A stretch of 64,000 nucleotides of DNA from the NCBI GenBank assembly GCA_022616275.1, contig JAKEFB010000138.1, positions 1-64,000 on the forward strand. Direction: 5' to 3'. The stretch is from Chloroflexota bacterium (GTDB lineage: Bacteria; Chloroflexota; Anaerolineae; Promineifilales; Promineifilaceae). Of the stretch, positions 1 to 64,000 are shown piece by piece (position 1 is the first letter of the stretch; each line of letters begins with the position of its first letter). The notes beneath the pieces were generated by a model. That model was not told the DNA's origin. It saw only the letters and a program-made list of their open reading frames with translations, and searched no databases. The position numbers and the translations under genes are program-made.

Positions 1-402
1 CACGTGCTGGAAATTGGCACCGGCTCCGGCTATCAGGCCGCCGTCCTGGCCGAGCTGGTGGAGGAGGTCTACACCATCGAGATTATTGGCGACCTGGCCA
101 CGCGGGCGGAGCAAACCCTGCGGGAACAGGGCTACGACAACGTCACCGTCCGCCACGCCGACGGTTACTTTGGCTGGGAGGAGGAAGCGCCGTTTGACGC
201 CATTGTGGTCACGGCCGCGCCCGACCACATCCCTCAGCCGCTGGTGGAGCAGCTCAAGATTGGCGGCCGGATGGTCATCCCCGTCGGGCCGGTGGGCGGC
301 TACCAGACGTTGTGGCTGGTCACCCGCGCCAGCGAAGAGGAGACGCGGACCGAAGACCTGGGCGGCGTGGCCTTTGTGCCCCTGACAAGGGAAGAGCGAT
401 AG
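1..402 (+). CDS. pcm: Protein-L-isoaspartate O-methyltransferase, 3' part
   Basis: This is the C-terminal ~133 residues of a SAM-dependent methyltransferase that repairs isoaspartyl residues in damaged proteins in the cytoplasm. The reading frame is open from base 1, so the gene starts outside the window; family members are about 210-220 residues, so some 80 are missing. The SAM-binding motif I (VLEIGTGSGYQAA) is at the very beginning, followed by the acidic end of strand 2 (YTIEI) and the conserved FDAIVVTAAPDHIP segment. The end (GRMVIPVGP, then the QTLWLVTR strand) matches the usual PIMT C-terminus. The stop is TAG at 400-402. A small DUF2442 gene follows on the same strand. Confidence 0.93.
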   Translation, partial: HVLEIGTGSGYQAAVLAELVEEVYTIEIIGDLATRAEQTLREQGYDNVTVRHADGYFGWEEEAPFDAIVVTAAPDHIPQPLVEQLKIGGRMVIPVGPVGGYQTLWLVTRASEEETRTEDLGGVAFVPLTREER

Positions 403-469
403 TCTGATCTGTTTGCCCAGTTGCATTTACCCAATATTGAGCCACTTGAATAAACGGGAGACTCAGCAG

Positions 470-748
470 ATGCAACCTTTAGGTCCGCGAGTGCAGGTTC
501 GTAGAGCGATACCCCTGGAAGAATTCCAGATTCTTCTTGAGTTTGAGGACGGGACAAAAAAAGAAGTTGACTTAGAACCATTTTTACGAGGGCCGATCTT
601 TGAACCTATTCGCCAGAATATAGCCATGTTCCGTGATATCAGGATCGAGGGAGGCACGATTGCCTGGGCTAACGGCGCAGATATTGACCCAGACGTTCTC
701 TACTACGACTTGAAGCCAGCCTGGATGGAAGAAACTGAGCCTGCATAA
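470..748 (+). CDS. DUF2442 domain protein
   Basis: A 92-residue cytoplasmic protein with the DUF2442 pattern: a short beta strand reading an operator-like FEDGTKKEVDLEPFL segment, then GPIFEPI, and a C-terminal DIDPDVLYYD motif. DUF2442 proteins are small and of unproven function; many lie next to DUF4160 partners in toxin-antitoxin-like pairs, but no such partner is visible here. I chose ATG 470 because GGGAG lies at 456-460 at normal spacing; the frame extends upstream to 413 only through non-ATG codons. Base composition is less GC-rich than its neighbours, suggesting it may be a mobile small gene. Confidence 0.7.
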   Translation: MQPLGPRVQVRRAIPLEEFQILLEFEDGTKKEVDLEPFLRGPIFEPIRQNIAMFRDIRIEGGTIAWANGADIDPDVLYYDLKPAWMEETEPA

Positions 749-762
749 GGGCGCGGGCTGCT

Positions 763-784
763 GGTCGCATCTGAGGATGCGACC
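763..784. repeat. GGTCGCAT palindrome, copy 1
   Basis: A 22-bp inverted repeat with 8-bp arms GGTCGCAT / ATGCGACC and a 6-nt loop, in the gap between the convergent DUF2442 and lipoprotein genes. The same arms occur at 8230-8251 with the loop inverted, so this is a dispersed element. It could act as a bidirectional transcription stop. Confidence 0.7.
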
Positions 785-791
785 TCCTCAA

Positions 792-1892
792 CTACAGTCC
801 ACAACCCAGGCCGGAATCCGTAACATCTACGTCTATCAGGGCCATAAAGTAGTCGCTACCGTCGGCCGTCATAACCTTGATCTCGTGCAGGCCGCTACCA
901 CCGGGACGGTTGAGCCACAGGGAGGCAATCCGGCCGTCCGGCAGCACGCAGGGGGAGTTGTCGTTGCTAAATTCGGTTGAAACCAGGACTGGCTCCGTTC
1001 CGCCGGCCGGCAAGCGCCAGATTCGTTCTCCCTGCCAGTCCGCTTCAAAGACGATGCTGCCGTCAGGGGCAAAGGCGGGGTGGTGCAGCGCGTTTTGCTC
1101 GCTGGTCTCCGGCCCCTGGTCCGGGGCCAGGACCACCTGAAAATCGCCGCTGGCTATATCCACCAGGCAGATCGCCGTTCCTTCCTGGCCGTAGGGCACA
1201 GCGCCGCAATCGAAGAGTACCCGGCCGCCGTCGGGCGACAGCGACGGCAGGCTGTTATAAGCGTAGGGGGACTCCCCGGTCAGCAATTGGGGCGTGCTCC
1301 AACCATCTCCCTGGAGGTAGACAACCCACAAGTCCCGCTCTTGTGGCCCGCCGCCGTCTTCGTAGACGATGGTCGTGGCCTGGGCGGCCACAGCGGCCGA
1401 TGCCGGATGTAGTACCACACCCCCGGCGCGAACAACTTCAAAGGTGGACAGGTCGCCGGGGAGTAAGACCAGGCAGGCCCAGCCGGCACATTCGGCGTCA
1501 AAGCGGGTAGTAGATAACAATAACCACTCACCGGTGGCCGAGATATTCAGCCACTCATCTTCGCCGGGAGCAAGCTGGTCCAGGGCCAGGCTGATCTCTT
1601 CGGGGGTCGCTCCTTCGCTGGCGGCCAGCCGGTAGACGCGGTCGCCGGCCCGGTAGGTGACCTGCCCGCCAACGCCCTGGGTATCCACCGGGGCGGCCGT
1701 GGGCAGGGGCGCAGCCGCGGTCGAAGGGGCGGCCGGCGTCGGCCCGGGCGGCGCTTCTTCTGTTGGGGCAGCCGGCGTTGCCCCGGCCGGGTTGGGTTGC
1801 TGGTTGGCCGGCGTCTCGGCCGGCGATTGTCGGCTACAACCACTGCTCAGCAGCCAGATAGCCAATAAGAAAATTATCCGGGTACGTTTCAT
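792..1892 (-). CDS. Lipoprotein with TolB-like beta-propeller repeats
   Basis: A 366-residue exported protein. The N-terminus (MKRTRIIFLLAIWLLSSGC) is a lipoprotein signal with the lipidated Cys at residue 19. A Pro/Ala/Thr linker follows to about residue 70. The rest contains PD40-like blades, seen as ISATGEWLLLSTT, LSPDGGRVLFDC, FAPDGSIVFEAD and VLPDGRIASLW, as in TolB/WD40-like propellers that bind proteins or glycans at the cell surface. It lies downstream of the spermidine-synthase-like gene on the same strand, separated by a strong hairpin at 1906-1938, so it may be transcribed separately. No catalytic residues are evident. Confidence 0.75.
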   Translation of the reverse strand: MKRTRIIFLLAIWLLSSGCSRQSPAETPANQQPNPAGATPAAPTEEAPPGPTPAAPSTAAAPLPTAAPVDTQGVGGQVTYRAGDRVYRLAASEGATPEEISLALDQLAPGEDEWLNISATGEWLLLSTTRFDAECAGWACLVLLPGDLSTFEVVRAGGVVLHPASAAVAAQATTIVYEDGGGPQERDLWVVYLQGDGWSTPQLLTGESPYAYNSLPSLSPDGGRVLFDCGAVPYGQEGTAICLVDIASGDFQVVLAPDQGPETSEQNALHHPAFAPDGSIVFEADWQGERIWRLPAGGTEPVLVSTEFSNDNSPCVLPDGRIASLWLNRPGGSGLHEIKVMTADGSDYFMALIDVDVTDSGLGCGL

Positions 1893-1905
1893 AGTAACCG
1901 CCGCC

Positions 1906-1938
1906 AGACCCCACAGGTCTCTAAGACCTGCGGGGTCT
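1906..1938. terminator. Hairpin between two minus-strand genes
   Basis: Arms AGACCCCACAGGTCT and AGACCTGCGGGGTCT (15 bp, one mismatch) are separated by CTA. It sits just downstream of the minus-strand membrane gene and upstream of the lipoprotein. It lacks a clear T tract, so the terminator role is inferred. The AGACCTGCGGGGT half also occurs near 60661-60674. Confidence 0.55.
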
Positions 1939-1940
1939 AA

Positions 1941-4337
1941 CTAAGACCTGGCGCTCGCCAGAGGATAAAAAGCCAGCAAGGCCACCGCGTAAGCGGCCGC
2001 CCCCAGCCACAGGACGGCCGAAAAGCCCCACGACAGGGCCAGCGTCACGGCCAGAACGGCGCTGATGACCGAAAAACTGCCGTTAATAGCCCAGGCCCAG
2101 AGGACCAGCGCCGGCCCGGCTGCCTCCACCAGGCGCAGACCGCCGGCGAAGGGCAGCCCCATCAAATAGCCCAGGGGAGCCAGGGCCAGCACGGTCAACA
2201 GCAGCCTGGCCCAGGCCGGCCAGCCCAGGGCCAGATCGGCCAGGGGCAGAAGGAAAGGGTAGAGGATGGCCGCCACGACCAGCGCCGCCAGCGCCGGCCG
2301 CAGCCGCCAGCGTGGCGCGGTCAGGCTGCCCAGCCCGGAAAAGAGCAGGATGGCAAAAATAACCACCGCCAGGGCCGTCACCGGCTGCTCCAGGAGCAGG
2401 ATGAAGCGCTGGGCCAGGGGGATTTCGACGAAAAGAAAGGCCAGCCCCAGGCCGGCAAAGTAGAGCAGGACCCGCCAGTGGGGTAGCCCGGCCGGCGCCT
2501 CCGGGCGAGTTGTCTGCCCACGCCGGAGCAGCAATGGTCCCAGGATGAACAGCAGCGCGGCCAGCCCGACCAGGAGCAGCAGGGCGACCAGAACGAAGTA
2601 GCCGCTGCCGCCAAACGGCTGCCAGGTGTAGCCCAGGCTGGCCAGGATTTCCGGCGTTTGCCGCCACTTGAAATAGTGGAAGAAGAACGGCCGGTCGTCG
2701 GCCGGCGGCCGGATGTCGAAGCGGTAATCGTCGTAGGTAGCGGCCGGGTCGGCCAGGATGGCCTGGAACAGCTCGTAGTAAGCCGGGGTGGGCAGGACGT
2801 TATAGCGGTTGACTTCGTCCGGCTGGATACCGGGGAAATGGACGGCGTCGAAGTTCCGGCTTTGCAAAAAGTCGCGGACGGTGGCAATTTCTTCGGGGGT
2901 GAAGGGCTCGTTTTTAGCCAGGATGGTCATCGTCCGCAGCGTGCGAAAGGCGACCAGGTGGGCGGCCGGATTGGCACCCCGCTCCAGGCCGCCCAGGGCG
3001 GCGACCAACGCGCCAAACGTTCGAGATTCCTCGCTGGGCGGCGTTTGCAACCAGCGAGTAACGGCCAGCAGGCCATCCTCGTCCAGGGCTTGCAAGTAGT
3101 CCTCGAAAGCCTCGACGGTGTAGAGATAGTTTTCGGTCAGACTGTAGGCGCCAGAGGTGACCGGCCGGTGCGGGTCGGTCAGGGCCACGATGACCACCTC
3201 AAAGCTCCCCGGCGCCAGGCGGCGGGCGTAGACCCGGCCGGACTGGTTGGCGACGGTGACGCGGGGGTTGGCGTACAGATGGCCGCTAAAGGCGCGGTAT
3301 TCGTTCTGCATGATCTCGACCACCAGGCTGTTTTCCTCCACGGCCGTCACCTGCTCGGCCCCGGCAGCCAGGGCCAAGAGGACTTCCATCCCGGCGCCGG
3401 CTTCCAGGACCAGCGTCTGCGCGCCCGGCCGGAGCTGGTAAATCAGGCCGTTGGGCGTGTACCCGGCCAGCAGCGCCGCTTGCTCGTCGCTCGGGTCCAA
3501 GCCGCTGATGGGCATCAGACTATCGCCGTCGAGCAGCAGGCCGGCCTGGGGCGGCGGCCCCACCGGCGCTTGCAGGCTCAGGCCGGGCAGAACGTGGATG
3601 GCCGGGCTTTCTACCACGTCCACCCGCGAGGCAGCGTTCCAATCCGTGTGTACGTGGCGGCTGTCCAACGCCTGGGAGAGGGTGGCCAGCGTCTTGTAGG
3701 GGGAGAGGCGTAGGGCCAGGAATGCCGGCGGCCGGAGGGCTGCGGCCAGGCCGGCCAGTAGTAAGCCCACCAGGGCCAGCGCCGGCTTCCACTGGACCGG
3801 CCGCGGCAGGAACAGCAGCCCGGCGGCGACGCCCAGCGTAGTGGCTATAAGCAGTGCCCCTTCGCCACCCAGGGCAGCCAGCGCCGGCAAACTGGCCAGG
3901 CTGCCCAGCGCCGAGCCGGAAAGATTGGCGGCGTAGACGCGGTGCGAACCCTGCCCTTTCTCGCCGGCGGCCATCAGCTCGCCCCCAACCAGCAGCCCGG
4001 CAAACAAAAACGGGGCGGCTGCGGCCAGGAAGTACAAGGCCAGGTAAAGCACCTGCCGCCGGTCCCAGGCAATGCTGAAAGAATCGAAGGGCAGGTAATT
4101 GATGACCAGGTAAGCGCCAATAGTCGCGGCGCTGAAGGCCAGGCTTAAGACCACCGGCGGCCGGCGGCGCGGCCAGACGGTGAGCAGCGAACCGCTGGCC
4201 CCGGCCCCCAGCAGGGCCAGGCTGACGGCCATGAAGGCGAAGTGGTAGAACTGCTGCACGGCAAACAGCCGCAGCAGCGCCACTTCCAAAAGCAGCGTGG
4301 CGGCCGAGATGAGAACAATGCCAGTGTAGTATGACAT
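1941..4337 (-). CDS. Spermidine synthase-like membrane protein
   Basis: A 798-residue protein with an N-terminal block of about seven membrane helices (1-200), a central cytoplasmic spermidine-synthase/SAM Rossmann domain and a C-terminal block of about six or seven helices (from ~560). The nucleotide motif LEAGAGMEVLLA lies near residues 311-322, with acidic AVEENS after strand 2. It resembles the fused membrane-SpeE proteins common in Chloroflexi and Proteobacteria, for which polyamine synthesis has not been generally proven. I start at ATG 4337 (MSYYTGIVLISAATLLLEVA), which begins directly at the first helix; the 58 extra upstream residues would be translated from an intergenic inverted repeat. 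No strong ribosome site is visible. Confidence 0.72.
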   Translation of the reverse strand: MSYYTGIVLISAATLLLEVALLRLFAVQQFYHFAFMAVSLALLGAGASGSLLTVWPRRRPPVVLSLAFSAATIGAYLVINYLPFDSFSIAWDRRQVLYLALYFLAAAAPFLFAGLLVGGELMAAGEKGQGSHRVYAANLSGSALGSLASLPALAALGGEGALLIATTLGVAAGLLFLPRPVQWKPALALVGLLLAGLAAALRPPAFLALRLSPYKTLATLSQALDSRHVHTDWNAASRVDVVESPAIHVLPGLSLQAPVGPPPQAGLLLDGDSLMPISGLDPSDEQAALLAGYTPNGLIYQLRPGAQTLVLEAGAGMEVLLALAAGAEQVTAVEENSLVVEIMQNEYRAFSGHLYANPRVTVANQSGRVYARRLAPGSFEVVIVALTDPHRPVTSGAYSLTENYLYTVEAFEDYLQALDEDGLLAVTRWLQTPPSEESRTFGALVAALGGLERGANPAAHLVAFRTLRTMTILAKNEPFTPEEIATVRDFLQSRNFDAVHFPGIQPDEVNRYNVLPTPAYYELFQAILADPAATYDDYRFDIRPPADDRPFFFHYFKWRQTPEILASLGYTWQPFGGSGYFVLVALLLLVGLAALLFILGPLLLRRGQTTRPEAPAGLPHWRVLLYFAGLGLAFLFVEIPLAQRFILLLEQPVTALAVVIFAILLFSGLGSLTAPRWRLRPALAALVVAAILYPFLLPLADLALGWPAWARLLLTVLALAPLGYLMGLPFAGGLRLVEAAGPALVLWAWAINGSFSVISAVLAVTLALSWGFSAVLWLGAAAYAVALLAFYPLASARS

Positions 4338-4352
4338 GTGAACGCGCTTCAA

Positions 4353-4432
4353 CGCGAATATCGCGAATGAACGAATGGCGCGAATATTGAAAAAGATTAT
4401 TCGCGTCATTCGCCTATTCGTGCTATTCGCGA
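4353..4432. repeat. ATTCGCG stutter inverted repeat
   Basis: Imperfect inverted repeat: left arm 4353-4386 with iterated CGCGAAT words, right arm 4398-4432 with iterated ATTCGCG words. It occupies the divergent gap between the membrane SpeE-like gene and the MFS gene. It is one of several stuttered intergenic repeats in this window. Confidence 0.65.
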
Positions 4433-4490
4433 TTTTTGATAAGTTTCGGGATAATAGAGCAGTTGTATCCCAGAGTCGAGAGGACGATTG

Positions 4491-5762
4491 ATGCCATCCA
4501 CCGTTGATCACTCACCGGCCCGCCGCATTGCGGCCGCTTTGTTTGTTTCCCAGAGTCTGTTTTCGGCAGCCATTATTGCTTCCTTTACCTTGTCACCCAT
4601 CGTGGCCGCCAGGCTGGGCGGCAGCGACAGCGTCGCCGGGCTGCCGTCCACCCTGACGCTGGTCGGCCGGGCGGCACTGGCCTACCCGATCGGCTGGCTG
4701 ATGAACCAGCTCGGCCGGCGATTGACCCTATCCCTGGGTTATCTGGTGGGAGTTGTCGGGGCGATCATAACGGCCTGGGCTATTGTGGCCGGCTCTTTTC
4801 CCGGCTTTTTGCTGGGCGCGCTCCTCATGGGTGGGGCCAGGGCGTCGGCCGACCAGAGCCGCTACGTGGCCGCCGAGGTCGTCCCGGCCGGGCAGCGGGC
4901 CAGGGTCATCGGCCTGATTGTCTCGGCCGGCACGATTGGGGCGATTGGCGGACCGCTGCTGGTGGATCCGTCCAGCCGGCTGGTCGAGCGGTGGGAAGGC
5001 GTAGACCCGATGGTCGGGCCTTTTGCCGCCAGCGTCGGCCTGATCCTGGTCGCCCTCCTGGCTATCTTTTTCTTTCTCCGCCCGGACCCCCTGGCGTTGG
5101 GCCGGCAAATCGCCGCCAGCGAACCGGCCGGCGCCGGCCGGCCGGCCGGCGACGCCCCGGCCCGGCCGCTGCGCCAGATTTTCGGCCAGCCGTTGGTCCA
5201 GTTGGCTACCGCTTCCATGCTCGTCGGGCAACTGGCCATGAGTCTGGTGATGGTCATTACCTCGCTGCACATGAGCGCCCACGACCACAGCACCCAGGCC
5301 ATCTCCTGGGTCATTATGGCCCACACCCTGGGAATGTTTGGCCTGTCTGGCGTCACCGGCTGGCTGATTGACCGCTTCGGCCGGCTGGCCATGATTTTTG
5401 CCGGGACGATGGTCCTGGCCGTGGCCTGTCTACTGGCACCCATTTCGACGGCCGTGCCGCTGCTGGCGCTGGCCCTCTTTTTGTTGGGCTGGGGCTGGAA
5501 CCTCTGCTTTGTCGCCGGCTCTTCGCTGCTGTCCGACCAGTTGACGATGAGTGAGCGGGCGCAAAGCCAGGGAGCCAGCGAGATTCTTGTCTCCCTGGGG
5601 GCGGGCGCCGGCAGCCTGGGCAGTGGGGCCCTTTACGCTCGGGGGGACATGCTCCTGGTCAGCCTGGTGGGCCTGGCCGTCACCCTGGCGCTCTTCGGGC
5701 TGGCGCTGTGGCTGGCCATGCCCCGCCGCGTGGTGGGGGTGGAGGTGGAGATTGGAGATTAG
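4491..5762 (+). CDS. MFS transporter
   Basis: A 423-residue integral membrane protein with about 12 hydrophobic segments and the major facilitator layout. The loop 2-3 motif appears as GWLMNQLGRRLTLSLGYLVG and the second-half equivalent as GWLIDRFGRLAMIFAG. The loop between helices 6 and 7 holds an Ala/Gly/Pro-rich stretch near residues 205-225. The substrate cannot be told; drug/multidrug exporters are the closest general type. Start ATG 4491 has GAGAGG just upstream. The gene diverges from the SpeE-like membrane gene, and its TAG stop lies inside the inverted repeat at 5755-5812. Confidence 0.85.
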   Translation: MPSTVDHSPARRIAAALFVSQSLFSAAIIASFTLSPIVAARLGGSDSVAGLPSTLTLVGRAALAYPIGWLMNQLGRRLTLSLGYLVGVVGAIITAWAIVAGSFPGFLLGALLMGGARASADQSRYVAAEVVPAGQRARVIGLIVSAGTIGAIGGPLLVDPSSRLVERWEGVDPMVGPFAASVGLILVALLAIFFFLRPDPLALGRQIAASEPAGAGRPAGDAPARPLRQIFGQPLVQLATASMLVGQLAMSLVMVITSLHMSAHDHSTQAISWVIMAHTLGMFGLSGVTGWLIDRFGRLAMIFAGTMVLAVACLLAPISTAVPLLALALFLLGWGWNLCFVAGSSLLSDQLTMSERAQSQGASEILVSLGAGAGSLGSGALYARGDMLLVSLVGLAVTLALFGLALWLAMPRRVVGVEVEIGD

Positions 5763-5812
5763 AGATTGGCAATCAGGGTGCCCGCAATCTCTGATCGCCA
5801 ATCTCTAATCTC
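5755..5812. repeat. GAGATTAGAGATTGGC inverted repeat
   Basis: A perfect 16-bp inverted repeat (5755-5770 and 5797-5812) between convergent genes. The left arm includes the stop codon of the MFS gene. A related stutter of GAGATT/ATTGG words lies at 7320-7370. Confidence 0.75.
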
Positions 5813-5818
5813 TTCTTC

Positions 5819-7306
5819 TTACTGCTCGACCAGGCTCATGGCGTAACTGGCGATCTCAAATTCCGCCTCGCCGACACCGATGGAATAATAACCTGTTTCC
5901 GGCAGGGTCAAGGTAATAACCTCCTCGCCTGTACTCGTGTCGTCGGCATACTCCAGTTCGCTGTCCGCGCCACCCTCTACCCCTAACACGTAGAGAACGA
6001 GGTCGGCGTCGCTGGAGGTGGCGGTGATGATGACCGTTTCTCCGGCCGTTCCCTGAAAATGCCACAGGTGGTCTACGACGGTCGGCAGATTGCCGGAGAC
6101 ATTACCACCATAGTTCATATTCTGCTGAAAAACGAAAAAGGGCTCGGCTTCGCCGGTTTGCACGACCACGGCGTAATCGCCGGCCGAGTTGCCCTTGGCC
6201 GTGACAATCAACTGGTAGGCGCCGCTGCCGGATAGAGAGAGTTCGTCAATAAACTCCGGCAGGCCGGCGCCACGATCATCCTCTGTGGCAATGACCGTAT
6301 CGCTGGAATCAAGCACCTGCAAGATGACGTCCAATTCTGGGACCGGGGACACGCTGGCAGAAGTAAGTTGCCCGGAAATGGGCGAGAAAGTCCAACGGTG
6401 AGCCGCGCCGGCGGCCAGGTTTCGTTTCACCGGGTAGTTATAGGGTGCATCGCTGACTTCGTGAACTTCTATTTCGCCCTGGTCAACAGGGACGGGGGTG
6501 CCGGCCGGCGTTTGGTTGGGGGAGGCGCTGGCGTCAGGGGTTGGGCTGGGGCTTTCGGTGGGTGTTGGCCCGCCGGCGCCACCGGTTGGCGTGGCCGAGG
6601 GCGTGGGGGAGAATAAAGGCGTCGGCGTGGCCGGCAACGGCAGGGTGGGGAATGGCCCAATCGTCGGCGTAGGGGTGGCCGCCGTCGGCGGCCGGGTGGG
6701 CGTGGCCCCGGCCGGCGGGGCTGGGGTTGGAATCGTTGGGCCGCCATTACCTGTCGTCGGCAAAGGGGCCGGCCCGGTCCCCTCTGCAACAGTTGCGGTG
6801 GGCGAGGGTAATTCGGCGACCACCTGGCCCTCCTCGGTGGGGCGGACCAACGGGTTGGGCGAGAGAATACGGCTGGCTTCCAGATACCACAGTTCTTCCA
6901 CCGGGGCGCGCCGGCCGCAGCCTACCGGGCCACGCCAGAATTGCCAGCGCCCTTCCACCGTCAGCAGGAGCCCTTCGGCGGCCAGGGAGCGCAATTCAAG
7001 GTCAAAGCCGCCGGCCAGGACGCGCACGTCGCCAAAGGTGAGGGCCCAGGTGGCCGGCGAGCGGTGCTGGTCTTCGTTGCAGACCAGCAGCGGCAGCGGC
7101 TCATACTGGCCGGTGAGTTGAATGAAAGTGCCTTCGAAGGTAGATGGGTTGCGTATCAGGGTGGTCAGGGGGACAGCCCCAGCCTGAAAAGGCGGGGCGG
7201 CAATCGTCGGCGCCGGCGTGTCTTCGGCCGCCGGTTGCGGCAACACCCCGCAGCCGGCCAGGACAATCAGGCAGATGATACCCCAGAAGATCCCGTAACG
7301 GTTCAT
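5819..7306 (-). CDS. Lipoprotein with C-terminal PPC-like domains
   Basis: A 495-residue surface lipoprotein. The signal ends at LAGC with Cys19. Residues ~45-165 form a conserved globular domain (SPATWALTFGDVR, RWQFWRGPVGCGRRAP). A long Pro/Thr/Gly linker runs from ~165 to 290. Two pre-peptidase C-terminal-like beta domains follow, the second ending with LTLPETGYYSIGVGEAEFE. It is a paralogue of the gene at 8312-9847, which has the same architecture and the same WRGPVGCGR core motif. A binding role at the cell surface is an inference. The FKBP gene lies between the two copies, all on one strand. Confidence 0.75.
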   Translation of the reverse strand: MNRYGIFWGIICLIVLAGCGVLPQPAAEDTPAPTIAAPPFQAGAVPLTTLIRNPSTFEGTFIQLTGQYEPLPLLVCNEDQHRSPATWALTFGDVRVLAGGFDLELRSLAAEGLLLTVEGRWQFWRGPVGCGRRAPVEELWYLEASRILSPNPLVRPTEEGQVVAELPSPTATVAEGTGPAPLPTTGNGGPTIPTPAPPAGATPTRPPTAATPTPTIGPFPTLPLPATPTPLFSPTPSATPTGGAGGPTPTESPSPTPDASASPNQTPAGTPVPVDQGEIEVHEVSDAPYNYPVKRNLAAGAAHRWTFSPISGQLTSASVSPVPELDVILQVLDSSDTVIATEDDRGAGLPEFIDELSLSGSGAYQLIVTAKGNSAGDYAVVVQTGEAEPFFVFQQNMNYGGNVSGNLPTVVDHLWHFQGTAGETVIITATSSDADLVLYVLGVEGGADSELEYADDTSTGEEVITLTLPETGYYSIGVGEAEFEIASYAMSLVEQ

Positions 7307-7319
7307 GGTCTACAGGGGG

Positions 7320-7370
7320 ATTAGAGATTGGAGATTAGAGATTACCAATCTCCAATCTCCAATCCCTAAC
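7320..7370. repeat. ATTGGAGATT stutter inverted repeat
   Basis: Iterated GAGATT/ATTGG words followed by their complement (AATCTCC iterated), between the FKBP gene and the PPC lipoprotein. It can fold as one long hairpin in RNA. It belongs to the same family as 5755-5812. Confidence 0.65.
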
Positions 7371-8190
7371 GAATCTCCAGCAATTCAACCTCAAAGACCA
7401 GGGTAGCATTGGGCGGAATGACTCCGCCGGCCCCCTGAGCGCCATAGCCCAGCTCGGCCGGAATGACCAACTGCCGCCGGCCGCCAACCTTCATCGTCGC
7501 CACGCCTTCGTCCCAACCGGCAATAACGTCGCCAGCCCCCAGGGCAAAAACAAACGGTTCGGCCCGGTCCAGGGAGCTGTCGAACTTGGTTCCGTCCAGC
7601 AGCCAGCCGGTGTAATGGACGGCGACTCGCTGCCCGGCCTGGGGTGAGACGCCCTGACCCTCAACCAGGTCAAAATACTTCAGGCCGCTGTCGGTGGTGG
7701 TGTAATCGGCTTCGTCCACCTCGGCCGGCGCGACCGGCGCGCCGGGCTGAATGCCTACCAATTCCACCTCAAAGGTCAGGGTAGCGTTCGGCGGGATAAC
7801 CCCGCTAGCCCCCCGCTCCCCATAGGCCAGCTCCGGCGGAATAATCAGCCGGGCCTTGCTGCCTTGCCTCAGCAGAGCAATGCCTTCGTCCCAGCCGGCA
7901 ATCACCCGGCCCTGCCCCAGGGGAAAAGAGATGGGCTGGCCACGGTCGAGGGAGCTGTCAAACTGGGCGCCATCCTCCAACGTGCCGGTGTAATGCACCG
8001 AAACCACATCGCCGGGCTGGGGCGAGGGGCCGTCGCCCTCCTCCAGGATAATGACCTGCAGGCCGCTCTCGGTGGTGATGATATTCGTATCGGCCGCCGG
8101 TTCTACTTCAGCCTGCTGGCAGCCAGCCAGCGCCGCCAGTAAGACGATAAGAATGGCTACCCCCAACCAGATATGTTTCTTTCCTGTCAC
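7366..8190 (-). CDS. Double FKBP-type peptidyl-prolyl isomerase lipoprotein
   Basis: A 274-residue lipoprotein with two tandem FKBP domains (about 40-148 and 165-272), predicted to catalyse proline cis-trans isomerisation outside the membrane. The signal ends LAALAGC. Both domains keep the YTG...DG..FDSS core, VIAGWDEG and the GVIPPNATL..EVELV end. I use GTG 8190 because AGAGGAG (8197-8203) precedes it at 6 nt; the ATG at 8259 would translate a palindromic repeat and lacks a ribosome site. It is located between two paralogous exported lipoproteins and may assist their folding, an inference from position only. Confidence 0.9.
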   Translation of the reverse strand: MTGKKHIWLGVAILIVLLAALAGCQQAEVEPAADTNIITTESGLQVIILEEGDGPSPQPGDVVSVHYTGTLEDGAQFDSSLDRGQPISFPLGQGRVIAGWDEGIALLRQGSKARLIIPPELAYGERGASGVIPPNATLTFEVELVGIQPGAPVAPAEVDEADYTTTDSGLKYFDLVEGQGVSPQAGQRVAVHYTGWLLDGTKFDSSLDRAEPFVFALGAGDVIAGWDEGVATMKVGGRRQLVIPAELGYGAQGAGGVIPPNATLVFEVELLEIR

Positions 8191-8196
8191 CGATAA

Positions 8197-8203
8197 CTCC
8201 TCT
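8197..8203 (-). promoter_or_regulatory. Ribosome binding site deciding the FKBP start
   Basis: AGAGGAG on the minus strand, 6 nt from GTG 8190. It fixes the start well inside the longer open frame. Confidence 0.8.
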
Positions 8204-8229
8204 AAAGTCAGGTTTGTAGGTAGAGAGGA

Positions 8230-8251
8230 GGTCGCATCCTCAGATGCGACC
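8230..8251. repeat. GGTCGCAT palindrome, copy 2
   Basis: Arms GGTCGCAT / ATGCGACC with loop CCTCAG, the reverse of the loop at 763-784. It lies in the gap upstream of the FKBP gene, directly beside a second palindrome at 8252-8273. Confidence 0.75.
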
Positions 8252-8273
8252 GGCGGCATCTAAGGATGCCGCC
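8252..8273. repeat. GGCGGCAT palindrome
   Basis: Arms GGCGGCAT / ATGCCGCC with loop CTAAGG, abutting the preceding palindrome. The two share the GCAT(C) core and loop style, so they look like diverged members of one family. Confidence 0.7.
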
Positions 8274-8311
8274 CTACACCGCAAATTAAAAGCGCGATTT
8301 CCAAATCGTGG

Positions 8312-9847
8312 CTACTCAAGATCAACTAAGACCTGGTAACTGGCCTGGCCGAAATTGACCTCGCCGACCAGGAGAGAGTATAAACCGGTTTGCGGCAAGG
8401 TTAAAACGAGAACTTCCTCCTCGCCAGCCCCGTTTTCGTCGTAAAACTCTTCGATCAGCGATTCGTCCACGCTGAACAGTCGCAAGAAGAGGTCTGAGTT
8501 GTCGCTGGGGATGACGGTGATGACGATCTCCTCCCCGGCCGTGCCGGCAAAGTGCCAGAAATGGTCGTTTTCCGGCTGGAGGGTGGCTGAGGCCAGCGTA
8601 CCATATGCCACCGTGCCCTGGAAGACGAAGCTGTAAGCGTTGCTGTCCAGGATCAGGATACTATACATGCCGGTGACGCCTGTCGCCTCGCCGATGAGGA
8701 CCTCGTAGTCGCCGGGCGTCGGCAGGGCAACCCCAATCAAGATTTCCGGGCTGCCGAGCCGGGCGTTGTTTTGCCGGGCAACGGTGTTGCCGGCCGGGTC
8801 CAGCACGGTAATGCTGGCGTCCACCTCAATTTCTGAGGCCACACTAATAGTAATAACCGTGGTCTCGGTAATGGTGAGCGTCCAGCGGTGGCTGCCATTG
8901 CCGGCCAGGGTTGCCGTTTCCAGCGAGTTAATTTCAATCGGTCCCTGGTCCTCGACAGTTGGCGGCTGCGTGGCGCCACCGGTTGGCGCCGGCGTGGCCG
9001 AAGCGCCGGACTGGGAGGTTGGGCTGGGCGTTACGCCGGAAGATGAGGTCGGCGTCTGGCCGGCCGTTCCGGGGGTGGGTGGCGGTGCGGGTGTGGTCGG
9101 TGGGGCGGCGGTCGGGTTGCCTGGCCCGGCCGTGGCCGATCCAACTGGCGGCGAAGCCTGTGGACCGCTGACCGGCGTTCCCCCTGGCGCCGGGCCGCCA
9201 GGCGGTGTGCCAGGGCCGGGGTAGGCGGGCAGCGTGGCCTGGCCAGCCGGCCCACCACCTCCCCCTGGCGTGCCAGGTGCAGGAATGTCGCCCTCTCCGG
9301 GCGGCGACTCGCCGGTGGACGGCAGGCCAGGGGTAGCTGCCTCGTTGCCCTCCCCAGGGATGACAGTCACCAGGGCAATGGGGTTGGGGGCAAGGATGCG
9401 CTCGACGTTCAGATACCAGATTTCTATTTCCGGGGCATTCCGGCCGCAGCCCACCGGCCCGCGCCAGCGCTGCCAGCGGCCGGCCACGGTCAGGGTCAAC
9501 TGCAGCGGGGCCACCTGGCGGACGGTGTTACTCTGGCTGGCGGCCGGGATAGAGAGTTCGCCATCGGCCAGCACCCAGATGGCTGGGGAAAGGCGCGGCT
9601 TGGAGCTGCACACCACCAGGGGAGCGTAATTCAACTGCCCGGTGACCTGGAGATAGGTATTCTCAAAGCCGGCCGGGTCCTCGGCCAGCTCGGTCAGTTC
9701 CACGGCTTGCGGCGTGCCGGCCGGCTCGACCGGCCCTGGCGACGTCGCTTCATCGTCTGTTGAACCCGTCAACCTCCCCGCTCCGGCCTGGCATCCGGCC
9801 GCATAGGCCAGGAGAAGCAGTACCAGGGCCAGCCACTGTTTGCTCAT
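8312..9847 (-). CDS. PPC-domain lipoprotein, paralogue of 5819-7306
   Basis: A 511-residue exported lipoprotein with the same plan as its paralogue: signal ending LAYAAGC, an N-terminal domain with SPAIWVLADGE and RWQRWRGPVGCGRNAP, a long Gly/Pro/Thr linker (~165-310), and C-terminal beta domains ending with LTLPQTGLYSLLVGEVNFG. I prefer ATG 9847, which puts a short positively charged n-region before the hydrophobic core. The open frame continues to 9901, but those 18 residues do not look like signal peptide. No good ribosome site is visible for either start, so the start is uncertain. Confidence 0.72.
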   Translation of the reverse strand: MSKQWLALVLLLLAYAAGCQAGAGRLTGSTDDEATSPGPVEPAGTPQAVELTELAEDPAGFENTYLQVTGQLNYAPLVVCSSKPRLSPAIWVLADGELSIPAASQSNTVRQVAPLQLTLTVAGRWQRWRGPVGCGRNAPEIEIWYLNVERILAPNPIALVTVIPGEGNEAATPGLPSTGESPPGEGDIPAPGTPGGGGGPAGQATLPAYPGPGTPPGGPAPGGTPVSGPQASPPVGSATAGPGNPTAAPPTTPAPPPTPGTAGQTPTSSSGVTPSPTSQSGASATPAPTGGATQPPTVEDQGPIEINSLETATLAGNGSHRWTLTITETTVITISVASEIEVDASITVLDPAGNTVARQNNARLGSPEILIGVALPTPGDYEVLIGEATGVTGMYSILILDSNAYSFVFQGTVAYGTLASATLQPENDHFWHFAGTAGEEIVITVIPSDNSDLFLRLFSVDESLIEEFYDENGAGEEEVLVLTLPQTGLYSLLVGEVNFGQASYQVLVDLE

Positions 9848-9999
9848 AGGGGGGAGTTTAATGCAAAGTGCCTGGGAAACAAACTCACGGCTTAATAGCA
9901 CTTGCCACAGAACCAGTATAGAGTAGATTTACCCCTGATGAATAAACTTCCAAAGAAATTGGTATCTTGAAACAACCATTGAGCCAGGCGTGCGAAGTT

Positions 10000-11010
10000 A
10001 TGCAAGAGAAGAATATCATCGTTGACGACCCCATCTACGGCCGCACCACCATCACCGAACCAGTGCTCATCGACGTCATGCTCTCGGCCGCCATGCGACG
10101 GCTGCAGGGGGTGCTACAGCACGGCATTACCGGCCTCATCAGCGTGACCAGGGCAACGACCCGGTATGAGCACTCGGTGGGGGTGATGCTGCTGGTGCGC
10201 CGGCTGGGTGGGCCGGTGGCGGAACAGATCGCTGCCCTGTTGCACGACGTCAGCCACACCGCCTTCAGCCACGTCATTGACCACGTCTTCGGCGCGCCGG
10301 ACAGCCAGAGCTACCACGACGAAATGAAAGAGCAGTACGTGGCCGGGACCGACCTGCCGGCCGTGCTGGCTGACTACGGCTACGACTGGCACGACTTCCT
10401 GGACGAGACGACCTTTCCCCTGTTGGAGCAACCCGCCCCGGCCCTGTGCGCCGACCGGCTGGACTACTTCTTGCGTGACAGCCCCGACCTGGGCCTGGCC
10501 ACGGCCGGCGACGTGGCTTTTGCCCTGTCACACCTGGTTGTTCACGACGGCCGGATCGTGGTGGACAACCTCGAGGCGGCCCGCTGGCTGGGCTACATAT
10601 ACATTGCCGCCGACGAGGCCAGTTGGGCTAATTTCTGGGAGGTGGGCTTGTACGAGTTGACGGCCGGCGCCATCCGGCGGGGGCTGGCGGTGGGGGCTAT
10701 TACCCTGGAGGACATTTGGAGCACCGACGACGCGGCCTGGGCCAAACTGCAGGCCGCCGGGGACGCTGAACTGCAGCGCCAGCTCCGGCTGATTAGCCCC
10801 AGGACCCAATTTGTCTGGGATGCGGCCCGGCCGGACTTTTCGGTCAGTACCAAACTGCGGACGATAGACCCGGATGTGCTGCTAGATGGGATGGTCCGGC
10901 CGTTGTCCACCCTGGATCCCCATTTCGCTCACCACCGGGCCAGTTACCTGAGCAGCAAGAGCGGCCCGTGGCCTTTTCGGGTGGTTCCGCCGAGTGGGAG
11001 CGAGAGCTAG
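10000..11010 (+). CDS. HD-domain phosphohydrolase
   Basis: A 336-residue cytoplasmic protein of the HD superfamily, metal-dependent phosphohydrolases that often act on nucleotides. Visible ligands: His of RYEHSVGVMLLV, the HD pair in ALLHDVSHTAFSHVID, and a later Asp in CADRLDYFLRD. The N-terminus IIVDDPIYGRTTITEP matches the usual opening of this subgroup (related to dNTPase-like HD proteins). ATG 10000 matches this opening; a TTG at 9967 is in frame but would add an unconserved stretch. It stands alone, between an oppositely oriented lipoprotein and the regulator-led tyrosine cluster. Substrate unknown. Confidence 0.85.
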   Translation: MQEKNIIVDDPIYGRTTITEPVLIDVMLSAAMRRLQGVLQHGITGLISVTRATTRYEHSVGVMLLVRRLGGPVAEQIAALLHDVSHTAFSHVIDHVFGAPDSQSYHDEMKEQYVAGTDLPAVLADYGYDWHDFLDETTFPLLEQPAPALCADRLDYFLRDSPDLGLATAGDVAFALSHLVVHDGRIVVDNLEAARWLGYIYIAADEASWANFWEVGLYELTAGAIRRGLAVGAITLEDIWSTDDAAWAKLQAAGDAELQRQLRLISPRTQFVWDAARPDFSVSTKLRTIDPDVLLDGMVRPLSTLDPHFAHHRASYLSSKSGPWPFRVVPPSGSES

Positions 11011-11154
11011 AGGAAGTTCGCCTACCCATAGGAATTGCTTTGATCGGGCCGGTCTCCCGACCGCGCCCGTTGGCGAGACCTCCCTGGCGCAAGTTCAAAT
11101 TCGTTCCGTTTTTCACAACTGTATTACAAGAACAAAGCAACTCTCCCAGAATTG

Positions 11155-11183
11155 TTGAAAAAACAAAAGTATTTTCTTATAAT
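11155..11183 (+). promoter_or_regulatory. Sigma70-type promoter for the tyrosine cluster
   Basis: TTGAAA (11155-11160), 17 nt, then TATAAT (11178-11183), embedded in AT-rich DNA. It would produce a transcript with a ~145-nt leader before the Lrp gene at 11335. Confidence 0.7.
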
Positions 11184-11291
11184 TTGCTTATATTTTTGAG
11201 GTAGACTGTAGATCTATTCTTACACACGCTGGCGTCAGGTCCTCTTTCAGAGAGACCACCTGGGCTCGGGTCCGCCAGGCATGAATGAAAA

Positions 11292-11316
11292 AGCTGATAG
11301 CTTAAAGCTGACAGCT
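11292..11316. repeat. AGCTGATAGCTT repeat, copy 1
   Basis: A 25-bp AGCT-rich, imperfectly palindromic element immediately before the ribosome site of the Lrp gene. A copy differing at two positions lies at 13144-13168 before hppD. Confidence 0.7.
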
Positions 11317-11334
11317 ATTTTAGAGGACTCCTGA

Positions 11335-11844
11335 ATGGTCACCAATAAAAACCTCGACCAGAAAGATAAAGCCCTACTGCAACACCTACAAAGTGATGCC
11401 CGGATGACGAACACGGAGCTGGCCCGGCGGGTAGAGTTGTCGCCGCCGGGTTTGCAACGACGACTCCGCAAGCTGGAAGAGATGGGGGTGATCGAGCAAT
11501 ACGTGACCCTGGTCAATCGGGAAGCAGTTGGTTTTGACATGCTCTGCTTTGTCCAGGTCACCCTGCAACGCCACGAGCCGCGGGCCATCCAGGAGTTCAA
11601 GGCGATGGTCCAGGCCATGCCGGAAGTCCTAGAGTGCCACCACATTACCGGCGAGTACGACTACCTGCTCAAGATTGTCGTCCGCAATCGCAAACACCTG
11701 GAGGAATTCCTGGTGGAAAAGCTGACGCCTGTACCCGGCATGGACAAGATCCGCACCAGCCTGGTTTTACGTGAAATTAAGACAACCACGGCCGTTCCCC
11801 TGGATCCGGCCGTGTTCAGTGGAGACGGCTATGGCCCTGAATAA
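11335..11844 (+). CDS. Lrp/AsnC family transcription regulator
   Basis: A 169-residue DNA-binding regulator. An N-terminal winged helix-turn-helix (about 8-60: LDQKDKALLQHLQSDARMTN, then ELARRVELSPPGLQRRLRKL) is followed by a RAM ligand-binding domain (about 70-150, with CHHITGEYDYLLKIVV). Family members sense amino acids and control their metabolism, commonly including their own gene. GAGGA precedes ATG 11335. The stop overlaps the start of the aminotransferase gene by 14 bp, which implies translational coupling. Position at the head of a tyrosine degradation cluster suggests that an aromatic amino acid is its ligand; this is inference. Confidence 0.9.
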   Translation: MVTNKNLDQKDKALLQHLQSDARMTNTELARRVELSPPGLQRRLRKLEEMGVIEQYVTLVNREAVGFDMLCFVQVTLQRHEPRAIQEFKAMVQAMPEVLECHHITGEYDYLLKIVVRNRKHLEEFLVEKLTPVPGMDKIRTSLVLREIKTTTAVPLDPAVFSGDGYGPE

Positions 11845-13075
11845 TAGCACCATCGTTCCCTTACTCCAGCCAACCGCGCCGCCCACCATGAGCCTGGCCG
11901 ACTGGACACATAGCATGAAGCGCTCCGTGCTGCGGGAGATGCTGGCCGTGGTTGCCCGGCCCGGTATCCTTTCCTTTGCCGGTGGTCTGCCGGCCCCGGA
12001 GCTTTTCCCCACGGCCGATTATGCCGAAGCAGTGGCCCACGTTCTGGCTACCGACCCTGGGGCGTTGCAATATGGGCCGCCCTATGCCCCGCTGAAAGCC
12101 CACGTTGTCGAGCTGATGGCCAGGCGTGGGGTTACCTGTCGTGAAGAGCAAATTTTTCTGACAACAGGCGCGCAGCAAGGATTAAACATTGCGGCGCGCC
12201 TGTTTCTTAATCCGGGCGGGCAGGTCATCCTGGAAGAACTAGTCTACACCGGCATCCAGCAGGTGGTCGCCCCCTACCGGCCGCAGATCCTCACCGTGCC
12301 CACCAACCTGGACGAGGGTATGGATGTGGACGCTGTCGAGGCTCACCTGCTGGCGGGCACGCGACCGGCCTTTATTTACGCCATCCCCGAAGCCCACAAC
12401 CCGCTAGGGGTGAGCATCAGCCCGGAACGGCAGGCCCGGTTGGCAGAACTGGCCCGCCGCTACCAGGTGCCGCTCGTCGAGGACGACCCCTACGGTTTCC
12501 TTTGCTACGACGGGACGGTCGGACCGCCGATGCGCGCCCTGGATGACGACTGGGTCATTTACGTCGGTTCTTTTTCTAAACTGCTGGCCCCGGCGCTGCG
12601 CCTGGGCTGGATGGTTGTGTCGGAGGCTCTGGTTCCCAAGCTGACCGTGGTCAAGGAGGCTTACGACCTGGAAACGTCGGCTTTCGTCCAACGGACGGTC
12701 TCGGCTTACCTGGACGCCGGCTACCTGCCCGGCCACCTGGCGATGCTCTGCCGCGAGTACGGGATGCGGCGAGATGCCATGCTGGCCGCCCTGTACCGCT
12801 ATTTCCCGGCCGAAGCGCGCTGGACCCGGCCGGCGTCTGGCATGTTTGTCTGGGTCGAGCTGCCGGCCGGGTTCAATACCGCCGAGCTGCTGCACACGGC
12901 CGTGGAGCGGGAAAAGGTGGCCTTTATTCCCGGCCAGGCCTTCAACGCCCTGGCCGCGGCCGGCCAGCCCGATGGCCACTCCGTGGCCAGCCGGTGTATG
13001 CGACTGAACTTTTCCAACTGCACGCCGGAATTGATCGAGGAGGGTATTGCGCGGTTGGGGGCTTTGTTGCAGTGA
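11831..13075 (+). CDS. PLP-dependent aminotransferase (aromatic/2-aminoadipate type)
   Basis: A 414-residue fold-type I aminotransferase of the MocR-catalytic/LysN subgroup. The opening SFAGGLPAPELFP, the AIPEAHNPLG segment, VEDDPYGFL and the PLP-lysine motif GSFSKLLAPALRLGW are all present; the final Arg in CMRLNFSN binds the carboxylate. In this context it most likely converts tyrosine to 4-hydroxyphenylpyruvate, the substrate of the next gene. GGAGA (11821-11825) lies 5 nt before ATG 11831, and the start overlaps the end of the regulator gene. In-frame codons further upstream belong to a shadow of the regulator. Confidence 0.9.
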   Translation: MALNNSTIVPLLQPTAPPTMSLADWTHSMKRSVLREMLAVVARPGILSFAGGLPAPELFPTADYAEAVAHVLATDPGALQYGPPYAPLKAHVVELMARRGVTCREEQIFLTTGAQQGLNIAARLFLNPGGQVILEELVYTGIQQVVAPYRPQILTVPTNLDEGMDVDAVEAHLLAGTRPAFIYAIPEAHNPLGVSISPERQARLAELARRYQVPLVEDDPYGFLCYDGTVGPPMRALDDDWVIYVGSFSKLLAPALRLGWMVVSEALVPKLTVVKEAYDLETSAFVQRTVSAYLDAGYLPGHLAMLCREYGMRRDAMLAALYRYFPAEARWTRPASGMFVWVELPAGFNTAELLHTAVEREKVAFIPGQAFNALAAAGQPDGHSVASRCMRLNFSNCTPELIEEGIARLGALLQ

Positions 13076-13143
13076 TGAGGGCTGAGGACTGAGGGTTGGT
13101 AGTTGATGGTTGAGGGTTGGTGGTTGATAGTTGACAGGCTGAT
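13076..13143. repeat. GGTTGATAGTTGA stutter repeat
   Basis: Low-complexity run of TGAGGGTTGGT / GTTGATAGTTGA words between the aminotransferase and hppD. It resembles the other intergenic stutters but lacks a clear complementary arm. Confidence 0.5.
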
Positions 13144-13168
13144 AGCTGATAGCTTAAAGCTAATAGCT
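13144..13168. repeat. AGCTGATAGCTT repeat, copy 2
   Basis: 25-bp element matching 11292-11316 at 23 of 25 positions, again located just upstream of a ribosome site (GAGGAGG 13175-13181). A candidate operator for the Lrp-type regulator, or part of the intergenic stutter. Confidence 0.65.
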
Positions 13169-13187
13169 TTTTTCGAGGAGGCACGAG

Positions 13188-14306
13188 ATGGACGATTTTT
13201 TACCGATTAAAAGCATTGACCACGTCGAATTGTACGTTGGGAACGCCAGGCAGGCAGCCCACTATTACCGGACGGCTTTTGGTTTTGCCCTGACCGCCTA
13301 TAGTGGGCTGGAGACGAAGAACCGGGAACGGGCCTCTTACGTGTTGGAACAGGGCAAGATTCGCCTGCTGCTCTCCACGGCGCTCAGCCCGGACCACCCC
13401 ATTGCCCGGCACGTGTACCTGCACGGTGATGGCGTGGGCATTATCGCCCTGGAAGTGCCGGACGCGGCCGGCGCTTACCGCGAGACGACCAAACGTGGGG
13501 CCACCGGGACTGTCCCCCCAACCCAGGAAGAGGATGAGCATGGCCTGCTACGCTATTCGGCGATTCGCAGTTACGGCGACACCCTGATCAAGTTTGTGGA
13601 CCGCAGCGATTATAACGGTCCCTTTGCCCCCGGGTATATAGCCCGTACTCTCAGCGGCAATGGCGCCAGTAGCGCAGCCAACGGCCGGCACCAAGGGTAC
13701 GGCCTGGCCCACATTGACCACATCGTCGGCAACGTCGAGCTGGGGGCCATGAACCGGTGGGTGGAGTTCTTTGCCACGACGATGGGCTTCAGCCAGCTCA
13801 TTCACTTTGACGACCAGGACATTTCCACCGAATATTCGGCGCTAATGTCCAAGGTGATGCAAGACGGCACCGGCAAGGTCAAGTTCCCGATCAACGAGCC
13901 GGCCGAGGGCAAGAAGAAGTCCCAAATCCAGGAATACCTGGATTACTACTACGGGCCGGGCGTACAGCACATTGCCCTGTCCACCGGTGACATTATCGAG
14001 GCGGTCACCCGGTTGCGGGATAGTGGCGTCGAGTTTCTCCGTGTTCCGACCACCTATTACGAAGAGCTAGAGGCCCGGGTGGGCAAGATTAACGAGCCGG
14101 TGGATCAACTGGCCGAGTTGGGCATCCTGGTGGACCGGGACGACGAAGGGTATTTGCTGCAAATCTTCACCAGGCCGGTGGAAGATCGGCCGACGCTGTT
14201 CTACGAGATTATCGAGCGCCACGGCTCGCGCGGCTTTGGCAAGGGCAACTTCAAGGCCCTGTTCGAGGCTATCGAGCGCGAACAGGCGCTGCGCGGCAAC
14301 CTGTAA
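13188..14306 (+). CDS. hppD: 4-hydroxyphenylpyruvate dioxygenase
   Basis: A 372-residue Fe(II) dioxygenase that turns 4-hydroxyphenylpyruvate into homogentisate. Two vicinal-oxygen-chelate halves are visible: IDHVELYVGNARQAAHYYR near the start and IDHIVGNVELGAMNRWVEFF from about residue 180. The iron ligands are the His of LAHIDHIVGNV, the His of PGVQHIALST and the Glu of LFYEIIER near residue 340. The C-terminal gating segment GFGKGNFKALFEAIEREQ is intact. Length is normal for the family. GAGGAGG precedes ATG. It lies between the aminotransferase and hmgA, forming successive pathway steps. Confidence 0.96.
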   Translation: MDDFLPIKSIDHVELYVGNARQAAHYYRTAFGFALTAYSGLETKNRERASYVLEQGKIRLLLSTALSPDHPIARHVYLHGDGVGIIALEVPDAAGAYRETTKRGATGTVPPTQEEDEHGLLRYSAIRSYGDTLIKFVDRSDYNGPFAPGYIARTLSGNGASSAANGRHQGYGLAHIDHIVGNVELGAMNRWVEFFATTMGFSQLIHFDDQDISTEYSALMSKVMQDGTGKVKFPINEPAEGKKKSQIQEYLDYYYGPGVQHIALSTGDIIEAVTRLRDSGVEFLRVPTTYYEELEARVGKINEPVDQLAELGILVDRDDEGYLLQIFTRPVEDRPTLFYEIIERHGSRGFGKGNFKALFEAIEREQALRGNL

Positions 14307-14311
14307 CGATT

Positions 14312-14377
14312 TTGGATTTGCGATTTTAGATTTTAGATCGCTCTTCAATCCAAAATCTAAAATCTAAAATTCGGAAG
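14312..14377. repeat. GATTTTAGATTTTAGAT stutter inverted repeat
   Basis: Iterated GATTTTAGATTT words followed by the complementary AAATCTAAAATC words, between hppD and hmgA. It would form a hairpin in the message between two genes of one pathway. Confidence 0.65.
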
Positions 14378-14387
14378 GGAGTTTCCT

Positions 14388-15554
14388 ATGGCTTACTACT
14401 ACAAACTTGGCCAATTGCCGCACAAGCGGCATACACAATTTCGCCAGCCGGATGGTTCTCTGTACCACGAAGAGGTCATGGGCATCCACGGCTTTGCCGG
14501 TATCCAGTCACTCCTCTACCACCTCCGGCCGCCAACGCAGGTGCGCCGGGTGGAGGTGCACGAGCGGGTGGAGATTCCCTACGAAGAACCTGGCCCGCTG
14601 CGGCCGCGCCGTATTTGCTCCGACCCCATTCCAGCCGGTGGCGACGCCGTGGAAGGGCGCATCCCCCTGATGGGCAACAACGACGTCGTCATTTCCGTCG
14701 CCCGGCCGACCAGGGCCATGGACTACTGGTACAAATTCGCCCACGGCGACGACGTCATCTTCGTCCACGATGGAAGCGGCGTGTTAGAAAGCCAGTACGG
14801 CCTGCTGCGTTACCGGCCAGGTGATTACCTGGTCCTGCCCACCGGCGTGATGTGGCGGATGGTTCCTGATAAGGATGTGGAGCACCGCCTGCTGGTGGTC
14901 GAAGCCCATGGCCACGTGGTTCCCCCCAAGCGCTACCTGAACAACTACGGCCAGTTCCTGGAGCATTCGCCCTACGGCGAACGGGACATCCGGCCGCCGG
15001 ACAGGCTGGTGACTAACGACGAAAAGGGCGAGTTTGAAGTGCGGGTGAAAGCCCGCGAGCAGATCACCAGCTTCTTCTACGATTACCACCCGCTGGATGT
15101 CGTCGGCTGGGACGGCCATCTCTGGCCCTTTGCCTTCAACATCGAGGATTTTGAGCCGATTACCGGCCGGGTCCACCAGCCGCCGCCGGTCCACCAAACC
15201 TTTGACGGGCCGGGCTTTGTCCTTTGCTCCTTCGTGCCCCGCAAGTTCGACTATCACCCGCTGTCTATTCCGGCGCCTTACAACCACTCCAATGTGGACT
15301 CGGACGAAGTGCTCTATTACGTGGATGGGGACTTTATGTCCCGCAAGGGCATCGAGCGCTCTGACTTTACCATCCACCCCAACGGCATTCCCCACGGACC
15401 GCACCCCGGCACGTATGAAGGCTCCATTGGCAAGGAAGAGACGCGCGAGACGGCGGTGATGGTGGATACCTTCCGGCCGCTGCGCCTGACCCGCTACGCC
15501 CACGAAATTGAGGACGAGCGGTACGCTTATAGCTGGCTGCCGCGAGGCCATTGA
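14388..15554 (+). CDS. hmgA: Homogentisate 1,2-dioxygenase
   Basis: A 388-residue cupin-fold Fe(II) enzyme that opens the ring of homogentisate to maleylacetoacetate. It is of the shorter bacterial type (many are ~430 residues). Candidate iron ligands are the His and Glu of PYNHSNVDSDEVLYYVDGDF and the His of GIPHGPHPG; the region QTFDGPGFVLCSFVPRKFDY is also conserved. GGAAGGGAG lies upstream of ATG 14388. It ends the tyrosine cluster; maleylacetoacetate isomerase and fumarylacetoacetase are not encoded in the window. Confidence 0.93.
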   Translation: MAYYYKLGQLPHKRHTQFRQPDGSLYHEEVMGIHGFAGIQSLLYHLRPPTQVRRVEVHERVEIPYEEPGPLRPRRICSDPIPAGGDAVEGRIPLMGNNDVVISVARPTRAMDYWYKFAHGDDVIFVHDGSGVLESQYGLLRYRPGDYLVLPTGVMWRMVPDKDVEHRLLVVEAHGHVVPPKRYLNNYGQFLEHSPYGERDIRPPDRLVTNDEKGEFEVRVKAREQITSFFYDYHPLDVVGWDGHLWPFAFNIEDFEPITGRVHQPPPVHQTFDGPGFVLCSFVPRKFDYHPLSIPAPYNHSNVDSDEVLYYVDGDFMSRKGIERSDFTIHPNGIPHGPHPGTYEGSIGKEETRETAVMVDTFRPLRLTRYAHEIEDERYAYSWLPRGH

Positions 15555-15602
15555 GTAATTGGGTAATTAGGTAATTGGCCTGCGGCACTTGCTCAATTAC
15601 CC
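15554..15602. repeat. GGTAATTGGGTAATT stutter repeat
   Basis: GTAATTGGGTAATTAGGTAATT words followed by the complementary CTCAATTACC, between convergent hmgA and the sugar dehydrogenase. Likely to fold as a bidirectional hairpin. Related runs are at 32340-32392 and 48661-48712. Confidence 0.65.
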
Positions 15603-15611
15603 TCTTGGTGC

Positions 15612-17231
15612 TCAAGGCTCAACCGTGATTGGTATAGGGCCGTAAATATTGTTCGTCTCCACCGCTTCGGGCACGCTCTGATCGGTGTCTACTTGGACAT
15701 AGAGGTTGTGGAAACCGGCGCTCAGGACAATGTCGCCGTTGAACGGCTGGCTCTGACCGGGGCCAAAAGCCGCGCCCTGAGCGCCCCAATAGAGGTCGCC
15801 CGGTGCGTAAGGCGCCGGTACGGTATCTACGTAAAAATCCACAAAAAAGTTGTTGCCGGGCGTCACCGGCTGGTTGCCCTGGTTAAGAACGGTCACGTAA
15901 ACAATGACCGGCTCGCCGGCCGCCAGCACGGCCGGCACGAGGGTTAAATCGGCCACGACGAGGTCTGGCCCCGGCGGTACCGGGGTAGGGGTTGGGGCTG
16001 CTACCTCCAGCATCGGCATAAAGCCTAAAGCTGCCACCGGCTCGGCCTGGAGCTGGTAGACGATGCCGCGGAAGTAGGTGGCCGCATATAACTCGCCGTT
16101 AGCACCCTCACCAAAGGCGCTGATGTTGGCCCCGGTGTTGCCGCGCAGGTTGGCCTGCCAGGCGCCGTTTACGTTGCGGTACAGGCTCCAGAGCTGGCCG
16201 TGACAGAAGTCGCCAAAGATATAGTAACCAGCCATAACCGGGAACTGGCTGCCCCGGTAGACAAAGCCGCCGATGGCGGCGCAGCCCGGTTCCTGGGCAT
16301 AGGCGTGAGCAGGGAAGGTGTACTGGCTGGCCGGTCCGCAACCATAGAGATTAAAAGCGGCATTGCCCTCGTAGCAACGCCAGCCGTAATTCCGGCCGCC
16401 GGGGTCGCCGGCCGGCTCAAAGTCCACTTCCTCGTAGGCAAAGTTGCCCACGTCGCCAATGAACAGGTCGCCGGTCAGGCGGTCAAAGCTAAGACGCCAG
16501 GGGTTGCGGAAGCCCAGGGCCCAAATTTCCTCGGCCGCGCCGGGCACGCCGACAAAGGGGTTATCCGGCGGGATAGTGTAGTAAGGTGGTGTGCTGCCGG
16601 TGCTCACGTCCAGGCGCAGCACTTTGCCCAACAACTCGGCTGGATTCTGGGCCCGATTAAATGGGTCGCTCAGCCAACCGCCGTCGCCCAGGCCGGCGTA
16701 CAGATAGCCGTCCAGCCCAAAGGCCAGGCTGCCGCCGTTGTGGATGACCGTCGGCTGCTCTATAAAAAGAACCAGCGCTTCGCTGGCCGGGTCGGCCACG
16801 TCCGGGTTGCCGGCGCTGACCTGGAAGCGGGCAATGTGGCTGTCGCCGACCAGGTCGGTATAGTTGACGAAGAAGAAGCCGTTACCGGCATAGTCAGGGT
16901 GAAAAGCCAGCCCTAACAACCCTTGTTCCCAAAAGGTGGTCGAGCCGACCCGGTCGCGGATGTCCAGGAAGGGGGTGGGCAAGACCTGGCCGTTGGACTG
17001 GATGATGCGGATGACGCCGGCCCGCTCGACGACGAAGAGGCGGCCGTCGCCGGCGTTGGCGATGGTCGTCGGCTCGTTGAAGCCGCTGGCTACCTGGTCG
17101 AGGGTGATCCAGAAGAAATCGTTTCCTGTAGAGCCAGATCCCGGTGAGGCCAGGGCGATGGTCAGGGTGGCGGCCGCGACCAGGCCAAAAAACCAGGGCA
17201 ATTTTCTAGAGAAGCGCGACGTGTGTAACAA
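15612..17231 (-). CDS. Secreted PQQ-type sugar dehydrogenase with CARDB domain
   Basis: A 539-residue exported protein. After a signal segment (LPWFFGLVAAATLTIALAS) comes a glucose/sorbosone dehydrogenase six-blade propeller (about 45-410), with GLLGLAFHPDY, VIHNGGSLAFGLDGYLYAG, GKVLRLDV, WALGFRNPWRLSFD and GDVG. This family oxidises aldoses using PQQ outside the cell. A short Pro linker leads to a CARDB-type beta domain (about 435-535; ADLTLVPAVLAAGEPVIVYV), probably an adhesion module. I start at TTG 17231 because GGAGG (17237-17241) lies 5 nt before it; a TTG at 17246 is in frame. Confidence 0.85.
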   Translation of the reverse strand: MLHTSRFSRKLPWFFGLVAAATLTIALASPGSGSTGNDFFWITLDQVASGFNEPTTIANAGDGRLFVVERAGVIRIIQSNGQVLPTPFLDIRDRVGSTTFWEQGLLGLAFHPDYAGNGFFFVNYTDLVGDSHIARFQVSAGNPDVADPASEALVLFIEQPTVIHNGGSLAFGLDGYLYAGLGDGGWLSDPFNRAQNPAELLGKVLRLDVSTGSTPPYYTIPPDNPFVGVPGAAEEIWALGFRNPWRLSFDRLTGDLFIGDVGNFAYEEVDFEPAGDPGGRNYGWRCYEGNAAFNLYGCGPASQYTFPAHAYAQEPGCAAIGGFVYRGSQFPVMAGYYIFGDFCHGQLWSLYRNVNGAWQANLRGNTGANISAFGEGANGELYAATYFRGIVYQLQAEPVAALGFMPMLEVAAPTPTPVPPGPDLVVADLTLVPAVLAAGEPVIVYVTVLNQGNQPVTPGNNFFVDFYVDTVPAPYAPGDLYWGAQGAAFGPGQSQPFNGDIVLSAGFHNLYVQVDTDQSVPEAVETNNIYGPIPITVEP

Positions 17232-17236
17232 GAGGG

Positions 17237-17241
17237 CCTCC
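17237..17241 (-). promoter_or_regulatory. Ribosome binding site deciding a TTG start
   Basis: GGAGG on the minus strand, 5 nt before TTG 17231, favours this start over TTG 17246. Confidence 0.6.
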
Positions 17242-17411
17242 GCCAATAGTTACGAGAACATCAGGTTGATACCGGCAATCGCTAATTTGTGCAACTATTT
17301 GTATAGTTTGGAAGTGCCTGGCGTCCCTGAAATCCTCCAAAACTGGACATTTGCAGTATAATGAAAATGACATGGCCTGATCTTTCGTTCTGCTACGTGA
17401 AGAGGTGACAC

Positions 17412-20120
<2,709 letters not shown>

Positions 20121-20142
20121 GCGGAAATTTGTTTGCATATAG

Positions 20143-20170
20143 GGGCGTGTCCGGGCAGGCACGCCCTTTT
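20143..20170 (+). terminator. Rho-independent terminator of acnA
   Basis: GGGCGTG (20143-20149), a 10-nt loop, CACGCCC (20160-20166), then TTTT. It lies 22 bp after the acnA stop. Confidence 0.8.
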
Positions 20171-20188
20171 ATGTTTGCTGGAGCAGCC

Positions 20189-20932
20189 ATGAACGTTGAC
20201 GACTACCGGCAGAAATTGAGAACCCTGCCGGATTGGGATAGCTTTCTCCTGGAAGAATCACGCCTGCCAGGGCCACGAGCCAATCTGGAGCTGGCCCGGG
20301 TGGCGGCCGAGGAAGGGGATGCCGCCCTGTTCCGGCGCTACCTGTCTATTCCCCTGGCCGAAGCACCGGCCAATTCTCCCCAGGAGTTCCTGGTCTTCTG
20401 CGGCCTTTTGGGCCTGGGGCAGTTGCTGACCAGGGGAGACCGGGTGGTTCTTGAGACGTTACGGGCTCTTGCCTCAGACCCACGCTGGCGTATTCGCGAG
20501 GCGGTGGCTACGGCGTTGCAAGCCTGGGGGGAGGTAGATATGGACGGGCTGCTCCAGGAAATGGCGGTCTGGAGCCGGGGCAACTACCTGGAGCAACGAG
20601 CGGCCGTGGCCGCCTTGTGCGAGCCAAAGTTGTTGCACCGGCCGGAACAGGTCGAACGCGTTCTTCGTATAGTGAACAACTTAACAACAACCATATCGCA
20701 AGCTGAGGATCGGAAAAGCGAGGCTTTCAAGGCGCTGCGCAAGGCCCTGGGCTATTGCTGGAGTGTGGCTGTCGTCGCTTTCCCGGCGGCCGGCAAGCCG
20801 ATGATGGAACATTGGCTGTCCAGCCTGGATCAGGATATACAGTGGGTGATGCGGGAAAATTTGAAGAAGGACCGACTGGCCCGCATGGATCAAGAATGGG
20901 TGGCCGGTTGCGCGAGTCGCTTGGGCAGGTAG
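20189..20932 (+). CDS. HEAT-like repeat protein
   Basis: A 247-residue soluble, helical protein. The middle (about 85-160) reads as HEAT-type helices: LETLRALASDPRWRIREAVA followed by TALQAWGEVDMDGLLQEMAVWSR and LEQRAAVAALCEP, as in DNA-alkylation-repair-like and other HEAT scaffolds. No catalytic motif is seen. I start at ATG 20189, with GGAG at 20180-20183; the longer open frame would be translated from the acnA terminator. The gene is followed closely by the ComB-like gene on the same strand. Confidence 0.65.
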   Translation: MNVDDYRQKLRTLPDWDSFLLEESRLPGPRANLELARVAAEEGDAALFRRYLSIPLAEAPANSPQEFLVFCGLLGLGQLLTRGDRVVLETLRALASDPRWRIREAVATALQAWGEVDMDGLLQEMAVWSRGNYLEQRAAVAALCEPKLLHRPEQVERVLRIVNNLTTTISQAEDRKSEAFKALRKALGYCWSVAVVAFPAAGKPMMEHWLSSLDQDIQWVMRENLKKDRLARMDQEWVAGCASRLGR

Positions 20933-20954
20933 CCACCACAGTGGACATGATGCA

Positions 20955-21671
20955 ATGTATTTTGATCAAAAAGAATACGACATTCGATTCGAGTGGGGAT
21001 TATCTGGTGTAAAAGCACTGGCTCCGGTCAGCGATGTCATGATCATTGTTGATGTTCTTTCCTTTACGACATGCGTTGACATTGTTGTTGGGAACGGCGG
21101 TTATGTCTTTCCTTATCACGGCCAGGCTGAAGCGCTTGCAGATTACGCTCACTCTGTGGGGGCTCTCTTTGCCAGCCGAACCCGGCAACGTGAATCAGCT
21201 TACTCGCTGGCGCCCTCGTCGCTGGTAACCATCCCGGAAGGGACACGTTTGGTACTGCCTTCTCCAAATGGCTCTACCCTTTCGTTAGCCACCGGCGGCG
21301 TCCACACCATGGCAGGCTGTTTGCGCAATGCCAAAGCGGTGGCGGCAAGGGCAAGCCAACTCGGCAAGCGCATCACGGTTATTGCCGCTGGCGAGCGTTG
21401 GCCAGATGGTTTGTTGCGCCCGGCCCTTGAAGACCTGATTGGCGCCGGGGCAATCATTGTCCACTTGAATGGCCAACGCTCGCCTGAAGCTGAGATGGCT
21501 GTCGCCGGATTTCTTCATGCCGAATCAAATCTGCTGGACACTCTATTACGTTGCGGGTCGGGGAAAGAGTTAGTCGGTAGAGGATTTAAAGATGATATTT
21601 GGCTCGCTAGCGAACTAAATGTGAGCAGCTCGGCGCCACTATTAGTGGATGGGGCGTATAGTGGTAGTTAA
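20955..21671 (+). CDS. 2-phosphosulfolactate phosphatase-like (ComB family)
   Basis: A 238-residue protein of the ComB family, Mg-dependent phosphatases named for coenzyme M synthesis in methanogens but widespread in bacteria without that pathway. Family signatures are IIVDVLSFTTCVDIVVGNG near residue 30, LVLPSPNGSTLS near 100, and ITVIAAGERWPDG, then ALEDLIGAGAII. No other coenzyme M or sulfolactate gene is nearby, so the substrate is unknown. Base composition is less GC-rich than the flanking genes. The ribosome site is weak, so the start could be a nearby alternative. Confidence 0.8.
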   Translation: MYFDQKEYDIRFEWGLSGVKALAPVSDVMIIVDVLSFTTCVDIVVGNGGYVFPYHGQAEALADYAHSVGALFASRTRQRESAYSLAPSSLVTIPEGTRLVLPSPNGSTLSLATGGVHTMAGCLRNAKAVAARASQLGKRITVIAAGERWPDGLLRPALEDLIGAGAIIVHLNGQRSPEAEMAVAGFLHAESNLLDTLLRCGSGKELVGRGFKDDIWLASELNVSSSAPLLVDGAYSGS

Positions 21672-21760
21672 CCAGCCAGGACGAGCGGGTCTCGCGTTTC
21701 CGGCGGGCGATCCTATTCTACGCCGATAAACTGGACCAGACGTGGACCTGATAGAGGCAA

Positions 21761-22330
21761 ATGGCTATCACCAATCGCGACGTTTACAGGCGTGTCAGGG
21801 AATTTGAAGCGCAATTCGACCCGGCCGGGCTGCCTACATTGGAAGAGTACCTGCGTTCGCTGTGGTGGTTGGTCTCCCAGGCCGGCCGGGAGCAGCCGAC
21901 CATCGGGCAATTTCTAGGCTGGATTGAAGCGGCTTTTACCCAGGAACCACCACCCTATGACCCGGCCTGGGTCCAGCGCCAGCCTGGTCGTAAAGCCGAA
22001 CAGCCTGAAGCTACCTACGAGGATTGGGAGGACGCCATCCTTTACCAGATTGTGGACCTACGCCAGATGGCCGAGGCCGGCATCCTGGACAACGAGTACC
22101 GCTACTTTGGGGTAGACGCGCCACGGGGGGCGCGCTGGTATAACTTTGACCCCTTGACGTACCTGGAATGCGGCGTTCGCGGTACACTTGGCGGCTATAC
22201 CGAAGACGAGGTGATGGTGCTGATCCCGCCGGCCGAGGGTGAATCGGCCGATTCGCCGGTTTTTCCAATAAGAGGTTTCACGTGGAAAGCGTTCATTGAT
22301 ATTCTCATGTGCGGCCAGTTCTACGAGTAA
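21761..22330 (+). CDS. Protein of unknown function
   Basis: A 189-residue soluble, acidic protein that I do not recognise. It is Trp/Tyr-rich (LEEYLRSLWWLVSQAGREQP, ATYEDWEDAILYQIVDLRQM, EYRYFGVDAPRGARWYNFDP), with no signal peptide, membrane helix or obvious catalytic motif. The C-terminus WKAFIDILMCGQFYE looks like a compact final helix. GAGG precedes ATG 21761. Its neighbours, a ComB-like enzyme and a Uma2 protein, do not suggest a role. It resembles small immunity or nucleic-acid-associated proteins only in general character. Confidence 0.55.
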   Translation: MAITNRDVYRRVREFEAQFDPAGLPTLEEYLRSLWWLVSQAGREQPTIGQFLGWIEAAFTQEPPPYDPAWVQRQPGRKAEQPEATYEDWEDAILYQIVDLRQMAEAGILDNEYRYFGVDAPRGARWYNFDPLTYLECGVRGTLGGYTEDEVMVLIPPAEGESADSPVFPIRGFTWKAFIDILMCGQFYE

Positions 22331-22486
22331 TCAGCAAGAAAGTGGCTAACTGCTCAGGCCGGTCTCATGACCGAGCCTGGAAGCGACAGGGAACATTAGG
22401 ACGCTTCCGTTGGTCTCCCTTTTCGGTTAAAATGAAACAACAGCAGGGACGCAACAGAGATACAGGCAAAGCAGGCAGGTGAAAAG

Positions 22487-23209
22487 ATGGCCACCACAAC
22501 GTTGGCCCCCAAAACAGCGAAACAGGACGACAGAGAACGACAACCTCCCCCTTTATTTAACGGCGACCACCTGACTCGCGCCGAGTTTGAACGCCGCTAC
22601 GCCGCCCAGCCGCACCTTAAAAAGGCCGAACTAATCGAAGGAGTTGTCTACGTGCCCTCACCCGTCCACCTTGATAAGCACAGCAAACCCCACAGCCGTA
22701 TCGTTGGCTGGCTCTTCAACTACGCGGCCGTTACGCCCGGCGCTGATTTTGGCGATAACGCCACGGTGCGCCTTGACCTGGAAAATGAGGCGCAGCCCGA
22801 TGCCTTTTTACGCATCCATGAAGCGTTTGGCGGCCAGTCGCGGCGTGATGAAGATGATTACCTGGAGGGTCCCCCGGAGTTGATCGTGGAAGTGGCGGCC
22901 AGCAGCGCGGCTTATGATCTACATGAGAAGCTGCGGGTTTACCGGCGGAATGGGGTGCAAGAATATTTGGTGTTGCTGGCGTATGAGCAAGAAACACGCT
23001 GGTTCCAACTGGTGGAGGGTGAATACCAGTTGATGCAGCCTGATAAAGATGGCGTTTTAAGCAGCCAGATTTTCCCCGGTCTCCACTTTAATTCCGAGCT
23101 GTTTTGGGCTGATGATCTGGCCGGACTGCTGAAGGTGCTGCAAGCGGGGCTGGCCACCTCAGAGCATCAAGCGTTTGTGGCCGAACTTCAGGCGCGGCTA
23201 CCAGAATAA
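22487..23209 (+). CDS. Uma2 family protein (PD-(D/E)XK nuclease-like)
   Basis: A 240-residue DUF820/Uma2 protein with the restriction-endonuclease-like fold. The active-site pattern can be read as QPDAFLRI (Asp), then PPELIVEVAASSAAYDLHEK, giving E-V-A and a Lys (EK) shortly after. The early motif KKAELIEGVVY is typical. Uma2 proteins are abundant in Cyanobacteria and Chloroflexi; function is mostly unproven. It is a close paralogue of 46791-47525, sharing the DLENE.QPDA and GPPEL.VEVAASSAAYDLH stretches. The next gene starts on the last base of its stop codon. Confidence 0.85.
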   Translation: MATTTLAPKTAKQDDRERQPPPLFNGDHLTRAEFERRYAAQPHLKKAELIEGVVYVPSPVHLDKHSKPHSRIVGWLFNYAAVTPGADFGDNATVRLDLENEAQPDAFLRIHEAFGGQSRRDEDDYLEGPPELIVEVAASSAAYDLHEKLRVYRRNGVQEYLVLLAYEQETRWFQLVEGEYQLMQPDKDGVLSSQIFPGLHFNSELFWADDLAGLLKVLQAGLATSEHQAFVAELQARLPE

Positions 23210-23772
23210 TGACGCTCATTGAGACCCGCTTAGGGCCGGTGGCAATCGTCAAGGCCCGGCCGGACCAGTTGCCCCTGGTGATGGCGCTTCTGGACGCGGC
23301 CGCCGCCTGGCTGGAAGCGCGCCACATTCGCCAGTGGCTGTGGCCGCACTCGCCGGAGTTCCGGGAGTACGTGGCCCGGCGGATTGGCGAGGGGGAGGTC
23401 TACCTGGCCTTCCGGCAGGCGGACGGCGCGGCCGTGGGTACGCTGCGTTTTGAGTGGTCTGAACCCCTGTTGTGGCCGGCCGACCCTGATGGGGCCGGCT
23501 ACCTGCATGGCCTGGCCATTGATCCCCGGCTGCACGGCCACCGGCTCGGCGAGGCGCTCATCGAATGGGCCAAAGGCCACGTCCAGGCCCAGGGGCGGTC
23601 CAGGTTGCGGCTCGACTGCGTGGCCTGGAACCAGCGGCTGCGGGCCTATTACGAGAGTTTGGGATTCATGTACTGTGGGGAGCGGCCGGAAGATGCCGAA
23701 AACAAAGCGGCTCTCTACGAATTGCAACTTGGCGAAAACCAGGCCATACCAGCCAGGCTCCAGGCCATATGA
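23209..23772 (+). CDS. GNAT family N-acetyltransferase
   Basis: A 187-residue acetyl-CoA-dependent acyltransferase. Motif A is visible as YLHGLAIDPRLHGHRLGEALIEWA (read in two parts: LHGLAIDPRL and GHRLGEAL), followed by LRLDCVAWNQRLRAYYESLG, the usual motif B. The substrate is unknown. ATG 23209 shares one base with the Uma2 stop, and its TGA overlaps the next GNAT start by four bases (ATGA), so the three genes are translationally coupled. Confidence 0.88.
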   Translation: MTLIETRLGPVAIVKARPDQLPLVMALLDAAAAWLEARHIRQWLWPHSPEFREYVARRIGEGEVYLAFRQADGAAVGTLRFEWSEPLLWPADPDGAGYLHGLAIDPRLHGHRLGEALIEWAKGHVQAQGRSRLRLDCVAWNQRLRAYYESLGFMYCGERPEDAENKAALYELQLGENQAIPARLQAI

Positions 23773-24266
23773 GTATTACCATTCGCCCGGCCGTGGAGGC
23801 CGACCAGCCAACCATTGTCGCCCTGGTCCGCCAGGCGCGCATCAATCCGCGCAATTTGCACTGGTCCCGCTTCCTGGTCGTAGAGGACAGCGGAAAGATC
23901 GTGGGCATGCGGCAGGTCAAGGTCCACAAAGGTGGCACGCGGGAGGTGGCCTCCGGGTTCGTCCGGCCGGAGTATCGCCGGCAGGGCCTTAGCGCTCAAC
24001 TGATGAACGAGATCCTGGCTCGCGAAAGCGGCCCGCTTTATTTGCTGTGCGACAAGAAGTGGTCTCCCTATTATGAGCAATTTGGCTTTCGCCATGTGGC
24101 CATCGCTGACCTGCCGGCCGATTTCCGCCGCGAGTATCGCATCGCCCGGACCATCACCGGGCTGATGTCCCTGTTCTCATCGCGCAAAGTACACGTCATT
24201 TCGATGAAGCGGGAAGGCTGGGAAGGAGGAAGAGGAGTTAATGAACTTTCAAATTCGACCATTTAG
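23769..24266 (+). CDS. GNAT family N-acetyltransferase, second
   Basis: A 165-residue acetyltransferase. The opening ITIRPAVEADQPTIVALVRQ and motif A (GFVRPEYRRQGLSAQLMNEI) are clear; SPYYEQFGFRHV corresponds to motif B. It is not closely similar to the first GNAT, so tandem recruitment rather than recent duplication is likely. It overlaps its upstream neighbour by 4 bp and its downstream neighbour by 26 bp. Confidence 0.85.
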   Translation: MSITIRPAVEADQPTIVALVRQARINPRNLHWSRFLVVEDSGKIVGMRQVKVHKGGTREVASGFVRPEYRRQGLSAQLMNEILARESGPLYLLCDKKWSPYYEQFGFRHVAIADLPADFRREYRIARTITGLMSLFSSRKVHVISMKREGWEGGRGVNELSNSTI

Positions 24267-24594
24267 CGATAAAGATCTTGATGAGATAGTCCAATTATCG
24301 TTATTAGCCTGGGAACCGGTTTTTAGTTCGTTCAAGCAAGTTCTGGGTCCCGAAATTTACCACCTTGTTGTTCCAGATTGGCGAACACTTCAGAGAGAGA
24401 GAGCGGAAAAGGTATGCCAGGATAAAGAGAAAGTCAATGTCTTGGTTGCGGAAATAGACGGAAAAGTTGTTGGCTTTCTGGCATATGAACTCCGCAAGGA
24501 AGATGCAACTGGAGAGATTCGATTACTTGCGGTGCATCCTGAATTCCAAAATCATGGCATAGGTATCTTCTCTCACTCTAACTCAAAACCCTAA
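24241..24594 (+). pseudogene. Truncated GNAT acetyltransferase
   Basis: A 117-residue open frame that begins like a normal GNAT (NFQIRPFSDKDLDEIVQLS) with VNVLVAEIDGKVVGFLAYEL and the start of motif A (IRLLAVHPEFQNHGIG). It then breaks off into IFSHSNSKP, encoded by a CTCTAACTC stutter like those in intergenic gaps. Motif A is cut in the CoA-binding loop and motif B is absent, so activity is unlikely. A strong ribosome site (GGAGG/GAGGAG) precedes ATG 24241. Base composition is much more AT-rich than the flanking genes. Confidence 0.7.
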
Positions 24595-24596
24595 CT

Positions 24597-26051
24597 CTAC
24601 CCCGGTGGCCAGGGGGGGAAGGGGTGGATGAGGTCGCGGGGGTGGCTGGGGACGTAGACGCCGAAGTAGAAGGCCAGGTCGGTGAGGACGATGGCGACCA
24701 GGAAGAGGATGGCCAGCCGGCGCTGGCCGTTCTCGGCCAGCCAGTTGAGGGGCATGGCCACCAGCCAGCAAATAGCGGGAATGACGACCACGTAATGGGA
24801 ACTGCCCGGCGGGTCGGCCAGGAGCACGCCGCCCAGCAGGACGGTTAAGGCCACCCACAACACCGGCAAGGTATAGCCTTTATAAATAGCCCACAGCAGG
24901 CCAATGACAAACAGCGGCGCGGCCAGGCCGATGAGCAAGGGCACGTTGGGGCCGTAAAAGCCGGTCACGTCTGGCACCGCGACGAAGGCCCCGGCCGAGC
25001 GCCACAGTTGGTACCAGGCGTAGGCCAGCGGCCGGGGCGGGTTGCCGGTGACCATCACCATCGTCTCCGGCCGCCAGCCAAAGGCCACGCCGGCCCGGTT
25101 GAAAAACGGCCCCGGTTCGCGCAGGGCAAAGAGGAACAAAGGCGCGGCGACGCAGACGGCCATCAGCCCCAATTTGCCGCCGTGGACCAGCAGGCGGCGG
25201 GCGTCCCGCTCCTCCAGCGGCTGCTCGCGCCACAACTGGAACAGCACGACTGCTAATAACAGGGCGCCCAGCCGGCTACCGGCGTAAAAATATTGGGAGA
25301 AGCCCAGGGCCAGCCCGGCCAGGACCGCCCCGCCGCTCCAGCGCCGCCGCCAACCCCAGGCAAAGGCGGCCAGCATCAGCGGCGCCCAGAGCGTATCCCA
25401 GATATTGTTCAGCCCAATGCGCGACCAGTGCAGATGGAAGTGGTAACCGGCCATGAGCACGGCGGCAAAGACGGCCGTTCGCCGGTTGTCGAAGACGGCC
25501 ACCATCGCCCAGGTAGCCAGGACGCCCAGCGCCCCGGCCACGGCGCTGCTCAGCCGCAGGCCGGTAATGGACTGGCCGGCCACGGCCAGGAAGAGGCGCA
25601 CCAGGTAATGGTAGAGGATGGGTTGCGAGGCCGGCCCGGTGCGGAACGGGTTGATCGTCTGGAGTGGCTGGTAAAAAATGTGGCGCAGGCTAAAGTCGGC
25701 CACACCGTATTCGTCCACGTGCAGGCCGCCGGGAATAATTTCCAACAGGGCGGCACGAAGAACAAAGGCTGCCAGAAGCAAGGCCGCCAGCCACCACCAG
25801 TGGCGGCCGGGGGCCAGGGGCGGCCGGCCGGCGCCACTCAACAAAACGGCCGCCACCACAATGACCGTCACCAGCCAGGTCCACAACTGCCAGCCGGTAA
25901 CCCAGTCTACCCTGGCATAGGCGTAGCCGATCAAGAGGCTGACCAGCGCCCCGGCCAGGGCGACGATCACTTGCATCGCTTCCGGCTCCCGCACCTCCGG
26001 CCTTTCTTTCCACAGGCGGGCCGGCAGGCGGAGCGGCGTTTCAGGCGTCAT
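24597..26051 (-). CDS. Membrane glycosyltransferase, GT39/ArnT-like
   Basis: A 484-residue protein with about 11-12 membrane helices. The first extracytoplasmic loop carries GGLHVDEYGVADFSLRH, the acidic motif expected for lipid-phosphate-dependent GT-C transferases such as ArnT and PMT; NPFRTGPASQPILYHYLVRL follows. Such enzymes move a sugar from a polyprenyl carrier to lipid or protein outside the membrane. ATG 26051 overlaps the 3' end of aroC by 11 bp, so the two are coupled, although no biochemical link is obvious. The longer open frame upstream is a shadow of aroC. Confidence 0.8.
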   Translation of the reverse strand: MTPETPLRLPARLWKERPEVREPEAMQVIVALAGALVSLLIGYAYARVDWVTGWQLWTWLVTVIVVAAVLLSGAGRPPLAPGRHWWWLAALLLAAFVLRAALLEIIPGGLHVDEYGVADFSLRHIFYQPLQTINPFRTGPASQPILYHYLVRLFLAVAGQSITGLRLSSAVAGALGVLATWAMVAVFDNRRTAVFAAVLMAGYHFHLHWSRIGLNNIWDTLWAPLMLAAFAWGWRRRWSGGAVLAGLALGFSQYFYAGSRLGALLLAVVLFQLWREQPLEERDARRLLVHGGKLGLMAVCVAAPLFLFALREPGPFFNRAGVAFGWRPETMVMVTGNPPRPLAYAWYQLWRSAGAFVAVPDVTGFYGPNVPLLIGLAAPLFVIGLLWAIYKGYTLPVLWVALTVLLGGVLLADPPGSSHYVVVIPAICWLVAMPLNWLAENGQRRLAILFLVAIVLTDLAFYFGVYVPSHPRDLIHPFPPWPPG

Positions 26052-27219
26052 AGCCAAATTTCCAGGGTGCGTTGTCCATCGGCAGGTCGGCCAGCCGGGC
26101 CTGGCGCAGCGCCGCGAAGCGGGGCCGCATTTCGTCCAGGCTGTCGCCTCCCAGCTTTTCCAGCAGCGCCCCGGCCAGGGTAATGGCCACCATCGCCTCG
26201 CCAACCACGGCGGCGCGAGGCACGGCGCAAAAGTCAGAGCGCTCGTAGACGGTGTCTGTCTCCTCGCCGCTGGCCAGGTCCACCGAGCGGCGCGGGTCCA
26301 GGACGGTAGAGATCGGTTTCATTGCCGCCCGGACCACGACCGGCTCGCCCGTCGTCACGCCGCCCTCAAAGCCGCCGGCGTTATTGCTGCGCCGGACCAG
26401 CCGGCCGTCCTCACCCAAAAAGATTTCGTCGTGGACGGCCGAGCCCGGCCGGGCGGCGTTGGCAAAGGCCGGGCCGATTTCCACTCCCTTGATGGCGTGA
26501 ATAGAGCCAACCGACCACAGCAGCAGGGCGTCCAACCGGCGGTCCCAGTGGACGTGGCTGCCCAGCCCCGGCGGCACGCCGACGGCCACGACCTCAAAAA
26601 CGCCCCCCAGCGTATCGCGCGCCTGCATAATCTCCCGGATCCTGGCCCGCATCGCTTCGGCCGCTTCGGGAATAGGGCAACGCACGTCGTTTTCTTCGGC
26701 CGCGGCAAAGCGCTGCTCGTAGGACATTTCGGCCGGGATGTCCGCCGTCACCTCGCCAATGCTGACCACGTAGCTGCCAATGGTGATATTAAAAGCAGCC
26801 AGGAGTTGCTTGCAAATAGCCCCCACGGCCACCCGCGCTGCTGTCTCCCGGGCCGAGGCCCGCTCCAGGGAGAGGCGCAGCTCGCCGTAGCCGTATTTGA
26901 TAGCTCCGGTCAGGTCGGCGTGGCCGGGGCGGGGCACAGTCAGCGGCGGAATTTCCCGCTCCTGCCACTTGGCGTAGTCCAGGTTGGGGATGCGCATGCC
27001 GATGGGGCCGCCGGTGGTCCGGCCGGCCATCACCCCGGCGGTGATGTGGACGGCGTCCTGCTCAATTTTCATCCGCCCCCCGGAGCCGTACCCCTTCTGG
27101 CGGCGGGCCATCTGCCGGTTCAGTTCGTCGCGGTCCAGCGCCAGGCCGGCCGGCATGCCTTCCAGGATAGTGGTCAGTTCCGGCCCATGAGACTCGCCGG
27201 CAGTCAGGAAACGGAGCAC
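26041..27219 (-). CDS. aroC: Chorismate synthase
   Basis: A 392-residue FMN-dependent enzyme that makes chorismate from EPSP, the last shared step of aromatic amino acid synthesis. Signature stretches are LTAGESHGPELTTILEGMPA at the start, PRPGHADLTGAIKYG near 105, LERASARETAARVAVG, and RRSNNAGGFEGGVTTGEP near 280. The start is GTG 27219 with AAGGAGG upstream. It is followed, with overlap, by the GT39-like gene and preceded by a small lipoprotein gene 9 bp further downstream on the map but the next upstream in transcription order, so the three may form one unit. Confidence 0.96.
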   Translation of the reverse strand: MLRFLTAGESHGPELTTILEGMPAGLALDRDELNRQMARRQKGYGSGGRMKIEQDAVHITAGVMAGRTTGGPIGMRIPNLDYAKWQEREIPPLTVPRPGHADLTGAIKYGYGELRLSLERASARETAARVAVGAICKQLLAAFNITIGSYVVSIGEVTADIPAEMSYEQRFAAAEENDVRCPIPEAAEAMRARIREIMQARDTLGGVFEVVAVGVPPGLGSHVHWDRRLDALLLWSVGSIHAIKGVEIGPAFANAARPGSAVHDEIFLGEDGRLVRRSNNAGGFEGGVTTGEPVVVRAAMKPISTVLDPRRSVDLASGEETDTVYERSDFCAVPRAAVVGEAMVAITLAGALLEKLGGDSLDEMRPRFAALRQARLADLPMDNAPWKFGYDA

Positions 27220-27228
27220 CGGGCCTCC

Positions 27229-27687
27229 TTACTCGCGCCGCCAGCCCAGGCCGGCAGCGGCGTCAAGGTCGTTGGCGTCAATCTGGATACGGTAATGCTG
27301 GCTGGTGGGGCAGTCGCAGGCTTCGCAAACGGCCAGGCTCACCTCTTCCGATTGTAAAACCTCGACGCCGGCCTGCTCCAGGGCATCTATGGCCGATTGC
27401 AACGTTGGGTAGGTGGGATCGGCGCATTGCTGGCCGGCGGCACGCACAATCCAGAACAGGCTGCCCGCCGGATAGGCCGTGGGCTGGACAGCTTCCGGCT
27501 GGGGTGGAGGGTATTCTCCAGGCAGTGGGGCCGTGGGGGTAGGCAAAGCTGGGTAGCCTTGGACAGTTGGAGTTGATCCGGCCGGCCCTGGCGTCGTGAC
27601 CTCCGGTGTTTCCTCGCCATCGCCGCCATTGCAGGCGACCAATAGACCGATCAGGCTCAGGCTCAACAATAAAAGCAGTCGTTTCAT
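27229..27687 (-). CDS. Small lipoprotein
   Basis: A 152-residue lipoprotein. The signal MKRLLLLLSLSLIGLLVAC gives Cys19. A Pro/Thr-rich linker (~25-80) leads to a ~70-residue C-terminal domain, RAAGQQCADPTYPTLQSAI onward, with four Cys (QQC and CEACDC) that could pair outside the membrane. Function unknown. It lies directly upstream of aroC on the same strand. Confidence 0.7.
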   Translation of the reverse strand: MKRLLLLLSLSLIGLLVACNGGDGEETPEVTTPGPAGSTPTVQGYPALPTPTAPLPGEYPPPQPEAVQPTAYPAGSLFWIVRAAGQQCADPTYPTLQSAIDALEQAGVEVLQSEEVSLAVCEACDCPTSQHYRIQIDANDLDAAAGLGWRRE

Positions 27688-27863
27688 CAGATTCTCCTCC
27701 AGGAGTCACAGGTTGCGAGTTATGGACTTCCGCGAGGGGATTTTACGAAGCCGCCTGGTTTTGTCAATTGAACGTGGTAGAATGCAGCCAACCGGCCGCA
27801 ACCGTTGGCCGGGAATTGTTGTGGTTTGTACCACAATAACCCATAAGACCGGATTGCCGTACC

Positions 27864-28574
27864 ATGCAACTTTGCCAATCCAAACGGGCCGCCACCATTC
27901 TTATTCTTCTGGGGCTGACGTCGCTGGCCTGCGTCTTTTCCGGGGGCGGCAATAGTACGCCTACACCGGAGGTGGCCCCTAGCAACCTGCTGATCTACGT
28001 TCTGCCCGTTTATGCTATCACCCTGGAACCCGGCCAGACAGTGCCTGGCACCGGACTCCATTACGTAGACAAACAGGGGGACGTGTTCAACGTCACGATT
28101 GACGGCGTACTGGCGCCTAAGCGATTTGGGGATTCGTTCGCCTGGCAAGGAGTCATTGCCCCCGGTGTGATAGCCGAGTATGACCTGCGCCTATCCCCCA
28201 CCTTTATCGGCAACAGCCTGGTGGCGGCCGGGCGGGTAGAGATTTCTGTTCTTAACCCTATCCCGGTGGAGGCCAGCAACGTGGGCGTTTCGGCCGACGC
28301 CCGCTATTTTGGCAACATTGAAATTGTTTACAACGTGGCCAAAGGGCAGCAAATGCAGGGCACAACGCTCGTTTATGAGGGTCAGACCGACCAGGGCGCC
28401 CAATTTACCGGCATCAGCGGCTATCCTTACCGGGCTGTCGGTGATTCGCTGGTATGGGAGGGACGGCTGCGCGGCAACGTCACCGTGCGCTATAACCTGC
28501 GCGTGCTTGGCCTCGACAGTGAAGCCGTCCGCCTGGCGGGCACGGCCGAGTTGTGGGTAGAACCTGCCCAGTAG
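27864..28574 (+). CDS. Lipoprotein with an internally duplicated domain
   Basis: A 236-residue lipoprotein with signal ending LTSLAC (Cys23). Two homologous ~85-residue units follow: in the first, QTVPGTGLHYVDKQGD ... GDSFAWQGVIAPGVIAEYDL; in the second, QQMQGTTLVYEGQTDQG ... GDSLVWEGRLRGNVTVRYNL. These look like paired beta-sandwich units. I do not recognise a named family. The gene is followed 33 bp later by the glycosidase gene on the same strand, which may point to a carbohydrate-related role, but that is only contextual. Confidence 0.65.
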   Translation: MQLCQSKRAATILILLGLTSLACVFSGGGNSTPTPEVAPSNLLIYVLPVYAITLEPGQTVPGTGLHYVDKQGDVFNVTIDGVLAPKRFGDSFAWQGVIAPGVIAEYDLRLSPTFIGNSLVAAGRVEISVLNPIPVEASNVGVSADARYFGNIEIVYNVAKGQQMQGTTLVYEGQTDQGAQFTGISGYPYRAVGDSLVWEGRLRGNVTVRYNLRVLGLDSEAVRLAGTAELWVEPAQ

Positions 28575-28607
28575 CGGCCGGCGCGCCCGGCGTTGAGGAG
28601 TTTGCAG

Positions 28608-30128
28608 ATGGGCCATCCCACTTACCGCCACCCCCTTGATCCCTACGTCAGGAAAAATCCATTCCGCGGCCGGCTGCCCAGGCCGCAGTCTATCCTCACT
28701 TTTGCCGAGGCCCGTCCCCGGCTGCCGGTTCCTGTCCTGCCGGACCGGCCGGCGCTGGAGGAAATGTACTGGCGGGCCTGGGAAATGGCCTGGACACGGC
28801 TACGCCGTCCCAGGCCGGGCAGCGGCTTTGTCTCCAGCTACGTGGACATGGCTATCGGCGACTGCGTCAACACCTGGGACAGCGCCTTTGTCGCCCAGTT
28901 TGGGCTGTACGGCCGGCGGGTATTCAACTTTACGGGCACGTTGGACAACTTTTACGCCCGGCAGCACGACGATGGCTTTATCTGCCGGGAGGTGAACGCC
29001 GAGCAGGGCAGCGATTTCTTTTACCCCTTTGACCCTAACGGCGCCGGGCCGAACATCCTGTCCTGGGCCGAATGGCGTTACTACCGCCTGACCGGCGACG
29101 ATAGCCGGCTGGCCGAGGTTTTCTGGCCGCTGATGGGCCTGCACTACTGGTTCCGAGCCCATCGCACCTGGCCGGGCGGCCTGTATTGGGCCACCGGGCT
29201 GAGCAGCGCCATGGATAACCAGCCTCGCATCCCAGAAGAGGCCGGCAACGGACTACTCCACCATTGCCATTGGACCTGGGTGGACGCTAACATGCAGGCT
29301 GCCCTGAATGGCCTGGCGCTGTCGCAAATGGCCGCCCACCTGGGAGAGCTGGCGCTGGCCGAGGAATTGAACGCCGAGCGGCTACACCTGGCGCGAGAAG
29401 TAAACGCCCGGTTGTGGAACGAGGCGGCCGGTTTTTACCAGGATGTGGACGCCGCCGGCCGGTTCAGCCTGGCCAAGAGCATCGGCGCCTATTGGGCTTT
29501 GCTGGACAGGGACATGGTTCCCCAGGAGCGGTTGGCCCTCTTCTTGCGCCACCTGCGGGAGCCGGCCGCCTTCAAACGGCCGCACCGCGCCCCCAGCCTC
29601 TCGGCCGACAGCCCCGGCTACGACGGTGAAACCGGGAACTGCTGGCAAGGCGCGGTCTGGCCACCGACCAATTTTATGCTCCTGAAAGGGCTGCGAGCCG
29701 TGGGCCAGCACGCCCTGGCCCACGAAATTGCCGCCAACCACCTGGAGAATATTTGCTCAGTTTTCCAGCACACCGACACTTTGTGGGAAAATTACGCTCC
29801 GGAAGCAGCCCGGCCGGGCGAGCCGGCCAGACCCGGCCCGGTGCGCTGCACCGGTCTGCCGGCTATTGCCGTTTTGCTGGAGGACGTCATTGGCCTGAGC
29901 GTGGACTGGCCGCTGCGCCGCGTAGTCTGGGATCGCCGACTGGAGACGGCCGGCCCCTATGGCGTGCGCAACTATCCGCTTGGCCCGGACGGCGCCCTGG
30001 ACCTGGTGGGCGACAACCAGGCGGTGACGGTGACCAGTAACGTGCCCTTTAACCTGACCATTCAAAACTCAGAAACCAGCCTACAAATGGCCGTGCCGGC
30101 CGGAACCACGACCATTCAACTACGTTAG
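28608..30128 (+). CDS. MGH1/trehalase-like glycoside hydrolase
   Basis: A 506-residue (alpha/alpha)6-barrel glycosidase of the GH37/GH63/MGH1-like group. Supporting segments are NTWDSAFVAQFGLYGRR (the WD motif), GLSSAMDNQPR, the helix repeat DANMQAALNGLALSQMAAHLG, and GNCWQGAVWPPTNFMLLKGL. Relatives cleave mannosylglycerate, glucosylglycerate or trehalose-type sugars, often compatible solutes. No signal peptide is present, so it is probably cytoplasmic. Start ATG 28608 has GAGGAG at 28595-28600. Confidence 0.8.
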   Translation: MGHPTYRHPLDPYVRKNPFRGRLPRPQSILTFAEARPRLPVPVLPDRPALEEMYWRAWEMAWTRLRRPRPGSGFVSSYVDMAIGDCVNTWDSAFVAQFGLYGRRVFNFTGTLDNFYARQHDDGFICREVNAEQGSDFFYPFDPNGAGPNILSWAEWRYYRLTGDDSRLAEVFWPLMGLHYWFRAHRTWPGGLYWATGLSSAMDNQPRIPEEAGNGLLHHCHWTWVDANMQAALNGLALSQMAAHLGELALAEELNAERLHLAREVNARLWNEAAGFYQDVDAAGRFSLAKSIGAYWALLDRDMVPQERLALFLRHLREPAAFKRPHRAPSLSADSPGYDGETGNCWQGAVWPPTNFMLLKGLRAVGQHALAHEIAANHLENICSVFQHTDTLWENYAPEAARPGEPARPGPVRCTGLPAIAVLLEDVIGLSVDWPLRRVVWDRRLETAGPYGVRNYPLGPDGALDLVGDNQAVTVTSNVPFNLTIQNSETSLQMAVPAGTTTIQLR

Positions 30129-30195
30129 AGTCTGCGAGTTTACGAGTCTGCAAGTTACTTGCATACTCGCATACTTGCATACTCGCATACTTGCT
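30129..30195. repeat. CATACTCG/CATACTTG tandem repeat
   Basis: Iterated 8-bp words CATACTTG and CATACTCG, preceded by GAGTTTACGAGTCTGCAAGT, whose words are partly complementary. It fills the gap between the glycosidase and the EEP gene and would form a stem-loop. Confidence 0.6.
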
Positions 30196-30197
30196 CC

Positions 30198-30965
30198 ATG
30201 CCCGACATCACCGTTGCCTCGTTAAATTTGCGGAACCGCCAGGACCGCTGGCTCAAGCGGCGGGAGTTGATTGTTTCCCAACTGATTGACGCCGCCCCGG
30301 ACCTCGTCAGCTTACAAGAAATTTACCGGCCGATTGGCCAGGGCCGTTGGCTGCGCAACCAGATCAACAATCGCCTGACCGGCTCGTCGGACCGGCCGTA
30401 CCGGCTGATCCAGCAGCGCCGCCAACACCTGAGCCAGGGCTATTTTGAGGGGATTGGCATTTTGAGTAAACTACCGGTCCTGTCCCACGACGCCGTTTCG
30501 CTGGGCTACCAGGGCCGGATCGCCTTACGGGCCAACGTCGAATTGCCGTCGCGCGAGACCCTGGACTTCGTGGCCACTCATTTCCACCACGTAGCCCACG
30601 ACCGGGAAGCGCGCTTAGAACAGGCTATGCGCCTGGTTGGCTGGCTGAATAACGTCAGCCGGGTGCCGCTGCAGGTGATTGCCGGCGATTTTAACGAGGT
30701 GCCCACCGGGCCAGCTATCCAGTACCTGAAACAACTATACCGTTCGGCTTTTGAGGAGGCGCGGGGCTACGAGCTTATCGCTACCTTTCCCACGGCTCTG
30801 GTCTCCCGGCCGGACGATTGGACCGGCTGCCTGGACTATCTCTTTCTCTCACCGGCCGTGGGCCAGGTGCTGGAAGCGCGCCTCTTCTGCCACCGGCCGG
30901 CGGCCGGCGACCCAACGCTCTATCCGTCAGACCACGTCGGGTTGCTGGTCCGGCTGGAGGTGTGA
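30198..30965 (+). CDS. Endonuclease/exonuclease/phosphatase family protein
   Basis: A 255-residue metal-dependent phosphoesterase with the DNase I/EEP fold. Motifs: ITVASLNLRNRQDRW (Asn), DLVSLQEIYRPIGQ (catalytic Glu), FVATHFHHV, GDFNEVPTGP (Asp and Asn), and SDHVGLLVRL (catalytic Asp-His). No signal peptide. Substrate may be DNA, a phosphoinositide-like lipid or another phosphodiester. I start at ATG 30198 because the longer frame would encode the preceding tandem repeat. Confidence 0.87.
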   Translation: MPDITVASLNLRNRQDRWLKRRELIVSQLIDAAPDLVSLQEIYRPIGQGRWLRNQINNRLTGSSDRPYRLIQQRRQHLSQGYFEGIGILSKLPVLSHDAVSLGYQGRIALRANVELPSRETLDFVATHFHHVAHDREARLEQAMRLVGWLNNVSRVPLQVIAGDFNEVPTGPAIQYLKQLYRSAFEEARGYELIATFPTALVSRPDDWTGCLDYLFLSPAVGQVLEARLFCHRPAAGDPTLYPSDHVGLLVRLEV

Positions 30966-31022
30966 GAGTTAGAGATAGAGATAGAGTTAGAGTAGAAAGA
31001 ATTACCCAATTACTCAATTACT
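30966..31022. repeat. GAGTTAGAGATAGAG / AATTACCC stutter
   Basis: Two stutters in one gap: GAGTTAGAGATAGAG words, then AATTACCCAATTACTCAATT words. It resembles 15554-15602 and 32340-32392. Confidence 0.55.
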
Positions 31023-31031
31023 GAATGATCG

Positions 31032-32321
31032 ATGAGTTACGTTACCGGACTCCGCTGCGTCATTTGTGGCGCGCGCTACCGACCGGACCAGGTCCGCTAC
31101 GTCTGTCCGCGCCACGGCAACGAGGGCGTCCTGGACGTGGAATACGACTACCCGGCTATCAGTCGGGCGCTGGGGCTGGCGGCCGGACAGCCGGCCACTC
31201 TGGCGCGGAATTCCTTTGGCCGGGGCATGTTTGCCTACCGGCCGCTGCTGCCGGTGGACGAGAGTACGCCGGAACCGCTGCTGCTGGTGGGTGGCACGCC
31301 GCTTTACGAGGCGCCCCGGCTGGCGGCCGCGGCCGGCGTCCAGCAGGTCTGGGTTAAGGACGACGGCCGCAACCCCACCGCTTCCCTCAAGGACCGGGCC
31401 AGCGCCCTGGCCGTCATGAAGGCCCGCGAGGCCGGCGCCGCGGTCATTACTACAGCCAGCACCGGCAACGCCGCCGCCGCCCTGGCCGGGCTGGCCGCCA
31501 GCACCGGGCAGGCTACCGTCATTTTTGTCCCGGCCGCCGCGCCCCCCGCCAAAATCGCCCAGTTGCTGGTCTATGGCGCAACCGTTTTGCTGGTCGAAGG
31601 GACCTACGACGACGCCTTCGACCTCTGCCTGGAAGCCAGCACCGCTTTTGGCTGGTACTGCCGCAACACCGCCTACAACCCCTACATGGCCGAGGGCAAG
31701 AAGACGGTCGTCTTTGAACTATATGATCAGTTGCGCCTGAAACCTCCGGGAGGTTCAAACCTCCCGGAGGTTGCGCTCACCCACCTCTTCGTCTCCGTCG
31801 GTGATGGCTGCATTCTTGGCGGTGTGTATAAAGGGTTGCGTGACCTGGTTGGGTTGGGTCTGCTGGCCGAAATGCCGCACCTGATGGGTGTGCAGGCGGC
31901 CGGGTCGGCTTACCTGTATGATGCCTGGCGCAACGGCGAGGACGTGCTGGCCAAGCCGCCCATCCAGGCCCACACCGTGGCCGATAGCATCAGCGCCGGA
32001 CTGCCCCGCGACCGGGTCAAGGCGATGGCCGCCATCCGGGAGACAGGCGGGGCCTTTGTCCGGGTGACCGACGAGGAAATCCTGGCTGCCATTCCCGCCC
32101 TGGCCAGGGGCTGTGGCGTCTTTGCCGAGCCGGCCGGGGCGGCGGCCTACGCCGGCCTGTTGCAAGCGGTTGCCCAGGGTCAGGTAGGGCCGGAAGCCCG
32201 CGTGGCCCTGCTGGTGACCGGCAACGGCCTGAAGGATGTGGCCGCCGCTCGCCAGGCCGCCAGGCAGGCCATGACGATCCGGCCAACGCTGGCGGCCGTA
32301 AAAGCGGCTATTGGTGCTTAA
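31032..32321 (+). CDS. Threonine synthase-like PLP enzyme
   Basis: A 429-residue fold-type II PLP enzyme. An N-terminal Cys-rich knuckle (CVICGARY ... YVCPRHG) precedes the catalytic domain. PLP lysine is in NPTASLKDRASALAV, the phosphate loop in TASTGNAAAALAG, and VSVGDGCILGGVYKG follows in the C-terminal half. Threonine synthase is the nearest functional match. Oddly, a pair of intergenic-type palindromes (31741-31772) is inserted in frame, adding about ten residues (KPPGGSNLPEV) between the helix FELYDQLRL and strand THLFVSVGDG, a surface-loop position. The rest of the enzyme looks intact. Confidence 0.82.
   Translation: MSYVTGLRCVICGARYRPDQVRYVCPRHGNEGVLDVEYDYPAISRALGLAAGQPATLARNSFGRGMFAYRPLLPVDESTPEPLLLVGGTPLYEAPRLAAAAGVQQVWVKDDGRNPTASLKDRASALAVMKAREAGAAVITTASTGNAAAALAGLAASTGQATVIFVPAAAPPAKIAQLLVYGATVLLVEGTYDDAFDLCLEASTAFGWYCRNTAYNPYMAEGKKTVVFELYDQLRLKPPGGSNLPEVALTHLFVSVGDGCILGGVYKGLRDLVGLGLLAEMPHLMGVQAAGSAYLYDAWRNGEDVLAKPPIQAHTVADSISAGLPRDRVKAMAAIRETGGAFVRVTDEEILAAIPALARGCGVFAEPAGAAAYAGLLQAVAQGQVGPEARVALLVTGNGLKDVAAARQAARQAMTIRPTLAAVKAAIGA
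31741..31772. repeat. AACCTCC palindrome pair inside a coding region
   Basis: Two 15-bp palindromes (31741-31755 and 31758-31772), reverse complements of each other, separated by CA. The same units occur between genes at 47538-47603 and, with changes, at 58030-58085. Here they lie in frame inside the threonine-synthase-like gene. Confidence 0.85.
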
Positions 32322-32339
32322 AACCTGCCCGTCGAAGAA

Positions 32340-32392
32340 TGGGGTAATTAGGTATTTAAGTAATTATCCAATTACCCAATTACTTAATTACG
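32340..32392. repeat. GGTAATTAGGTATTT stutter inverted repeat
   Basis: GGTAATTAGG words followed by complementary CCAATTACCCAATTAC words, between the threonine-synthase-like and GT2 genes. Confidence 0.65.
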
Positions 32393-32432
32393 CTGTTTGT
32401 GGCGGGCGACATGTTAGAGATTGATATCTGGT

Positions 32433-33395
32433 ATGAAGCCTACTATTTCTGTTATCGTGCCTGTTTACAACGAAGAACCAGTTTTGCCGGAGCTGTACCG
32501 GCGCATGTGCCAGGTGATGGACGGGCTGGGCGAGCCGTGGGAGTTGGTCCTGGTCAACGACGGTAGCCGGGATGACTCGGCCGGGGTGATTGGCCAGTTG
32601 CACGCCCAGGACGCGCGGGTCAAGGGGGTCAGTTTCTCGCGCAATTTTGGCTTCCAGGAGGCAGTGACGGCCGGGCTGAATTACGCCGGTGGGGAGGCCG
32701 TGATCCTGGCCGACGCCGACCTGCAAGACCCGCCGGAGGTCATTCCCCAGATGGTGGCCAGGTGGCGCGAAGGGTACGACGTCGTTTACGGCGTGCGGGC
32801 CAGCCGCGTTGGAGAAACGTGGTTCAAGCGCTTTACGGCCAAGGCTTTCTACCGCATCATTCACCGCATCACCAGCGTCAAAATTCCCCTGGACACCGGC
32901 GATTTCCGGCTGATGGACCGGCGGGTGGTCAGGGCCATCTTGCGCATGCCGGAGCGCAACCGTTTCTTGCGGGGCATGGTCCCCTGGGTCGGCTTCCGGC
33001 AGGTGGGGGTGCCCTACGAGCGCCAGGCCCGCTTTGCCGGAGAATCAAAGTTCAAGAGCGTCAGGCAAATGCTGCCCTTTGCCGTTGACGCCATTACCAG
33101 CTTTTCGTACTTCCCGCTGCAACTGGCGACCTACCTGGGCTTCTCCATTGCCGCCGTCAGCCTGGTCGGTATCCTGGTCGTCATCGGCCTGCGCCTGTTC
33201 GCCCCGCACGAGCTATCCGGCCAGGCGACGACGCTGGTGGCCGTGCTGTTCCTGGGCGGGGTGCAGTTAATTTCGCTGGGTATCATCGGCGAATACCTCG
33301 GCCGCATTTACGACGAAGTCAAGGGCCGGCCGTTGTACCTGGTGGATAAGACCTGGGGGTTTGAGGAGGAACGGCCGGCAGGGGCAACAGACTGA
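32433..33395 (+). CDS. GT2 family glycosyltransferase (DPM1/GtrB-like)
   Basis: A 320-residue membrane-attached enzyme that transfers a nucleotide sugar to a polyprenyl phosphate. GT-A signatures: [45 protein letters not shown] (the DxD region), [11 protein letters not shown], and RFAGESKFK. Two C-terminal membrane helices (from ~225 and ~260) match the DPM1/GtrB type. It could supply the GT39-like enzyme at 24597-26051, an inference from family roles. The start is ATG 32433; no clear ribosome site. Its stop lies within the first copy of a 93-bp tandem duplication. Confidence 0.88.
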
Positions 33396-33563
33396 GAAAC
33401 GGATGATAGACGACGGAAGTGGAGGGCATGTGTTGAGGGTTATGTGAGGTGGCAAGGTGAGCAAGGTGAGGCAGGGGCAACAGACTGAGAAACGGATGAT
33501 AGACGACGGAAGTGGAGGGCATGTGTTGAGGGTTATGTGAGGTGGCAAGGTGAGCAAGGTGAG
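33377..33563. repeat. 93-bp direct tandem duplication
   Basis: Two apparently identical 93-bp copies (33377-33469 and 33470-33562, plus one base). Copy 1 contains the last codons and stop of the GT2 gene. Sequence identity suggests recent duplication. The GGTGAGCAAGGTGAGCAAGG end of each copy is itself a short stutter. Confidence 0.9.
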
Positions 33564-33792
33564 CAAGGAGATCATTATTAGTATATAGGTATATATCTCT
33601 ATTCAGGTAGGGTCGCCGGCAACGGGTAGCGGCCGGATACCGCCAGATATGGTGGAAATCACGGAAAATCCAGACATAAATGGCTAGATATAGAGATAGC
33701 CACATTGGGCACCGTAAGAGCCAATACATTCGGCGGGCAGTGCGGCCGGTGGCCATTTGTGTTGGGCTGGCGGCTATGAATCGGATACGGGG
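33396..33792. other. Gap between the GT2 gene and the restriction locus
   Basis: A 397-bp gap between convergent genes. The first part is the 93-bp tandem duplication. From about 33571 there is a short AT-rich stretch (TATATAGGTATATATCTC) and otherwise unremarkable sequence. I see no gene; the open frame on the minus strand here is simply the duplication translated twice. Confidence 0.6.
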
Positions 33793-34536
33793 CTAGTATT
33801 CCCAATCTTCATGCGCCAGCGGCGCTTGATTCAATATATCCCGATGCAGAGGCCACTGGGGCAAAAAGCGATCCATATGGGCGCGGAAGGCGTCGTTATG
33901 GCGACGCTCCAGTAGATGTACCATTTCATGCACCAGAATATACTCCAGGCATTCCACCGGCTTCTTGGCCAATTCCAGATTCAGCAAGATGCGCCGCCTG
34001 GCGATGTGGCAGCTTCCCCACTTCGTCTTCATCCTCTTCACACCCCATTCGGCTACCTGTTCGCCGATGATCGGTTCCCATTTGGCAAGTAAGGCCGGGA
34101 CACGCTTTTTAATTTTGGCCCGATACCACTCATTCAGTGCCAGTTCCCGATTGGCGCGAGTGGTGTCGGGGTTGACGTAGAGGATGAGGCGGGCGTTGTT
34201 TTTGATGACGACTTCATGCTTACCGGCGCGTTCCACCACATCCAGCAAATAACGCCGTCCCCAAACATAGTGACTTTCCCCCGTCACCATTTCCCGCTGC
34301 GACTGGCGCGGCTGCGCCTCGAAGGCTGCCTGCTGCTTTTTAATCCAGCCGAGCTTGTTGATAACCGCCAGGCGCACGTTGTCGTCGGTGACGTGCAGCG
34401 GCACGGCCACGCGTACCCGCCCGTCTGGTGGATACACCGCCAGATGCACGTTCTTGATCGCCTTTCGCACCACCTGCACCTCGATGCCGTTGACGGTCAG
34501 GATGGCACTGGGCGGCTTGTGATTACTGGTACTCAT
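33793..34536 (-). CDS. YgjP/SprT-like zinc metalloprotease
   Basis: A 247-residue DUF45-type protein. The zinc site HEMVHLLERRHN gives HExxH plus a downstream His; KTKWGSCHIARRRILLN is the usual preceding block. Homologues are often the last gene of type I restriction operons, where the role is not established. The start ATG 34536 overlaps the end of hsdR by 14 bp, so it belongs to that operon. The third metal ligand is probably the His in ERRHNDAF. Confidence 0.87.
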   Translation of the reverse strand: MSTSNHKPPSAILTVNGIEVQVVRKAIKNVHLAVYPPDGRVRVAVPLHVTDDNVRLAVINKLGWIKKQQAAFEAQPRQSQREMVTGESHYVWGRRYLLDVVERAGKHEVVIKNNARLILYVNPDTTRANRELALNEWYRAKIKKRVPALLAKWEPIIGEQVAEWGVKRMKTKWGSCHIARRRILLNLELAKKPVECLEYILVHEMVHLLERRHNDAFRAHMDRFLPQWPLHRDILNQAPLAHEDWEY

Positions 34537-37500
34537 CCTGATTTTTTATCACTTCCACCAATTCGTCCAGACTGACGTCATATTCGCCTAGCCCTTCCCG
34601 GATAGCCCGGATAACTTCCCGCTCCTTGAAGCGGTTGCCAATCCAGCCATCCTTTTTGGTTGTCAGCACGGCCGTATCCACCCGCAGCACCAGCTCCGCA
34701 TTGCGGTCAAGGGTATCATAGAGGTTTCGTCTGGCCCGGGTGTTCATAGAGGCCGGATAACGGCCGCTGCCCACCCCCTCTGGACGCACTACCTTTGTGG
34801 CCAAGGCCTGGACCCGTTCCAGATAGGCCTTGTATTGGAGGGCCTGCTCCCGCCGCTCCCGAATCAGGGCATCCAGCAGGGCCGACATCTCATCATAATA
34901 TTTTGGGTTGACCTGGCGCTCGTCGGTGATGATGCGGCGGATGTTATTCTCAATGGCTTCGGCCATGGCCGTCTTGCTGCGGCGAATGCCCTCCGGCAGG
35001 TCATTCAGTGCGCCCAGCCCTTTCTCCACCAGCAGTTCCACCAGCCCCAGGTCGTCGAATTTGGAGACGACTACGCTGTCTTCGGCGCGGATGTAGGTGT
35101 CCAGGAGGTGGCGCATCGCCGGTTCATACTGTTTCATGTCAATCAGGTCGCCGCTGGCCAGCTTGACTTCCTGAGCGATCTTATCGTAATGGGCGACTTC
35201 CTGCCGGATAGCGGCAATTTCGGCGGCGGTGTAGCCCGCTTCGGCCAGTTCATTGGCCAGATTGGCATAGGCCCGCAGCAGCGCGGCCACCGCCTTGTAC
35301 AAGGCCACCCGCTTTGGCTCATTGGCGCGCAGGGCTTCCTCGTCGGTGGTGTCGGCGGCGCAGAAGTAGTGGAGATAATCGGCCGTGTCGCGGGGCAAAG
35401 CCACCGGCTCACACAGCGCTTTGACTGTTTCGCGAGTCTCTTCCAGCCGCTCCCGCGCTTTCTCCAGCCGGTTGGTTAGCAGTCCAGCCACGTCGGCCTG
35501 GTCGTAACCTTCAAACGCGCCTCCGGTGTAGTCTCTGATGGCCCCTTCCAGGCTATGGAACAAATCTTTGTAGTCCACGATGTAGCCATACTCTTTGTCG
35601 TCGCCGTCCAGCCGGTTGACGCGGCAAATGGCCTGGAAGAGGCCATGATCACGCATCTGCTTGTCTATGTAGAGGTAGGTGGCGGAGGGGGCGTCGAAGC
35701 CGGTAAGCAGTTTATCTACCACAATCAGCAGCCGCATCTGCCCCGGTTCCTTAATGAAACGCTCTTTGACACGCTGCTCAAACTCTTCCACCTTGTACAT
35801 GGCCGTATCTTCCGGTTCGTCGAAGAAGTCGGCCAGCATCTTGCGGTAAATGTCGTACTGGCGCAGCTTTTCGGTCCGGCCTTCGCCAGAATCTTCCAGC
35901 TTGATGTCGGCCGGGGAGGGCTTGTAGCTGGTGATAATGGCGCACTTTCCGGCCAGGCTGGTGCGACTTAACAGTTCGTACACCTTGCAGGCCTGGTAGA
36001 TGCTGGCGCAGACGAGCATGGCGTTGCCCCGGCCGTCCATCAGGCGAGGGCGGATCTCCATATCCATGAGAATATCGTTCACAATCTGCTCCAGGCGGGA
36101 CTGGCTGGAGAGGACCTGCTTCATGGTGCCCCATTTCTGTTTGAGCTGAACCTTGGCCATTTCGGAGAGACCGCGGGTCTTGGCCTCAAACCACTGGTCA
36201 ACCTTTTGCGGCGAGGTCATGTACTGGTCAATGTCCCGCGCTTCGTAGCGCAGGTCGAGGACGACGCCATCGGCGACGGCTTCGTCGTATTTATAGGTGT
36301 GGATATAGCTGCCGAAGACCTCGATGCTCTTTTGTTTGTCGGCCTTCAGCAGCGGCGTACCGGTGAAACCGATGAACAGGGCATTGGGCAGGATGGCCTT
36401 CATCGCCTTATGTAAATCACCGGACTGGGTGCGGTGGCATTCGTCCACAAAGACGAAGAGGGTGCCTTTGGCCTGGAAATTGCCAGACAGGCTGCGCTGG
36501 ATTTCGGCTATGAATTCATCGGTCGCCGTATCGTCGTTTCCCCGGCCAAATTTATGCACCAGGGAACAGACCAGCCAAGGGGTGGTCTTGTTCAAGGTGT
36601 GGATCAGGTCGGCCCCGCTTGTGGTGCGGTAGATCTCTTCCTGCACACCCTCGAATACCTCTTCGATTTGCTCGTCCAGTTCGGTGCGGTCGGTGATGAT
36701 CAGGACGCGAGCGTCAGTGACGTTTTCCCGAATCCATTTCGCCAGCCAGACCATTATCAGGCTCTTGCCGGAACCCTGGGTGTGCCAGACGATACCACCT
36801 TCACGCTGCTGGATGCGCCTCTGGGCAGCATGAACGCCGAAATATTGGTTGTGGCGCGGCACTTTTTTAGTGCCGCTGTCGAAGACGATGAAATTGTGGA
36901 TCAGTTCCAGAAAGCGGGTTTTGTTGGCCAGGCGCAGCAGGGCGCAGTCTAAAAGGCTGGCGGCGCTGACGTTAGCAGCGGCGGCGCAAGGGGCGGCCGG
37001 TAAATAGCGGGCCTGGCGGTCGTCTACCTGGGGATTGTAGGCCGGATTTTCTTCTTTCCAGGTCAGGTAATATTTTTCTGCGGTTTCGATGGCGCCATAG
37101 CGCAACCCTTCGGTGTCGTTGCCGGCCATGACGAGCTGGATGGTGGCGAAGAAGCTGCGGACGAAGGTCTTTTTCTGGTTGTCGAGGTTCTGGCGGATGC
37201 CTTCGCTGACGGAGACGCTGGAGCGCTTCAGTTCGAGGACGCCGAGGGCAATGCCGTTGACGTAGAGAACGACGTCCGGCCGTTTTTTGTTTTCGCCGGT
37301 GACGGTGACTTCTTCGGCGATGGCGAAGTCGTTGTTGAGGGGGTGTTTCCAGTCAATGAGCCACACCGTTTGGGTCTGTTCCCCCGCGCCGGGCTTCACC
37401 TTGACGCCGTAGCGCAGCAGGCTGTAGACGGCCTTGTTGGCGTCGTAGAGGTTTTTGCCTTCGCCCAGGGCGGCCGCCTGGCCCAGGGCGTGCAGGGCGC

Positions 37501-37681
37501 GGGTGATGAGGGTGTCGCTGACGCCGCGCCGCAGTAGCCAGCCGCGCAGGAGCGTTTCCTCGATGTTGCGGTTGTTGAGGCGGTCCTGCCAGTTGCCCAA
37601 GTAGGTGTAGCCGAGTTGGTTTTGGAAGAGTTTAACCACCCGGTTCTGGGTGGCGCGTTCGCGCTGGCCGACGGTGGTCAT
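34523..37681 (-). CDS. hsdR: Type I restriction enzyme R subunit
   Basis: A 1052-residue ATP-dependent DNA translocase and nuclease. The N-terminal nuclease core is RPDVVLYVNGIALGVLELKR (PD..ELK pattern, ~residues 130-150). Helicase motifs follow: Walker A HTQGSGKSLIMVWLA, DECH box VFVDECHRTQ, GFTGTPLL, and the last motif AICRVNRLDGDDKEYGY. The C-terminal helical region binds the HsdM/HsdS core. ATG 37681 is chosen, with AAAGGG upstream; the extra residues in the longer frame would be translated from the palindrome array. A RAYT gene separates it from hsdS, which is unusual. Confidence 0.95.
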   Translation of the reverse strand: MTTVGQRERATQNRVVKLFQNQLGYTYLGNWQDRLNNRNIEETLLRGWLLRRGVSDTLITRALHALGQAAALGEGKNLYDANKAVYSLLRYGVKVKPGAGEQTQTVWLIDWKHPLNNDFAIAEEVTVTGENKKRPDVVLYVNGIALGVLELKRSSVSVSEGIRQNLDNQKKTFVRSFFATIQLVMAGNDTEGLRYGAIETAEKYYLTWKEENPAYNPQVDDRQARYLPAAPCAAAANVSAASLLDCALLRLANKTRFLELIHNFIVFDSGTKKVPRHNQYFGVHAAQRRIQQREGGIVWHTQGSGKSLIMVWLAKWIRENVTDARVLIITDRTELDEQIEEVFEGVQEEIYRTTSGADLIHTLNKTTPWLVCSLVHKFGRGNDDTATDEFIAEIQRSLSGNFQAKGTLFVFVDECHRTQSGDLHKAMKAILPNALFIGFTGTPLLKADKQKSIEVFGSYIHTYKYDEAVADGVVLDLRYEARDIDQYMTSPQKVDQWFEAKTRGLSEMAKVQLKQKWGTMKQVLSSQSRLEQIVNDILMDMEIRPRLMDGRGNAMLVCASIYQACKVYELLSRTSLAGKCAIITSYKPSPADIKLEDSGEGRTEKLRQYDIYRKMLADFFDEPEDTAMYKVEEFEQRVKERFIKEPGQMRLLIVVDKLLTGFDAPSATYLYIDKQMRDHGLFQAICRVNRLDGDDKEYGYIVDYKDLFHSLEGAIRDYTGGAFEGYDQADVAGLLTNRLEKARERLEETRETVKALCEPVALPRDTADYLHYFCAADTTDEEALRANEPKRVALYKAVAALLRAYANLANELAEAGYTAAEIAAIRQEVAHYDKIAQEVKLASGDLIDMKQYEPAMRHLLDTYIRAEDSVVVSKFDDLGLVELLVEKGLGALNDLPEGIRRSKTAMAEAIENNIRRIITDERQVNPKYYDEMSALLDALIRERREQALQYKAYLERVQALATKVVRPEGVGSGRYPASMNTRARRNLYDTLDRNAELVLRVDTAVLTTKKDGWIGNRFKEREVIRAIREGLGEYDVSLDELVEVIKNQDEYQ

Positions 37682-37693
37682 GGATTTCCCTTT

Positions 37694-37742
37694 GTAGAGA
37701 CGCAAAATGTTGCGTCTGAGACGCAAAATCTTGCGTTTCTAC
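37694..37742. repeat. GTAGAGACGCAA palindrome, two fused copies
   Basis: Two joined copies: 37694-37717 (one base changed in the loop, outer end missing) and 37718-37742. The innermost lies 13 bp before the hsdR start. The second copy heads a tandem array of 47-bp units. Confidence 0.85.
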
Positions 37743-37761
37743 GATGATGGTAATGGCGGTT

Positions 37762-37789
37762 GTAGAGACGCAAAATCTTGCGTTTCTAC
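37762..37789. repeat. GTAGAGACGCAA palindrome, array copy
   Basis: 28 bp, left arm GTAGAGACGCAA, loop AATC, right arm TTGCGTTTCTAC (one mismatch). It repeats at 47-bp intervals with its neighbours, separated by a conserved 19-bp spacer (GATGATGGTAATGGCGGTT). Confidence 0.9.
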
Positions 37790-37808
37790 GATGATGGTAA
37801 TGGCGGTT

Positions 37809-37836
37809 GTAGAGACGCAAAATCTTGCGTCTCTAC
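37809..37836. repeat. GTAGAGACGCAA palindrome at the RAYT 3' end
   Basis: 28 bp with perfect 12-bp arms and loop AATC. On the minus strand the TAG within GTAGAGACG is the stop codon of the RAYT gene. Confidence 0.9.
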
Positions 37837-38399
37837 GTGGTGTACAACGAATCATTGGTCCAATTCTGTGGGTTGGTGCGAATGTAGTGGCGGATGCGTT
37901 CCAGTTCTTCAGCGTTACGAATAACATGGTCATGATAACGTGGCTGCCATTGGAAAGGGATGTCGTGTTCCTGGCTGTATTTTGTAACCCCAATTTTATA
38001 CCCGCGCACGATAGATGCCAGATTTTTTGATTGCGGGCCGAATTTGTTCTGCGGGCCGGATGGTGGTGGTGGCGATTGTAGAGACGCAAAATCTTGCGTC
38101 TCTACGGCAGGGGCGGCGGTGTCGGCCGGTTTGTCAATGACGAGAATGCCATGCATGTGGTTGGGCATCACCACGAATTCATCCAAGACGACAAAAGGGA
38201 AATGGTCGGGAATGGCGGACCAACAATCCTCGGCCGCCCGGCCGATGGAGGTCAAATTCATCTCGCCGGCGACAATGGTGCCAAAATCGTGGCTGCGGGT
38301 TTTGGTGCAGATGGTGATGAAATAGGGCGCATTGGCCCCGTAATCCCAGGCACCCCAGCGGGCGCTGGGGATGCGGTATTTGCCTTTGTATTTGTCCAT
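37833..38399 (-). CDS. REP-associated tyrosine transposase (RAYT)
   Basis: A 188-residue Y1/HUH transposase of the domesticated-IS200 type that mobilises palindromic REP elements. The HUH motif is in MPNHMHGILVI; the candidate catalytic Tyr is in SIVRGYKIGVTKY; the family ending FQWQPRYHDHVIRNAEELE and YIRTNPQNW is intact. Between HUH and Tyr helix a copy of the local palindrome is inserted in frame, giving VETQDFASL. The stop codon is inside another copy. I start at ATG 38399 (MDKYKGKYRIPSARWG); the longer frame reads through repeats. It interrupts the hsdS-hsdR gap in the same orientation. Confidence 0.9.
   Translation of the reverse strand: MDKYKGKYRIPSARWGAWDYGANAPYFITICTKTRSHDFGTIVAGEMNLTSIGRAAEDCWSAIPDHFPFVVLDEFVVMPNHMHGILVIDKPADTAAPAVETQDFASLQSPPPPSGPQNKFGPQSKNLASIVRGYKIGVTKYSQEHDIPFQWQPRYHDHVIRNAEELERIRHYIRTNPQNWTNDSLYTT
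38078..38105. repeat. GTAGAGACGCAA palindrome inside the RAYT gene
   Basis: 28 bp with perfect 12-bp arms. In frame within the transposase gene, encoding VETQDFASL on the minus strand. Confidence 0.92.
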
Positions 38400-38413
38400 G
38401 TGTTTATTCAATG

Positions 38414-38441
38414 GTAGAGACGCAAGATTTTGCGTCTCTAC
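38414..38441. repeat. GTAGAGACGCAA palindrome upstream of RAYT
   Basis: 28 bp, loop GATT (opposite orientation in top-strand reading). It lies 15 bp upstream of the RAYT start and could influence its translation or be its substrate. Confidence 0.9.
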
Positions 38442-38462
38442 GGTGGTGGTGGTGGTTCGGTG

Positions 38463-38491
38463 GTAGAGACGCAAGATTTTGCGGTTTCTAC
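38463..38491. repeat. GTAGAGACGCAA palindrome, 29-bp variant
   Basis: One extra G and one substitution in the right arm. A more degenerate relic (GTGCAAGATGTTGCGTTTAC) follows at about 38516-38535. Confidence 0.85.
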
Positions 38492-38556
38492 GATGGTGTC
38501 GGTTCTGTGATGGCGGTGCAAGATGTTGCGTTTACATGATGGTATCGGTTCAGGGT

Positions 38557-38584
38557 GTAGAGACGCAAGATTTTGCGTCTCTAC
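38557..38584. repeat. GTAGAGACGCAA palindrome at the hsdS 3' end
   Basis: 28 bp with perfect arms. On the minus strand its TAG provides the hsdS stop codon, as at the RAYT 3' end. Confidence 0.9.
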
Positions 38585-39777
38585 GGTGGTGGGCGGTGTG
38601 GCACCAATCGGGTTTTGCCGGTTAATAGTTCTTGCATCATGCCCTGTTTGATGGCCTGGGTTTTGGCGCGGCGGGCTTCGAGGGCAGCGATTTCGGCGTC
38701 CATATCAGAAAGAATTTGAGCTATTGCTATTTGTTCCTCTTCTTCTACTGGCATATATATCGGTATATCGCCGATCTGACCCACATTGATTTTCTTTGGG
38801 GTAGCGTGGAGCAATGACCTTTGCTCTACATCTTGTACAAACCTTTCTGATTTTGTATATCTGTAAATGTATTCAATGTGAACCCTATCTTTCAATTTAA
38901 GCAATGCTAAACTTACGTAAATACTTGCATTAACATCCCAATCAATGAGTTTGGTTTGTCCCAACGTTCCAATTCTCGTCATCAAAATGTCGCCTCTTTC
39001 AGGCTTGCATCGTTTGATTAAAAGCTCGTGTGCATTACGAGATATGTATTTCGTATTCGAGAAGTTGTTTTCAGTGATTGTTTCAACACTATAAAAAGGA
39101 ACCCCATCGTCAACATATTTGGGTGTATAGTGCGTACCATCATTTATGTAGGAACAGACTTCCCCTAGCGACTTTTCCACCCACCGGCCGTTAAACCCCG
39201 GCAACCGTCTTTCTCCTGTGAGGAGCTGCTGCATCACGGCCGTTTTCATATCCCGCTTCTTGGCAATCAATCGATCCAGCGCCACCAGCAGCCCATCCAC
39301 ACCTCTCAGCGCGTCTGCGATCGCCCATTGTTCTTGCAGTGGCGGAAGAGGAATCCACATGTTTGCAATCATTTCCATGCGAACAGAGTCAACCGAAGAC
39401 TTTGCGGTCATTGCCATGATTCTGTCATAAAAACGATTACTGAAATAGTTGTAGAAGTAGAACCCATTCAAAACAGGTTTAAAATCGCTAATTTTGTAAA
39501 CGCGCTGGTGGTAATCAAATTTTCCATTAATGTAATGAAAGACTTTTCCCGTACCTACTCCGTCGCCAGCTGTTAGTACAGCCTCGCCATCATACGAGTA
39601 AGTATCAATTCTTTCGACAAGTTGTGACCTAACAAAAAAAGGAAATTCGCCGTCCGGTTTTCTGTCTTGAGTATTCCTGCTGCCAGTAGTAATTGACGCA
39701 AGATTACTAATTTTTTCGATGCCCCAATCTTCGGGAATTGGCCCGACCTCAGATTGCTTATAGCCCGATTTCATCAT
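38581..39777 (-). CDS. hsdS: Type I restriction specificity subunit
   Basis: A 398-residue DNA-recognition subunit. Two target-recognition domains (about 10-150 and 210-345) are each followed by a helical spacer: LPPLQEQWAIADALRGVDGL with MQQLLTGERRLPGF, and EEEEQIAIAQILSDMDAEI with MMQELLTGKTRL. The target domains are markedly more AT-rich than surrounding DNA, as expected for exchangeable domains. ATG 39777 overlaps the hsdM stop by four bases (ATGA). The last few residues (VPHRPPP) and the stop come from repeat-related DNA, so the natural C-terminus may have been altered after LLTGKTRL. Confidence 0.93.
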   Translation of the reverse strand: MMKSGYKQSEVGPIPEDWGIEKISNLASITTGSRNTQDRKPDGEFPFFVRSQLVERIDTYSYDGEAVLTAGDGVGTGKVFHYINGKFDYHQRVYKISDFKPVLNGFYFYNYFSNRFYDRIMAMTAKSSVDSVRMEMIANMWIPLPPLQEQWAIADALRGVDGLLVALDRLIAKKRDMKTAVMQQLLTGERRLPGFNGRWVEKSLGEVCSYINDGTHYTPKYVDDGVPFYSVETITENNFSNTKYISRNAHELLIKRCKPERGDILMTRIGTLGQTKLIDWDVNASIYVSLALLKLKDRVHIEYIYRYTKSERFVQDVEQRSLLHATPKKINVGQIGDIPIYMPVEEEEQIAIAQILSDMDAEIAALEARRAKTQAIKQGMMQELLTGKTRLVPHRPPP

Positions 39778-42257
39778 GTCATCCCCATCCTTTGCAAGTG
39801 GGCGTTCACCTTCGCCGTCAATTCGGCCACCTCGTCCACCAGCCTGGGCAGAGGGTCGGCGTAGCGTTCTTCCAGCAGTTTGACCCGGGCCGCCAGTAGA
39901 GACGCAAGATTTTGCGTCTCTACGTTTATGGCCGATTCCAGCGCTGCCAGCCATTTGTCGGCCACAACCAGGGTCTTAATCTCTGCCTCGTTCAGGCAGT
40001 GGTAGCGGGCAAAGACCTGCTCGTCCAGCTTCTTTTGGACCTCGCTCACCTGTTTGCCGGCGGCACTTTCCGCGTCCAGCAACTGCTGGCACTGTTCCAG
40101 GACGGCCCGCTCCTCGCCGGCCTCCGGGTCGCCCACAATCGCTTTCAGCCGGTCGCTAAGGCCGCCTTTCGTCACCTTGCCCTTGTCGTTGGTGGCTTCG
40201 GCCAGCAGCCCTTCTTCGCCGCCGTGTTCTTCAAGCAACGCCGCCAGTTCGGCGCTAATGGCCTCTCTGGCGGCCTGCAACTGCTCAATCTCGGCCTGTT
40301 CGCGGGCAAAGTAGCGGGCCACCAGCAGCGCGGGGGGAATCAGGTCGGCCTTGTATTTCTTGCGGCTGATGACTAGATCGGGGGTTTCTTTGTTCTTTTG
40401 TTCCTTCACGTCCAACAGTTCGCGTAATGCGCCGCCGGCCGCCTGCCAGCCGTCCTGCACAATCAGGTAGACGTCGTCCTGCATTGTATCCGCCCAGTAA
40501 TCCATCAATAGCTGGTAGATGGCGTATTTGTCGATCAATGGTACAGACGCAATATCCCGTAGAGACGCAAAATCTTGCGTCTCTACGACGGGGGCGGCAA
40601 AACGGGCCAGCAGATCCTCGGCCAGTTCTCGAATCAGCGCCTTTGGTTCTTCATTGGCCGACAGCCCATATAGCCGGGGGGCGCGGGCGTCGCGCCAGGC
40701 CTGGTACAGGGCCAGGGTCCGCGCGGCAAAGGCGCTAAATTCCGGGTGCTTGAGAATGGTGGCCTTGACCTCCCCGGCCGCTACCCGCGCCGCGCTATAC
40801 CCTTCACGTTCTGCCGGCGCGAACAAGTCGTCGCGCAGGGTGGGGAAGACGCGCCAGTAATGGCCCAGGGCGTCAATGTCCCGCTGGGGAATGCCGCCGC
40901 ATAGGTGGGCGGTCAGGTCATGGATGTCTTCTGGCTCGCTGCTGTCAATGTAGCGGGGGATGTTCAGGTTGTACTCGTGCTGCTCAATCTCGCTAAAGGG
41001 CACCAGCCGCGCATAGCGGGGCACGGCCAACTGCCGGTTAAAGACATCCACAATCTGGTGAATGTCTCGGCTGCGCAGCCGGTTCTTGTTGCCATCCTTC
41101 ATGAAGCCACGGCTGGCGTCAATCATAAAGATGCCGGTGCGGGTGGCGGCGTGTTCCTTATCCAGGACAATGATGCAGGCCGGGATGCCTGTGCCATAAA
41201 AGAGGTTGGGCGGCAGGCCGATGATGCCCTTAATCACCCCCTGCTTGACCAGGTTACGGCGAATGTCGGCCTCCGTGTTGCCACGGAAGAGGACGCCGTG
41301 AGGCAGGATCACGGCTGCCTTGCCAGTGCTCTTCAGCGACTTGAGAATGTGCAGCAGGAAGGCATAATCGCCATTCTTGGCCGGGGGGAGGCCATAGGCA
41401 AACCGACCAAATTCATCGTCGGCGACATTCACGCCATTGGTCCATGATTTATAGGAGAACGGCGGATTGGCCACAGCAAAATCAAACCTCTTGAGGCCAC
41501 CATTTTCCCGCCAGTGTGGGTTAGAGAGCGTATTGCCCTGCCACATTTCGGCGCCAACGTTGTTGTGCAAAATCATATTCATGCGGGCCAGGGCAGCCGT
41601 GGCGTTGTCCATCTCTTGCCCGTAGATTGACAGCCCACGCGGCGCTTGATCGGCCACCTTGAGCAGGAGCGAACCCGATCCACAAGTCGGGTCATATACG
41701 GTCTGGTCCTGGCGCGTTTCTCTGGTGATGCCAATCACCTGGGCCAGAACGCGGGAGACTTCGGCCGGGGTGTAAAATTGCCCTTTGCTCTTGCCCGATT
41801 CGGTGGCGAAGTGGCGCATCAGGTACTCGTAGGCGTCGCCCAGGAGGTCATCCCCTTCGGCGCGATTGCCGCTGAGGCTCAGCCCCTCAAAAATTGCCAC
41901 CAACTTTGTGAGGCGGTCCACCATCTCCTTATCTTGGCCTAGTTTGTCCTCGTCGTTGAAGTCGGCCAGGTCGTCAATGACGCCCCTGAGGCTATTGGCT
42001 TCGGCTAACCGGCCGATGATTTTATTCATCTTGTCGCCGATTTCCTTGTCCCCTTTCAGCCTAACCATGTCGGCGAAGGAGCCATTTTCGGGAATGACAA
42101 TCAAGCCGTAAGGGTCGCCGGCGTATTTGTCGGAGACGTATTTGACAAAGAGGAGGGTCAGGACGTAATCCTTGTACTGAGAGGCATCCATGCCGCCGCG
42201 CAGTTCGTCGCAAGACTGCCAGAGAGAGCTGTATAGTTCGCTTTTTTTGATAGCCAT
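39774..42257 (-). CDS. hsdM: Type I restriction DNA methyltransferase subunit
   Basis: An 827-residue N6-adenine methyltransferase. N-terminal HsdM_N domain (1-130), then SAM motif I DPTCGSGSLLLKVADQ and catalytic motif IV AVANPPFSYKSW (NPPF). The C-terminal ~320 residues form a long extension with a coiled coil (AREQAEIEQLQAAREAISAE onward), found in a larger class of HsdM. Two palindromes are inserted in frame in this extension: VETQDFASL near 565 and VETQNLASL near 783. Both keep the reading frame open. The neighbouring order hsdM-hsdS with a 4-bp overlap implies one message starting upstream of 42257. Confidence 0.94.
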   Translation of the reverse strand: MAIKKSELYSSLWQSCDELRGGMDASQYKDYVLTLLFVKYVSDKYAGDPYGLIVIPENGSFADMVRLKGDKEIGDKMNKIIGRLAEANSLRGVIDDLADFNDEDKLGQDKEMVDRLTKLVAIFEGLSLSGNRAEGDDLLGDAYEYLMRHFATESGKSKGQFYTPAEVSRVLAQVIGITRETRQDQTVYDPTCGSGSLLLKVADQAPRGLSIYGQEMDNATAALARMNMILHNNVGAEMWQGNTLSNPHWRENGGLKRFDFAVANPPFSYKSWTNGVNVADDEFGRFAYGLPPAKNGDYAFLLHILKSLKSTGKAAVILPHGVLFRGNTEADIRRNLVKQGVIKGIIGLPPNLFYGTGIPACIIVLDKEHAATRTGIFMIDASRGFMKDGNKNRLRSRDIHQIVDVFNRQLAVPRYARLVPFSEIEQHEYNLNIPRYIDSSEPEDIHDLTAHLCGGIPQRDIDALGHYWRVFPTLRDDLFAPAEREGYSAARVAAGEVKATILKHPEFSAFAARTLALYQAWRDARAPRLYGLSANEEPKALIRELAEDLLARFAAPVVETQDFASLRDIASVPLIDKYAIYQLLMDYWADTMQDDVYLIVQDGWQAAGGALRELLDVKEQKNKETPDLVISRKKYKADLIPPALLVARYFAREQAEIEQLQAAREAISAELAALLEEHGGEEGLLAEATNDKGKVTKGGLSDRLKAIVGDPEAGEERAVLEQCQQLLDAESAAGKQVSEVQKKLDEQVFARYHCLNEAEIKTLVVADKWLAALESAINVETQNLASLLAARVKLLEERYADPLPRLVDEVAELTAKVNAHLQRMGMT
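39896..39923. repeat. GTAGAGACGCAA palindrome in hsdM, C-terminal copy
   Basis: 28 bp, perfect arms, in frame. Encodes VETQNLASL between helices of the HsdM C-terminal extension. Confidence 0.93.
40541..40586. repeat. GTAGAGACGCAA palindrome in hsdM with an adjoining relic
   Basis: An intact 28-bp copy (40559-40586) directly next to a degenerate half (GTACAGACGCAATATC, 40541-40556). Both are in frame, encoding VETQDFASLRDIASVP, which suggests an older and a newer insertion at one site. Confidence 0.88.
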
Positions 42258-42402
42258 ACGTTTAGATAATGGTATAGGGAGTTCCGGTTACGCCTACAAG
42301 GATAACATAACGAGGCACAGGGGCAATATCATAATACGGACAAGCCCGCCTGAAATAGCACTGTCCAAACTAGGTGTACTAAGGCGAAAGGTTGAAAGGG
42401 AG

Positions 42403-43383
42403 TCAGCCCCCGATTTCCGACATAACCCGGTTCAGCGGGATCACGTCCTGGGCCAGGCCGTGGCCCCAGGGCTTCCACCAGATGCCGTCTTCGATGATCT
42501 TGGCCAGCTCCTCGTCGCTGGCCCCGGCCCGCAGCGGCGTCAGCAGGTCCACCTCTTTTTCCCGCAGCAGGCAGAGGCGCAACCGGCCGTCGGCCGTCAG
42601 CCGGGCGCGGCTGCAGGTGGCGCAGAAGGGCTGAGTGACGGAGCTGATGAAGCCCAGCGTGCCCAGCGCCTCTTCCAGTTGGTAGAGCCTGGCCTCGCCG
42701 TCCAGCGCCCCGCCATCTACCAGGCTCACCGGCCCCAGGGTGTCGCCGATCGTTTGCAGCAGCTCCTCCTGGGTGACAATGCCGGCCTGCTGGAAACTGG
42801 CCACGTCGCCAAAAGGCATCATCTCGATGAAGCGGATCTGCCAGGGCTGGAAGAGGGTCAGCCGGGCCAGGTCCACCACGTCTTCCTTGTCGTTGTAGCC
42901 GCGGACGACGACGGCGTTGAGCTTAATCTTCAACCCCGCTTCCCGGGCGGCGTGAATGCCGGCCCAGACGTCTTCCACGTCACCCCAACGGGTGAGTTTC
43001 TTGAACTTTTCCGGGTTGAGCGTGTCAATGCTAATATTGACCCGCTGCAAGCCGGCCTCGGCCAGCGGCCGGGCCAGCCGGTCGAGCAGCAGCCCGTTGG
43101 TGGTCATAGCCACGGTCTTGACGCCGGGCGTCTGGGCAATGCGGTGGACAATGTCCACGACGTTGGCCCGCACGGTCGGCTCGCCGCCGGTCAGGCGGAA
43201 TTTGTGGAAGCCCAGCCCGGCGAAGAGGTCCACCAGGCGGAAGATTTCGTCGTCCTGCAGCAGCTCGGCCCGCGGCCGGAAGGTCATGTCTTCCGGCATG
43301 CAGTAGACGCAGCGCAGGTTACATTTGTCGGTCAGCGAAATGCGCAGGTAGTTGATGTTGCGGCCAAAACGATCGAATGACAT
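42403..43383 (-). CDS. moaA: GTP 3',8-cyclase
   Basis: A 326-residue radical-SAM enzyme for the first step of molybdenum cofactor synthesis. The N-terminal [4Fe-4S] motif is CNLRCVYC; GGEPTVR follows. The C-terminal second cluster is QPFCATCSRARLTADGRLRLC. The usual Gly-Gly end (MSEIGG) is present. It is transcribed toward the restriction operon, with no other moa gene adjacent in the window, so the rest of the pathway must be elsewhere. Confidence 0.95.
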   Translation of the reverse strand: MSFDRFGRNINYLRISLTDKCNLRCVYCMPEDMTFRPRAELLQDDEIFRLVDLFAGLGFHKFRLTGGEPTVRANVVDIVHRIAQTPGVKTVAMTTNGLLLDRLARPLAEAGLQRVNISIDTLNPEKFKKLTRWGDVEDVWAGIHAAREAGLKIKLNAVVVRGYNDKEDVVDLARLTLFQPWQIRFIEMMPFGDVASFQQAGIVTQEELLQTIGDTLGPVSLVDGGALDGEARLYQLEEALGTLGFISSVTQPFCATCSRARLTADGRLRLCLLREKEVDLLTPLRAGASDEELAKIIEDGIWWKPWGHGLAQDVIPLNRVMSEIGG

Positions 43384-43472
43384 AGACGATATTATACCGG
43401 ATCAGGGGGGTTTTTATCAAATTTTTCTTTTTTATTAACGTTATTGTGTTAGAATTGCTAAACACCCTCTCA

Positions 43473-43504
43473 GGTGACTGTCACTTGTGGAAGTGACAGT
43501 CATC
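43473..43504. promoter_or_regulatory. TGACTGTCACTT dyad
   Basis: Perfect 12-bp inverted repeat (43475-43486 and 43491-43502) with loop GTGG; each arm contains a GTGACnGTCA sub-palindrome. It is not followed by T-run, and sits upstream of a promoter, so an operator or a REP-type element are both possible. Confidence 0.6.
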
Positions 43505-43571
43505 TAACATGGAGTGGCGGAGCCGAAGGGCACTTGTAGGTTAACCGGTGGTTTTATATCTCGTTTATATC

Positions 43572-43601
43572 TTTACCCGCCACTTCCGAGCAGGGTATAA
43601 T
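43572..43601 (+). promoter_or_regulatory. Putative promoter of the LCP gene
   Basis: TTTACC (43572-43577), 18 nt, TATAAT (43596-43601), about 100 bp before the start codon. The -35 is only a partial match. Confidence 0.4.
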
Positions 43602-43686
43602 TTTCGGATTGTGTTGCTGCTGAATCGGTAAGCAGCAGATAGTCTGAATACTGAACTGTTTGCGAATTATTGAGCAAAAGTATTAC

Positions 43687-43693
43687 AAAGGAG
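43687..43693 (+). promoter_or_regulatory. Ribosome binding site deciding a TTG start
   Basis: AAAGGAG, 6 nt before TTG 43700. No ATG exists near the start of this frame. Confidence 0.8.
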
Positions 43694-43699
43694 TTAACG

Positions 43700-44773
43700 T
43701 TGTACCAAACAAGACGCACTACTTTACCTTTGTGGCTAAGTATACCTCTGACAATCACATTTATTGTCACGGCGATTGTCGTTTCTGCTTTTGTCTACCT
43801 GACAGCCGAGGCCTTTTTGGGCCGGCCGTTGAACCCGCTGGCTTCGGCCGCCGAGGGAGTGAGCGGTGTCGAGCTGCCGCCGATGGACCAGGAGGGGCTG
43901 GCTGCGGTGCCGACGTTCATTCTCGGCCAGCCGACGCCCACCCTCATCCCGACCACCGAAGGGCTGGCCAGCGGCGAGCGGGTGAATATCCTGGTCATGG
44001 GCATTGACCGCCGGCCGGGCGAGCCGTTTATTTCCCGGACCGACACAATGATGTTGATGTCTATCAACCCGGAGGCCAAGACCGCTTCCATCCTGTCCAT
44101 TCCCCGGGACCTGTACGTCGTCATCCCCGGCCGAGGCCGCGACCGCATCAACACCGCCTTTGTCTACGGCTCGGCCGGCAACAACCCGGCCGGCGGTGCG
44201 CTGCTGGCCATGCAGACGGTGGAGTACAACCTGGGCGTGCCCATCCACCACTACGTCATGGTGGACTTCGGGGCGGTCATTCAGGGAATAGACACTATTG
44301 GTGGGATTGACGTGTACGTGCCGTACGACATCAATGATCCCACTTTTCCCGACATGGATTACGGCTTTGACCCGCTGTACATTCCGGCCGGGCAGCAGCA
44401 CTTTGACGGTGCGTTGGCGCTCAGATACGCCCGGACCCGCCACCAGGACAATGACTTCTACCGCGCTCGCCGCCAGCAACAGGTAGTCCTGGCCGTGCGG
44501 GACAAGGTCTTGAGCCTGGGTATCACCGAATTGGTCCGCCAGGCCCCGTTCCTGTACCAGCAGTTGGGTGAGGGGGTTCGCACCGACTTGAGCCTGGAAG
44601 AGATTATCCGCCTGGCGGTAACGGCCGCGGAGATTCCCAACGAAAGCATTCGCAACGAGGTGCTGGACCAGAATTACGTCACTGGCTACCGGACGGAAGG
44701 TGGGGCCAGTGTCCTGGTGTTGGTCAACGAAAGCGCCGCTCCGCTCATCCAGGAACTGTTCTACAGTAACTAA
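43700..44773 (+). CDS. LytR-CpsA-Psr (LCP) family protein
   Basis: A 357-residue membrane-anchored phosphotransferase that attaches lipid-linked glycopolymers to the cell wall. One membrane helix lies near residues 12-35 (LSIPLTITFIVTAIVVSAFV). After a linker, the LCP domain (about 95-255) has VNILVMGIDRRP, SRTDTMMLMSINPEAKTA, LSIPRDLYVVIPGRGRDRIN and ALRYARTRHQDNDFYRARRQ, which carry the conserved Arg and Asp residues. The start is TTG 43700. The stop lies within a 40-bp palindrome. The sugar-polymer role would match the O-antigen ligase-like and glycosyltransferase genes further on. Confidence 0.92.
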   Translation: MYQTRRTTLPLWLSIPLTITFIVTAIVVSAFVYLTAEAFLGRPLNPLASAAEGVSGVELPPMDQEGLAAVPTFILGQPTPTLIPTTEGLASGERVNILVMGIDRRPGEPFISRTDTMMLMSINPEAKTASILSIPRDLYVVIPGRGRDRINTAFVYGSAGNNPAGGALLAMQTVEYNLGVPIHHYVMVDFGAVIQGIDTIGGIDVYVPYDINDPTFPDMDYGFDPLYIPAGQQHFDGALALRYARTRHQDNDFYRARRQQQVVLAVRDKVLSLGITELVRQAPFLYQQLGEGVRTDLSLEEIIRLAVTAAEIPNESIRNEVLDQNYVTGYRTEGGASVLVLVNESAAPLIQELFYSN

Positions 44774-44809
44774 CTGTAGGGGCATGATGCATCATGCCCC
44801 TACAGTTAG
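44770..44809. terminator. Perfect 40-bp palindrome after the LCP gene
   Basis: The arms CTAACTGTAGGGGCATGATG pair completely with no loop. It includes the LCP stop codon. It has no T tract, so termination is inferred; it may be an inserted palindromic element. Confidence 0.7.
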
Positions 44810-44836
44810 TCGCGAAACGTGGTAGACTCTAACCGA

Positions 44837-44855
44837 GTTTTGGCTTTGCCAAAAC
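44837..44855. other. Hairpin in the leader of the methyltransferase gene
   Basis: GTTTTGGC / GCCAAAAC with a 3-nt loop, followed by CTCTAACTCTAACTC stutter, 35 bp before ATG 44890. Possible leader structure. Confidence 0.45.
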
Positions 44856-44889
44856 CTGACTCTAACTCTAACTCAGATAAGAGGTAAGG

Positions 44890-46758
44890 ATGAACCGGGA
44901 CGATTTTCGGGAACGCCTTAAGCGTGGCCCTCTACTATTGGACGGGGCGATGGGGACGATGCTCCACGGCCGGGGTATTCCCATTTCCGACTGTTTTGAC
45001 GCCATTAACCGCGAGAACCCAGCCCTGGTAGCTGAGGTCCACCGGGGCTACATTGAGGCTGGCGTCGACGTTATCGAGACCAACAGTTTTGGCGCCAATC
45101 GCTATAAGCTGGCCCAGCACGGGCTGGAGGGTGAAGTAGCCGGCCTGAATCAGGCGGCCGTAGCCGTGGCCCGCCGGGTCATTGCAGGCTCTTTTAAGCC
45201 GGTGTTGCTGGCGGGCTCGGTGGGGCCGCTGGGGGTACGGCTGGCCCCGTTGGGCCGGGTAAAGGCCAGCCAGGCCGAGGAGGCCTTCGCCGAGCAAATC
45301 GGCGCCTTAGTGTCGCCGCCGGCCGGAGTAGACCTGATTATCCTGGAGACGATTTCTGACCTGAAGGAAATGGCAGTAGCCGTGAAGGCAGCCCGCGCTG
45401 TCGCCCCGAACATCCCCATTATTGCCAATATGACCTTTACCCGCGACGACCGGACGTTGCTGGGCGACAACCCGGTGGTCGTCGCCGAGCACCTGGCCGG
45501 GCTGGACGTAGATGTGATTGGCGTGAACTGCAGCAGCGGGCCGGTGCAGGTGCTGCGCCTGCTGGCTACCTTTCACCAGGTGGTAGGCGACAGACCGCTG
45601 GCGGCCGTGCCCAACGCCGGCTGGCCCCAACAAATCGAGGGCGGCCGGTTGATGTATCCGGCCACGCCGGCCTACTTTTCCGAGTATACCAGGGCTTTCC
45701 TGGAGGCCGGGGCGCGGATCGTCGGCGGCTGCTGCGGCACCACAGCCCGGCACATCGCGGCCATGCACCAGGCGTTGAATACCCCTGGGGAAAACGTCCA
45801 TCCTCTCCCGGTGGTGCAGTTAATTCGCCGGGGCGAGCGGCTGGCTGCGGCGCCTACCCAGCAGACGGAGCTGGCCGAGACGCTGGCGGAAAAGCGCTTT
45901 ATGGTGACGGTGGAAATGAGCCCACCGCGCGGCACCAGCGCCCAGCGCCTGCTGGCCGGGGCGCAGATGCTGAAGGAGGCCGGGGCTAACTTTATCAACG
46001 TGGCCGATAGCCCCCTGGCCCGGATGCGGATGAGCGCCTGGGCGGCAGCCCACCTGATCCAGAAGGAGATTGGGCTGGAAACGGTGCTGCACTTCCCTAC
46101 CCGCGGCCGGAACCTGCTGCGTGTCCAGGGGGATTTGCTGGCGGCTTATGCCCTGGGTATTCATAACCTGTTTGTGGTCATGGGCGACCCAACCCAGATC
46201 GGCGACTACCCGGAGGCGATGGACAATTACGACATCGTGCCCACCGGCCTGATCCAGTTGATCAAGCAGCGGCTGAACAGCGGCGTAGACCAGCATGGCC
46301 AGACGATAGACGAGCCGACGGGTTTTGTCGTTGGTTGCGCCGTCAACCTGGAGCCCGAGGACCTGGCGGCCGAACTGAAGTTGATGCACAAGAAGATCAA
46401 GAATGGGGCCGATTTTGCTCTCAGCCAGCCGGTCTTTAACCCGCCGGTGGCCCGGACTTTCATCAAAGCTTACAAGGCCGAGTACGGCGAGCCGTTGATT
46501 CCCATTGTCGCCGGCGTCCAGCCCCTTTATAACAGTGGAAACGCCGAGTTCTTGCACAACGAAGTGCCCGGCATCTCCATTCCCGACGTGTACCGGGAGC
46601 GGATGCGCGCCGCGGCCGACCCGCAGCGTGAGGGGGTGATCATCGCCCAGGAGATGCTGGCCGAGCTACGGCCGGTGGTCCAGGGCGTGTATATGATCCC
46701 GGTCTTCGGCCGCTATGACCTGGTGGCCGACGTCCTCGACGCGCTGCCGGGGGTATGA
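44890..46758 (+). CDS. Bifunctional homocysteine S-methyltransferase / methylenetetrahydrofolate reductase
   Basis: A 622-residue fusion. The N-terminal half (about 5-300) is a zinc-dependent homocysteine methyltransferase: LLLDGAMGTMLHGRG, the zinc Cys in GVNCSSGP and the pair in IVGGCCGTTARHI. The C-terminal half (about 330-615) is an MTHFR TIM barrel (MVTVEMSPPRGTS, NLFVVMGDPTQIGDYPEA, FALSQPVFNP). The fusion reduces methylene-THF and uses methyl groups for methionine synthesis, as in YitJ-type proteins. The ribosome site AAGAGGTAAGG precedes ATG 44890. Confidence 0.93.
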   Translation: MNRDDFRERLKRGPLLLDGAMGTMLHGRGIPISDCFDAINRENPALVAEVHRGYIEAGVDVIETNSFGANRYKLAQHGLEGEVAGLNQAAVAVARRVIAGSFKPVLLAGSVGPLGVRLAPLGRVKASQAEEAFAEQIGALVSPPAGVDLIILETISDLKEMAVAVKAARAVAPNIPIIANMTFTRDDRTLLGDNPVVVAEHLAGLDVDVIGVNCSSGPVQVLRLLATFHQVVGDRPLAAVPNAGWPQQIEGGRLMYPATPAYFSEYTRAFLEAGARIVGGCCGTTARHIAAMHQALNTPGENVHPLPVVQLIRRGERLAAAPTQQTELAETLAEKRFMVTVEMSPPRGTSAQRLLAGAQMLKEAGANFINVADSPLARMRMSAWAAAHLIQKEIGLETVLHFPTRGRNLLRVQGDLLAAYALGIHNLFVVMGDPTQIGDYPEAMDNYDIVPTGLIQLIKQRLNSGVDQHGQTIDEPTGFVVGCAVNLEPEDLAAELKLMHKKIKNGADFALSQPVFNPPVARTFIKAYKAEYGEPLIPIVAGVQPLYNSGNAEFLHNEVPGISIPDVYRERMRAAADPQREGVIIAQEMLAELRPVVQGVYMIPVFGRYDLVADVLDALPGV

Positions 46759-46790
46759 TAAGGTTGTAGTTGGGAGGCGGATGGAAGAAG

Positions 46791-47525
46791 ATGGCCATCA
46801 AACAAGTGGAGACGATCAGGCAACCCCAGGAACGGCAAGTCGAACGGCTTGACCAGCCTGAGGAGCGACCACCTTTTAATACAGGGGATCGACTTTCCCG
46901 GGCTGAGTTCGAGCGGCGCTATGAGGCCTATCCAGAAATAAAGAAAGCCGAGTTGATTGAAGGAGTGGTCTACATTATGCCCTCGCCTGTCCGTTTTCCC
47001 CAGCATGGCAATCCACATTTTGAGCTGATTGGTTGGCTGAGTGTCTATTGCGCCGCTACACCTGGTGTGTTAGGTGGCGACAACACGACCGTCCAGTTGG
47101 ATTTGGAGAACGAGGTGCAGCCAGATGCTTTGTTGCGTCTAAAGCCAGAATTAGGGGGAAGCACCCGGCTGACTGAGGAAGGCTACCTGGAAGGCCCACC
47201 CGAGCTGGTCGTCGAAGTTGCCGCCAGCAGCGCCGCTTACGATTTGCATGATAAGCGGCGGGTCTACGCCCGCAGCGGCGTGCCGGAGTACCTGGCCGTC
47301 CAGATGTACGAAAAGCGACTGGACTGGTTTATTTTGCGGGAAGGGGTGTACGAGACGCTGGCGCCGGACGAGAAGGGGGTGCTGCGCAGCCAGATTTTTC
47401 CCGGGTTGTGGCTGGACACGGCCGCCTTCTGGCAGGGCGACCTGGCAGCCATGCTGGCCACCTTGCAAGAAGGGCTGGCCTCCGCAGAACATACCGACTT
47501 TGTAAACACGATACAGGCGAAATAA
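46791..47525 (+). CDS. Uma2 family protein, second copy
   Basis: A 244-residue Uma2/DUF820 protein closely related to 22487-23209. Shared blocks: RAEFERRYEA, KKAELIEGVVY, DLENEVQPDALLRL, GPPELVVEVAASSAAYDLHD, VLRSQIFPGLW. The nuclease-like Asp, Glu and Lys are retained. I start at ATG 46791 (MAIKQVETIR); a non-ATG start at 46770 is possible. It follows the methionine gene by 32 bp and may be co-transcribed, with no functional link evident. Confidence 0.85.
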   Translation: MAIKQVETIRQPQERQVERLDQPEERPPFNTGDRLSRAEFERRYEAYPEIKKAELIEGVVYIMPSPVRFPQHGNPHFELIGWLSVYCAATPGVLGGDNTTVQLDLENEVQPDALLRLKPELGGSTRLTEEGYLEGPPELVVEVAASSAAYDLHDKRRVYARSGVPEYLAVQMYEKRLDWFILREGVYETLAPDEKGVLRSQIFPGLWLDTAAFWQGDLAAMLATLQEGLASAEHTDFVNTIQAK

Positions 47526-47537
47526 TTAAAGATCTCA

Positions 47538-47603
47538 AACCTCCCGGAGGTTCAAGCAATGGTCGCCGGGACGCCCGGCGCAATCGCCAACCTCCGGGAG
47601 GTT
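47538..47603. repeat. AACCTCC palindrome pair, intergenic
   Basis: AACCTCCCGGAGGTT (47538-47552) and its complement (47589-47603) enclose a 36-bp spacer with its own GCCGGGACGCCCGGC hairpin. It forms a bidirectional stem-loop between convergent genes and shares its unit with 31741-31772. Confidence 0.8.
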
Positions 47604-47668
47604 CACTAATCTCTAATCCTTCGGACTGAGTCTCAGGACGAAGTCTCCAGTCTCCAATCTCTAGCCCC

Positions 47669-48550
47669 CTACGGTTCCAACGTCACTTCCACGCTGGCCA
47701 GGTGAACGTCGCCGCCGAAGGCCGGGCTGGGATCGCGGACAACGATTCGGCCGGGACCGGCAACGGCGATAGTGTAGGGTACGTCGGCGATGAAGGGGCC
47801 GGGCTGGCCCAAATCCGGCGCAGCTACGATAATGGCCTGCGAGCCGACCACGTTACCGTCCGTGTCCAGCACTTCCACCACCAGGGTCTGCTCAAAACTA
47901 GCCAGAGCAATGCCTTCGACGTGGGCCAGGCCGCCACTAATGGTGCTGACCAGCGCCGGCTGGCTAATGACGATCCGCTCCGGGAAGGGGCTGACGGGAA
48001 TGATACTGGCCGGCCCGCCAGGGGAGAGCGTGACGGCCACGGAAGCCAGGTGAGTGATACCGCCGTCGCGGGCGCTGGCGGCAAAGACCTGGATAAAGGC
48101 CGGCTGCTCACTGCCGACGTTGAAAGGCACTTCCACGGCGAACGGCCCGCGCGTGCCCAGCTCACTGGTAATCTGGGCCGGGACGGTGGTGATTTCCTGG
48201 CCGTCGGCCGTCACCAGGCGAACGGCCAGCGCCTGCTCAAAAGTCGAGTCGGCCATGCCGGCGACTCGTATGGGGCTGGTGACTCGCGAGCCAGGGCCGG
48301 GCTCCAGGATGAGAATGGCCTCTTCGATGGTTACTCCCGGTGCTGGGGCAGTCGTCGGCCCGGCCGGTTGCGTCGCGTTGACCGGCGAGGTCGGGATGGC
48401 CACCGGGGTATCCGTTGGCCCCGGCTGGACCGGCGGCAACGTCGGCACGCCGACAGTTGGTGGGGGTGTTGGCGTCGGCTCGGCCGAGCAACCGGCCAGG
48501 GCCAGCATCATCACGAAGCAAAAGTAGAGAAGTAGGGAAAGAGTTTTCAT
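47669..48550 (-). CDS. Lipoprotein with two Gmad2 immunoglobulin-like domains
   Basis: A 293-residue lipoprotein. The signal ends MLALAGC. A Pro/Thr linker (to ~85) leads to two tandem beta-sandwich domains of the Gmad2 type (about 90-185 and 195-290), each with a GxA...FEQ.L.V. pattern: AGMADSTFEQALAVRL and EGIALASFEQTLVVEVL, both ending with HLASVAVTL/HLASVEVTL. Such domains occur in germination and cell-surface proteins. I start at ATG 48550 with GAGG 8 nt upstream; the GTG at 48559 touches the ribosome site. Confidence 0.82.
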   Translation of the reverse strand: MKTLSLLLYFCFVMMLALAGCSAEPTPTPPPTVGVPTLPPVQPGPTDTPVAIPTSPVNATQPAGPTTAPAPGVTIEEAILILEPGPGSRVTSPIRVAGMADSTFEQALAVRLVTADGQEITTVPAQITSELGTRGPFAVEVPFNVGSEQPAFIQVFAASARDGGITHLASVAVTLSPGGPASIIPVSPFPERIVISQPALVSTISGGLAHVEGIALASFEQTLVVEVLDTDGNVVGSQAIIVAAPDLGQPGPFIADVPYTIAVAGPGRIVVRDPSPAFGGDVHLASVEVTLEP

Positions 48551-48609
48551 TGTTTTCACCTCAAGCCGCCTATTTTACCCCATCAGAGGCACACAGACTT
48601 TCACATTTC

Positions 48610-48649
48610 TAAAAAAGAAGGCCCCGGCGGTCTTACAACTACCGGGGCC
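48610..48649 (-). terminator. Rho-independent terminator of the SIMPL gene
   Basis: On the minus strand, GGCCCCGG (48642-48649), a 14-nt loop, CCGGGGCC (48620-48627) and CTTCTTTTTT. It follows the SIMPL gene and precedes the Gmad2 lipoprotein gene. Confidence 0.85.
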
Positions 48650-48660
48650 GACTGAAGAAG

Positions 48661-48712
48661 AGTAATTGGTAATTACTGAATTACCTAATTACTCAATTAC
48701 CTGGTTACTGGA
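48661..48712. repeat. GGTAATTACTGAATTACC stutter
   Basis: GTAATTGGTAATTACTGAATT words followed by CCTAATTACTCAATTACC words, between the terminator and the end of the SIMPL gene. Confidence 0.6.
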
Positions 48713-49439
48713 TACCGAATGTAACCTGGATCTGTACCTGGAAATTTAACTGGCCAGGGGTGACGCTGGGGGCCGCAGCGCCCTGTTCCATGTCGAAGCC
48801 GCCACCGCCAGCGCCGAAGATGGGCGGAGGCGTCTGGATAACCTCGCTGATCACCCGTACCTCACCCAACTCAACGTTGCTCAGGCGGGCCAGCTCTTCG
48901 GCCCGGGCTCGGGCGTCGGCCATCGCCTTTTCCCGCGCTTCCGCTTCCAGGGCGGCCGGGTCAGCCACCGAGAAATTGACGCCGAAAATGTTGTTAGCGC
49001 CGGCACCAATCACGGCCGCCAGCACGTCGCCAACCTTGCCGATGTCGCGAATGGTGACGTTGACCTGGTTAGAAACGTGGTAACCGACGATCCCTTCCGG
49101 CCCTCGCTCGCCGTAAAACTGTTCGGCCCACAGGCTATAGTTGGAAGTCTGGATGTCCTCGCGGGCGATCCCCTGGGCTTCCAGGGCGGCCATAATGGCA
49201 TCAATCGTGGCCTGGTTCTGAGTCGTCGCGGCGTCTACCGTTTCGGCGAACGTTTCCACGCCAACCTGGACGTTGGCCTGGTCGGGGGTGCCGGTGGCTT
49301 CGCCGTGGCCGACGACGGTAATCCCGGCGGCCGGCTCAACTGCCTGGGCGCTGGTGTTGGGCGCGCAGGCCACGACCAGCATAGCGACCATTAACAACAG
49401 CGCCAGGACGGCAAACTTCCCGTGCTTATTAGCAAACAT
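48705..49439 (-). CDS. SIMPL domain (DUF541) lipoprotein
   Basis: A 244-residue exported protein. Signal VLALLLMVAMLVVAC, then the SIMPL/DUF541 domain (about 40-235): ITVVGHGEATGTPDQANVQV, NQATIDAIMAALEAQGI, YHVSNQVNVTIRDIGKVGDV, and the helix AREKAMADARARAEELARL. SIMPL proteins form oligomeric rings in the periplasm or on the surface; the bacterial role is poorly defined (oxidative stress in some). ATG 49439 is preceded by AAGGAG. The open frame upstream of it is intergenic. Confidence 0.88.
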   Translation of the reverse strand: MFANKHGKFAVLALLLMVAMLVVACAPNTSAQAVEPAAGITVVGHGEATGTPDQANVQVGVETFAETVDAATTQNQATIDAIMAALEAQGIAREDIQTSNYSLWAEQFYGERGPEGIVGYHVSNQVNVTIRDIGKVGDVLAAVIGAGANNIFGVNFSVADPAALEAEAREKAMADARARAEELARLSNVELGEVRVISEVIQTPPPIFGAGGGGFDMEQGAAAPSVTPGQLNFQVQIQVTFGIQ

Positions 49440-49743
49440 CGTTTTAATCTCCTTCTGTTTGAGGAACGTGAGCGTCTGGCTCGCCTTGGCGAACAGAGTT
49501 TCCACGTCCCAATGTGATTTGATTTCTAATCGTAACCAACACCAGGCGCGGTCATAAGACCGGCCCAAGCGGTTACTTCTAATCATTAAACGACACAAGG
49601 GCCGGTTTTGTTCCTTGATAATTTGACGACAGACGATAGACGACAGACGAAAGTTGGCCAGGGAGAAATCGTCCGTCGCTGGTCCAGGCTTTGCCCTGGA
49701 CACGCGTCCATCGTCAACTATACGATTGGCTGACGGGTCTTTA
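49440..49743. other. Gap between SIMPL and Usp genes
   Basis: A 304-bp gap between two minus-strand genes. It contains a GACGACAGACGATAGACGAC stutter (about 49624-49650) and a hairpin GTCCAGG / CCTGGAC (49682-49701). The SIMPL promoter is probably in the AT-richer part near 49500-49620. No gene seen. Confidence 0.5.
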
Positions 49744-50568
49744 TCAGGGAATGACCAGCACCGGCCGGTCGGCGTGGATGACAATCTGGCGGGCCAGGTC
49801 GTCGAGGAGGAAGCGCTGCCATCGCTCGCCGCAATGAGCGCCAATCACAATCAGGTCATAATTGCCGCTGCGAGCCTCGGCCAGGATCTCTTCCACCACC
49901 AGGCCGTGGCGCACCTTGGGGTGAACCTGGGTCTGGGCCTGCTGCAAGATAGCCAGGTCCCGCTTCAGGATTTGCCCTTCGGGGCTATGTTCCTGGATTA
50001 GTTCCTCGGCCGTGGCCGAGAGGTCCTGGCCATTGGTGACGCCGGGGCCGGCGCTCATTTGGGACATGACATGCAGCAGGGTGACCTTGACGTTTTCACC
50101 CAACAGTTCGGCCATGCGGCGGGTGAAACGGCGGACCATCGAGTTGTTTTCCACACCGCTGTCGCACACCAGGATGTGCTGGATTGGGCCACTTTTCTCC
50201 TTGGCGACAATGATTGGGCAAGGGGCATGGGTTATGACGCGCTCGGTAGTAGAGCCCATAACGCGGGTAATGAGGTTATGTTCCGGCCGTTCGCCCATCA
50301 CCATCAGGTCGTACTTGCTTTCCCGCGCTTCCTGGATAATTTCGTCGGCCGGCTGGCCGACCCGTATTCGGGTCTGGACTTCAAAGCCTGCGGGAGCTAA
50401 CAATTCTATGGCCCGGGCCAGGATCGCTTCGGCGCGCGGCCGGTCCGATTCATGTTTGATAACGGTTAAAATGGTGGCTGTCCCACCGGCCGCGGCCGCC
50501 AGGTCGTGGCCAAAACGGACAGCTTTATTCGAGTGGGCAGCCCCACCGGTAGGAATCAGGATACGCAT
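49744..50568 (-). CDS. Universal stress protein with two Usp domains
   Basis: A 274-residue cytoplasmic protein with two UspA-fold domains (about 1-140 and 145-274). The first has MRILIPTGG and DLMVMGERPEH ... ITRVMGSTTERVITHAPCPI, retaining a GxxxxG-S/T nucleotide loop; the second has YDLIVIGAHCGERWQRFLLD, without a canonical ATP loop. It is likely an ATP-sensing stress protein. ATG 50568 is set by AAGGAGGG upstream. It is on the same strand as the preceding transporter gene, which may be co-regulated. Confidence 0.9.
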   Translation of the reverse strand: MRILIPTGGAAHSNKAVRFGHDLAAAAGGTATILTVIKHESDRPRAEAILARAIELLAPAGFEVQTRIRVGQPADEIIQEARESKYDLMVMGERPEHNLITRVMGSTTERVITHAPCPIIVAKEKSGPIQHILVCDSGVENNSMVRRFTRRMAELLGENVKVTLLHVMSQMSAGPGVTNGQDLSATAEELIQEHSPEGQILKRDLAILQQAQTQVHPKVRHGLVVEEILAEARSGNYDLIVIGAHCGERWQRFLLDDLARQIVIHADRPVLVIP

Positions 50569-50640
50569 GATTGTTTCACCCTCCTTGTGTTCGGCAAGAC
50601 CCTCGCGTTTCACACCTGATAGTGTTGTACCCCAGAACTG

Positions 50641-51792
50641 TTAGAAAAACATTAGGATAACAGGCATACTTAGGATAGTTAACATAAACAGGGCCAGATT
50701 GCGGTTGCTGGCCGTGACCCAGGCCACAAAATGGAGCATCAACCGCTCGTAGTTGCGGTAGACTGTGGCCAGGATTAGCAGGGAAACGATGGTGATACTG
50801 ATCATTTCTACCAATACGATGGTGAAGGCCGGCGGGTTGTTGAGCAAGACGGCCGCCAGCAGGGTATCTACAAACGTAGTGATGTTAGCCCCCATAATGT
50901 AGGGAATAACGTTTTCGCGGCGGACAAAGCCGCGGTTGCTCAGGGGCACCAGGATGCTGAGCGAGACGCTGACGGACATGGAAATGAGGGTGATCAGCGC
51001 GCCCAGGGTAAACATGACAAAGGGGCGGTAAACCAGGCGAGAGAGCCGGCCGACCTGGCTTTCCTTGAGGGCCATCTGGGGCAGGCATTTGTCAAACAAG
51101 TTGAAGCTGATGACGATGATCCCCAGCCCCACCAGGAACAAACTCCAACCTGGCAGAAAGGAATGAAACCAGGCGGCAATGGGGTCAAAGATCAGGTCAG
51201 TGACGGAGGTAAGCAGCGCGCCGGATTGTAGTTGGGCTTGATCCAGGGTACCGCTCACCAGGAGAGCGGCGCCGATAAAGAGACCAAGAATGTAGGTGCT
51301 GCCGGTGACGCTGAGGGAGAGGAGGCCCATGCCCAGACTGGTGGCCCGGTCCCGGCCGCGCAACACGTAGATGAACCCGATAAAGAGGACGATAAGACTG
51401 GCTCCCAGCCGGCTGCCAGTGATCATCGTAAACGCCCCCAGCCTGTCAAGCACCCCGGCATCAAAGAAGGTCAGGGCGGCCGCGGCGACCGGCGAGCCGC
51501 TCATGACCAGGTAAGCAAAGAGCCAGCCAAAGCCCAGGCTGTCGGCCGGGTTGTTGACCGACAAGGTATTTTGAACCAGCGGGGCCAGCCCTCTGGCACC
51601 ATCTTTCATCAACGTAATGGCCAGGATAAACAAAAAAAGGCTGGCCACAAAGAGGCCAACCTTGTGCCAGGCTACTACCCGGACGGCGGTTGCCAGCCGT
51701 TGGGACAGGCGCACTACTTCGGCCGGCGCCTGGGGCAATTCGGTTGTTTCAATCGTCTGGCTGGCGAGTTCTCTTTCAGACAGTTCGCTCAT
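50641..51792 (-). CDS. Na/Pi cotransporter family membrane protein
   Basis: A 383-residue integral membrane protein with about 9-10 helices and two inverted PF02690-type halves. The reentrant motifs are degenerate: SGSPVAAAALTFFDAGVLD in the first half and MGANITTFVDTLLAAVLLN in the second, in place of QSSSA/GANIGTT. Sodium-phosphate symport is the family function, but the altered motifs leave the substrate open. I start at the second of two adjacent ATGs (51792) with GAGG upstream; 51795 is equally possible. The longer frame is intergenic. Confidence 0.75.
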   Translation of the reverse strand: MSELSERELASQTIETTELPQAPAEVVRLSQRLATAVRVVAWHKVGLFVASLFLFILAITLMKDGARGLAPLVQNTLSVNNPADSLGFGWLFAYLVMSGSPVAAAALTFFDAGVLDRLGAFTMITGSRLGASLIVLFIGFIYVLRGRDRATSLGMGLLSLSVTGSTYILGLFIGAALLVSGTLDQAQLQSGALLTSVTDLIFDPIAAWFHSFLPGWSLFLVGLGIIVISFNLFDKCLPQMALKESQVGRLSRLVYRPFVMFTLGALITLISMSVSVSLSILVPLSNRGFVRRENVIPYIMGANITTFVDTLLAAVLLNNPPAFTIVLVEMISITIVSLLILATVYRNYERLMLHFVAWVTASNRNLALFMLTILSMPVILMFF

Positions 51793-51944
51793 CATACACC
51801 TCATTTTCCCCGGCAACGATGAAACTGGCAAGAAAGAAGGGCAGAGCCACTTCTCTGGAGAAAATGCCCTGCCACCAGCGAAAGTAAAGTGTTTGCAGTA
51901 TAGCTTAAAAACAGTCAAAACTTTATGAGAGGCCGGTGAGGGGG

Positions 51945-52008
51945 ATAAGGAGACAAGGTGACAAGGGCGCAATAGCTATCACCTTGTCACCCAGTCACCC
52001 CCTCACCT
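51945..52008. repeat. AAGGTGACAAGG stutter inverted repeat
   Basis: GGAGACAAGGTGACAAGGG words then complementary CACCTTGTCACCC words, between the A2M and Na/Pi genes. Confidence 0.6.
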
Positions 52009-52010
52009 TG

Positions 52011-55000
52011 TCACCCCCTCTCTTCGGGCGGCGCAACCACAAAGCCCACGCTGGCCGAGCGGCCCCAGAGGGCCAGGTCGTACATGGCGTAGACCTCCAC
52101 GGGCATGGCAGTAAAGGTCCCATTGTGGGTGGCGCGGGCGAAGTAGGTGATGCTGCGAGTGCCCCTGTCCATTTCGGTGATGAAGAAGCTTACCCGGTCG
52201 CCGCGGACTTCTTTGTAATTGTAGCCGTACTCTTGCCAGTAATAGGTGGGCTCCCAGACCGTGGCCACGTGGCTGCTGGTGTTAAGTCCCTCGTTCAGCG
52301 CTTCCAGGCCGCCGGGCAGCCGGTCCTCGATAATCAGGTAGCTGGCGTCGCTGGGCAGCGTAAAGGTGATCCGGACCTTGACCAGTTGGCCGGCCTCTAC
52401 GGCCGTCAACGGCTGGTTGGTGTCAGGATCCAGATAGGTCCGAATAATGGTGATGTTGCCGGCGGCGGCAATTTCTGCCTGGGCCAGGTAGACCCGGCTG
52501 TTGAGGACGTAATAGAGCTGGCCGCTGCCGTCCTTGGCGATGACTAGATCGTTGCTGCCCACTGCCAGTTGAGCGCGGGGAATAGTCAGGGTAACGGCCG
52601 GCTCGCCCCGGCCCAGCGTGCCGCTGGCAATCACTTCGCCGTTCAAGGTCACGCTATAGCCGGTGCTGGCGGCCGATTCGGAGTAGCTGGTGGCCAGCAG
52701 GTGATCGGTGAGGCCGATGATGGCAAAGGACGTCTCGTTGGTAGTGCCCCAACCATGCTGTCGCCGCTGGCTCATCAGCCAGCGGACCATGCCAGCTTCC
52801 AGCTCGTGACCCGGCTCAATGGTGCTGAAGGCGCTGAGAACCAGGGCGGTGCTGCGCAGGTCGGAGGCCATCGTCTTGTGGGTGTAGTAGCCATCGTCAT
52901 TAGCGCCGCTCCAGTAGACGTAGCCCTCGCCTTCCACGGCCGTCCCGGCCAGCCGGTCAAGGAGACTCTGGGCCTCGGCCGTTTCTCCCTGCTTGTAGAG
53001 GGCCAGGGCCAGCGCCGCCTGGCTGAACGTGTCCAACCGGTCTATCTCTTCTAGCAGGGCCAGCGTCTCTGATCCGTTGGGGTATCCGGCCAGGGTCATG
53101 CTGTAGAGGGCAAAGGCCCGGGTGCGGATGTCCATGCTGGCCAGGTTTTCGTTGAGCCAGCCAACGCCCCGTTCAATAACGGCCGGGTCCACCTCGTAAC
53201 CGGCTTCGGCCGTTATCGCCAGGCCAAAGATGACCCAGGCGGTCTGGTAATCGTGGGTGGCATCGTCGTACCACCAACCCCAGCCGCCGTCGTTGTGCTG
53301 GAAACCGTAGAGGCGTTGGACGCTGGCGTTTATCTGGCCCGGCAGGCTGGCCTCCAGGGTCGGGTTGGTAACGCCCAATTGGTTCAGCGCCCGGCCGACC
53401 ACGGCGTTGGGCAGGGCCTTGCTCATCGTTTGCTCCACGCAGCCGTAGGGGAAGCCGGTCAGATACTCCAGCCCTTCCAGCAGGCTGCCGGCGATGGAGC
53501 GGCTGAGCTGGATTTCGACTGTGCTCATGTCCAGAGCCCCGGCCGGCATCTCTACTGTGGTCTCCAGGCGGTTGGTGAACTGGCCAACGCTGGTGGTCAC
53601 GTCGGGAATAGCCAGGGGGTTAATGGTCAGGGGCAGGGCCACGGCGTCGCCGCGACCGTCGCCGGACAGCGGCGTGGCCTGAAAGACCAGCTCCGCCTGG
53701 CCGGCCGCAGCCGCCATCGCCTGCCAGCCGACGATGTGGACTGCGCCGGGGGCTACTGTTATGGTTTGCGTGACCGGCCCGGTGACGGCCAGGTGGGGCT
53801 CACCGCCCTCGCCAATAGCCACGGCCAGTTGCAGCGGCTCTTCGCTGTAGTTGTGGACCATCGCCGACAGGGCAACCGTGTCGCCGGCCGTCAGGGCGCG
53901 TGGCAGGATGGGCCGGATGATGACTGGCTGCCGGGTGATGACGTTAATTCGGGCTTCACCCACCTGGGTGTCGGCCGTGGCCGCCCGGGCCGTCAGCCGC
54001 CAACTGGTCAGGTTGTCGGGCAAAGTGATCGTGACCGAAACCTCGCCGTTGGCGTTGGTGGTCAGGGTGGGGAACCAGGCGGCCGTGTCGGGAAAGTCGC
54101 TGCGCGGACCACCGGCGCCACCGCCGTCACCACCGCCACCACCCATCCCCCCTTCATACAGGCTGCGCCGCAGGGCCAGGGCGTTAAAGGTCCGGACCAG
54201 GTTGTCGCGTTCAAAGTAGAAAGCGTCGTAAATCGGGCCAGCCAGTTCCTCGCTGAGGGTATAGATAGCCTCGTCAACCATCGCCAGAGAAACCTCGGCC
54301 GAGACCGGCTCGCCTCGATGGTTGGTGACCTGGATGGTAAAGGTGGCTACGTCGCGCGGGGCATAACTCTCCTGGTCAGGGGTGATGGTGACGTTCAAGA
54401 CCTTGTCGGTGGCCGGAACGACCAGGTTAACGGAGGCCGTGTGCAACTGGCTATCGGGCAGGCTACTCCCGGTTTCGGGCGTGATGGTTGTGTCCAGGGC
54501 CTGCCAGGCGTTGACGACCACGTGAATGTTGGGCGTGTCGGTGGTCTCGATGGGCACCTCGACGATGGTGATGGGCGGGACCAGTTGGACCAGCATTTCG
54601 CGGCGGGTCGTGGCCCGTTCAAAGGTCAAAAGGGCTGGACCGGCAAAGGTAGATTCAATCATCAGCCGGGCCGTTTCGCCGGGGGCGTAGCTCTCCTGGT
54701 CGGCGGCTACCTGGAAAGCGCTTTGGCTGCCATACCAGCTCGTGGTGGCGTGGCTAAAGATATACAGCCAGCTTTCGTAAGTAATTGCCTGGCCCCGGCT
54801 ATCGGCGCCAATGACCAGGAGTTCGTAGTAGCCGGGTTGTTCGGCCGTAAAGTTGAGGGTTGCCCGGCCGGCGGCGTCGGTAGTCATGGTTGCCGACTGG
54901 ACGACGACGTCGTAACGGTAATTTTCGCTGTTCCAACGGAGTAGTCGTAGCCGCAGTTGCCGGCCGGCGACCGGATCGCCGAAAATGGTGGCGACCTCGG

Positions 55001-57812
55001 CCCGGATGGTAAAGGGCTGGCCCGGCGTGTGGGCGAAGCCGGCCGTGTTCAGGCTAATGTATTCCCGGGCGTTATAGACCCTGACCACGGCAAAGCCGCT
55101 GACCGTCTGGTGGCTGCCATCGTCTACCGTGGCCTCAAAAGCCCAGGTGGTATGCTCCAGGCTCGAACGCCAGTAATAGGCGTAATTGGCGAAGTAGTCG
55201 TCGAATTCGGCCGGGACAGTGGCGGTGAAGAGGCCGTCGGCGTTGGTCCGGCCGCTAAGGACCAGGCCGTCACTTTCATACCAGGTGTAATCGCCGGGGC
55301 TGTACTCCCAGTAATAGTTTTCGCCCAGGAGAAAGGACTGAATGGAGACCTGGGCGTTGGCTACCGGCTCGCCAAAGAAGTAACGGGTATCCACCGTAAT
55401 TTCAATCGTCTCACCAGCAATGGCGCGATCGGTATTGGTGGTCACCGTCACCTGGTAATCGGGCTTGCGGTAATCCTCTACCTTAAAACTCTGGCTGTGA
55501 CTCTCCCCGTCGAGGACAATTTCCACTTTGTAATGGCCCAACATCGCCCCTTCGGCCAGTTGGAAGGAGCCGTCCACGCTGCCAAAGTCGTTGCTGATTA
55601 ACTCCTGGGTCTGGACCACGTTGTTGCGGGCGTCGCGGATGCGGACGGTGACCGGTGTTCCGGCCGGAAGGACAGTGAGGACGGCGTCGGCGTCGTTGCG
55701 GATGGTGGCTTTGAAAAAGACGATCTGGCCAGGCTTGTAAATCGGCCGGTCGGTGTAAATGTAGGCGGCGTAGCCAGGCGCGTCCGGCGCCGGTTCCGAC
55801 CAGCCCCACCAACTCCCTCGCCATTCCGGCGTCAGGCCGCTGGCCGTCACGTCGTCGCCGTTGCGGGCGATGACGATCAACGGCTCAATGCTGGGCGGGC
55901 CGCCGGCTTCATAGTCGGGAATGGTTGCCCGGAAAACGCCCAGGCCGTTGGTCCGGCCGCCGTCAATCAGGCGGCCGTCGCGGGCGTAGACGCCGACCTC
56001 GATATTAGCCACCGGATCGCCATTAATGTCCGAGACCCAGGCGACGATCTGTTTTTCGGCCTGCTTGACGGTGACGGTGTTGCCGGTCAGGAGCAGGATA
56101 AGCTGGTCGTTGACGTGGCCGGCCACCAGGTTCAGGATGTACAGGCCGGGCGGCACGTCGGTGGGGATAATGACCTCCTGGACGTTGGTCCACTCCTGGA
56201 GGGGTTCGACGGTGGCCATTTCCCAGCGATAGGCCAGCGCGGCGCCCTCGGTGCTAATGGGCCGGTCGTTTTCCCAGCCGGCCACACCCTTGAAGCCAGA
56301 GGCGTAGCGGTCTAGAAATTGTTCCAGAGTCAGTTGGTACAGCTCGAAGGTTAGCGGGGTATCGGCCCGGGTAAAGGCCTGGAACTGGACGGCGCGCCGG
56401 CCGTTGGCGTCCAGCACCTGGGCGTTGGGTCCCCAGCCGAAATCGGCCAGGTCGTCCAGCTCGCCGGTCTGGAAAGACCAGGTGTAAGTCTCGTCCAGAA
56501 TTGGCCGGCCGTCGGCGTCGCGTGCGGCCAGGTCAAGGGTGACGGTGTAGGTGGTGTATTCGGCCAGGTAGCCGCTTTCTGGCCGGAAGACCAGCGTCGT
56601 TTCGCGCCATTCAAAAGAACCAGGCGTCTCCGGCGCTAGCTGGAAAGCGGCCTCGGTGGCGGCCTCGTCCATCGGCCGGTCAAAGCGAATTTCAATGGCC
56701 GAAGCAGGATGGGCCGTTTCTCCGCCAGGCCTGGCGGAGAGGATGGACGGCGGTGTGGTGTAGACCAGCGGCGCGGGCAACGGGAAGGAATCGCCGCTGG
56801 CATCCACCAGCGGCCCGCTGAAGGAAATCGTATATCGAGTATTGGCTTCCAGTTTTCCGGCCGGGGTGAAGATCGCCGCCCGGCCGCCTTCGTCCCATGT
56901 CCACTGGCCGGCCGCCGCCGGCTCCAGGGATAGCGCATCAGCCGCGCCGGCCGTGTCTACAGCGTAGTTGAAGTAGACGGTAATCGGCCGATCCGGCGCG
57001 TTATTGGTCGGCCCGGTGACGAGGTCTACCAGGCCGGCCAGGCGATACGACCACTCGTAGGGCCGCGCCAGGCTTAGCCCATCCTGGTCGGTGGCAGCGC
57101 TGTCCAGGGTAAAGTTGTAAGTGGTGTTGAAGGCCAGCGCCTCGGCCACCGTGATCTGTAGATTCTGGCCTTGCCAGGCCAGCTCGTAATCCACCGTAGG
57201 CTGCACCCGGAGCGCATCGGCCACGCTGGCCCTGTCCATCACCTTGTTAAAACTCAGCTTGATGACCGGCCGGCGGTCGGCGACGGTCTGGGCCGAAGGA
57301 GAGCGGCGGGTGACGGTGGGGCGAACTGGCACAATAAGCTCCCAGCCCGGCAGGCTGGCGAGTGACTGGCCGCTGGCGCTGGCCAGTGATTCGTTCAGGG
57401 TGACGGTATAGTGGCGGCCGGTTCTGAAGGCAGGTGAAGCGGTAAAGGTCAGGGTGGTATAGTCCTCGCTCCAGCTTACCCGGCCGGCTTGGCCAGGGCT
57501 AAAGAGCAGTGGAACCTGGCTGCTGCCGGGGTCCATCGGCTGGTTGAAATGCAGAATGAGCGCGGCGTCCGGGGAAAATCGTTCCAGGTCAAGTGATTCG
57601 TCCACCGAGACTTCCAGGGAAGCCGGCCGGCTGGTGGGCGTGGCGGCCGGCCGGGTCGGGTGGGTTGGCACAACAGGCTGGGTGTCTATCGTGGCGGCCG
57701 GGGTGGGAGTTGTTGGTCTGTTCCCACTGCAAGCTGCGGATACAATACTCAGACACAGAGCCAGGATCAGCGATAGCACGACAAAGTATGCAGGCGTAAA
57801 ACGGCGCTTCAT
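52011..57812 (-). CDS. Alpha-2-macroglobulin family lipoprotein
   Basis: A 1933-residue surface lipoprotein (signal ending SIVSAAC, Cys28) that traps proteases. Many macroglobulin beta domains fill residues 60-1200. A Gly-rich, bait-like stretch (GGMGGGGGDGGGAGG) lies near 1205-1225, then the classical WFPTLTTNANGEVSVTITLP and NLTSWRLTARAATADTQVGE. The thioester motif CVEQ is at 1458-1461 within YGCVEQTMSKALPN, followed by an alpha/alpha toroid and a C-terminal receptor-like beta domain. The intact thioester predicts covalent capture. AAGGAGGG precedes ATG 57812. No penicillin-binding-protein 1C gene is adjacent, unlike many bacterial A2M loci. Confidence 0.94.
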   Translation of the reverse strand: MKRRFTPAYFVVLSLILALCLSIVSAACSGNRPTTPTPAATIDTQPVVPTHPTRPAATPTSRPASLEVSVDESLDLERFSPDAALILHFNQPMDPGSSQVPLLFSPGQAGRVSWSEDYTTLTFTASPAFRTGRHYTVTLNESLASASGQSLASLPGWELIVPVRPTVTRRSPSAQTVADRRPVIKLSFNKVMDRASVADALRVQPTVDYELAWQGQNLQITVAEALAFNTTYNFTLDSAATDQDGLSLARPYEWSYRLAGLVDLVTGPTNNAPDRPITVYFNYAVDTAGAADALSLEPAAAGQWTWDEGGRAAIFTPAGKLEANTRYTISFSGPLVDASGDSFPLPAPLVYTTPPSILSARPGGETAHPASAIEIRFDRPMDEAATEAAFQLAPETPGSFEWRETTLVFRPESGYLAEYTTYTVTLDLAARDADGRPILDETYTWSFQTGELDDLADFGWGPNAQVLDANGRRAVQFQAFTRADTPLTFELYQLTLEQFLDRYASGFKGVAGWENDRPISTEGAALAYRWEMATVEPLQEWTNVQEVIIPTDVPPGLYILNLVAGHVNDQLILLLTGNTVTVKQAEKQIVAWVSDINGDPVANIEVGVYARDGRLIDGGRTNGLGVFRATIPDYEAGGPPSIEPLIVIARNGDDVTASGLTPEWRGSWWGWSEPAPDAPGYAAYIYTDRPIYKPGQIVFFKATIRNDADAVLTVLPAGTPVTVRIRDARNNVVQTQELISNDFGSVDGSFQLAEGAMLGHYKVEIVLDGESHSQSFKVEDYRKPDYQVTVTTNTDRAIAGETIEITVDTRYFFGEPVANAQVSIQSFLLGENYYWEYSPGDYTWYESDGLVLSGRTNADGLFTATVPAEFDDYFANYAYYWRSSLEHTTWAFEATVDDGSHQTVSGFAVVRVYNAREYISLNTAGFAHTPGQPFTIRAEVATIFGDPVAGRQLRLRLLRWNSENYRYDVVVQSATMTTDAAGRATLNFTAEQPGYYELLVIGADSRGQAITYESWLYIFSHATTSWYGSQSAFQVAADQESYAPGETARLMIESTFAGPALLTFERATTRREMLVQLVPPITIVEVPIETTDTPNIHVVVNAWQALDTTITPETGSSLPDSQLHTASVNLVVPATDKVLNVTITPDQESYAPRDVATFTIQVTNHRGEPVSAEVSLAMVDEAIYTLSEELAGPIYDAFYFERDNLVRTFNALALRRSLYEGGMGGGGGDGGGAGGPRSDFPDTAAWFPTLTTNANGEVSVTITLPDNLTSWRLTARAATADTQVGEARINVITRQPVIIRPILPRALTAGDTVALSAMVHNYSEEPLQLAVAIGEGGEPHLAVTGPVTQTITVAPGAVHIVGWQAMAAAAGQAELVFQATPLSGDGRGDAVALPLTINPLAIPDVTTSVGQFTNRLETTVEMPAGALDMSTVEIQLSRSIAGSLLEGLEYLTGFPYGCVEQTMSKALPNAVVGRALNQLGVTNPTLEASLPGQINASVQRLYGFQHNDGGWGWWYDDATHDYQTAWVIFGLAITAEAGYEVDPAVIERGVGWLNENLASMDIRTRAFALYSMTLAGYPNGSETLALLEEIDRLDTFSQAALALALYKQGETAEAQSLLDRLAGTAVEGEGYVYWSGANDDGYYTHKTMASDLRSTALVLSAFSTIEPGHELEAGMVRWLMSQRRQHGWGTTNETSFAIIGLTDHLLATSYSESAASTGYSVTLNGEVIASGTLGRGEPAVTLTIPRAQLAVGSNDLVIAKDGSGQLYYVLNSRVYLAQAEIAAAGNITIIRTYLDPDTNQPLTAVEAGQLVKVRITFTLPSDASYLIIEDRLPGGLEALNEGLNTSSHVATVWEPTYYWQEYGYNYKEVRGDRVSFFITEMDRGTRSITYFARATHNGTFTAMPVEVYAMYDLALWGRSASVGFVVAPPEERG

Positions 57813-58029
57813 GGCAATCCCTCCTTGGGATGAGAGTTAGAGTTAAGAGTTTGAGTTAGCATGAAAGGGAGGGCTGGGGTGAGAGCGAGAGTAAAGCCTG
57901 GGAAGGGGAAAACTTCGGTTCTGACTCAGGGCCCCAGCCCTCTGTTGTTCGCCTGTATGATAGCGCGCTGGAGGGGCTGTTGCCTGACGCCGGGCATATG
58001 GCTGGTAGACGATTGCCCACCGCGGCATA

Positions 58030-58085
58030 AACCTCCCGGAGGCTTCCACACCGGGCAGTCACTTTTAAGGATCCTCCGGGAGGTT
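58030..58085. terminator. AACCTCC-type inverted repeat after the O-antigen ligase gene
   Basis: AACCTCCCGGAGG and TCCTCCGGGAGGTT arms around a 27-bp loop, just downstream of the minus-strand ligase gene. It is a diverged copy of the element at 47538-47603. Confidence 0.6.
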
Positions 58086-58088
58086 TGA

Positions 58089-59483
58089 TTAGGAGTTGTT
58101 GCGAACGACGGCCGTCGTCCAGTTGGCGGCCAGCAGGCCAAAGAGGATGGCGGTTTGCCAGTTGCCGGTCAGCCAAAGGGTGGTGTCGAACAAGCCAATG
58201 ACCAGCATGGCCAGCCAGGGAGGCCAGCCCAGGGCGCGTTTGTTTTTGCTGACCAGGGGACCCAGGGTGAGCCACAACAAGAAAAAGAGGCCAGGAAAGC
58301 CCAACTCGGCCGTCACCAGCAAGGCGACGTTATGCACCCGGGCGGCATCGGGCACCAGCATCCGGGCGTGATCGGTGTAATTGCCCAGACCGACGCCGAA
58401 CCAGGGGTGCCGGGCGATAATTTCCAGTGCCAGGTGATAATCCTTTTCTCGCTGGCTAATGGACTGGGCTTCGGTCGGCGTGTCCAAGACAAACAGACGG
58501 TTTGAGATCAGGTCGCCGTAAAGCAAGAGGAAACCGGCTGCCAGGAACAAAGGTAGGAGCAACCAGGGCCGGCGCAACCTGGCCGTCAATTGGCGGACAG
58601 ACCAGTTGCGGGGCGAGGGGCGAAAGTCCAGGTATAGCCAGGTGAGCGCGCCAACCAGGAAGGCCAGACCGGCCGAGCGGGAAAAAGAAGTCACCAGGCC
58701 GAGGAAAGCGGCGCTGGTGGCCAGCAGCAGTCCGGTCTGCCGCCAGCCACTTGCCCTGCGGAGGGCAGGCAGGAAGAAAAGCAGCAACGTCGCCAGGATA
58801 GCGCCCAGGAAATTAGGATGGGCTGTCAGGCCGTAGGCCCGCAGCCAGGGATGGTCCCTGGCCCAGATGACGCTATTGCCCTCCAACAGCGGGTTCAGCG
58901 GTAGTTCGCCCAGCCAGGCCAGGCCCAAATCTTTTTGGGTCAGGAATTGGGCCACGGCGACAGCGCCCTGGACAACGGCCGCGGCCGCCAGGGGCAAGGT
59001 CAAATCGGGCGCTTCGTTGGCGACGTACAGGTAAACCAGCCAGGCCAGTGCCAGCCCACCAACGTGGATAAATTGTAAGCGGGCGGTGGCCGGGATGAGA
59101 CTCACCACTCCCAGGATGGTCAGGCCCAGAAAAGGCAGCGTGAGATCAGACAGACCCCACTGCCACCGGTCTTGCTCGCGGACCTGCCAGCGACTATTTA
59201 GCCAGCGGCCGGCCAGCCAGGCGGCCACCAGCAGGACAGGCAGAAAGTTGAGAATGCCCAACTCGACCGGACCGCCGGCCAGCTCCGCGAAACGCCAGAG
59301 CGGCAGCCAGGCAAAGGGACCGTAGCGCCAGGAGGGGGTGACGAGGGTGAAGAAAACGAGGCCGGCCAGGGAGAGGGCCGCCAGGCGTTGCAGCGCGGCG
59401 ACCAGGAGATACCGGGCGCGGCCGGCCGCCGGCCGCGCCGCTGAAGAAAGCGGCTTTTCTACCTCCTCAGATAGGCTCGTCAC
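58089..59483 (-). CDS. O-antigen ligase/polymerase-like membrane protein
   Basis: A 464-residue protein with about 11-12 helices and the Wzy_C pattern. The large extracytoplasmic loop (about 320-400) reads QREKDYHLALEIIARHPWFG and GVGLGNYTDHARMLVPDAAR, then VHNVALLVTAELGFPGLFFL, with the conserved His and Arg. It would join or polymerise lipid-linked glycans on the outer side of the membrane. Start GTG 59483 lies 4 bp after the stop of the GT4 gene, without a good ribosome site, so translational coupling is likely. Confidence 0.85.
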   Translation of the reverse strand: MTSLSEEVEKPLSSAARPAAGRARYLLVAALQRLAALSLAGLVFFTLVTPSWRYGPFAWLPLWRFAELAGGPVELGILNFLPVLLVAAWLAGRWLNSRWQVREQDRWQWGLSDLTLPFLGLTILGVVSLIPATARLQFIHVGGLALAWLVYLYVANEAPDLTLPLAAAAVVQGAVAVAQFLTQKDLGLAWLGELPLNPLLEGNSVIWARDHPWLRAYGLTAHPNFLGAILATLLLFFLPALRRASGWRQTGLLLATSAAFLGLVTSFSRSAGLAFLVGALTWLYLDFRPSPRNWSVRQLTARLRRPWLLLPLFLAAGFLLLYGDLISNRLFVLDTPTEAQSISQREKDYHLALEIIARHPWFGVGLGNYTDHARMLVPDAARVHNVALLVTAELGFPGLFFLLWLTLGPLVSKNKRALGWPPWLAMLVIGLFDTTLWLTGNWQTAILFGLLAANWTTAVVRNNS

Positions 59484-59487
59484 CTTG

Positions 59488-60594
59488 TCACCCTACTTCC
59501 TGATAGAAGCCCACAAAAGCGGCGGTCGTCGTGGGCAGGCTATACCTGTTTTCCGCCATCTGGCGGGCCTGTTGGCGCAGCTCCAGGTAAGCCGCTTCGT
59601 CACTAAAGAGCTGGATGATCTGGCCAGCTAACGCTCCGGCCGTCCAGGCCGGCGGCAAACAGGCAACTTCCGGCAACAGGCCAACCGGCGTGCCAATGGC
59701 CGGCAGCCCGCAGGCCAGCGCTTCCAACACGGCCACCCCCTGGGACTCATGGCGAGAACTCTGCATGTACAGGTGAGCCTGCTGATAAATCGGGGTCATT
59801 GCCAGATGGTGAACGGCCTGCTGCCAGGTGATATTGTCGCTTAACCTTAACCTTTGCGCCAGTTGAGCTAACGAATTGTCTAGCGACCCGCCCCCGGCCA
59901 CTACCAGCCGCGCCTGGGGCATTTGTTCCCGGACCAGGGCCAGCGTTTCCAGCAGCAGGGCCTGGTTTTTGACCGGGGTCAGAGCCGCGGCCTGGATCAG
60001 CGTTGGTTGTTGCCAGGGCAGCAGTGGTCCCGGCCGGAACAGTTCCGTATTTACTCCCAGGGGTGCCAGGCGCAACCGATCAGCCGGCGCGCCCTGGCGC
60101 CGGGCCAGGCCAAGCTGGTAGCACGAGCCGGCCGTCACCAACGTTGCCTGCCGCAGGGCAAAGCGGATGAGCCGGCGGCGGAGGCGGGAACCCTGGGTGC
60201 CATAGCCAACGTCCGCCAGGTAGGTCAACTCGCCGCCACCCAGGCTGATTAGCGCCGGCCGGCGCAGCACGGCCCCGGCCAGAACGGCCGTCAGGCCCGG
60301 CTCGTCGGCCCAGAAAGCGTGCAACACGTCGAAGGCTGCCTGGCGGTGCTGGCGAATAATGGCCTGGAGAGTGCGCCACCAGATACCCACAGACGCCAGC
60401 CCGAAGCGCTGGCCGCCCCCGGTCGCGTGATGGATGAGACCGCCGAAGGTGTAATGGCCGGCGGCCGGGTAGCGCAGGCTAAAGACGTGGACGTCGTGCT
60501 CGTGGGCCAGCGCGCCGGCCAGGTTTTGCAAAGCCGGGATAGCCCAGTCGTCGGCGTCCCGGCTGAAGCCTGGGACAAGGAGGGCGATTCTCAT
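59488..60594 (-). CDS. GT4 family glycosyltransferase
   Basis: A 368-residue GT-B fold enzyme. N-terminal acceptor half: MRIALLVPGFSRDADDW, FDVLHAFWADEPGLTAVLAG. C-terminal donor half: ALTPVKNQALLLETLALV, ARLVVAGGGSLDN, and the EX7E region SSRHESQGVAVLEALACGLP. Nucleotide-sugar donor unknown. With the O-antigen ligase-like gene, which follows within 5 bp, it forms an operon for a surface polysaccharide or glycolipid. Confidence 0.88.
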   Translation of the reverse strand: MRIALLVPGFSRDADDWAIPALQNLAGALAHEHDVHVFSLRYPAAGHYTFGGLIHHATGGGQRFGLASVGIWWRTLQAIIRQHRQAAFDVLHAFWADEPGLTAVLAGAVLRRPALISLGGGELTYLADVGYGTQGSRLRRRLIRFALRQATLVTAGSCYQLGLARRQGAPADRLRLAPLGVNTELFRPGPLLPWQQPTLIQAAALTPVKNQALLLETLALVREQMPQARLVVAGGGSLDNSLAQLAQRLRLSDNITWQQAVHHLAMTPIYQQAHLYMQSSRHESQGVAVLEALACGLPAIGTPVGLLPEVACLPPAWTAGALAGQIIQLFSDEAAYLELRQQARQMAENRYSLPTTTAAFVGFYQEVG

Positions 60595-60702
60595 CGTTGG
60601 AGGCCTATTCTACAACAGGATTGCGAAAAGCCCGCAGGCGCGAAGACGCCGCAGACCTCCCAGACCTGCGGGGTTTGGCTTGGTGGTCTATCGGCCGGTA
60701 AG

Positions 60703-60745
60703 GTAGGGAGTTTACCCATATTTTAAGTAGGGAATTTACCCATAT
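60703..60745. promoter_or_regulatory. Direct-repeat operator candidate
   Basis: Two 19-bp copies of GTAGGGAxTTTACCCATAT (60703-60721 and 60727-60745), 24 bp apart, one mismatch. Each has a GGG...CCC half-dyad. It lies ~110 bp upstream of the PRC-barrel gene. Confidence 0.6.
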
Positions 60746-60856
60746 CGCCATAACCCGTTTTGTGCCATGCTACAAATAGTCACCCTGGACTCTGGCTCAT
60801 CCGGCCGGGTAGTCGTATCTGAGCGACTACTCTACGAGACAAGTGGAGGTGTAAAA

Positions 60857-61765
60857 ATGAACGAGTTTGAACTGAATATTGGCGCTCGGGTGCATTGCCA
60901 GGATGGTGAATGCGGCAAACTGGCCAAGATTGCCGTTGACCCAGACGTCTGGCAAGTCACTCACTTAATCGCCGAAGAAGGTTTCCTGCTGAAACGAGAC
61001 CGGGCTTTCCCGATCTCCATCGTTGAACGGGCTACGGCCGAGGATATTTACCTGACTATTCGGGCTGAGGAATTGACGAGCTATCCTGAGTACCGGGAAG
61101 AGCACATTGAAAGACCGGCCGATCAGGCTACGGCCAGCGCCGGAGGGGCCCGGTTAGAAGCGACCCCGTACATGACGACCGTTGCCCCGCCCATACCGAT
61201 GGTCCGGGAGAGGGTGCGTTACGGCGTTTCGGCGGAACTGGCCGTCATCGAACGGGGAACGCCCATCCAAACTCAGGAAAGAACTATTGGCAAGCTCGAC
61301 CACGTTCTGGCGCTGCCCGAAGATGGCGCGATAACCCACCTGGTCATACGGCGGGGCACTCTCTTCACCCATCAAGAGGTCGTTCCTATCTCGATGGTCG
61401 AACACATCGGCGAACGCAGTATCGCCCTGGCCGTCTCAGAAGAAGAACTGGGACAGCTCCCTCAGGACATCCCCCAAGGCGAAACGCGGCCAGAAGAAAC
61501 TGTTGGCGCGGAGGTGGCCGGCAAACGGCCGGTTGGCGAAATGACCGGTGGCGCTGAAATGAGCCTGACTTCGCGAGTAACGGCCGCTCTCATGGCCGAT
61601 CCCCGAACCAGTAAAGCGGTCATCGAGGTTATAGAAGAACACGGGGTCGTTACCCTGGCCGGCCAGGTGGACAGCCCCAAGACGCGTGAAGCGGCCCAAG
61701 CCATTGCCGCCAGCCAGCCTGGGGTCATCTCAGTTGTCAATACCTTGCAAGTACCCAAAATATAA
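60857..61765 (+). CDS. PRC-barrel and BON domain protein
   Basis: A 302-residue soluble protein with two PRC-barrel-like beta domains (about 1-75: NIGARVHCQDGECGKLAKI; and about 120-195: GTPIQTQERTIGKLDHVLAL) and a C-terminal BON domain (about 230-302: SRVTAALMADPRTSKAVIEV, then EHGVVTLAGQVDSPKTREAA). PRC barrels bind partners such as RNA, photosynthetic or divisional proteins; BON domains contact membranes. No signal peptide seen. GGAGGTG 6 nt upstream fixes ATG 60857. A pentapeptide gene follows 10 bp later. Confidence 0.85.
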   Translation: MNEFELNIGARVHCQDGECGKLAKIAVDPDVWQVTHLIAEEGFLLKRDRAFPISIVERATAEDIYLTIRAEELTSYPEYREEHIERPADQATASAGGARLEATPYMTTVAPPIPMVRERVRYGVSAELAVIERGTPIQTQERTIGKLDHVLALPEDGAITHLVIRRGTLFTHQEVVPISMVEHIGERSIALAVSEEELGQLPQDIPQGETRPEETVGAEVAGKRPVGEMTGGAEMSLTSRVTAALMADPRTSKAVIEVIEEHGVVTLAGQVDSPKTREAAQAIAASQPGVISVVNTLQVPKI

Positions 61766-61775
61766 GGAGTAGACT

Positions 61776-62210
61776 ATGGACGAAGAACAACGAGTCAACG
61801 ACATCCTGAGCATCATGGCCGGCGATAAGGATCTAAGCGGCTATGATCTGTCCGAATTGAAAATGCCTGGCGCCGATTTGAGCGGCGCTAACTTGCAGGG
61901 CGCGAACCTGCAAGACGCCTATTTGTTCCAGGCCAAGTTAACAGGCGCTAATTTACAGGGCGCTAACCTGACCAGGACGAACCTGTTGGAAGCGGATCTA
62001 CGGCACGCCAACCTGACCGGGGCCAACCTGGATCGGGTTTACCTGACCGGGGCCAACCTCTTCAACGCCAAGGTGAGCGAAGAGCAACTCCAGGCGGCCA
62101 GCGCCTACGAAGGAGCAACCCTCCCGGATGGGACGGAGATTCCCATAGAAGGCGAGAAGGAAGAGACAGGCTTCCTGGATACCGTTCGGGAGCGTTTATC
62201 AGGTAGTTAG
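61776..62210 (+). CDS. Pentapeptide-repeat protein
   Basis: A 144-residue protein. Residues ~22-100 consist of A(D/N)Lxx repeats: LSGANLQGANLQDAYLFQAK, LTGANLQGANLTRTNLLEAD and onward, forming a right-handed quadrilateral beta helix. A short acidic tail follows. Function unknown; such folds may mimic DNA or bind partners. AAGGAG precedes ATG. The strong terminator at 62220-62246 ends this two-gene operon. Confidence 0.9.
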   Translation: MDEEQRVNDILSIMAGDKDLSGYDLSELKMPGADLSGANLQGANLQDAYLFQAKLTGANLQGANLTRTNLLEADLRHANLTGANLDRVYLTGANLFNAKVSEEQLQAASAYEGATLPDGTEIPIEGEKEETGFLDTVRERLSGS

Positions 62211-62219
62211 AGTAACAAA

Positions 62220-62246
62220 CCCCGCAGGTTTAACCTGCGGGGTTTT
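62220..62246 (+). terminator. Rho-independent terminator
   Basis: CCCCGCAGGTT / AACCTGCGGGG 11-bp stem with a 1-nt apex, followed by TTTT, 10 bp after the pentapeptide gene stop. Confidence 0.88.
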
Positions 62247-62381
62247 CCCACAACAGTTTATTCTTTGGCCAGCACGTGCAGCTTGGCGTGCCGGATAGTT
62301 CCCCCCTCGCAATCCCTGTGAAAAAAATCACAACTGAATTGTATCATGAGTTGGGCCTGCATCACAACTGTTGGATCGTGT

Positions 62382-62438
62382 TATAATTGGCGTTTGAAGG
62401 CGCCAGACGCTTGAAATGTAAAAAAAGCGCCTGGCGCC
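62382..62438 (+). promoter_or_regulatory. -10 box and leader hairpin of the MBL-STAS gene
   Basis: TATAAT at 62382-62387 with no clear -35. Just downstream a 12-bp imperfect stem GGCGCCAGACGC (62399-62410) / GCGCCTGGCGCC (62427-62438) with an A-rich loop lies in the predicted 5' leader. Confidence 0.45.
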
Positions 62439-62484
62439 CAAATGGCTGCGCTGGCACCAAAAACCCAACTGAAACAGGAACTCC

Positions 62485-64000
62485 ATGAGAATTCGAATCT
62501 GGGGGGCGCGTGGCTCGATCCCTACGCCCCTGAAACCGGAGGAGATTGAAGATAAGATTTTCCAGGCGATTATGGGCCTGCCGGACATTGACCTGAACGA
62601 CGAAAGCGCTGTTCGGGCCTATATCCGCGAATTGCCGGCCCTGGTTCGGGGGACGGCCAGCGGCAATACTACCTGCGTTGAAATCGAGGCTGATGGGCAA
62701 ACGTTCATTATTGACGCCGGCTCCGGCTTGCGGGAGTTGGGTCTAAAGTTAATGGAGGGGCCGTGCGGCCGGGGGCAAGGGGTATTGCATCTCTTTTTTA
62801 CCCACACTCACTGGGACCACGTCCAGGGATTCCCCTTCTTTTTCCCGGCTTACGTACCCGGCAACCGGCTCATTATTTACAGTATTCACGACGTCCAGAA
62901 GGCTTTGGCCGACCAGCAAGATTTTCGCTTCTTTCCCTTGCCGCTGGCCGAGATGAAAGCCCAGGTGGAATTTGTCCGTTTCCAGGTGGGCCAGCCCTTT
63001 TCAGTTGGCCGGGTGCGCATTAATACCATCGAAAACGCCCACCCGGGGCGGGCTTACAGCTACCGTTTTGAGGATGAGCATAGCGTCTTTGTCCATGCCA
63101 GTGACTCCGAGTACAAGCACCTTGACCACGCCAGCGTCCGGCCGCACCTTGAATTCTTCCACCAGGCCGACGCGCTCATTTTTGACGCCCAGTACACGCT
63201 GCGAGAATCGTGGCAAAAGGCTGATTGGGGCCATAGCTCGGCTTTGATCGGTGTAGATCTGGCCCGGGCCGCCGGCGTGAAGAAGCTGATCCTCTTCCAT
63301 CACGATCCCACTTATTCAGATAAACAGCTCCAGGACATTTTATCCACAGCCCTGGCCTACCAGAAACAAGAGCCGGCTCACCCCGTCTGTGAGGTGCTCA
63401 TTGCCTATGAAGGCTTGGCGCTGGATCTGACGCCGGCCGGGGCGGCCGACTTCCAACTGGCCCCGGACGGAGAAACAGCCATTTTGACGCCAACGCGCAT
63501 TTTTAGTACGGAGGGTGTCGAGCAACTGCAGGAGCAGTTAAGCCACCTGGAACAGTCCCACGCCCCCCTCAGCTCCATCATTGACCTGTCCCGGGTAGAA
63601 ACCCTGACCCTGGCCGGGCTCAAGGCGCTGGTAATGCTCTTGCAAGAGCGGCCGGGAACAGCCATTGTCCTGGTGGCTCCCTCCGCCGGCGTCCAGGAAA
63701 TGATCCGGCTGGGGGGATACCAGGACTACTTTGCCGTTTATCCTTCCGTCGAGGCGGCGATGGCCGCCATTCAGGCCCGGGAAACGCTCAATCTCCCCGG
63801 CCACGTCATCAAAAACCGCTACCAGATCCAGGAAAAAGTCCACGAGAACCAACTAGGGGCTATTCTCAAAGCAACCGACCTTCAGAATAACCAGACGGTG
63901 ATCTTGAAGCTGATTAACCCCGCTTTCAGCCTGGAGACCATTAAGCGCTTAAAACGCCAGACTCAGCAACTGCTCGGCGCGGACCACCCTCACCTGACGA
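62485..64000 (+). CDS. Metallo-beta-lactamase / STAS / protein kinase fusion, 5' part
   Basis: The first 505 residues of a protein that runs past the window end; the frame is open throughout. Residues ~1-290 are a metallo-beta-lactamase-fold hydrolase (MRIRIWGARGSIPTP; metal site FFTHTHWDHVQGFP; VFVHASDSEYKHLDH; LFHHDP). Residues ~340-430 look like a STAS domain (STEGVEQLQEQLSHLEQ; IIDLSRVETLTLAGLKALVM). From ~443 a protein-kinase-like lobe begins (NRYQIQEKVHENQLGAILKA; TVILKLINPAF, with the likely ATP Lys). The glycine loop is degenerate. This order suggests a signalling enzyme; the substrate is unknown. Confidence 0.8.
   Translation, partial: MRIRIWGARGSIPTPLKPEEIEDKIFQAIMGLPDIDLNDESAVRAYIRELPALVRGTASGNTTCVEIEADGQTFIIDAGSGLRELGLKLMEGPCGRGQGVLHLFFTHTHWDHVQGFPFFFPAYVPGNRLIIYSIHDVQKALADQQDFRFFPLPLAEMKAQVEFVRFQVGQPFSVGRVRINTIENAHPGRAYSYRFEDEHSVFVHASDSEYKHLDHASVRPHLEFFHQADALIFDAQYTLRESWQKADWGHSSALIGVDLARAAGVKKLILFHHDPTYSDKQLQDILSTALAYQKQEPAHPVCEVLIAYEGLALDLTPAGAADFQLAPDGETAILTPTRIFSTEGVEQLQEQLSHLEQSHAPLSSIIDLSRVETLTLAGLKALVMLLQERPGTAIVLVAPSAGVQEMIRLGGYQDYFAVYPSVEAAMAAIQARETLNLPGHVIKNRYQIQEKVHENQLGAILKATDLQNNQTVILKLINPAFSLETIKRLKRQTQQLLGADHPHLT

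Follow-up and report, generated by a model that had tools for sequence, protein, structure and literature searches.

Why a RAYT transposase gene and a crowd of short palindromes lie inside a type I restriction operon is the question raised by this locus, which belongs to a 64,000-nucleotide stretch of DNA from a Chloroflexota bacterium (contig JAKEFB010000138.1; hereafter the window). The original prediction placed a RAYT between hsdS and hsdR, with at least ten copies of a 28-bp palindrome around and inside it, all within 37694-40586, and both statements were borne out: profile, fold and family matches locate the RAYT at 37833-38399 on the minus strand, in the order hsdS - RAYT - hsdR with one strand common to all three, and about a dozen whole or degenerate palindromes occupy the interval. 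The features are as follows (palindromes were listed by eye and are given without strand).

34523-37681, minus strand: hsdR, type I restriction subunit R, 1052 aa (HSDR_N, SWI2_SNF2, T1R_D3-like; TIGR00348)
37694-37742: fused palindrome pair, 12 bp 5' of the hsdR start codon
37762-37789: palindrome copy with 1 mismatch, neighbours at 47-bp spacing
37809-37836: palindrome overlapping the 3' end of RAYT; the GTAG foot provides the TAG stop codon of RAYT
37833-38399, minus strand: RAYT / TnpA_REP gene, 188 aa (weak NF047646; 4er8 by profile and fold; HUH and YIxxNP motifs)
38078-38105: palindrome within the RAYT linker, reading VETQDFASL in a low-confidence loop (residues 99-112, pLDDT <50)
38414-38441: palindrome 5' of RAYT, 14 bp before its start codon
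38463-38491: 29-nt palindrome copy with one arm changed
38513-38540: degenerate palindrome copy, 62% to the 47-nt reference copy
38557-38584: palindrome overlapping the 3' end of hsdS; the GTAG foot provides the TAG stop codon of hsdS
38581-39777, minus strand: hsdS, specificity subunit, 398 aa (Methylase_S 1.1e-25; 4-nt overlap of hsdS start and hsdM stop)
39774-42257, minus strand: hsdM, modification subunit, 827 aa (N6_Mtase 2e-102, HsdM_N; TIGR00497)
39896-39923: palindrome in frame in hsdM, VETQNLASL, net length unchanged relative to G151 and G022
40541: half palindrome copy, by eye
40545-40592: in-frame 48-bp hsdM insertion (edges +/- about 1 codon) that takes in the palindrome 40559-40586 and some of the half copy at 40541

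HsdM, HsdS and HsdR are all encoded as open frames matching their family profiles. Its three subunits are those of any type I operon, but here a RAYT stands between hsdS and hsdR and palindromes lie in hsdM.

The identity of the RAYT was established mainly through structure and motifs. The NCBIfam model NF047646 gave 45.4 bits over 34 residues, below its equivalog cut-off of 80 bits, and a Pfam search at 0.001 returned no family match, Y1_Tnp included; these models may have been built on other RAYT subclasses. The closest solved structure is 4er8, an E. coli-type TnpA_REP bound to a REP hairpin, which was the top Foldseek match (E 2.5e-6). At E 0.01 no other PDB entry matched by sequence (profile E 1.1e-8); identity in the fold alignment is 18%. 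The HUH motif reads MPNHMH, and H81, H83 and Y172, the last probably the catalytic tyrosine, are unchanged across 26 aligned sequences. GTAG-tagged palindromes lie on both sides of the gene (37809-37836 and 38414-38441); they are of the double-foot kind (GTAG...CTAC, both ends), and an in-frame REP separates the HUH and Y motifs (38078-38105), both traits of TnpA_REP subclass 2.4. That subclass, as presented in the main text of Quentin et al. (2018; PMC6006769), has double-foot REPs with a GT[AG]G foot and its complement at the other end, and its REPs flank the gene, all of which is seen here; the present case differs in that the RAYT lies within a type I operon where its palindromes are concentrated. 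The gene is a TnpA_REP-type RAYT whose palindromes are double-footed, and it is predicted to cleave or move its REP.

The palindromes are strongly local. Allowing at most 1 mismatch, the 12-base arm had 18 matches in the window, where 0.14 would be expected and 0 of 100 shuffles gave as many, and the search of the whole window gave no match outside 37694-40586. Genome-wide (at most 3 mismatches) the palindrome was found in 11 places, seven at the locus, within 3 kb, and four as single copies on other contigs. The uniform density that would have told against the original prediction was therefore not seen, and local seeding of copies is supported because 7 of 11 fall at this one locus. In the same genome, GTAGAGACG palindromes with a different core occur as 18 exact matches on 17 contigs (15 with core GTTGC). 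Among other genomes with a related RAYT, the copies on the RAYT contig numbered 3/3 in G071, 5/9 in G022, 1/1 in G240 and 0/3 in G237. The REPs of E. coli are numerous and dispersed.

Beyond what had been predicted, palindromes also enter coding sequence: the RAYT-internal copy is in frame, as are two copies in hsdM, and two further copies supply stop codons, the TAG codons of hsdS and RAYT both coming from GTAG feet. Two of the palindrome's frames are open and the third is a stop. The hsdM insertion, which spans 16 alignment columns, is missing in 3/3 orthologues (L075, L076, L077), and the HsdM of G022 carries a palindrome insert there too, though a shorter one. GTAG-tagged REPs as described in the main text of Di Nocera et al. 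(2013; PMC3733652) share the tag, occurrence in Chloroflexi, intragenic copies and ends that often give a TAG stop to flanking ORFs, and the GTAGAGACG string is absent from that main text. Rickettsia palindromic elements, as treated there, likewise lie in frame within protein-coding genes, but here a likely source is close at hand, in the adjoining RAYT, which has the same palindrome. In the wider RAYT set, with 45 RAYTs that have no recognised motif pair left out, 108 of 162 linkers reached a stem score of at least 10, but only 4 N-parts and no C-part did. Of the 108 linker palindromes, 45 had a copy in their own flanks at 80% identity or more, compared with 3.3% in the flanks of other loci, flank lengths being unequal between loci. 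Linker and flanking palindromes are thus cognate only in part, many linkers having no nearby flank copy; the RAYT of Candidatus Kuenenia hertensis (L084) has the same palindrome in its linker and none nearby in its flanks. Neither linker self-insertion nor stop-codon donation is a new discovery, the former appearing already in the main text of PMC6006769 and the latter in that of PMC3733652, and our data add only frequencies.

The main new result is that RAYTs recur within type I restriction operons. Among 199 RAYT loci taken without regard to their neighbours (198 distinct, L130 and L166 being the same negative locus; L080 unlabelled), 22 had a type I gene within 1.5 kb (5/80 named loci, 17/119 Anaerolineae), and 177 had no adjoining type I gene. 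All 42 of the type I genes within 1.5 kb were co-directional with the RAYT. Within 400 bp, 12 RAYTs had hsdS upstream and 2 had it downstream; for hsdR the numbers were 11 downstream and 2 upstream. Some of these counts hold for the matches listed, and some matches called HsdM (e.g. L217) may be type IIG enzymes. When 148 RAYT places were compared with 130 hsdS genes, eight pairs lay within 5 kb, against about 0.15 expected under uniform placement, all on the same strand and seven with hsdS upstream. Reciprocally, 5 of 23 hand-picked type I HsdM loci contained a RAYT, one as a weak match (L281); G013, G015 and G094:C22 also pair hsdM with a RAYT and are uncounted. On the RAYT tree, restriction-embedded RAYTs are scattered: parsimony requires 24 changes for 28 positive tips (those in the 199 loci, the window, L280 and four RAYTs from HsdM-fetched loci outside the 199) against a shuffled mean of 26.6. 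L280 (G094:C22) was chosen because hsdM had already been seen there and was kept out of the 199. Weak clustering is possible, since as few changes were needed in 22 of 500 label shuffles, but monophyly is unsupported by the parsimony count. A limited literature search found no published report of this recurrence; the main texts of PMC6006769 and PMC3733652 contain no word beginning "restriction", and a word search of PMC2817692 gave no matches. Carriage by plasmids or phages as the route was set aside, RAYTs matching 2 of 72,556 plasmid and 1 of 50,697 phage records, with no restriction gene annotated in the 6 kb on each side of the two plasmid RAYTs.

The original prediction that the cassette entered a formerly contiguous hsdM-hsdS-hsdR operon held in one part: that an operon of this kind can exist with no RAYT is supported by G151 (L077, with hsdM, hsdS and hsdR), but its gaps hold other small ORFs. 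Insertion is not obviously recent, because in G022, which belongs to another family of the class, a RAYT also stands immediately 5' of hsdR in a related operon. The genomes searched included no member of the same genus. The most similar RAYT found (G071, L162) has no type I gene beside it.

We consider it most likely, with a probability of roughly 0.5, that a REP-RAYT-REP unit lodged behind hsdS and that the operon is a recurrently favoured niche. A TnpA_REP-type unit, its palindromes double-footed, would have settled directly 3' of hsdS. The GTAG foot acts as stop codon at gene ends (hsdS, RAYT), and the palindrome inside genes is tolerated as a nine-residue in-frame peptide (hsdM, RAYT linker). 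The RAYT would probably be co-transcribed with the operon and copy its palindrome mainly into nearby DNA. Entry of such RAYTs into type I operons has happened repeatedly, in most cases behind hsdS and in the same direction. The anatomy, the stop codons, the in-frame insertion, the local concentration, the recurrence and the orientation were observed directly, whereas co-transcription, catalysis and the selfish-niche reason are inferences. The operon is probably a good home because it is transcribed, horizontally mobile and hard to lose, the transposase itself being little mobile.

The nearest competitor, to which we give about one chance in three, is that RAYTs and restriction systems merely share mobile defence islands, the RAYTs entering operons co-directionally wherever this is tolerated and hsdS offering a common 3' end. 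Control transposases (PF01797) speak in its favour: type I genes were near 3 of 40 controls and 23 of 201 RAYTs (Fisher p 0.59), and hsdS lay within 5 kb of 3/150 controls, itself an enrichment under uniform placement (P 0.0005), against 8/147 RAYTs (p 0.14); one control (L331) sits between hsdR and hsdM. Co-direction is also not special to restriction operons, because most upstream neighbours of RAYTs are co-directional generally (85/108 Anaerolineae, 57/77 named loci). However, gaps between domain matches were 138-1253 bp in the RAYT/hsdS pairs, with hsdS upstream in 7/8, whereas control pairs were 1.7-2.8 kb apart, and many RAYTs are embedded between operon genes, beyond mere nearness. Immediate adjacency alone differs clearly, by a cut chosen after seeing the data: hsdS lay at most 1.3 kb upstream of 7/147 RAYTs and 0/150 controls (p 0.007).

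It is rather unlikely that RAYTs are instead a functional accessory part of type I systems, recruited repeatedly as putative hairpin nucleases, translated with hsdS in several lineages, and aiding or regulating anti-phage restriction, either by attacking hairpins in single-stranded invading DNA or by tuning HsdS:HsdR, with the palindromes recoded as linkers and stop codons. RAYT and hsdS do overlap or abut in 5 of 19 hsdS-upstream loci by a crude start call (L165 -20, L134 -4, L264 -4, L260 -1, L089 +2 nt), HUH and YIxxNP are intact in 22/28 restriction-embedded RAYTs (157/185 others), HsdM, RAYT and HsdR have diverged alike between the window and G022 (60, 62 and 69% identity), and further upstream neighbours of RAYTs belong to the Eco57I, Mrr_cat, DEAD and ResIII families. 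Yet the related operon of L077 lacks a RAYT, only 5/23 HsdM loci have one, and embedded RAYTs carry no mark of specialisation, since their linker palindromes are kept much as in others (stem score of at least 10 in 13/17 measured against 99/150). A role in shuffling, suggested earlier and read here as the shuffling or switching of restriction specificity by RAYT and palindromes, is very improbable: RAYT directly adjoins hsdS, but hsdS has no internal palindrome except at its stop codon, the copies within the hsdM coding sequence keep its frame, and TnpA_REP, a single-strand nuclease, is unlike the recombinases of inverting hsdS systems. A duplicate hsdS or a recombinase may lie elsewhere in the window, the family scan having covered five ORFs around hsdS.

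With the operon as favoured niche still the preferred reading, the locus illustrates how a 28-bp palindrome can enter coding DNA with little harm: one reading frame ends in a stop codon, and the remaining two add a short peptide. The recurrence of RAYTs in such operons suggests either a preferred site or a partnership, alternatives that can be tested, and a repeated, orientation-fixed site in type I operons offers a concrete and testable context for a RAYT host role.

The coordinates of the type I restriction operon agree with the original prediction, which had placed the RAYT (REP-associated tyrosine transposase, TnpA_REP) between hsdS and hsdR, and all four genes lie on the minus strand:

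34523-37681, minus strand, hsdR, downstream of the RAYT
37833-38399, minus strand, RAYT/TnpA_REP, weak NCBIfam match to REP-associated tyrosine transposase; 4er8
38581-39777, minus strand, hsdS, upstream of the RAYT
39774-42257, minus strand, hsdM, upstream of hsdS

The structure 4er8 was the only PDB sequence match of the RAYT at E 0.01 and was also its best fold match (model mean pLDDT 81.7). Just beyond the operon (33267-33756) there is a short DNA repeat, visible in the ORF translations as a 28-residue sequence that occurs twice.

RAYTs recur in type I restriction operons. When loci were chosen blind to their neighbours, a type I gene lay within 1.5 kb of the RAYT in 5 of the 80 top-ranking named loci in GTDB genomes (L089, Bacteroidia; L120, Flavobacteriales; L134, Cloacimonadota; L136, Cytophagales; L151, Methylococcales symbiont) and in 17 of 119 Anaerolineae loci, taken in listing order among the matches listed. 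All 42 of these type I genes were co-directional with the RAYT, and within 400 bp hsdS was upstream of 12 RAYTs and downstream of 2, while hsdR followed 11 RAYTs and preceded 2. Including the window, locus L280 and four loci fetched starting from HsdM, there were 28 such RAYTs, with 57/57 genes co-directional. Much of the evidence is drawn from draft or metagenome-assembled genomes. In the reciprocal direction, 5 of 23 loci reached from HsdM held a RAYT (one a weak match), which is a lower bound because several contigs were short. On a FastTree phylogeny of 209 RAYTs the restriction label needed 24 changes against a shuffled mean of 26.6 (22 of 500 shuffles were as low as 24), so the association has had many origins or is frequently lost. 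The genes neighbouring 107 Anaerolineae RAYTs on the upstream side include DEAD helicases (6), Methylase_S (5), N6_Mtase (4) and Eco57I (3), so genes of other restriction and defence types are represented there as well.

Comparing 148 listed RAYT places with 130 listed hsdS genes in the same 298 genomes gave at least 8 pairs within 5 kb among the matches listed, all on the same strand and 7 with hsdS upstream and adjacent; uniform placement in genomes of an assumed 4.4 Mb would give ~0.15. Among the matches listed, control PF01797 transposases lay within 5 kb of hsdS in 3/150 cases (at 1.7-2.8 kb) versus 8/147 RAYTs (p 0.14), and in fetched neighbourhoods (~3-13 kb) a type I gene was found for 3/40 controls, a small set, versus 23/201 RAYTs, L280 included (p 0.59); closeness to restriction genes is therefore common to other transposases. 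The RAYT-specific part is adjacency behind hsdS, which lay upstream within 1.3 kb, a cut fixed only once the data had been seen, for 7/147 RAYTs versus 0/150 controls among the matches listed (p 0.007). One control (L331, G286:C163, match 6001-6339) lies between hsdR and hsdM, co-directionally.

The original prediction had seen palindromes in the window around and inside the RAYT at 37.69-40.59 kb and none elsewhere, and all 18 matches to the arm GTAGAGACGCAA at ≤1 mismatch (0.14 expected) were indeed confined to 37694-40586. The unit is a 28-bp double-foot palindrome, and some copies form arrays spaced ~47-49 bp on both sides of the RAYT gene. The whole-genome search (8.53 Mb, 309 contigs, 98% complete) found no uniform density either: at ≤3 mismatches 7 of 11 places were at this locus, the remaining 4 being single copies on four other contigs, by eye in front of genes. 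The exact pattern GTAGAGACG...CGTCTCTAC occurred at 25 places, comprising 6 at this locus, 1 further with the same core and 18 with other cores. The latter (15 with a GTTGC core) are dispersed over 17 contigs, nearly all single, so that clustering is a property of the window's palindrome family and not of such palindromes generally; no cognate RAYT for them was identified in this genome. In genomes with related RAYTs, same-core copies were likewise concentrated on the RAYT contig in G071 (3/3), G022 (5/9) and G240 (1/1), but in G237 the count was 0/3. The window had more flank copies (6) than any other of the 108 RAYT loci whose linker holds a palindrome, although its flanks were also longer (15 kb in the window, median 8 kb). 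In Candidatus Kuenenia hertensis (L084, RAYT near 4001-4534) the RAYT linker contains the 28-bp palindrome of the window, but the flanks hold no copy.

Palindromes also enter coding sequence. The GTAG foot supplies the TAG stop codon of both hsdS and the RAYT in the window, as already described to happen often for ORFs flanking GTAG REPs (PMC3733652); hsdS ends in GTAG at 7 of 19 loci having it upstream of a RAYT, the window among them, and 29/162 RAYT genes end in GTAG (45/162 have a TAG stop). Two palindromes lie within hsdM:

40545-40592, minus-strand hsdM, 48-bp in-frame insertion holding the palindrome 40559-40586, missing from 3/3 orthologues (G307, G314, G151)
39896-39923, minus-strand hsdM, second palindrome, in frame, no net length change versus G151 and G022

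The second looks as if sequence had been overwritten, not added. The hsdM of G022, from a related operon with a RAYT before hsdR, has a shorter insert at the place equivalent to the 48-bp insertion, plus another elsewhere. In the window RAYT a palindrome copy falls in the linker between the HUH and Y motifs, in a low-confidence modelled loop, and a stem score ≥10 was reached by 108/162 linkers versus 4/162 N-parts and 0/162 C-parts (45 further genes, without a recognised motif pair, were dropped); linker insertion is known for subclass 2.4 (Quentin et al., 2018). In G151, a MOSC-like ORF (by eye; L077 15816-16691) contains the peptide VETQDFASVQ, which looks like an in-frame palindrome in a host gene.

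At the equivalent site in the RAYT-less operon of G151 (L077 6891-7723), the hsdS-hsdR interval holds two small opposite-strand ORFs, VapBC-like by eye. In G022 the interval between hsdS and the RAYT holds a putative defence protein (L079 2527-3450; PADLOC PDC-S02, E 2.9e-153).

Specificity shuffling by the RAYT or its palindromes, raised in the original prediction, draws no support from anything found. At five loci the RAYT overlaps hsdS or directly adjoins it (-20 to +2 nt, from a crude call with guessed start codons); these junctions suggest coupled translation, so an accessory role for the RAYT is kept open. On the favoured reading, the REP-RAYT-REP unit, probably poorly mobile, found a durable home behind hsdS and seeded palindrome copies near the RAYT, and the reading frames of the palindrome would make insertion tolerable at gene ends and in linkers.
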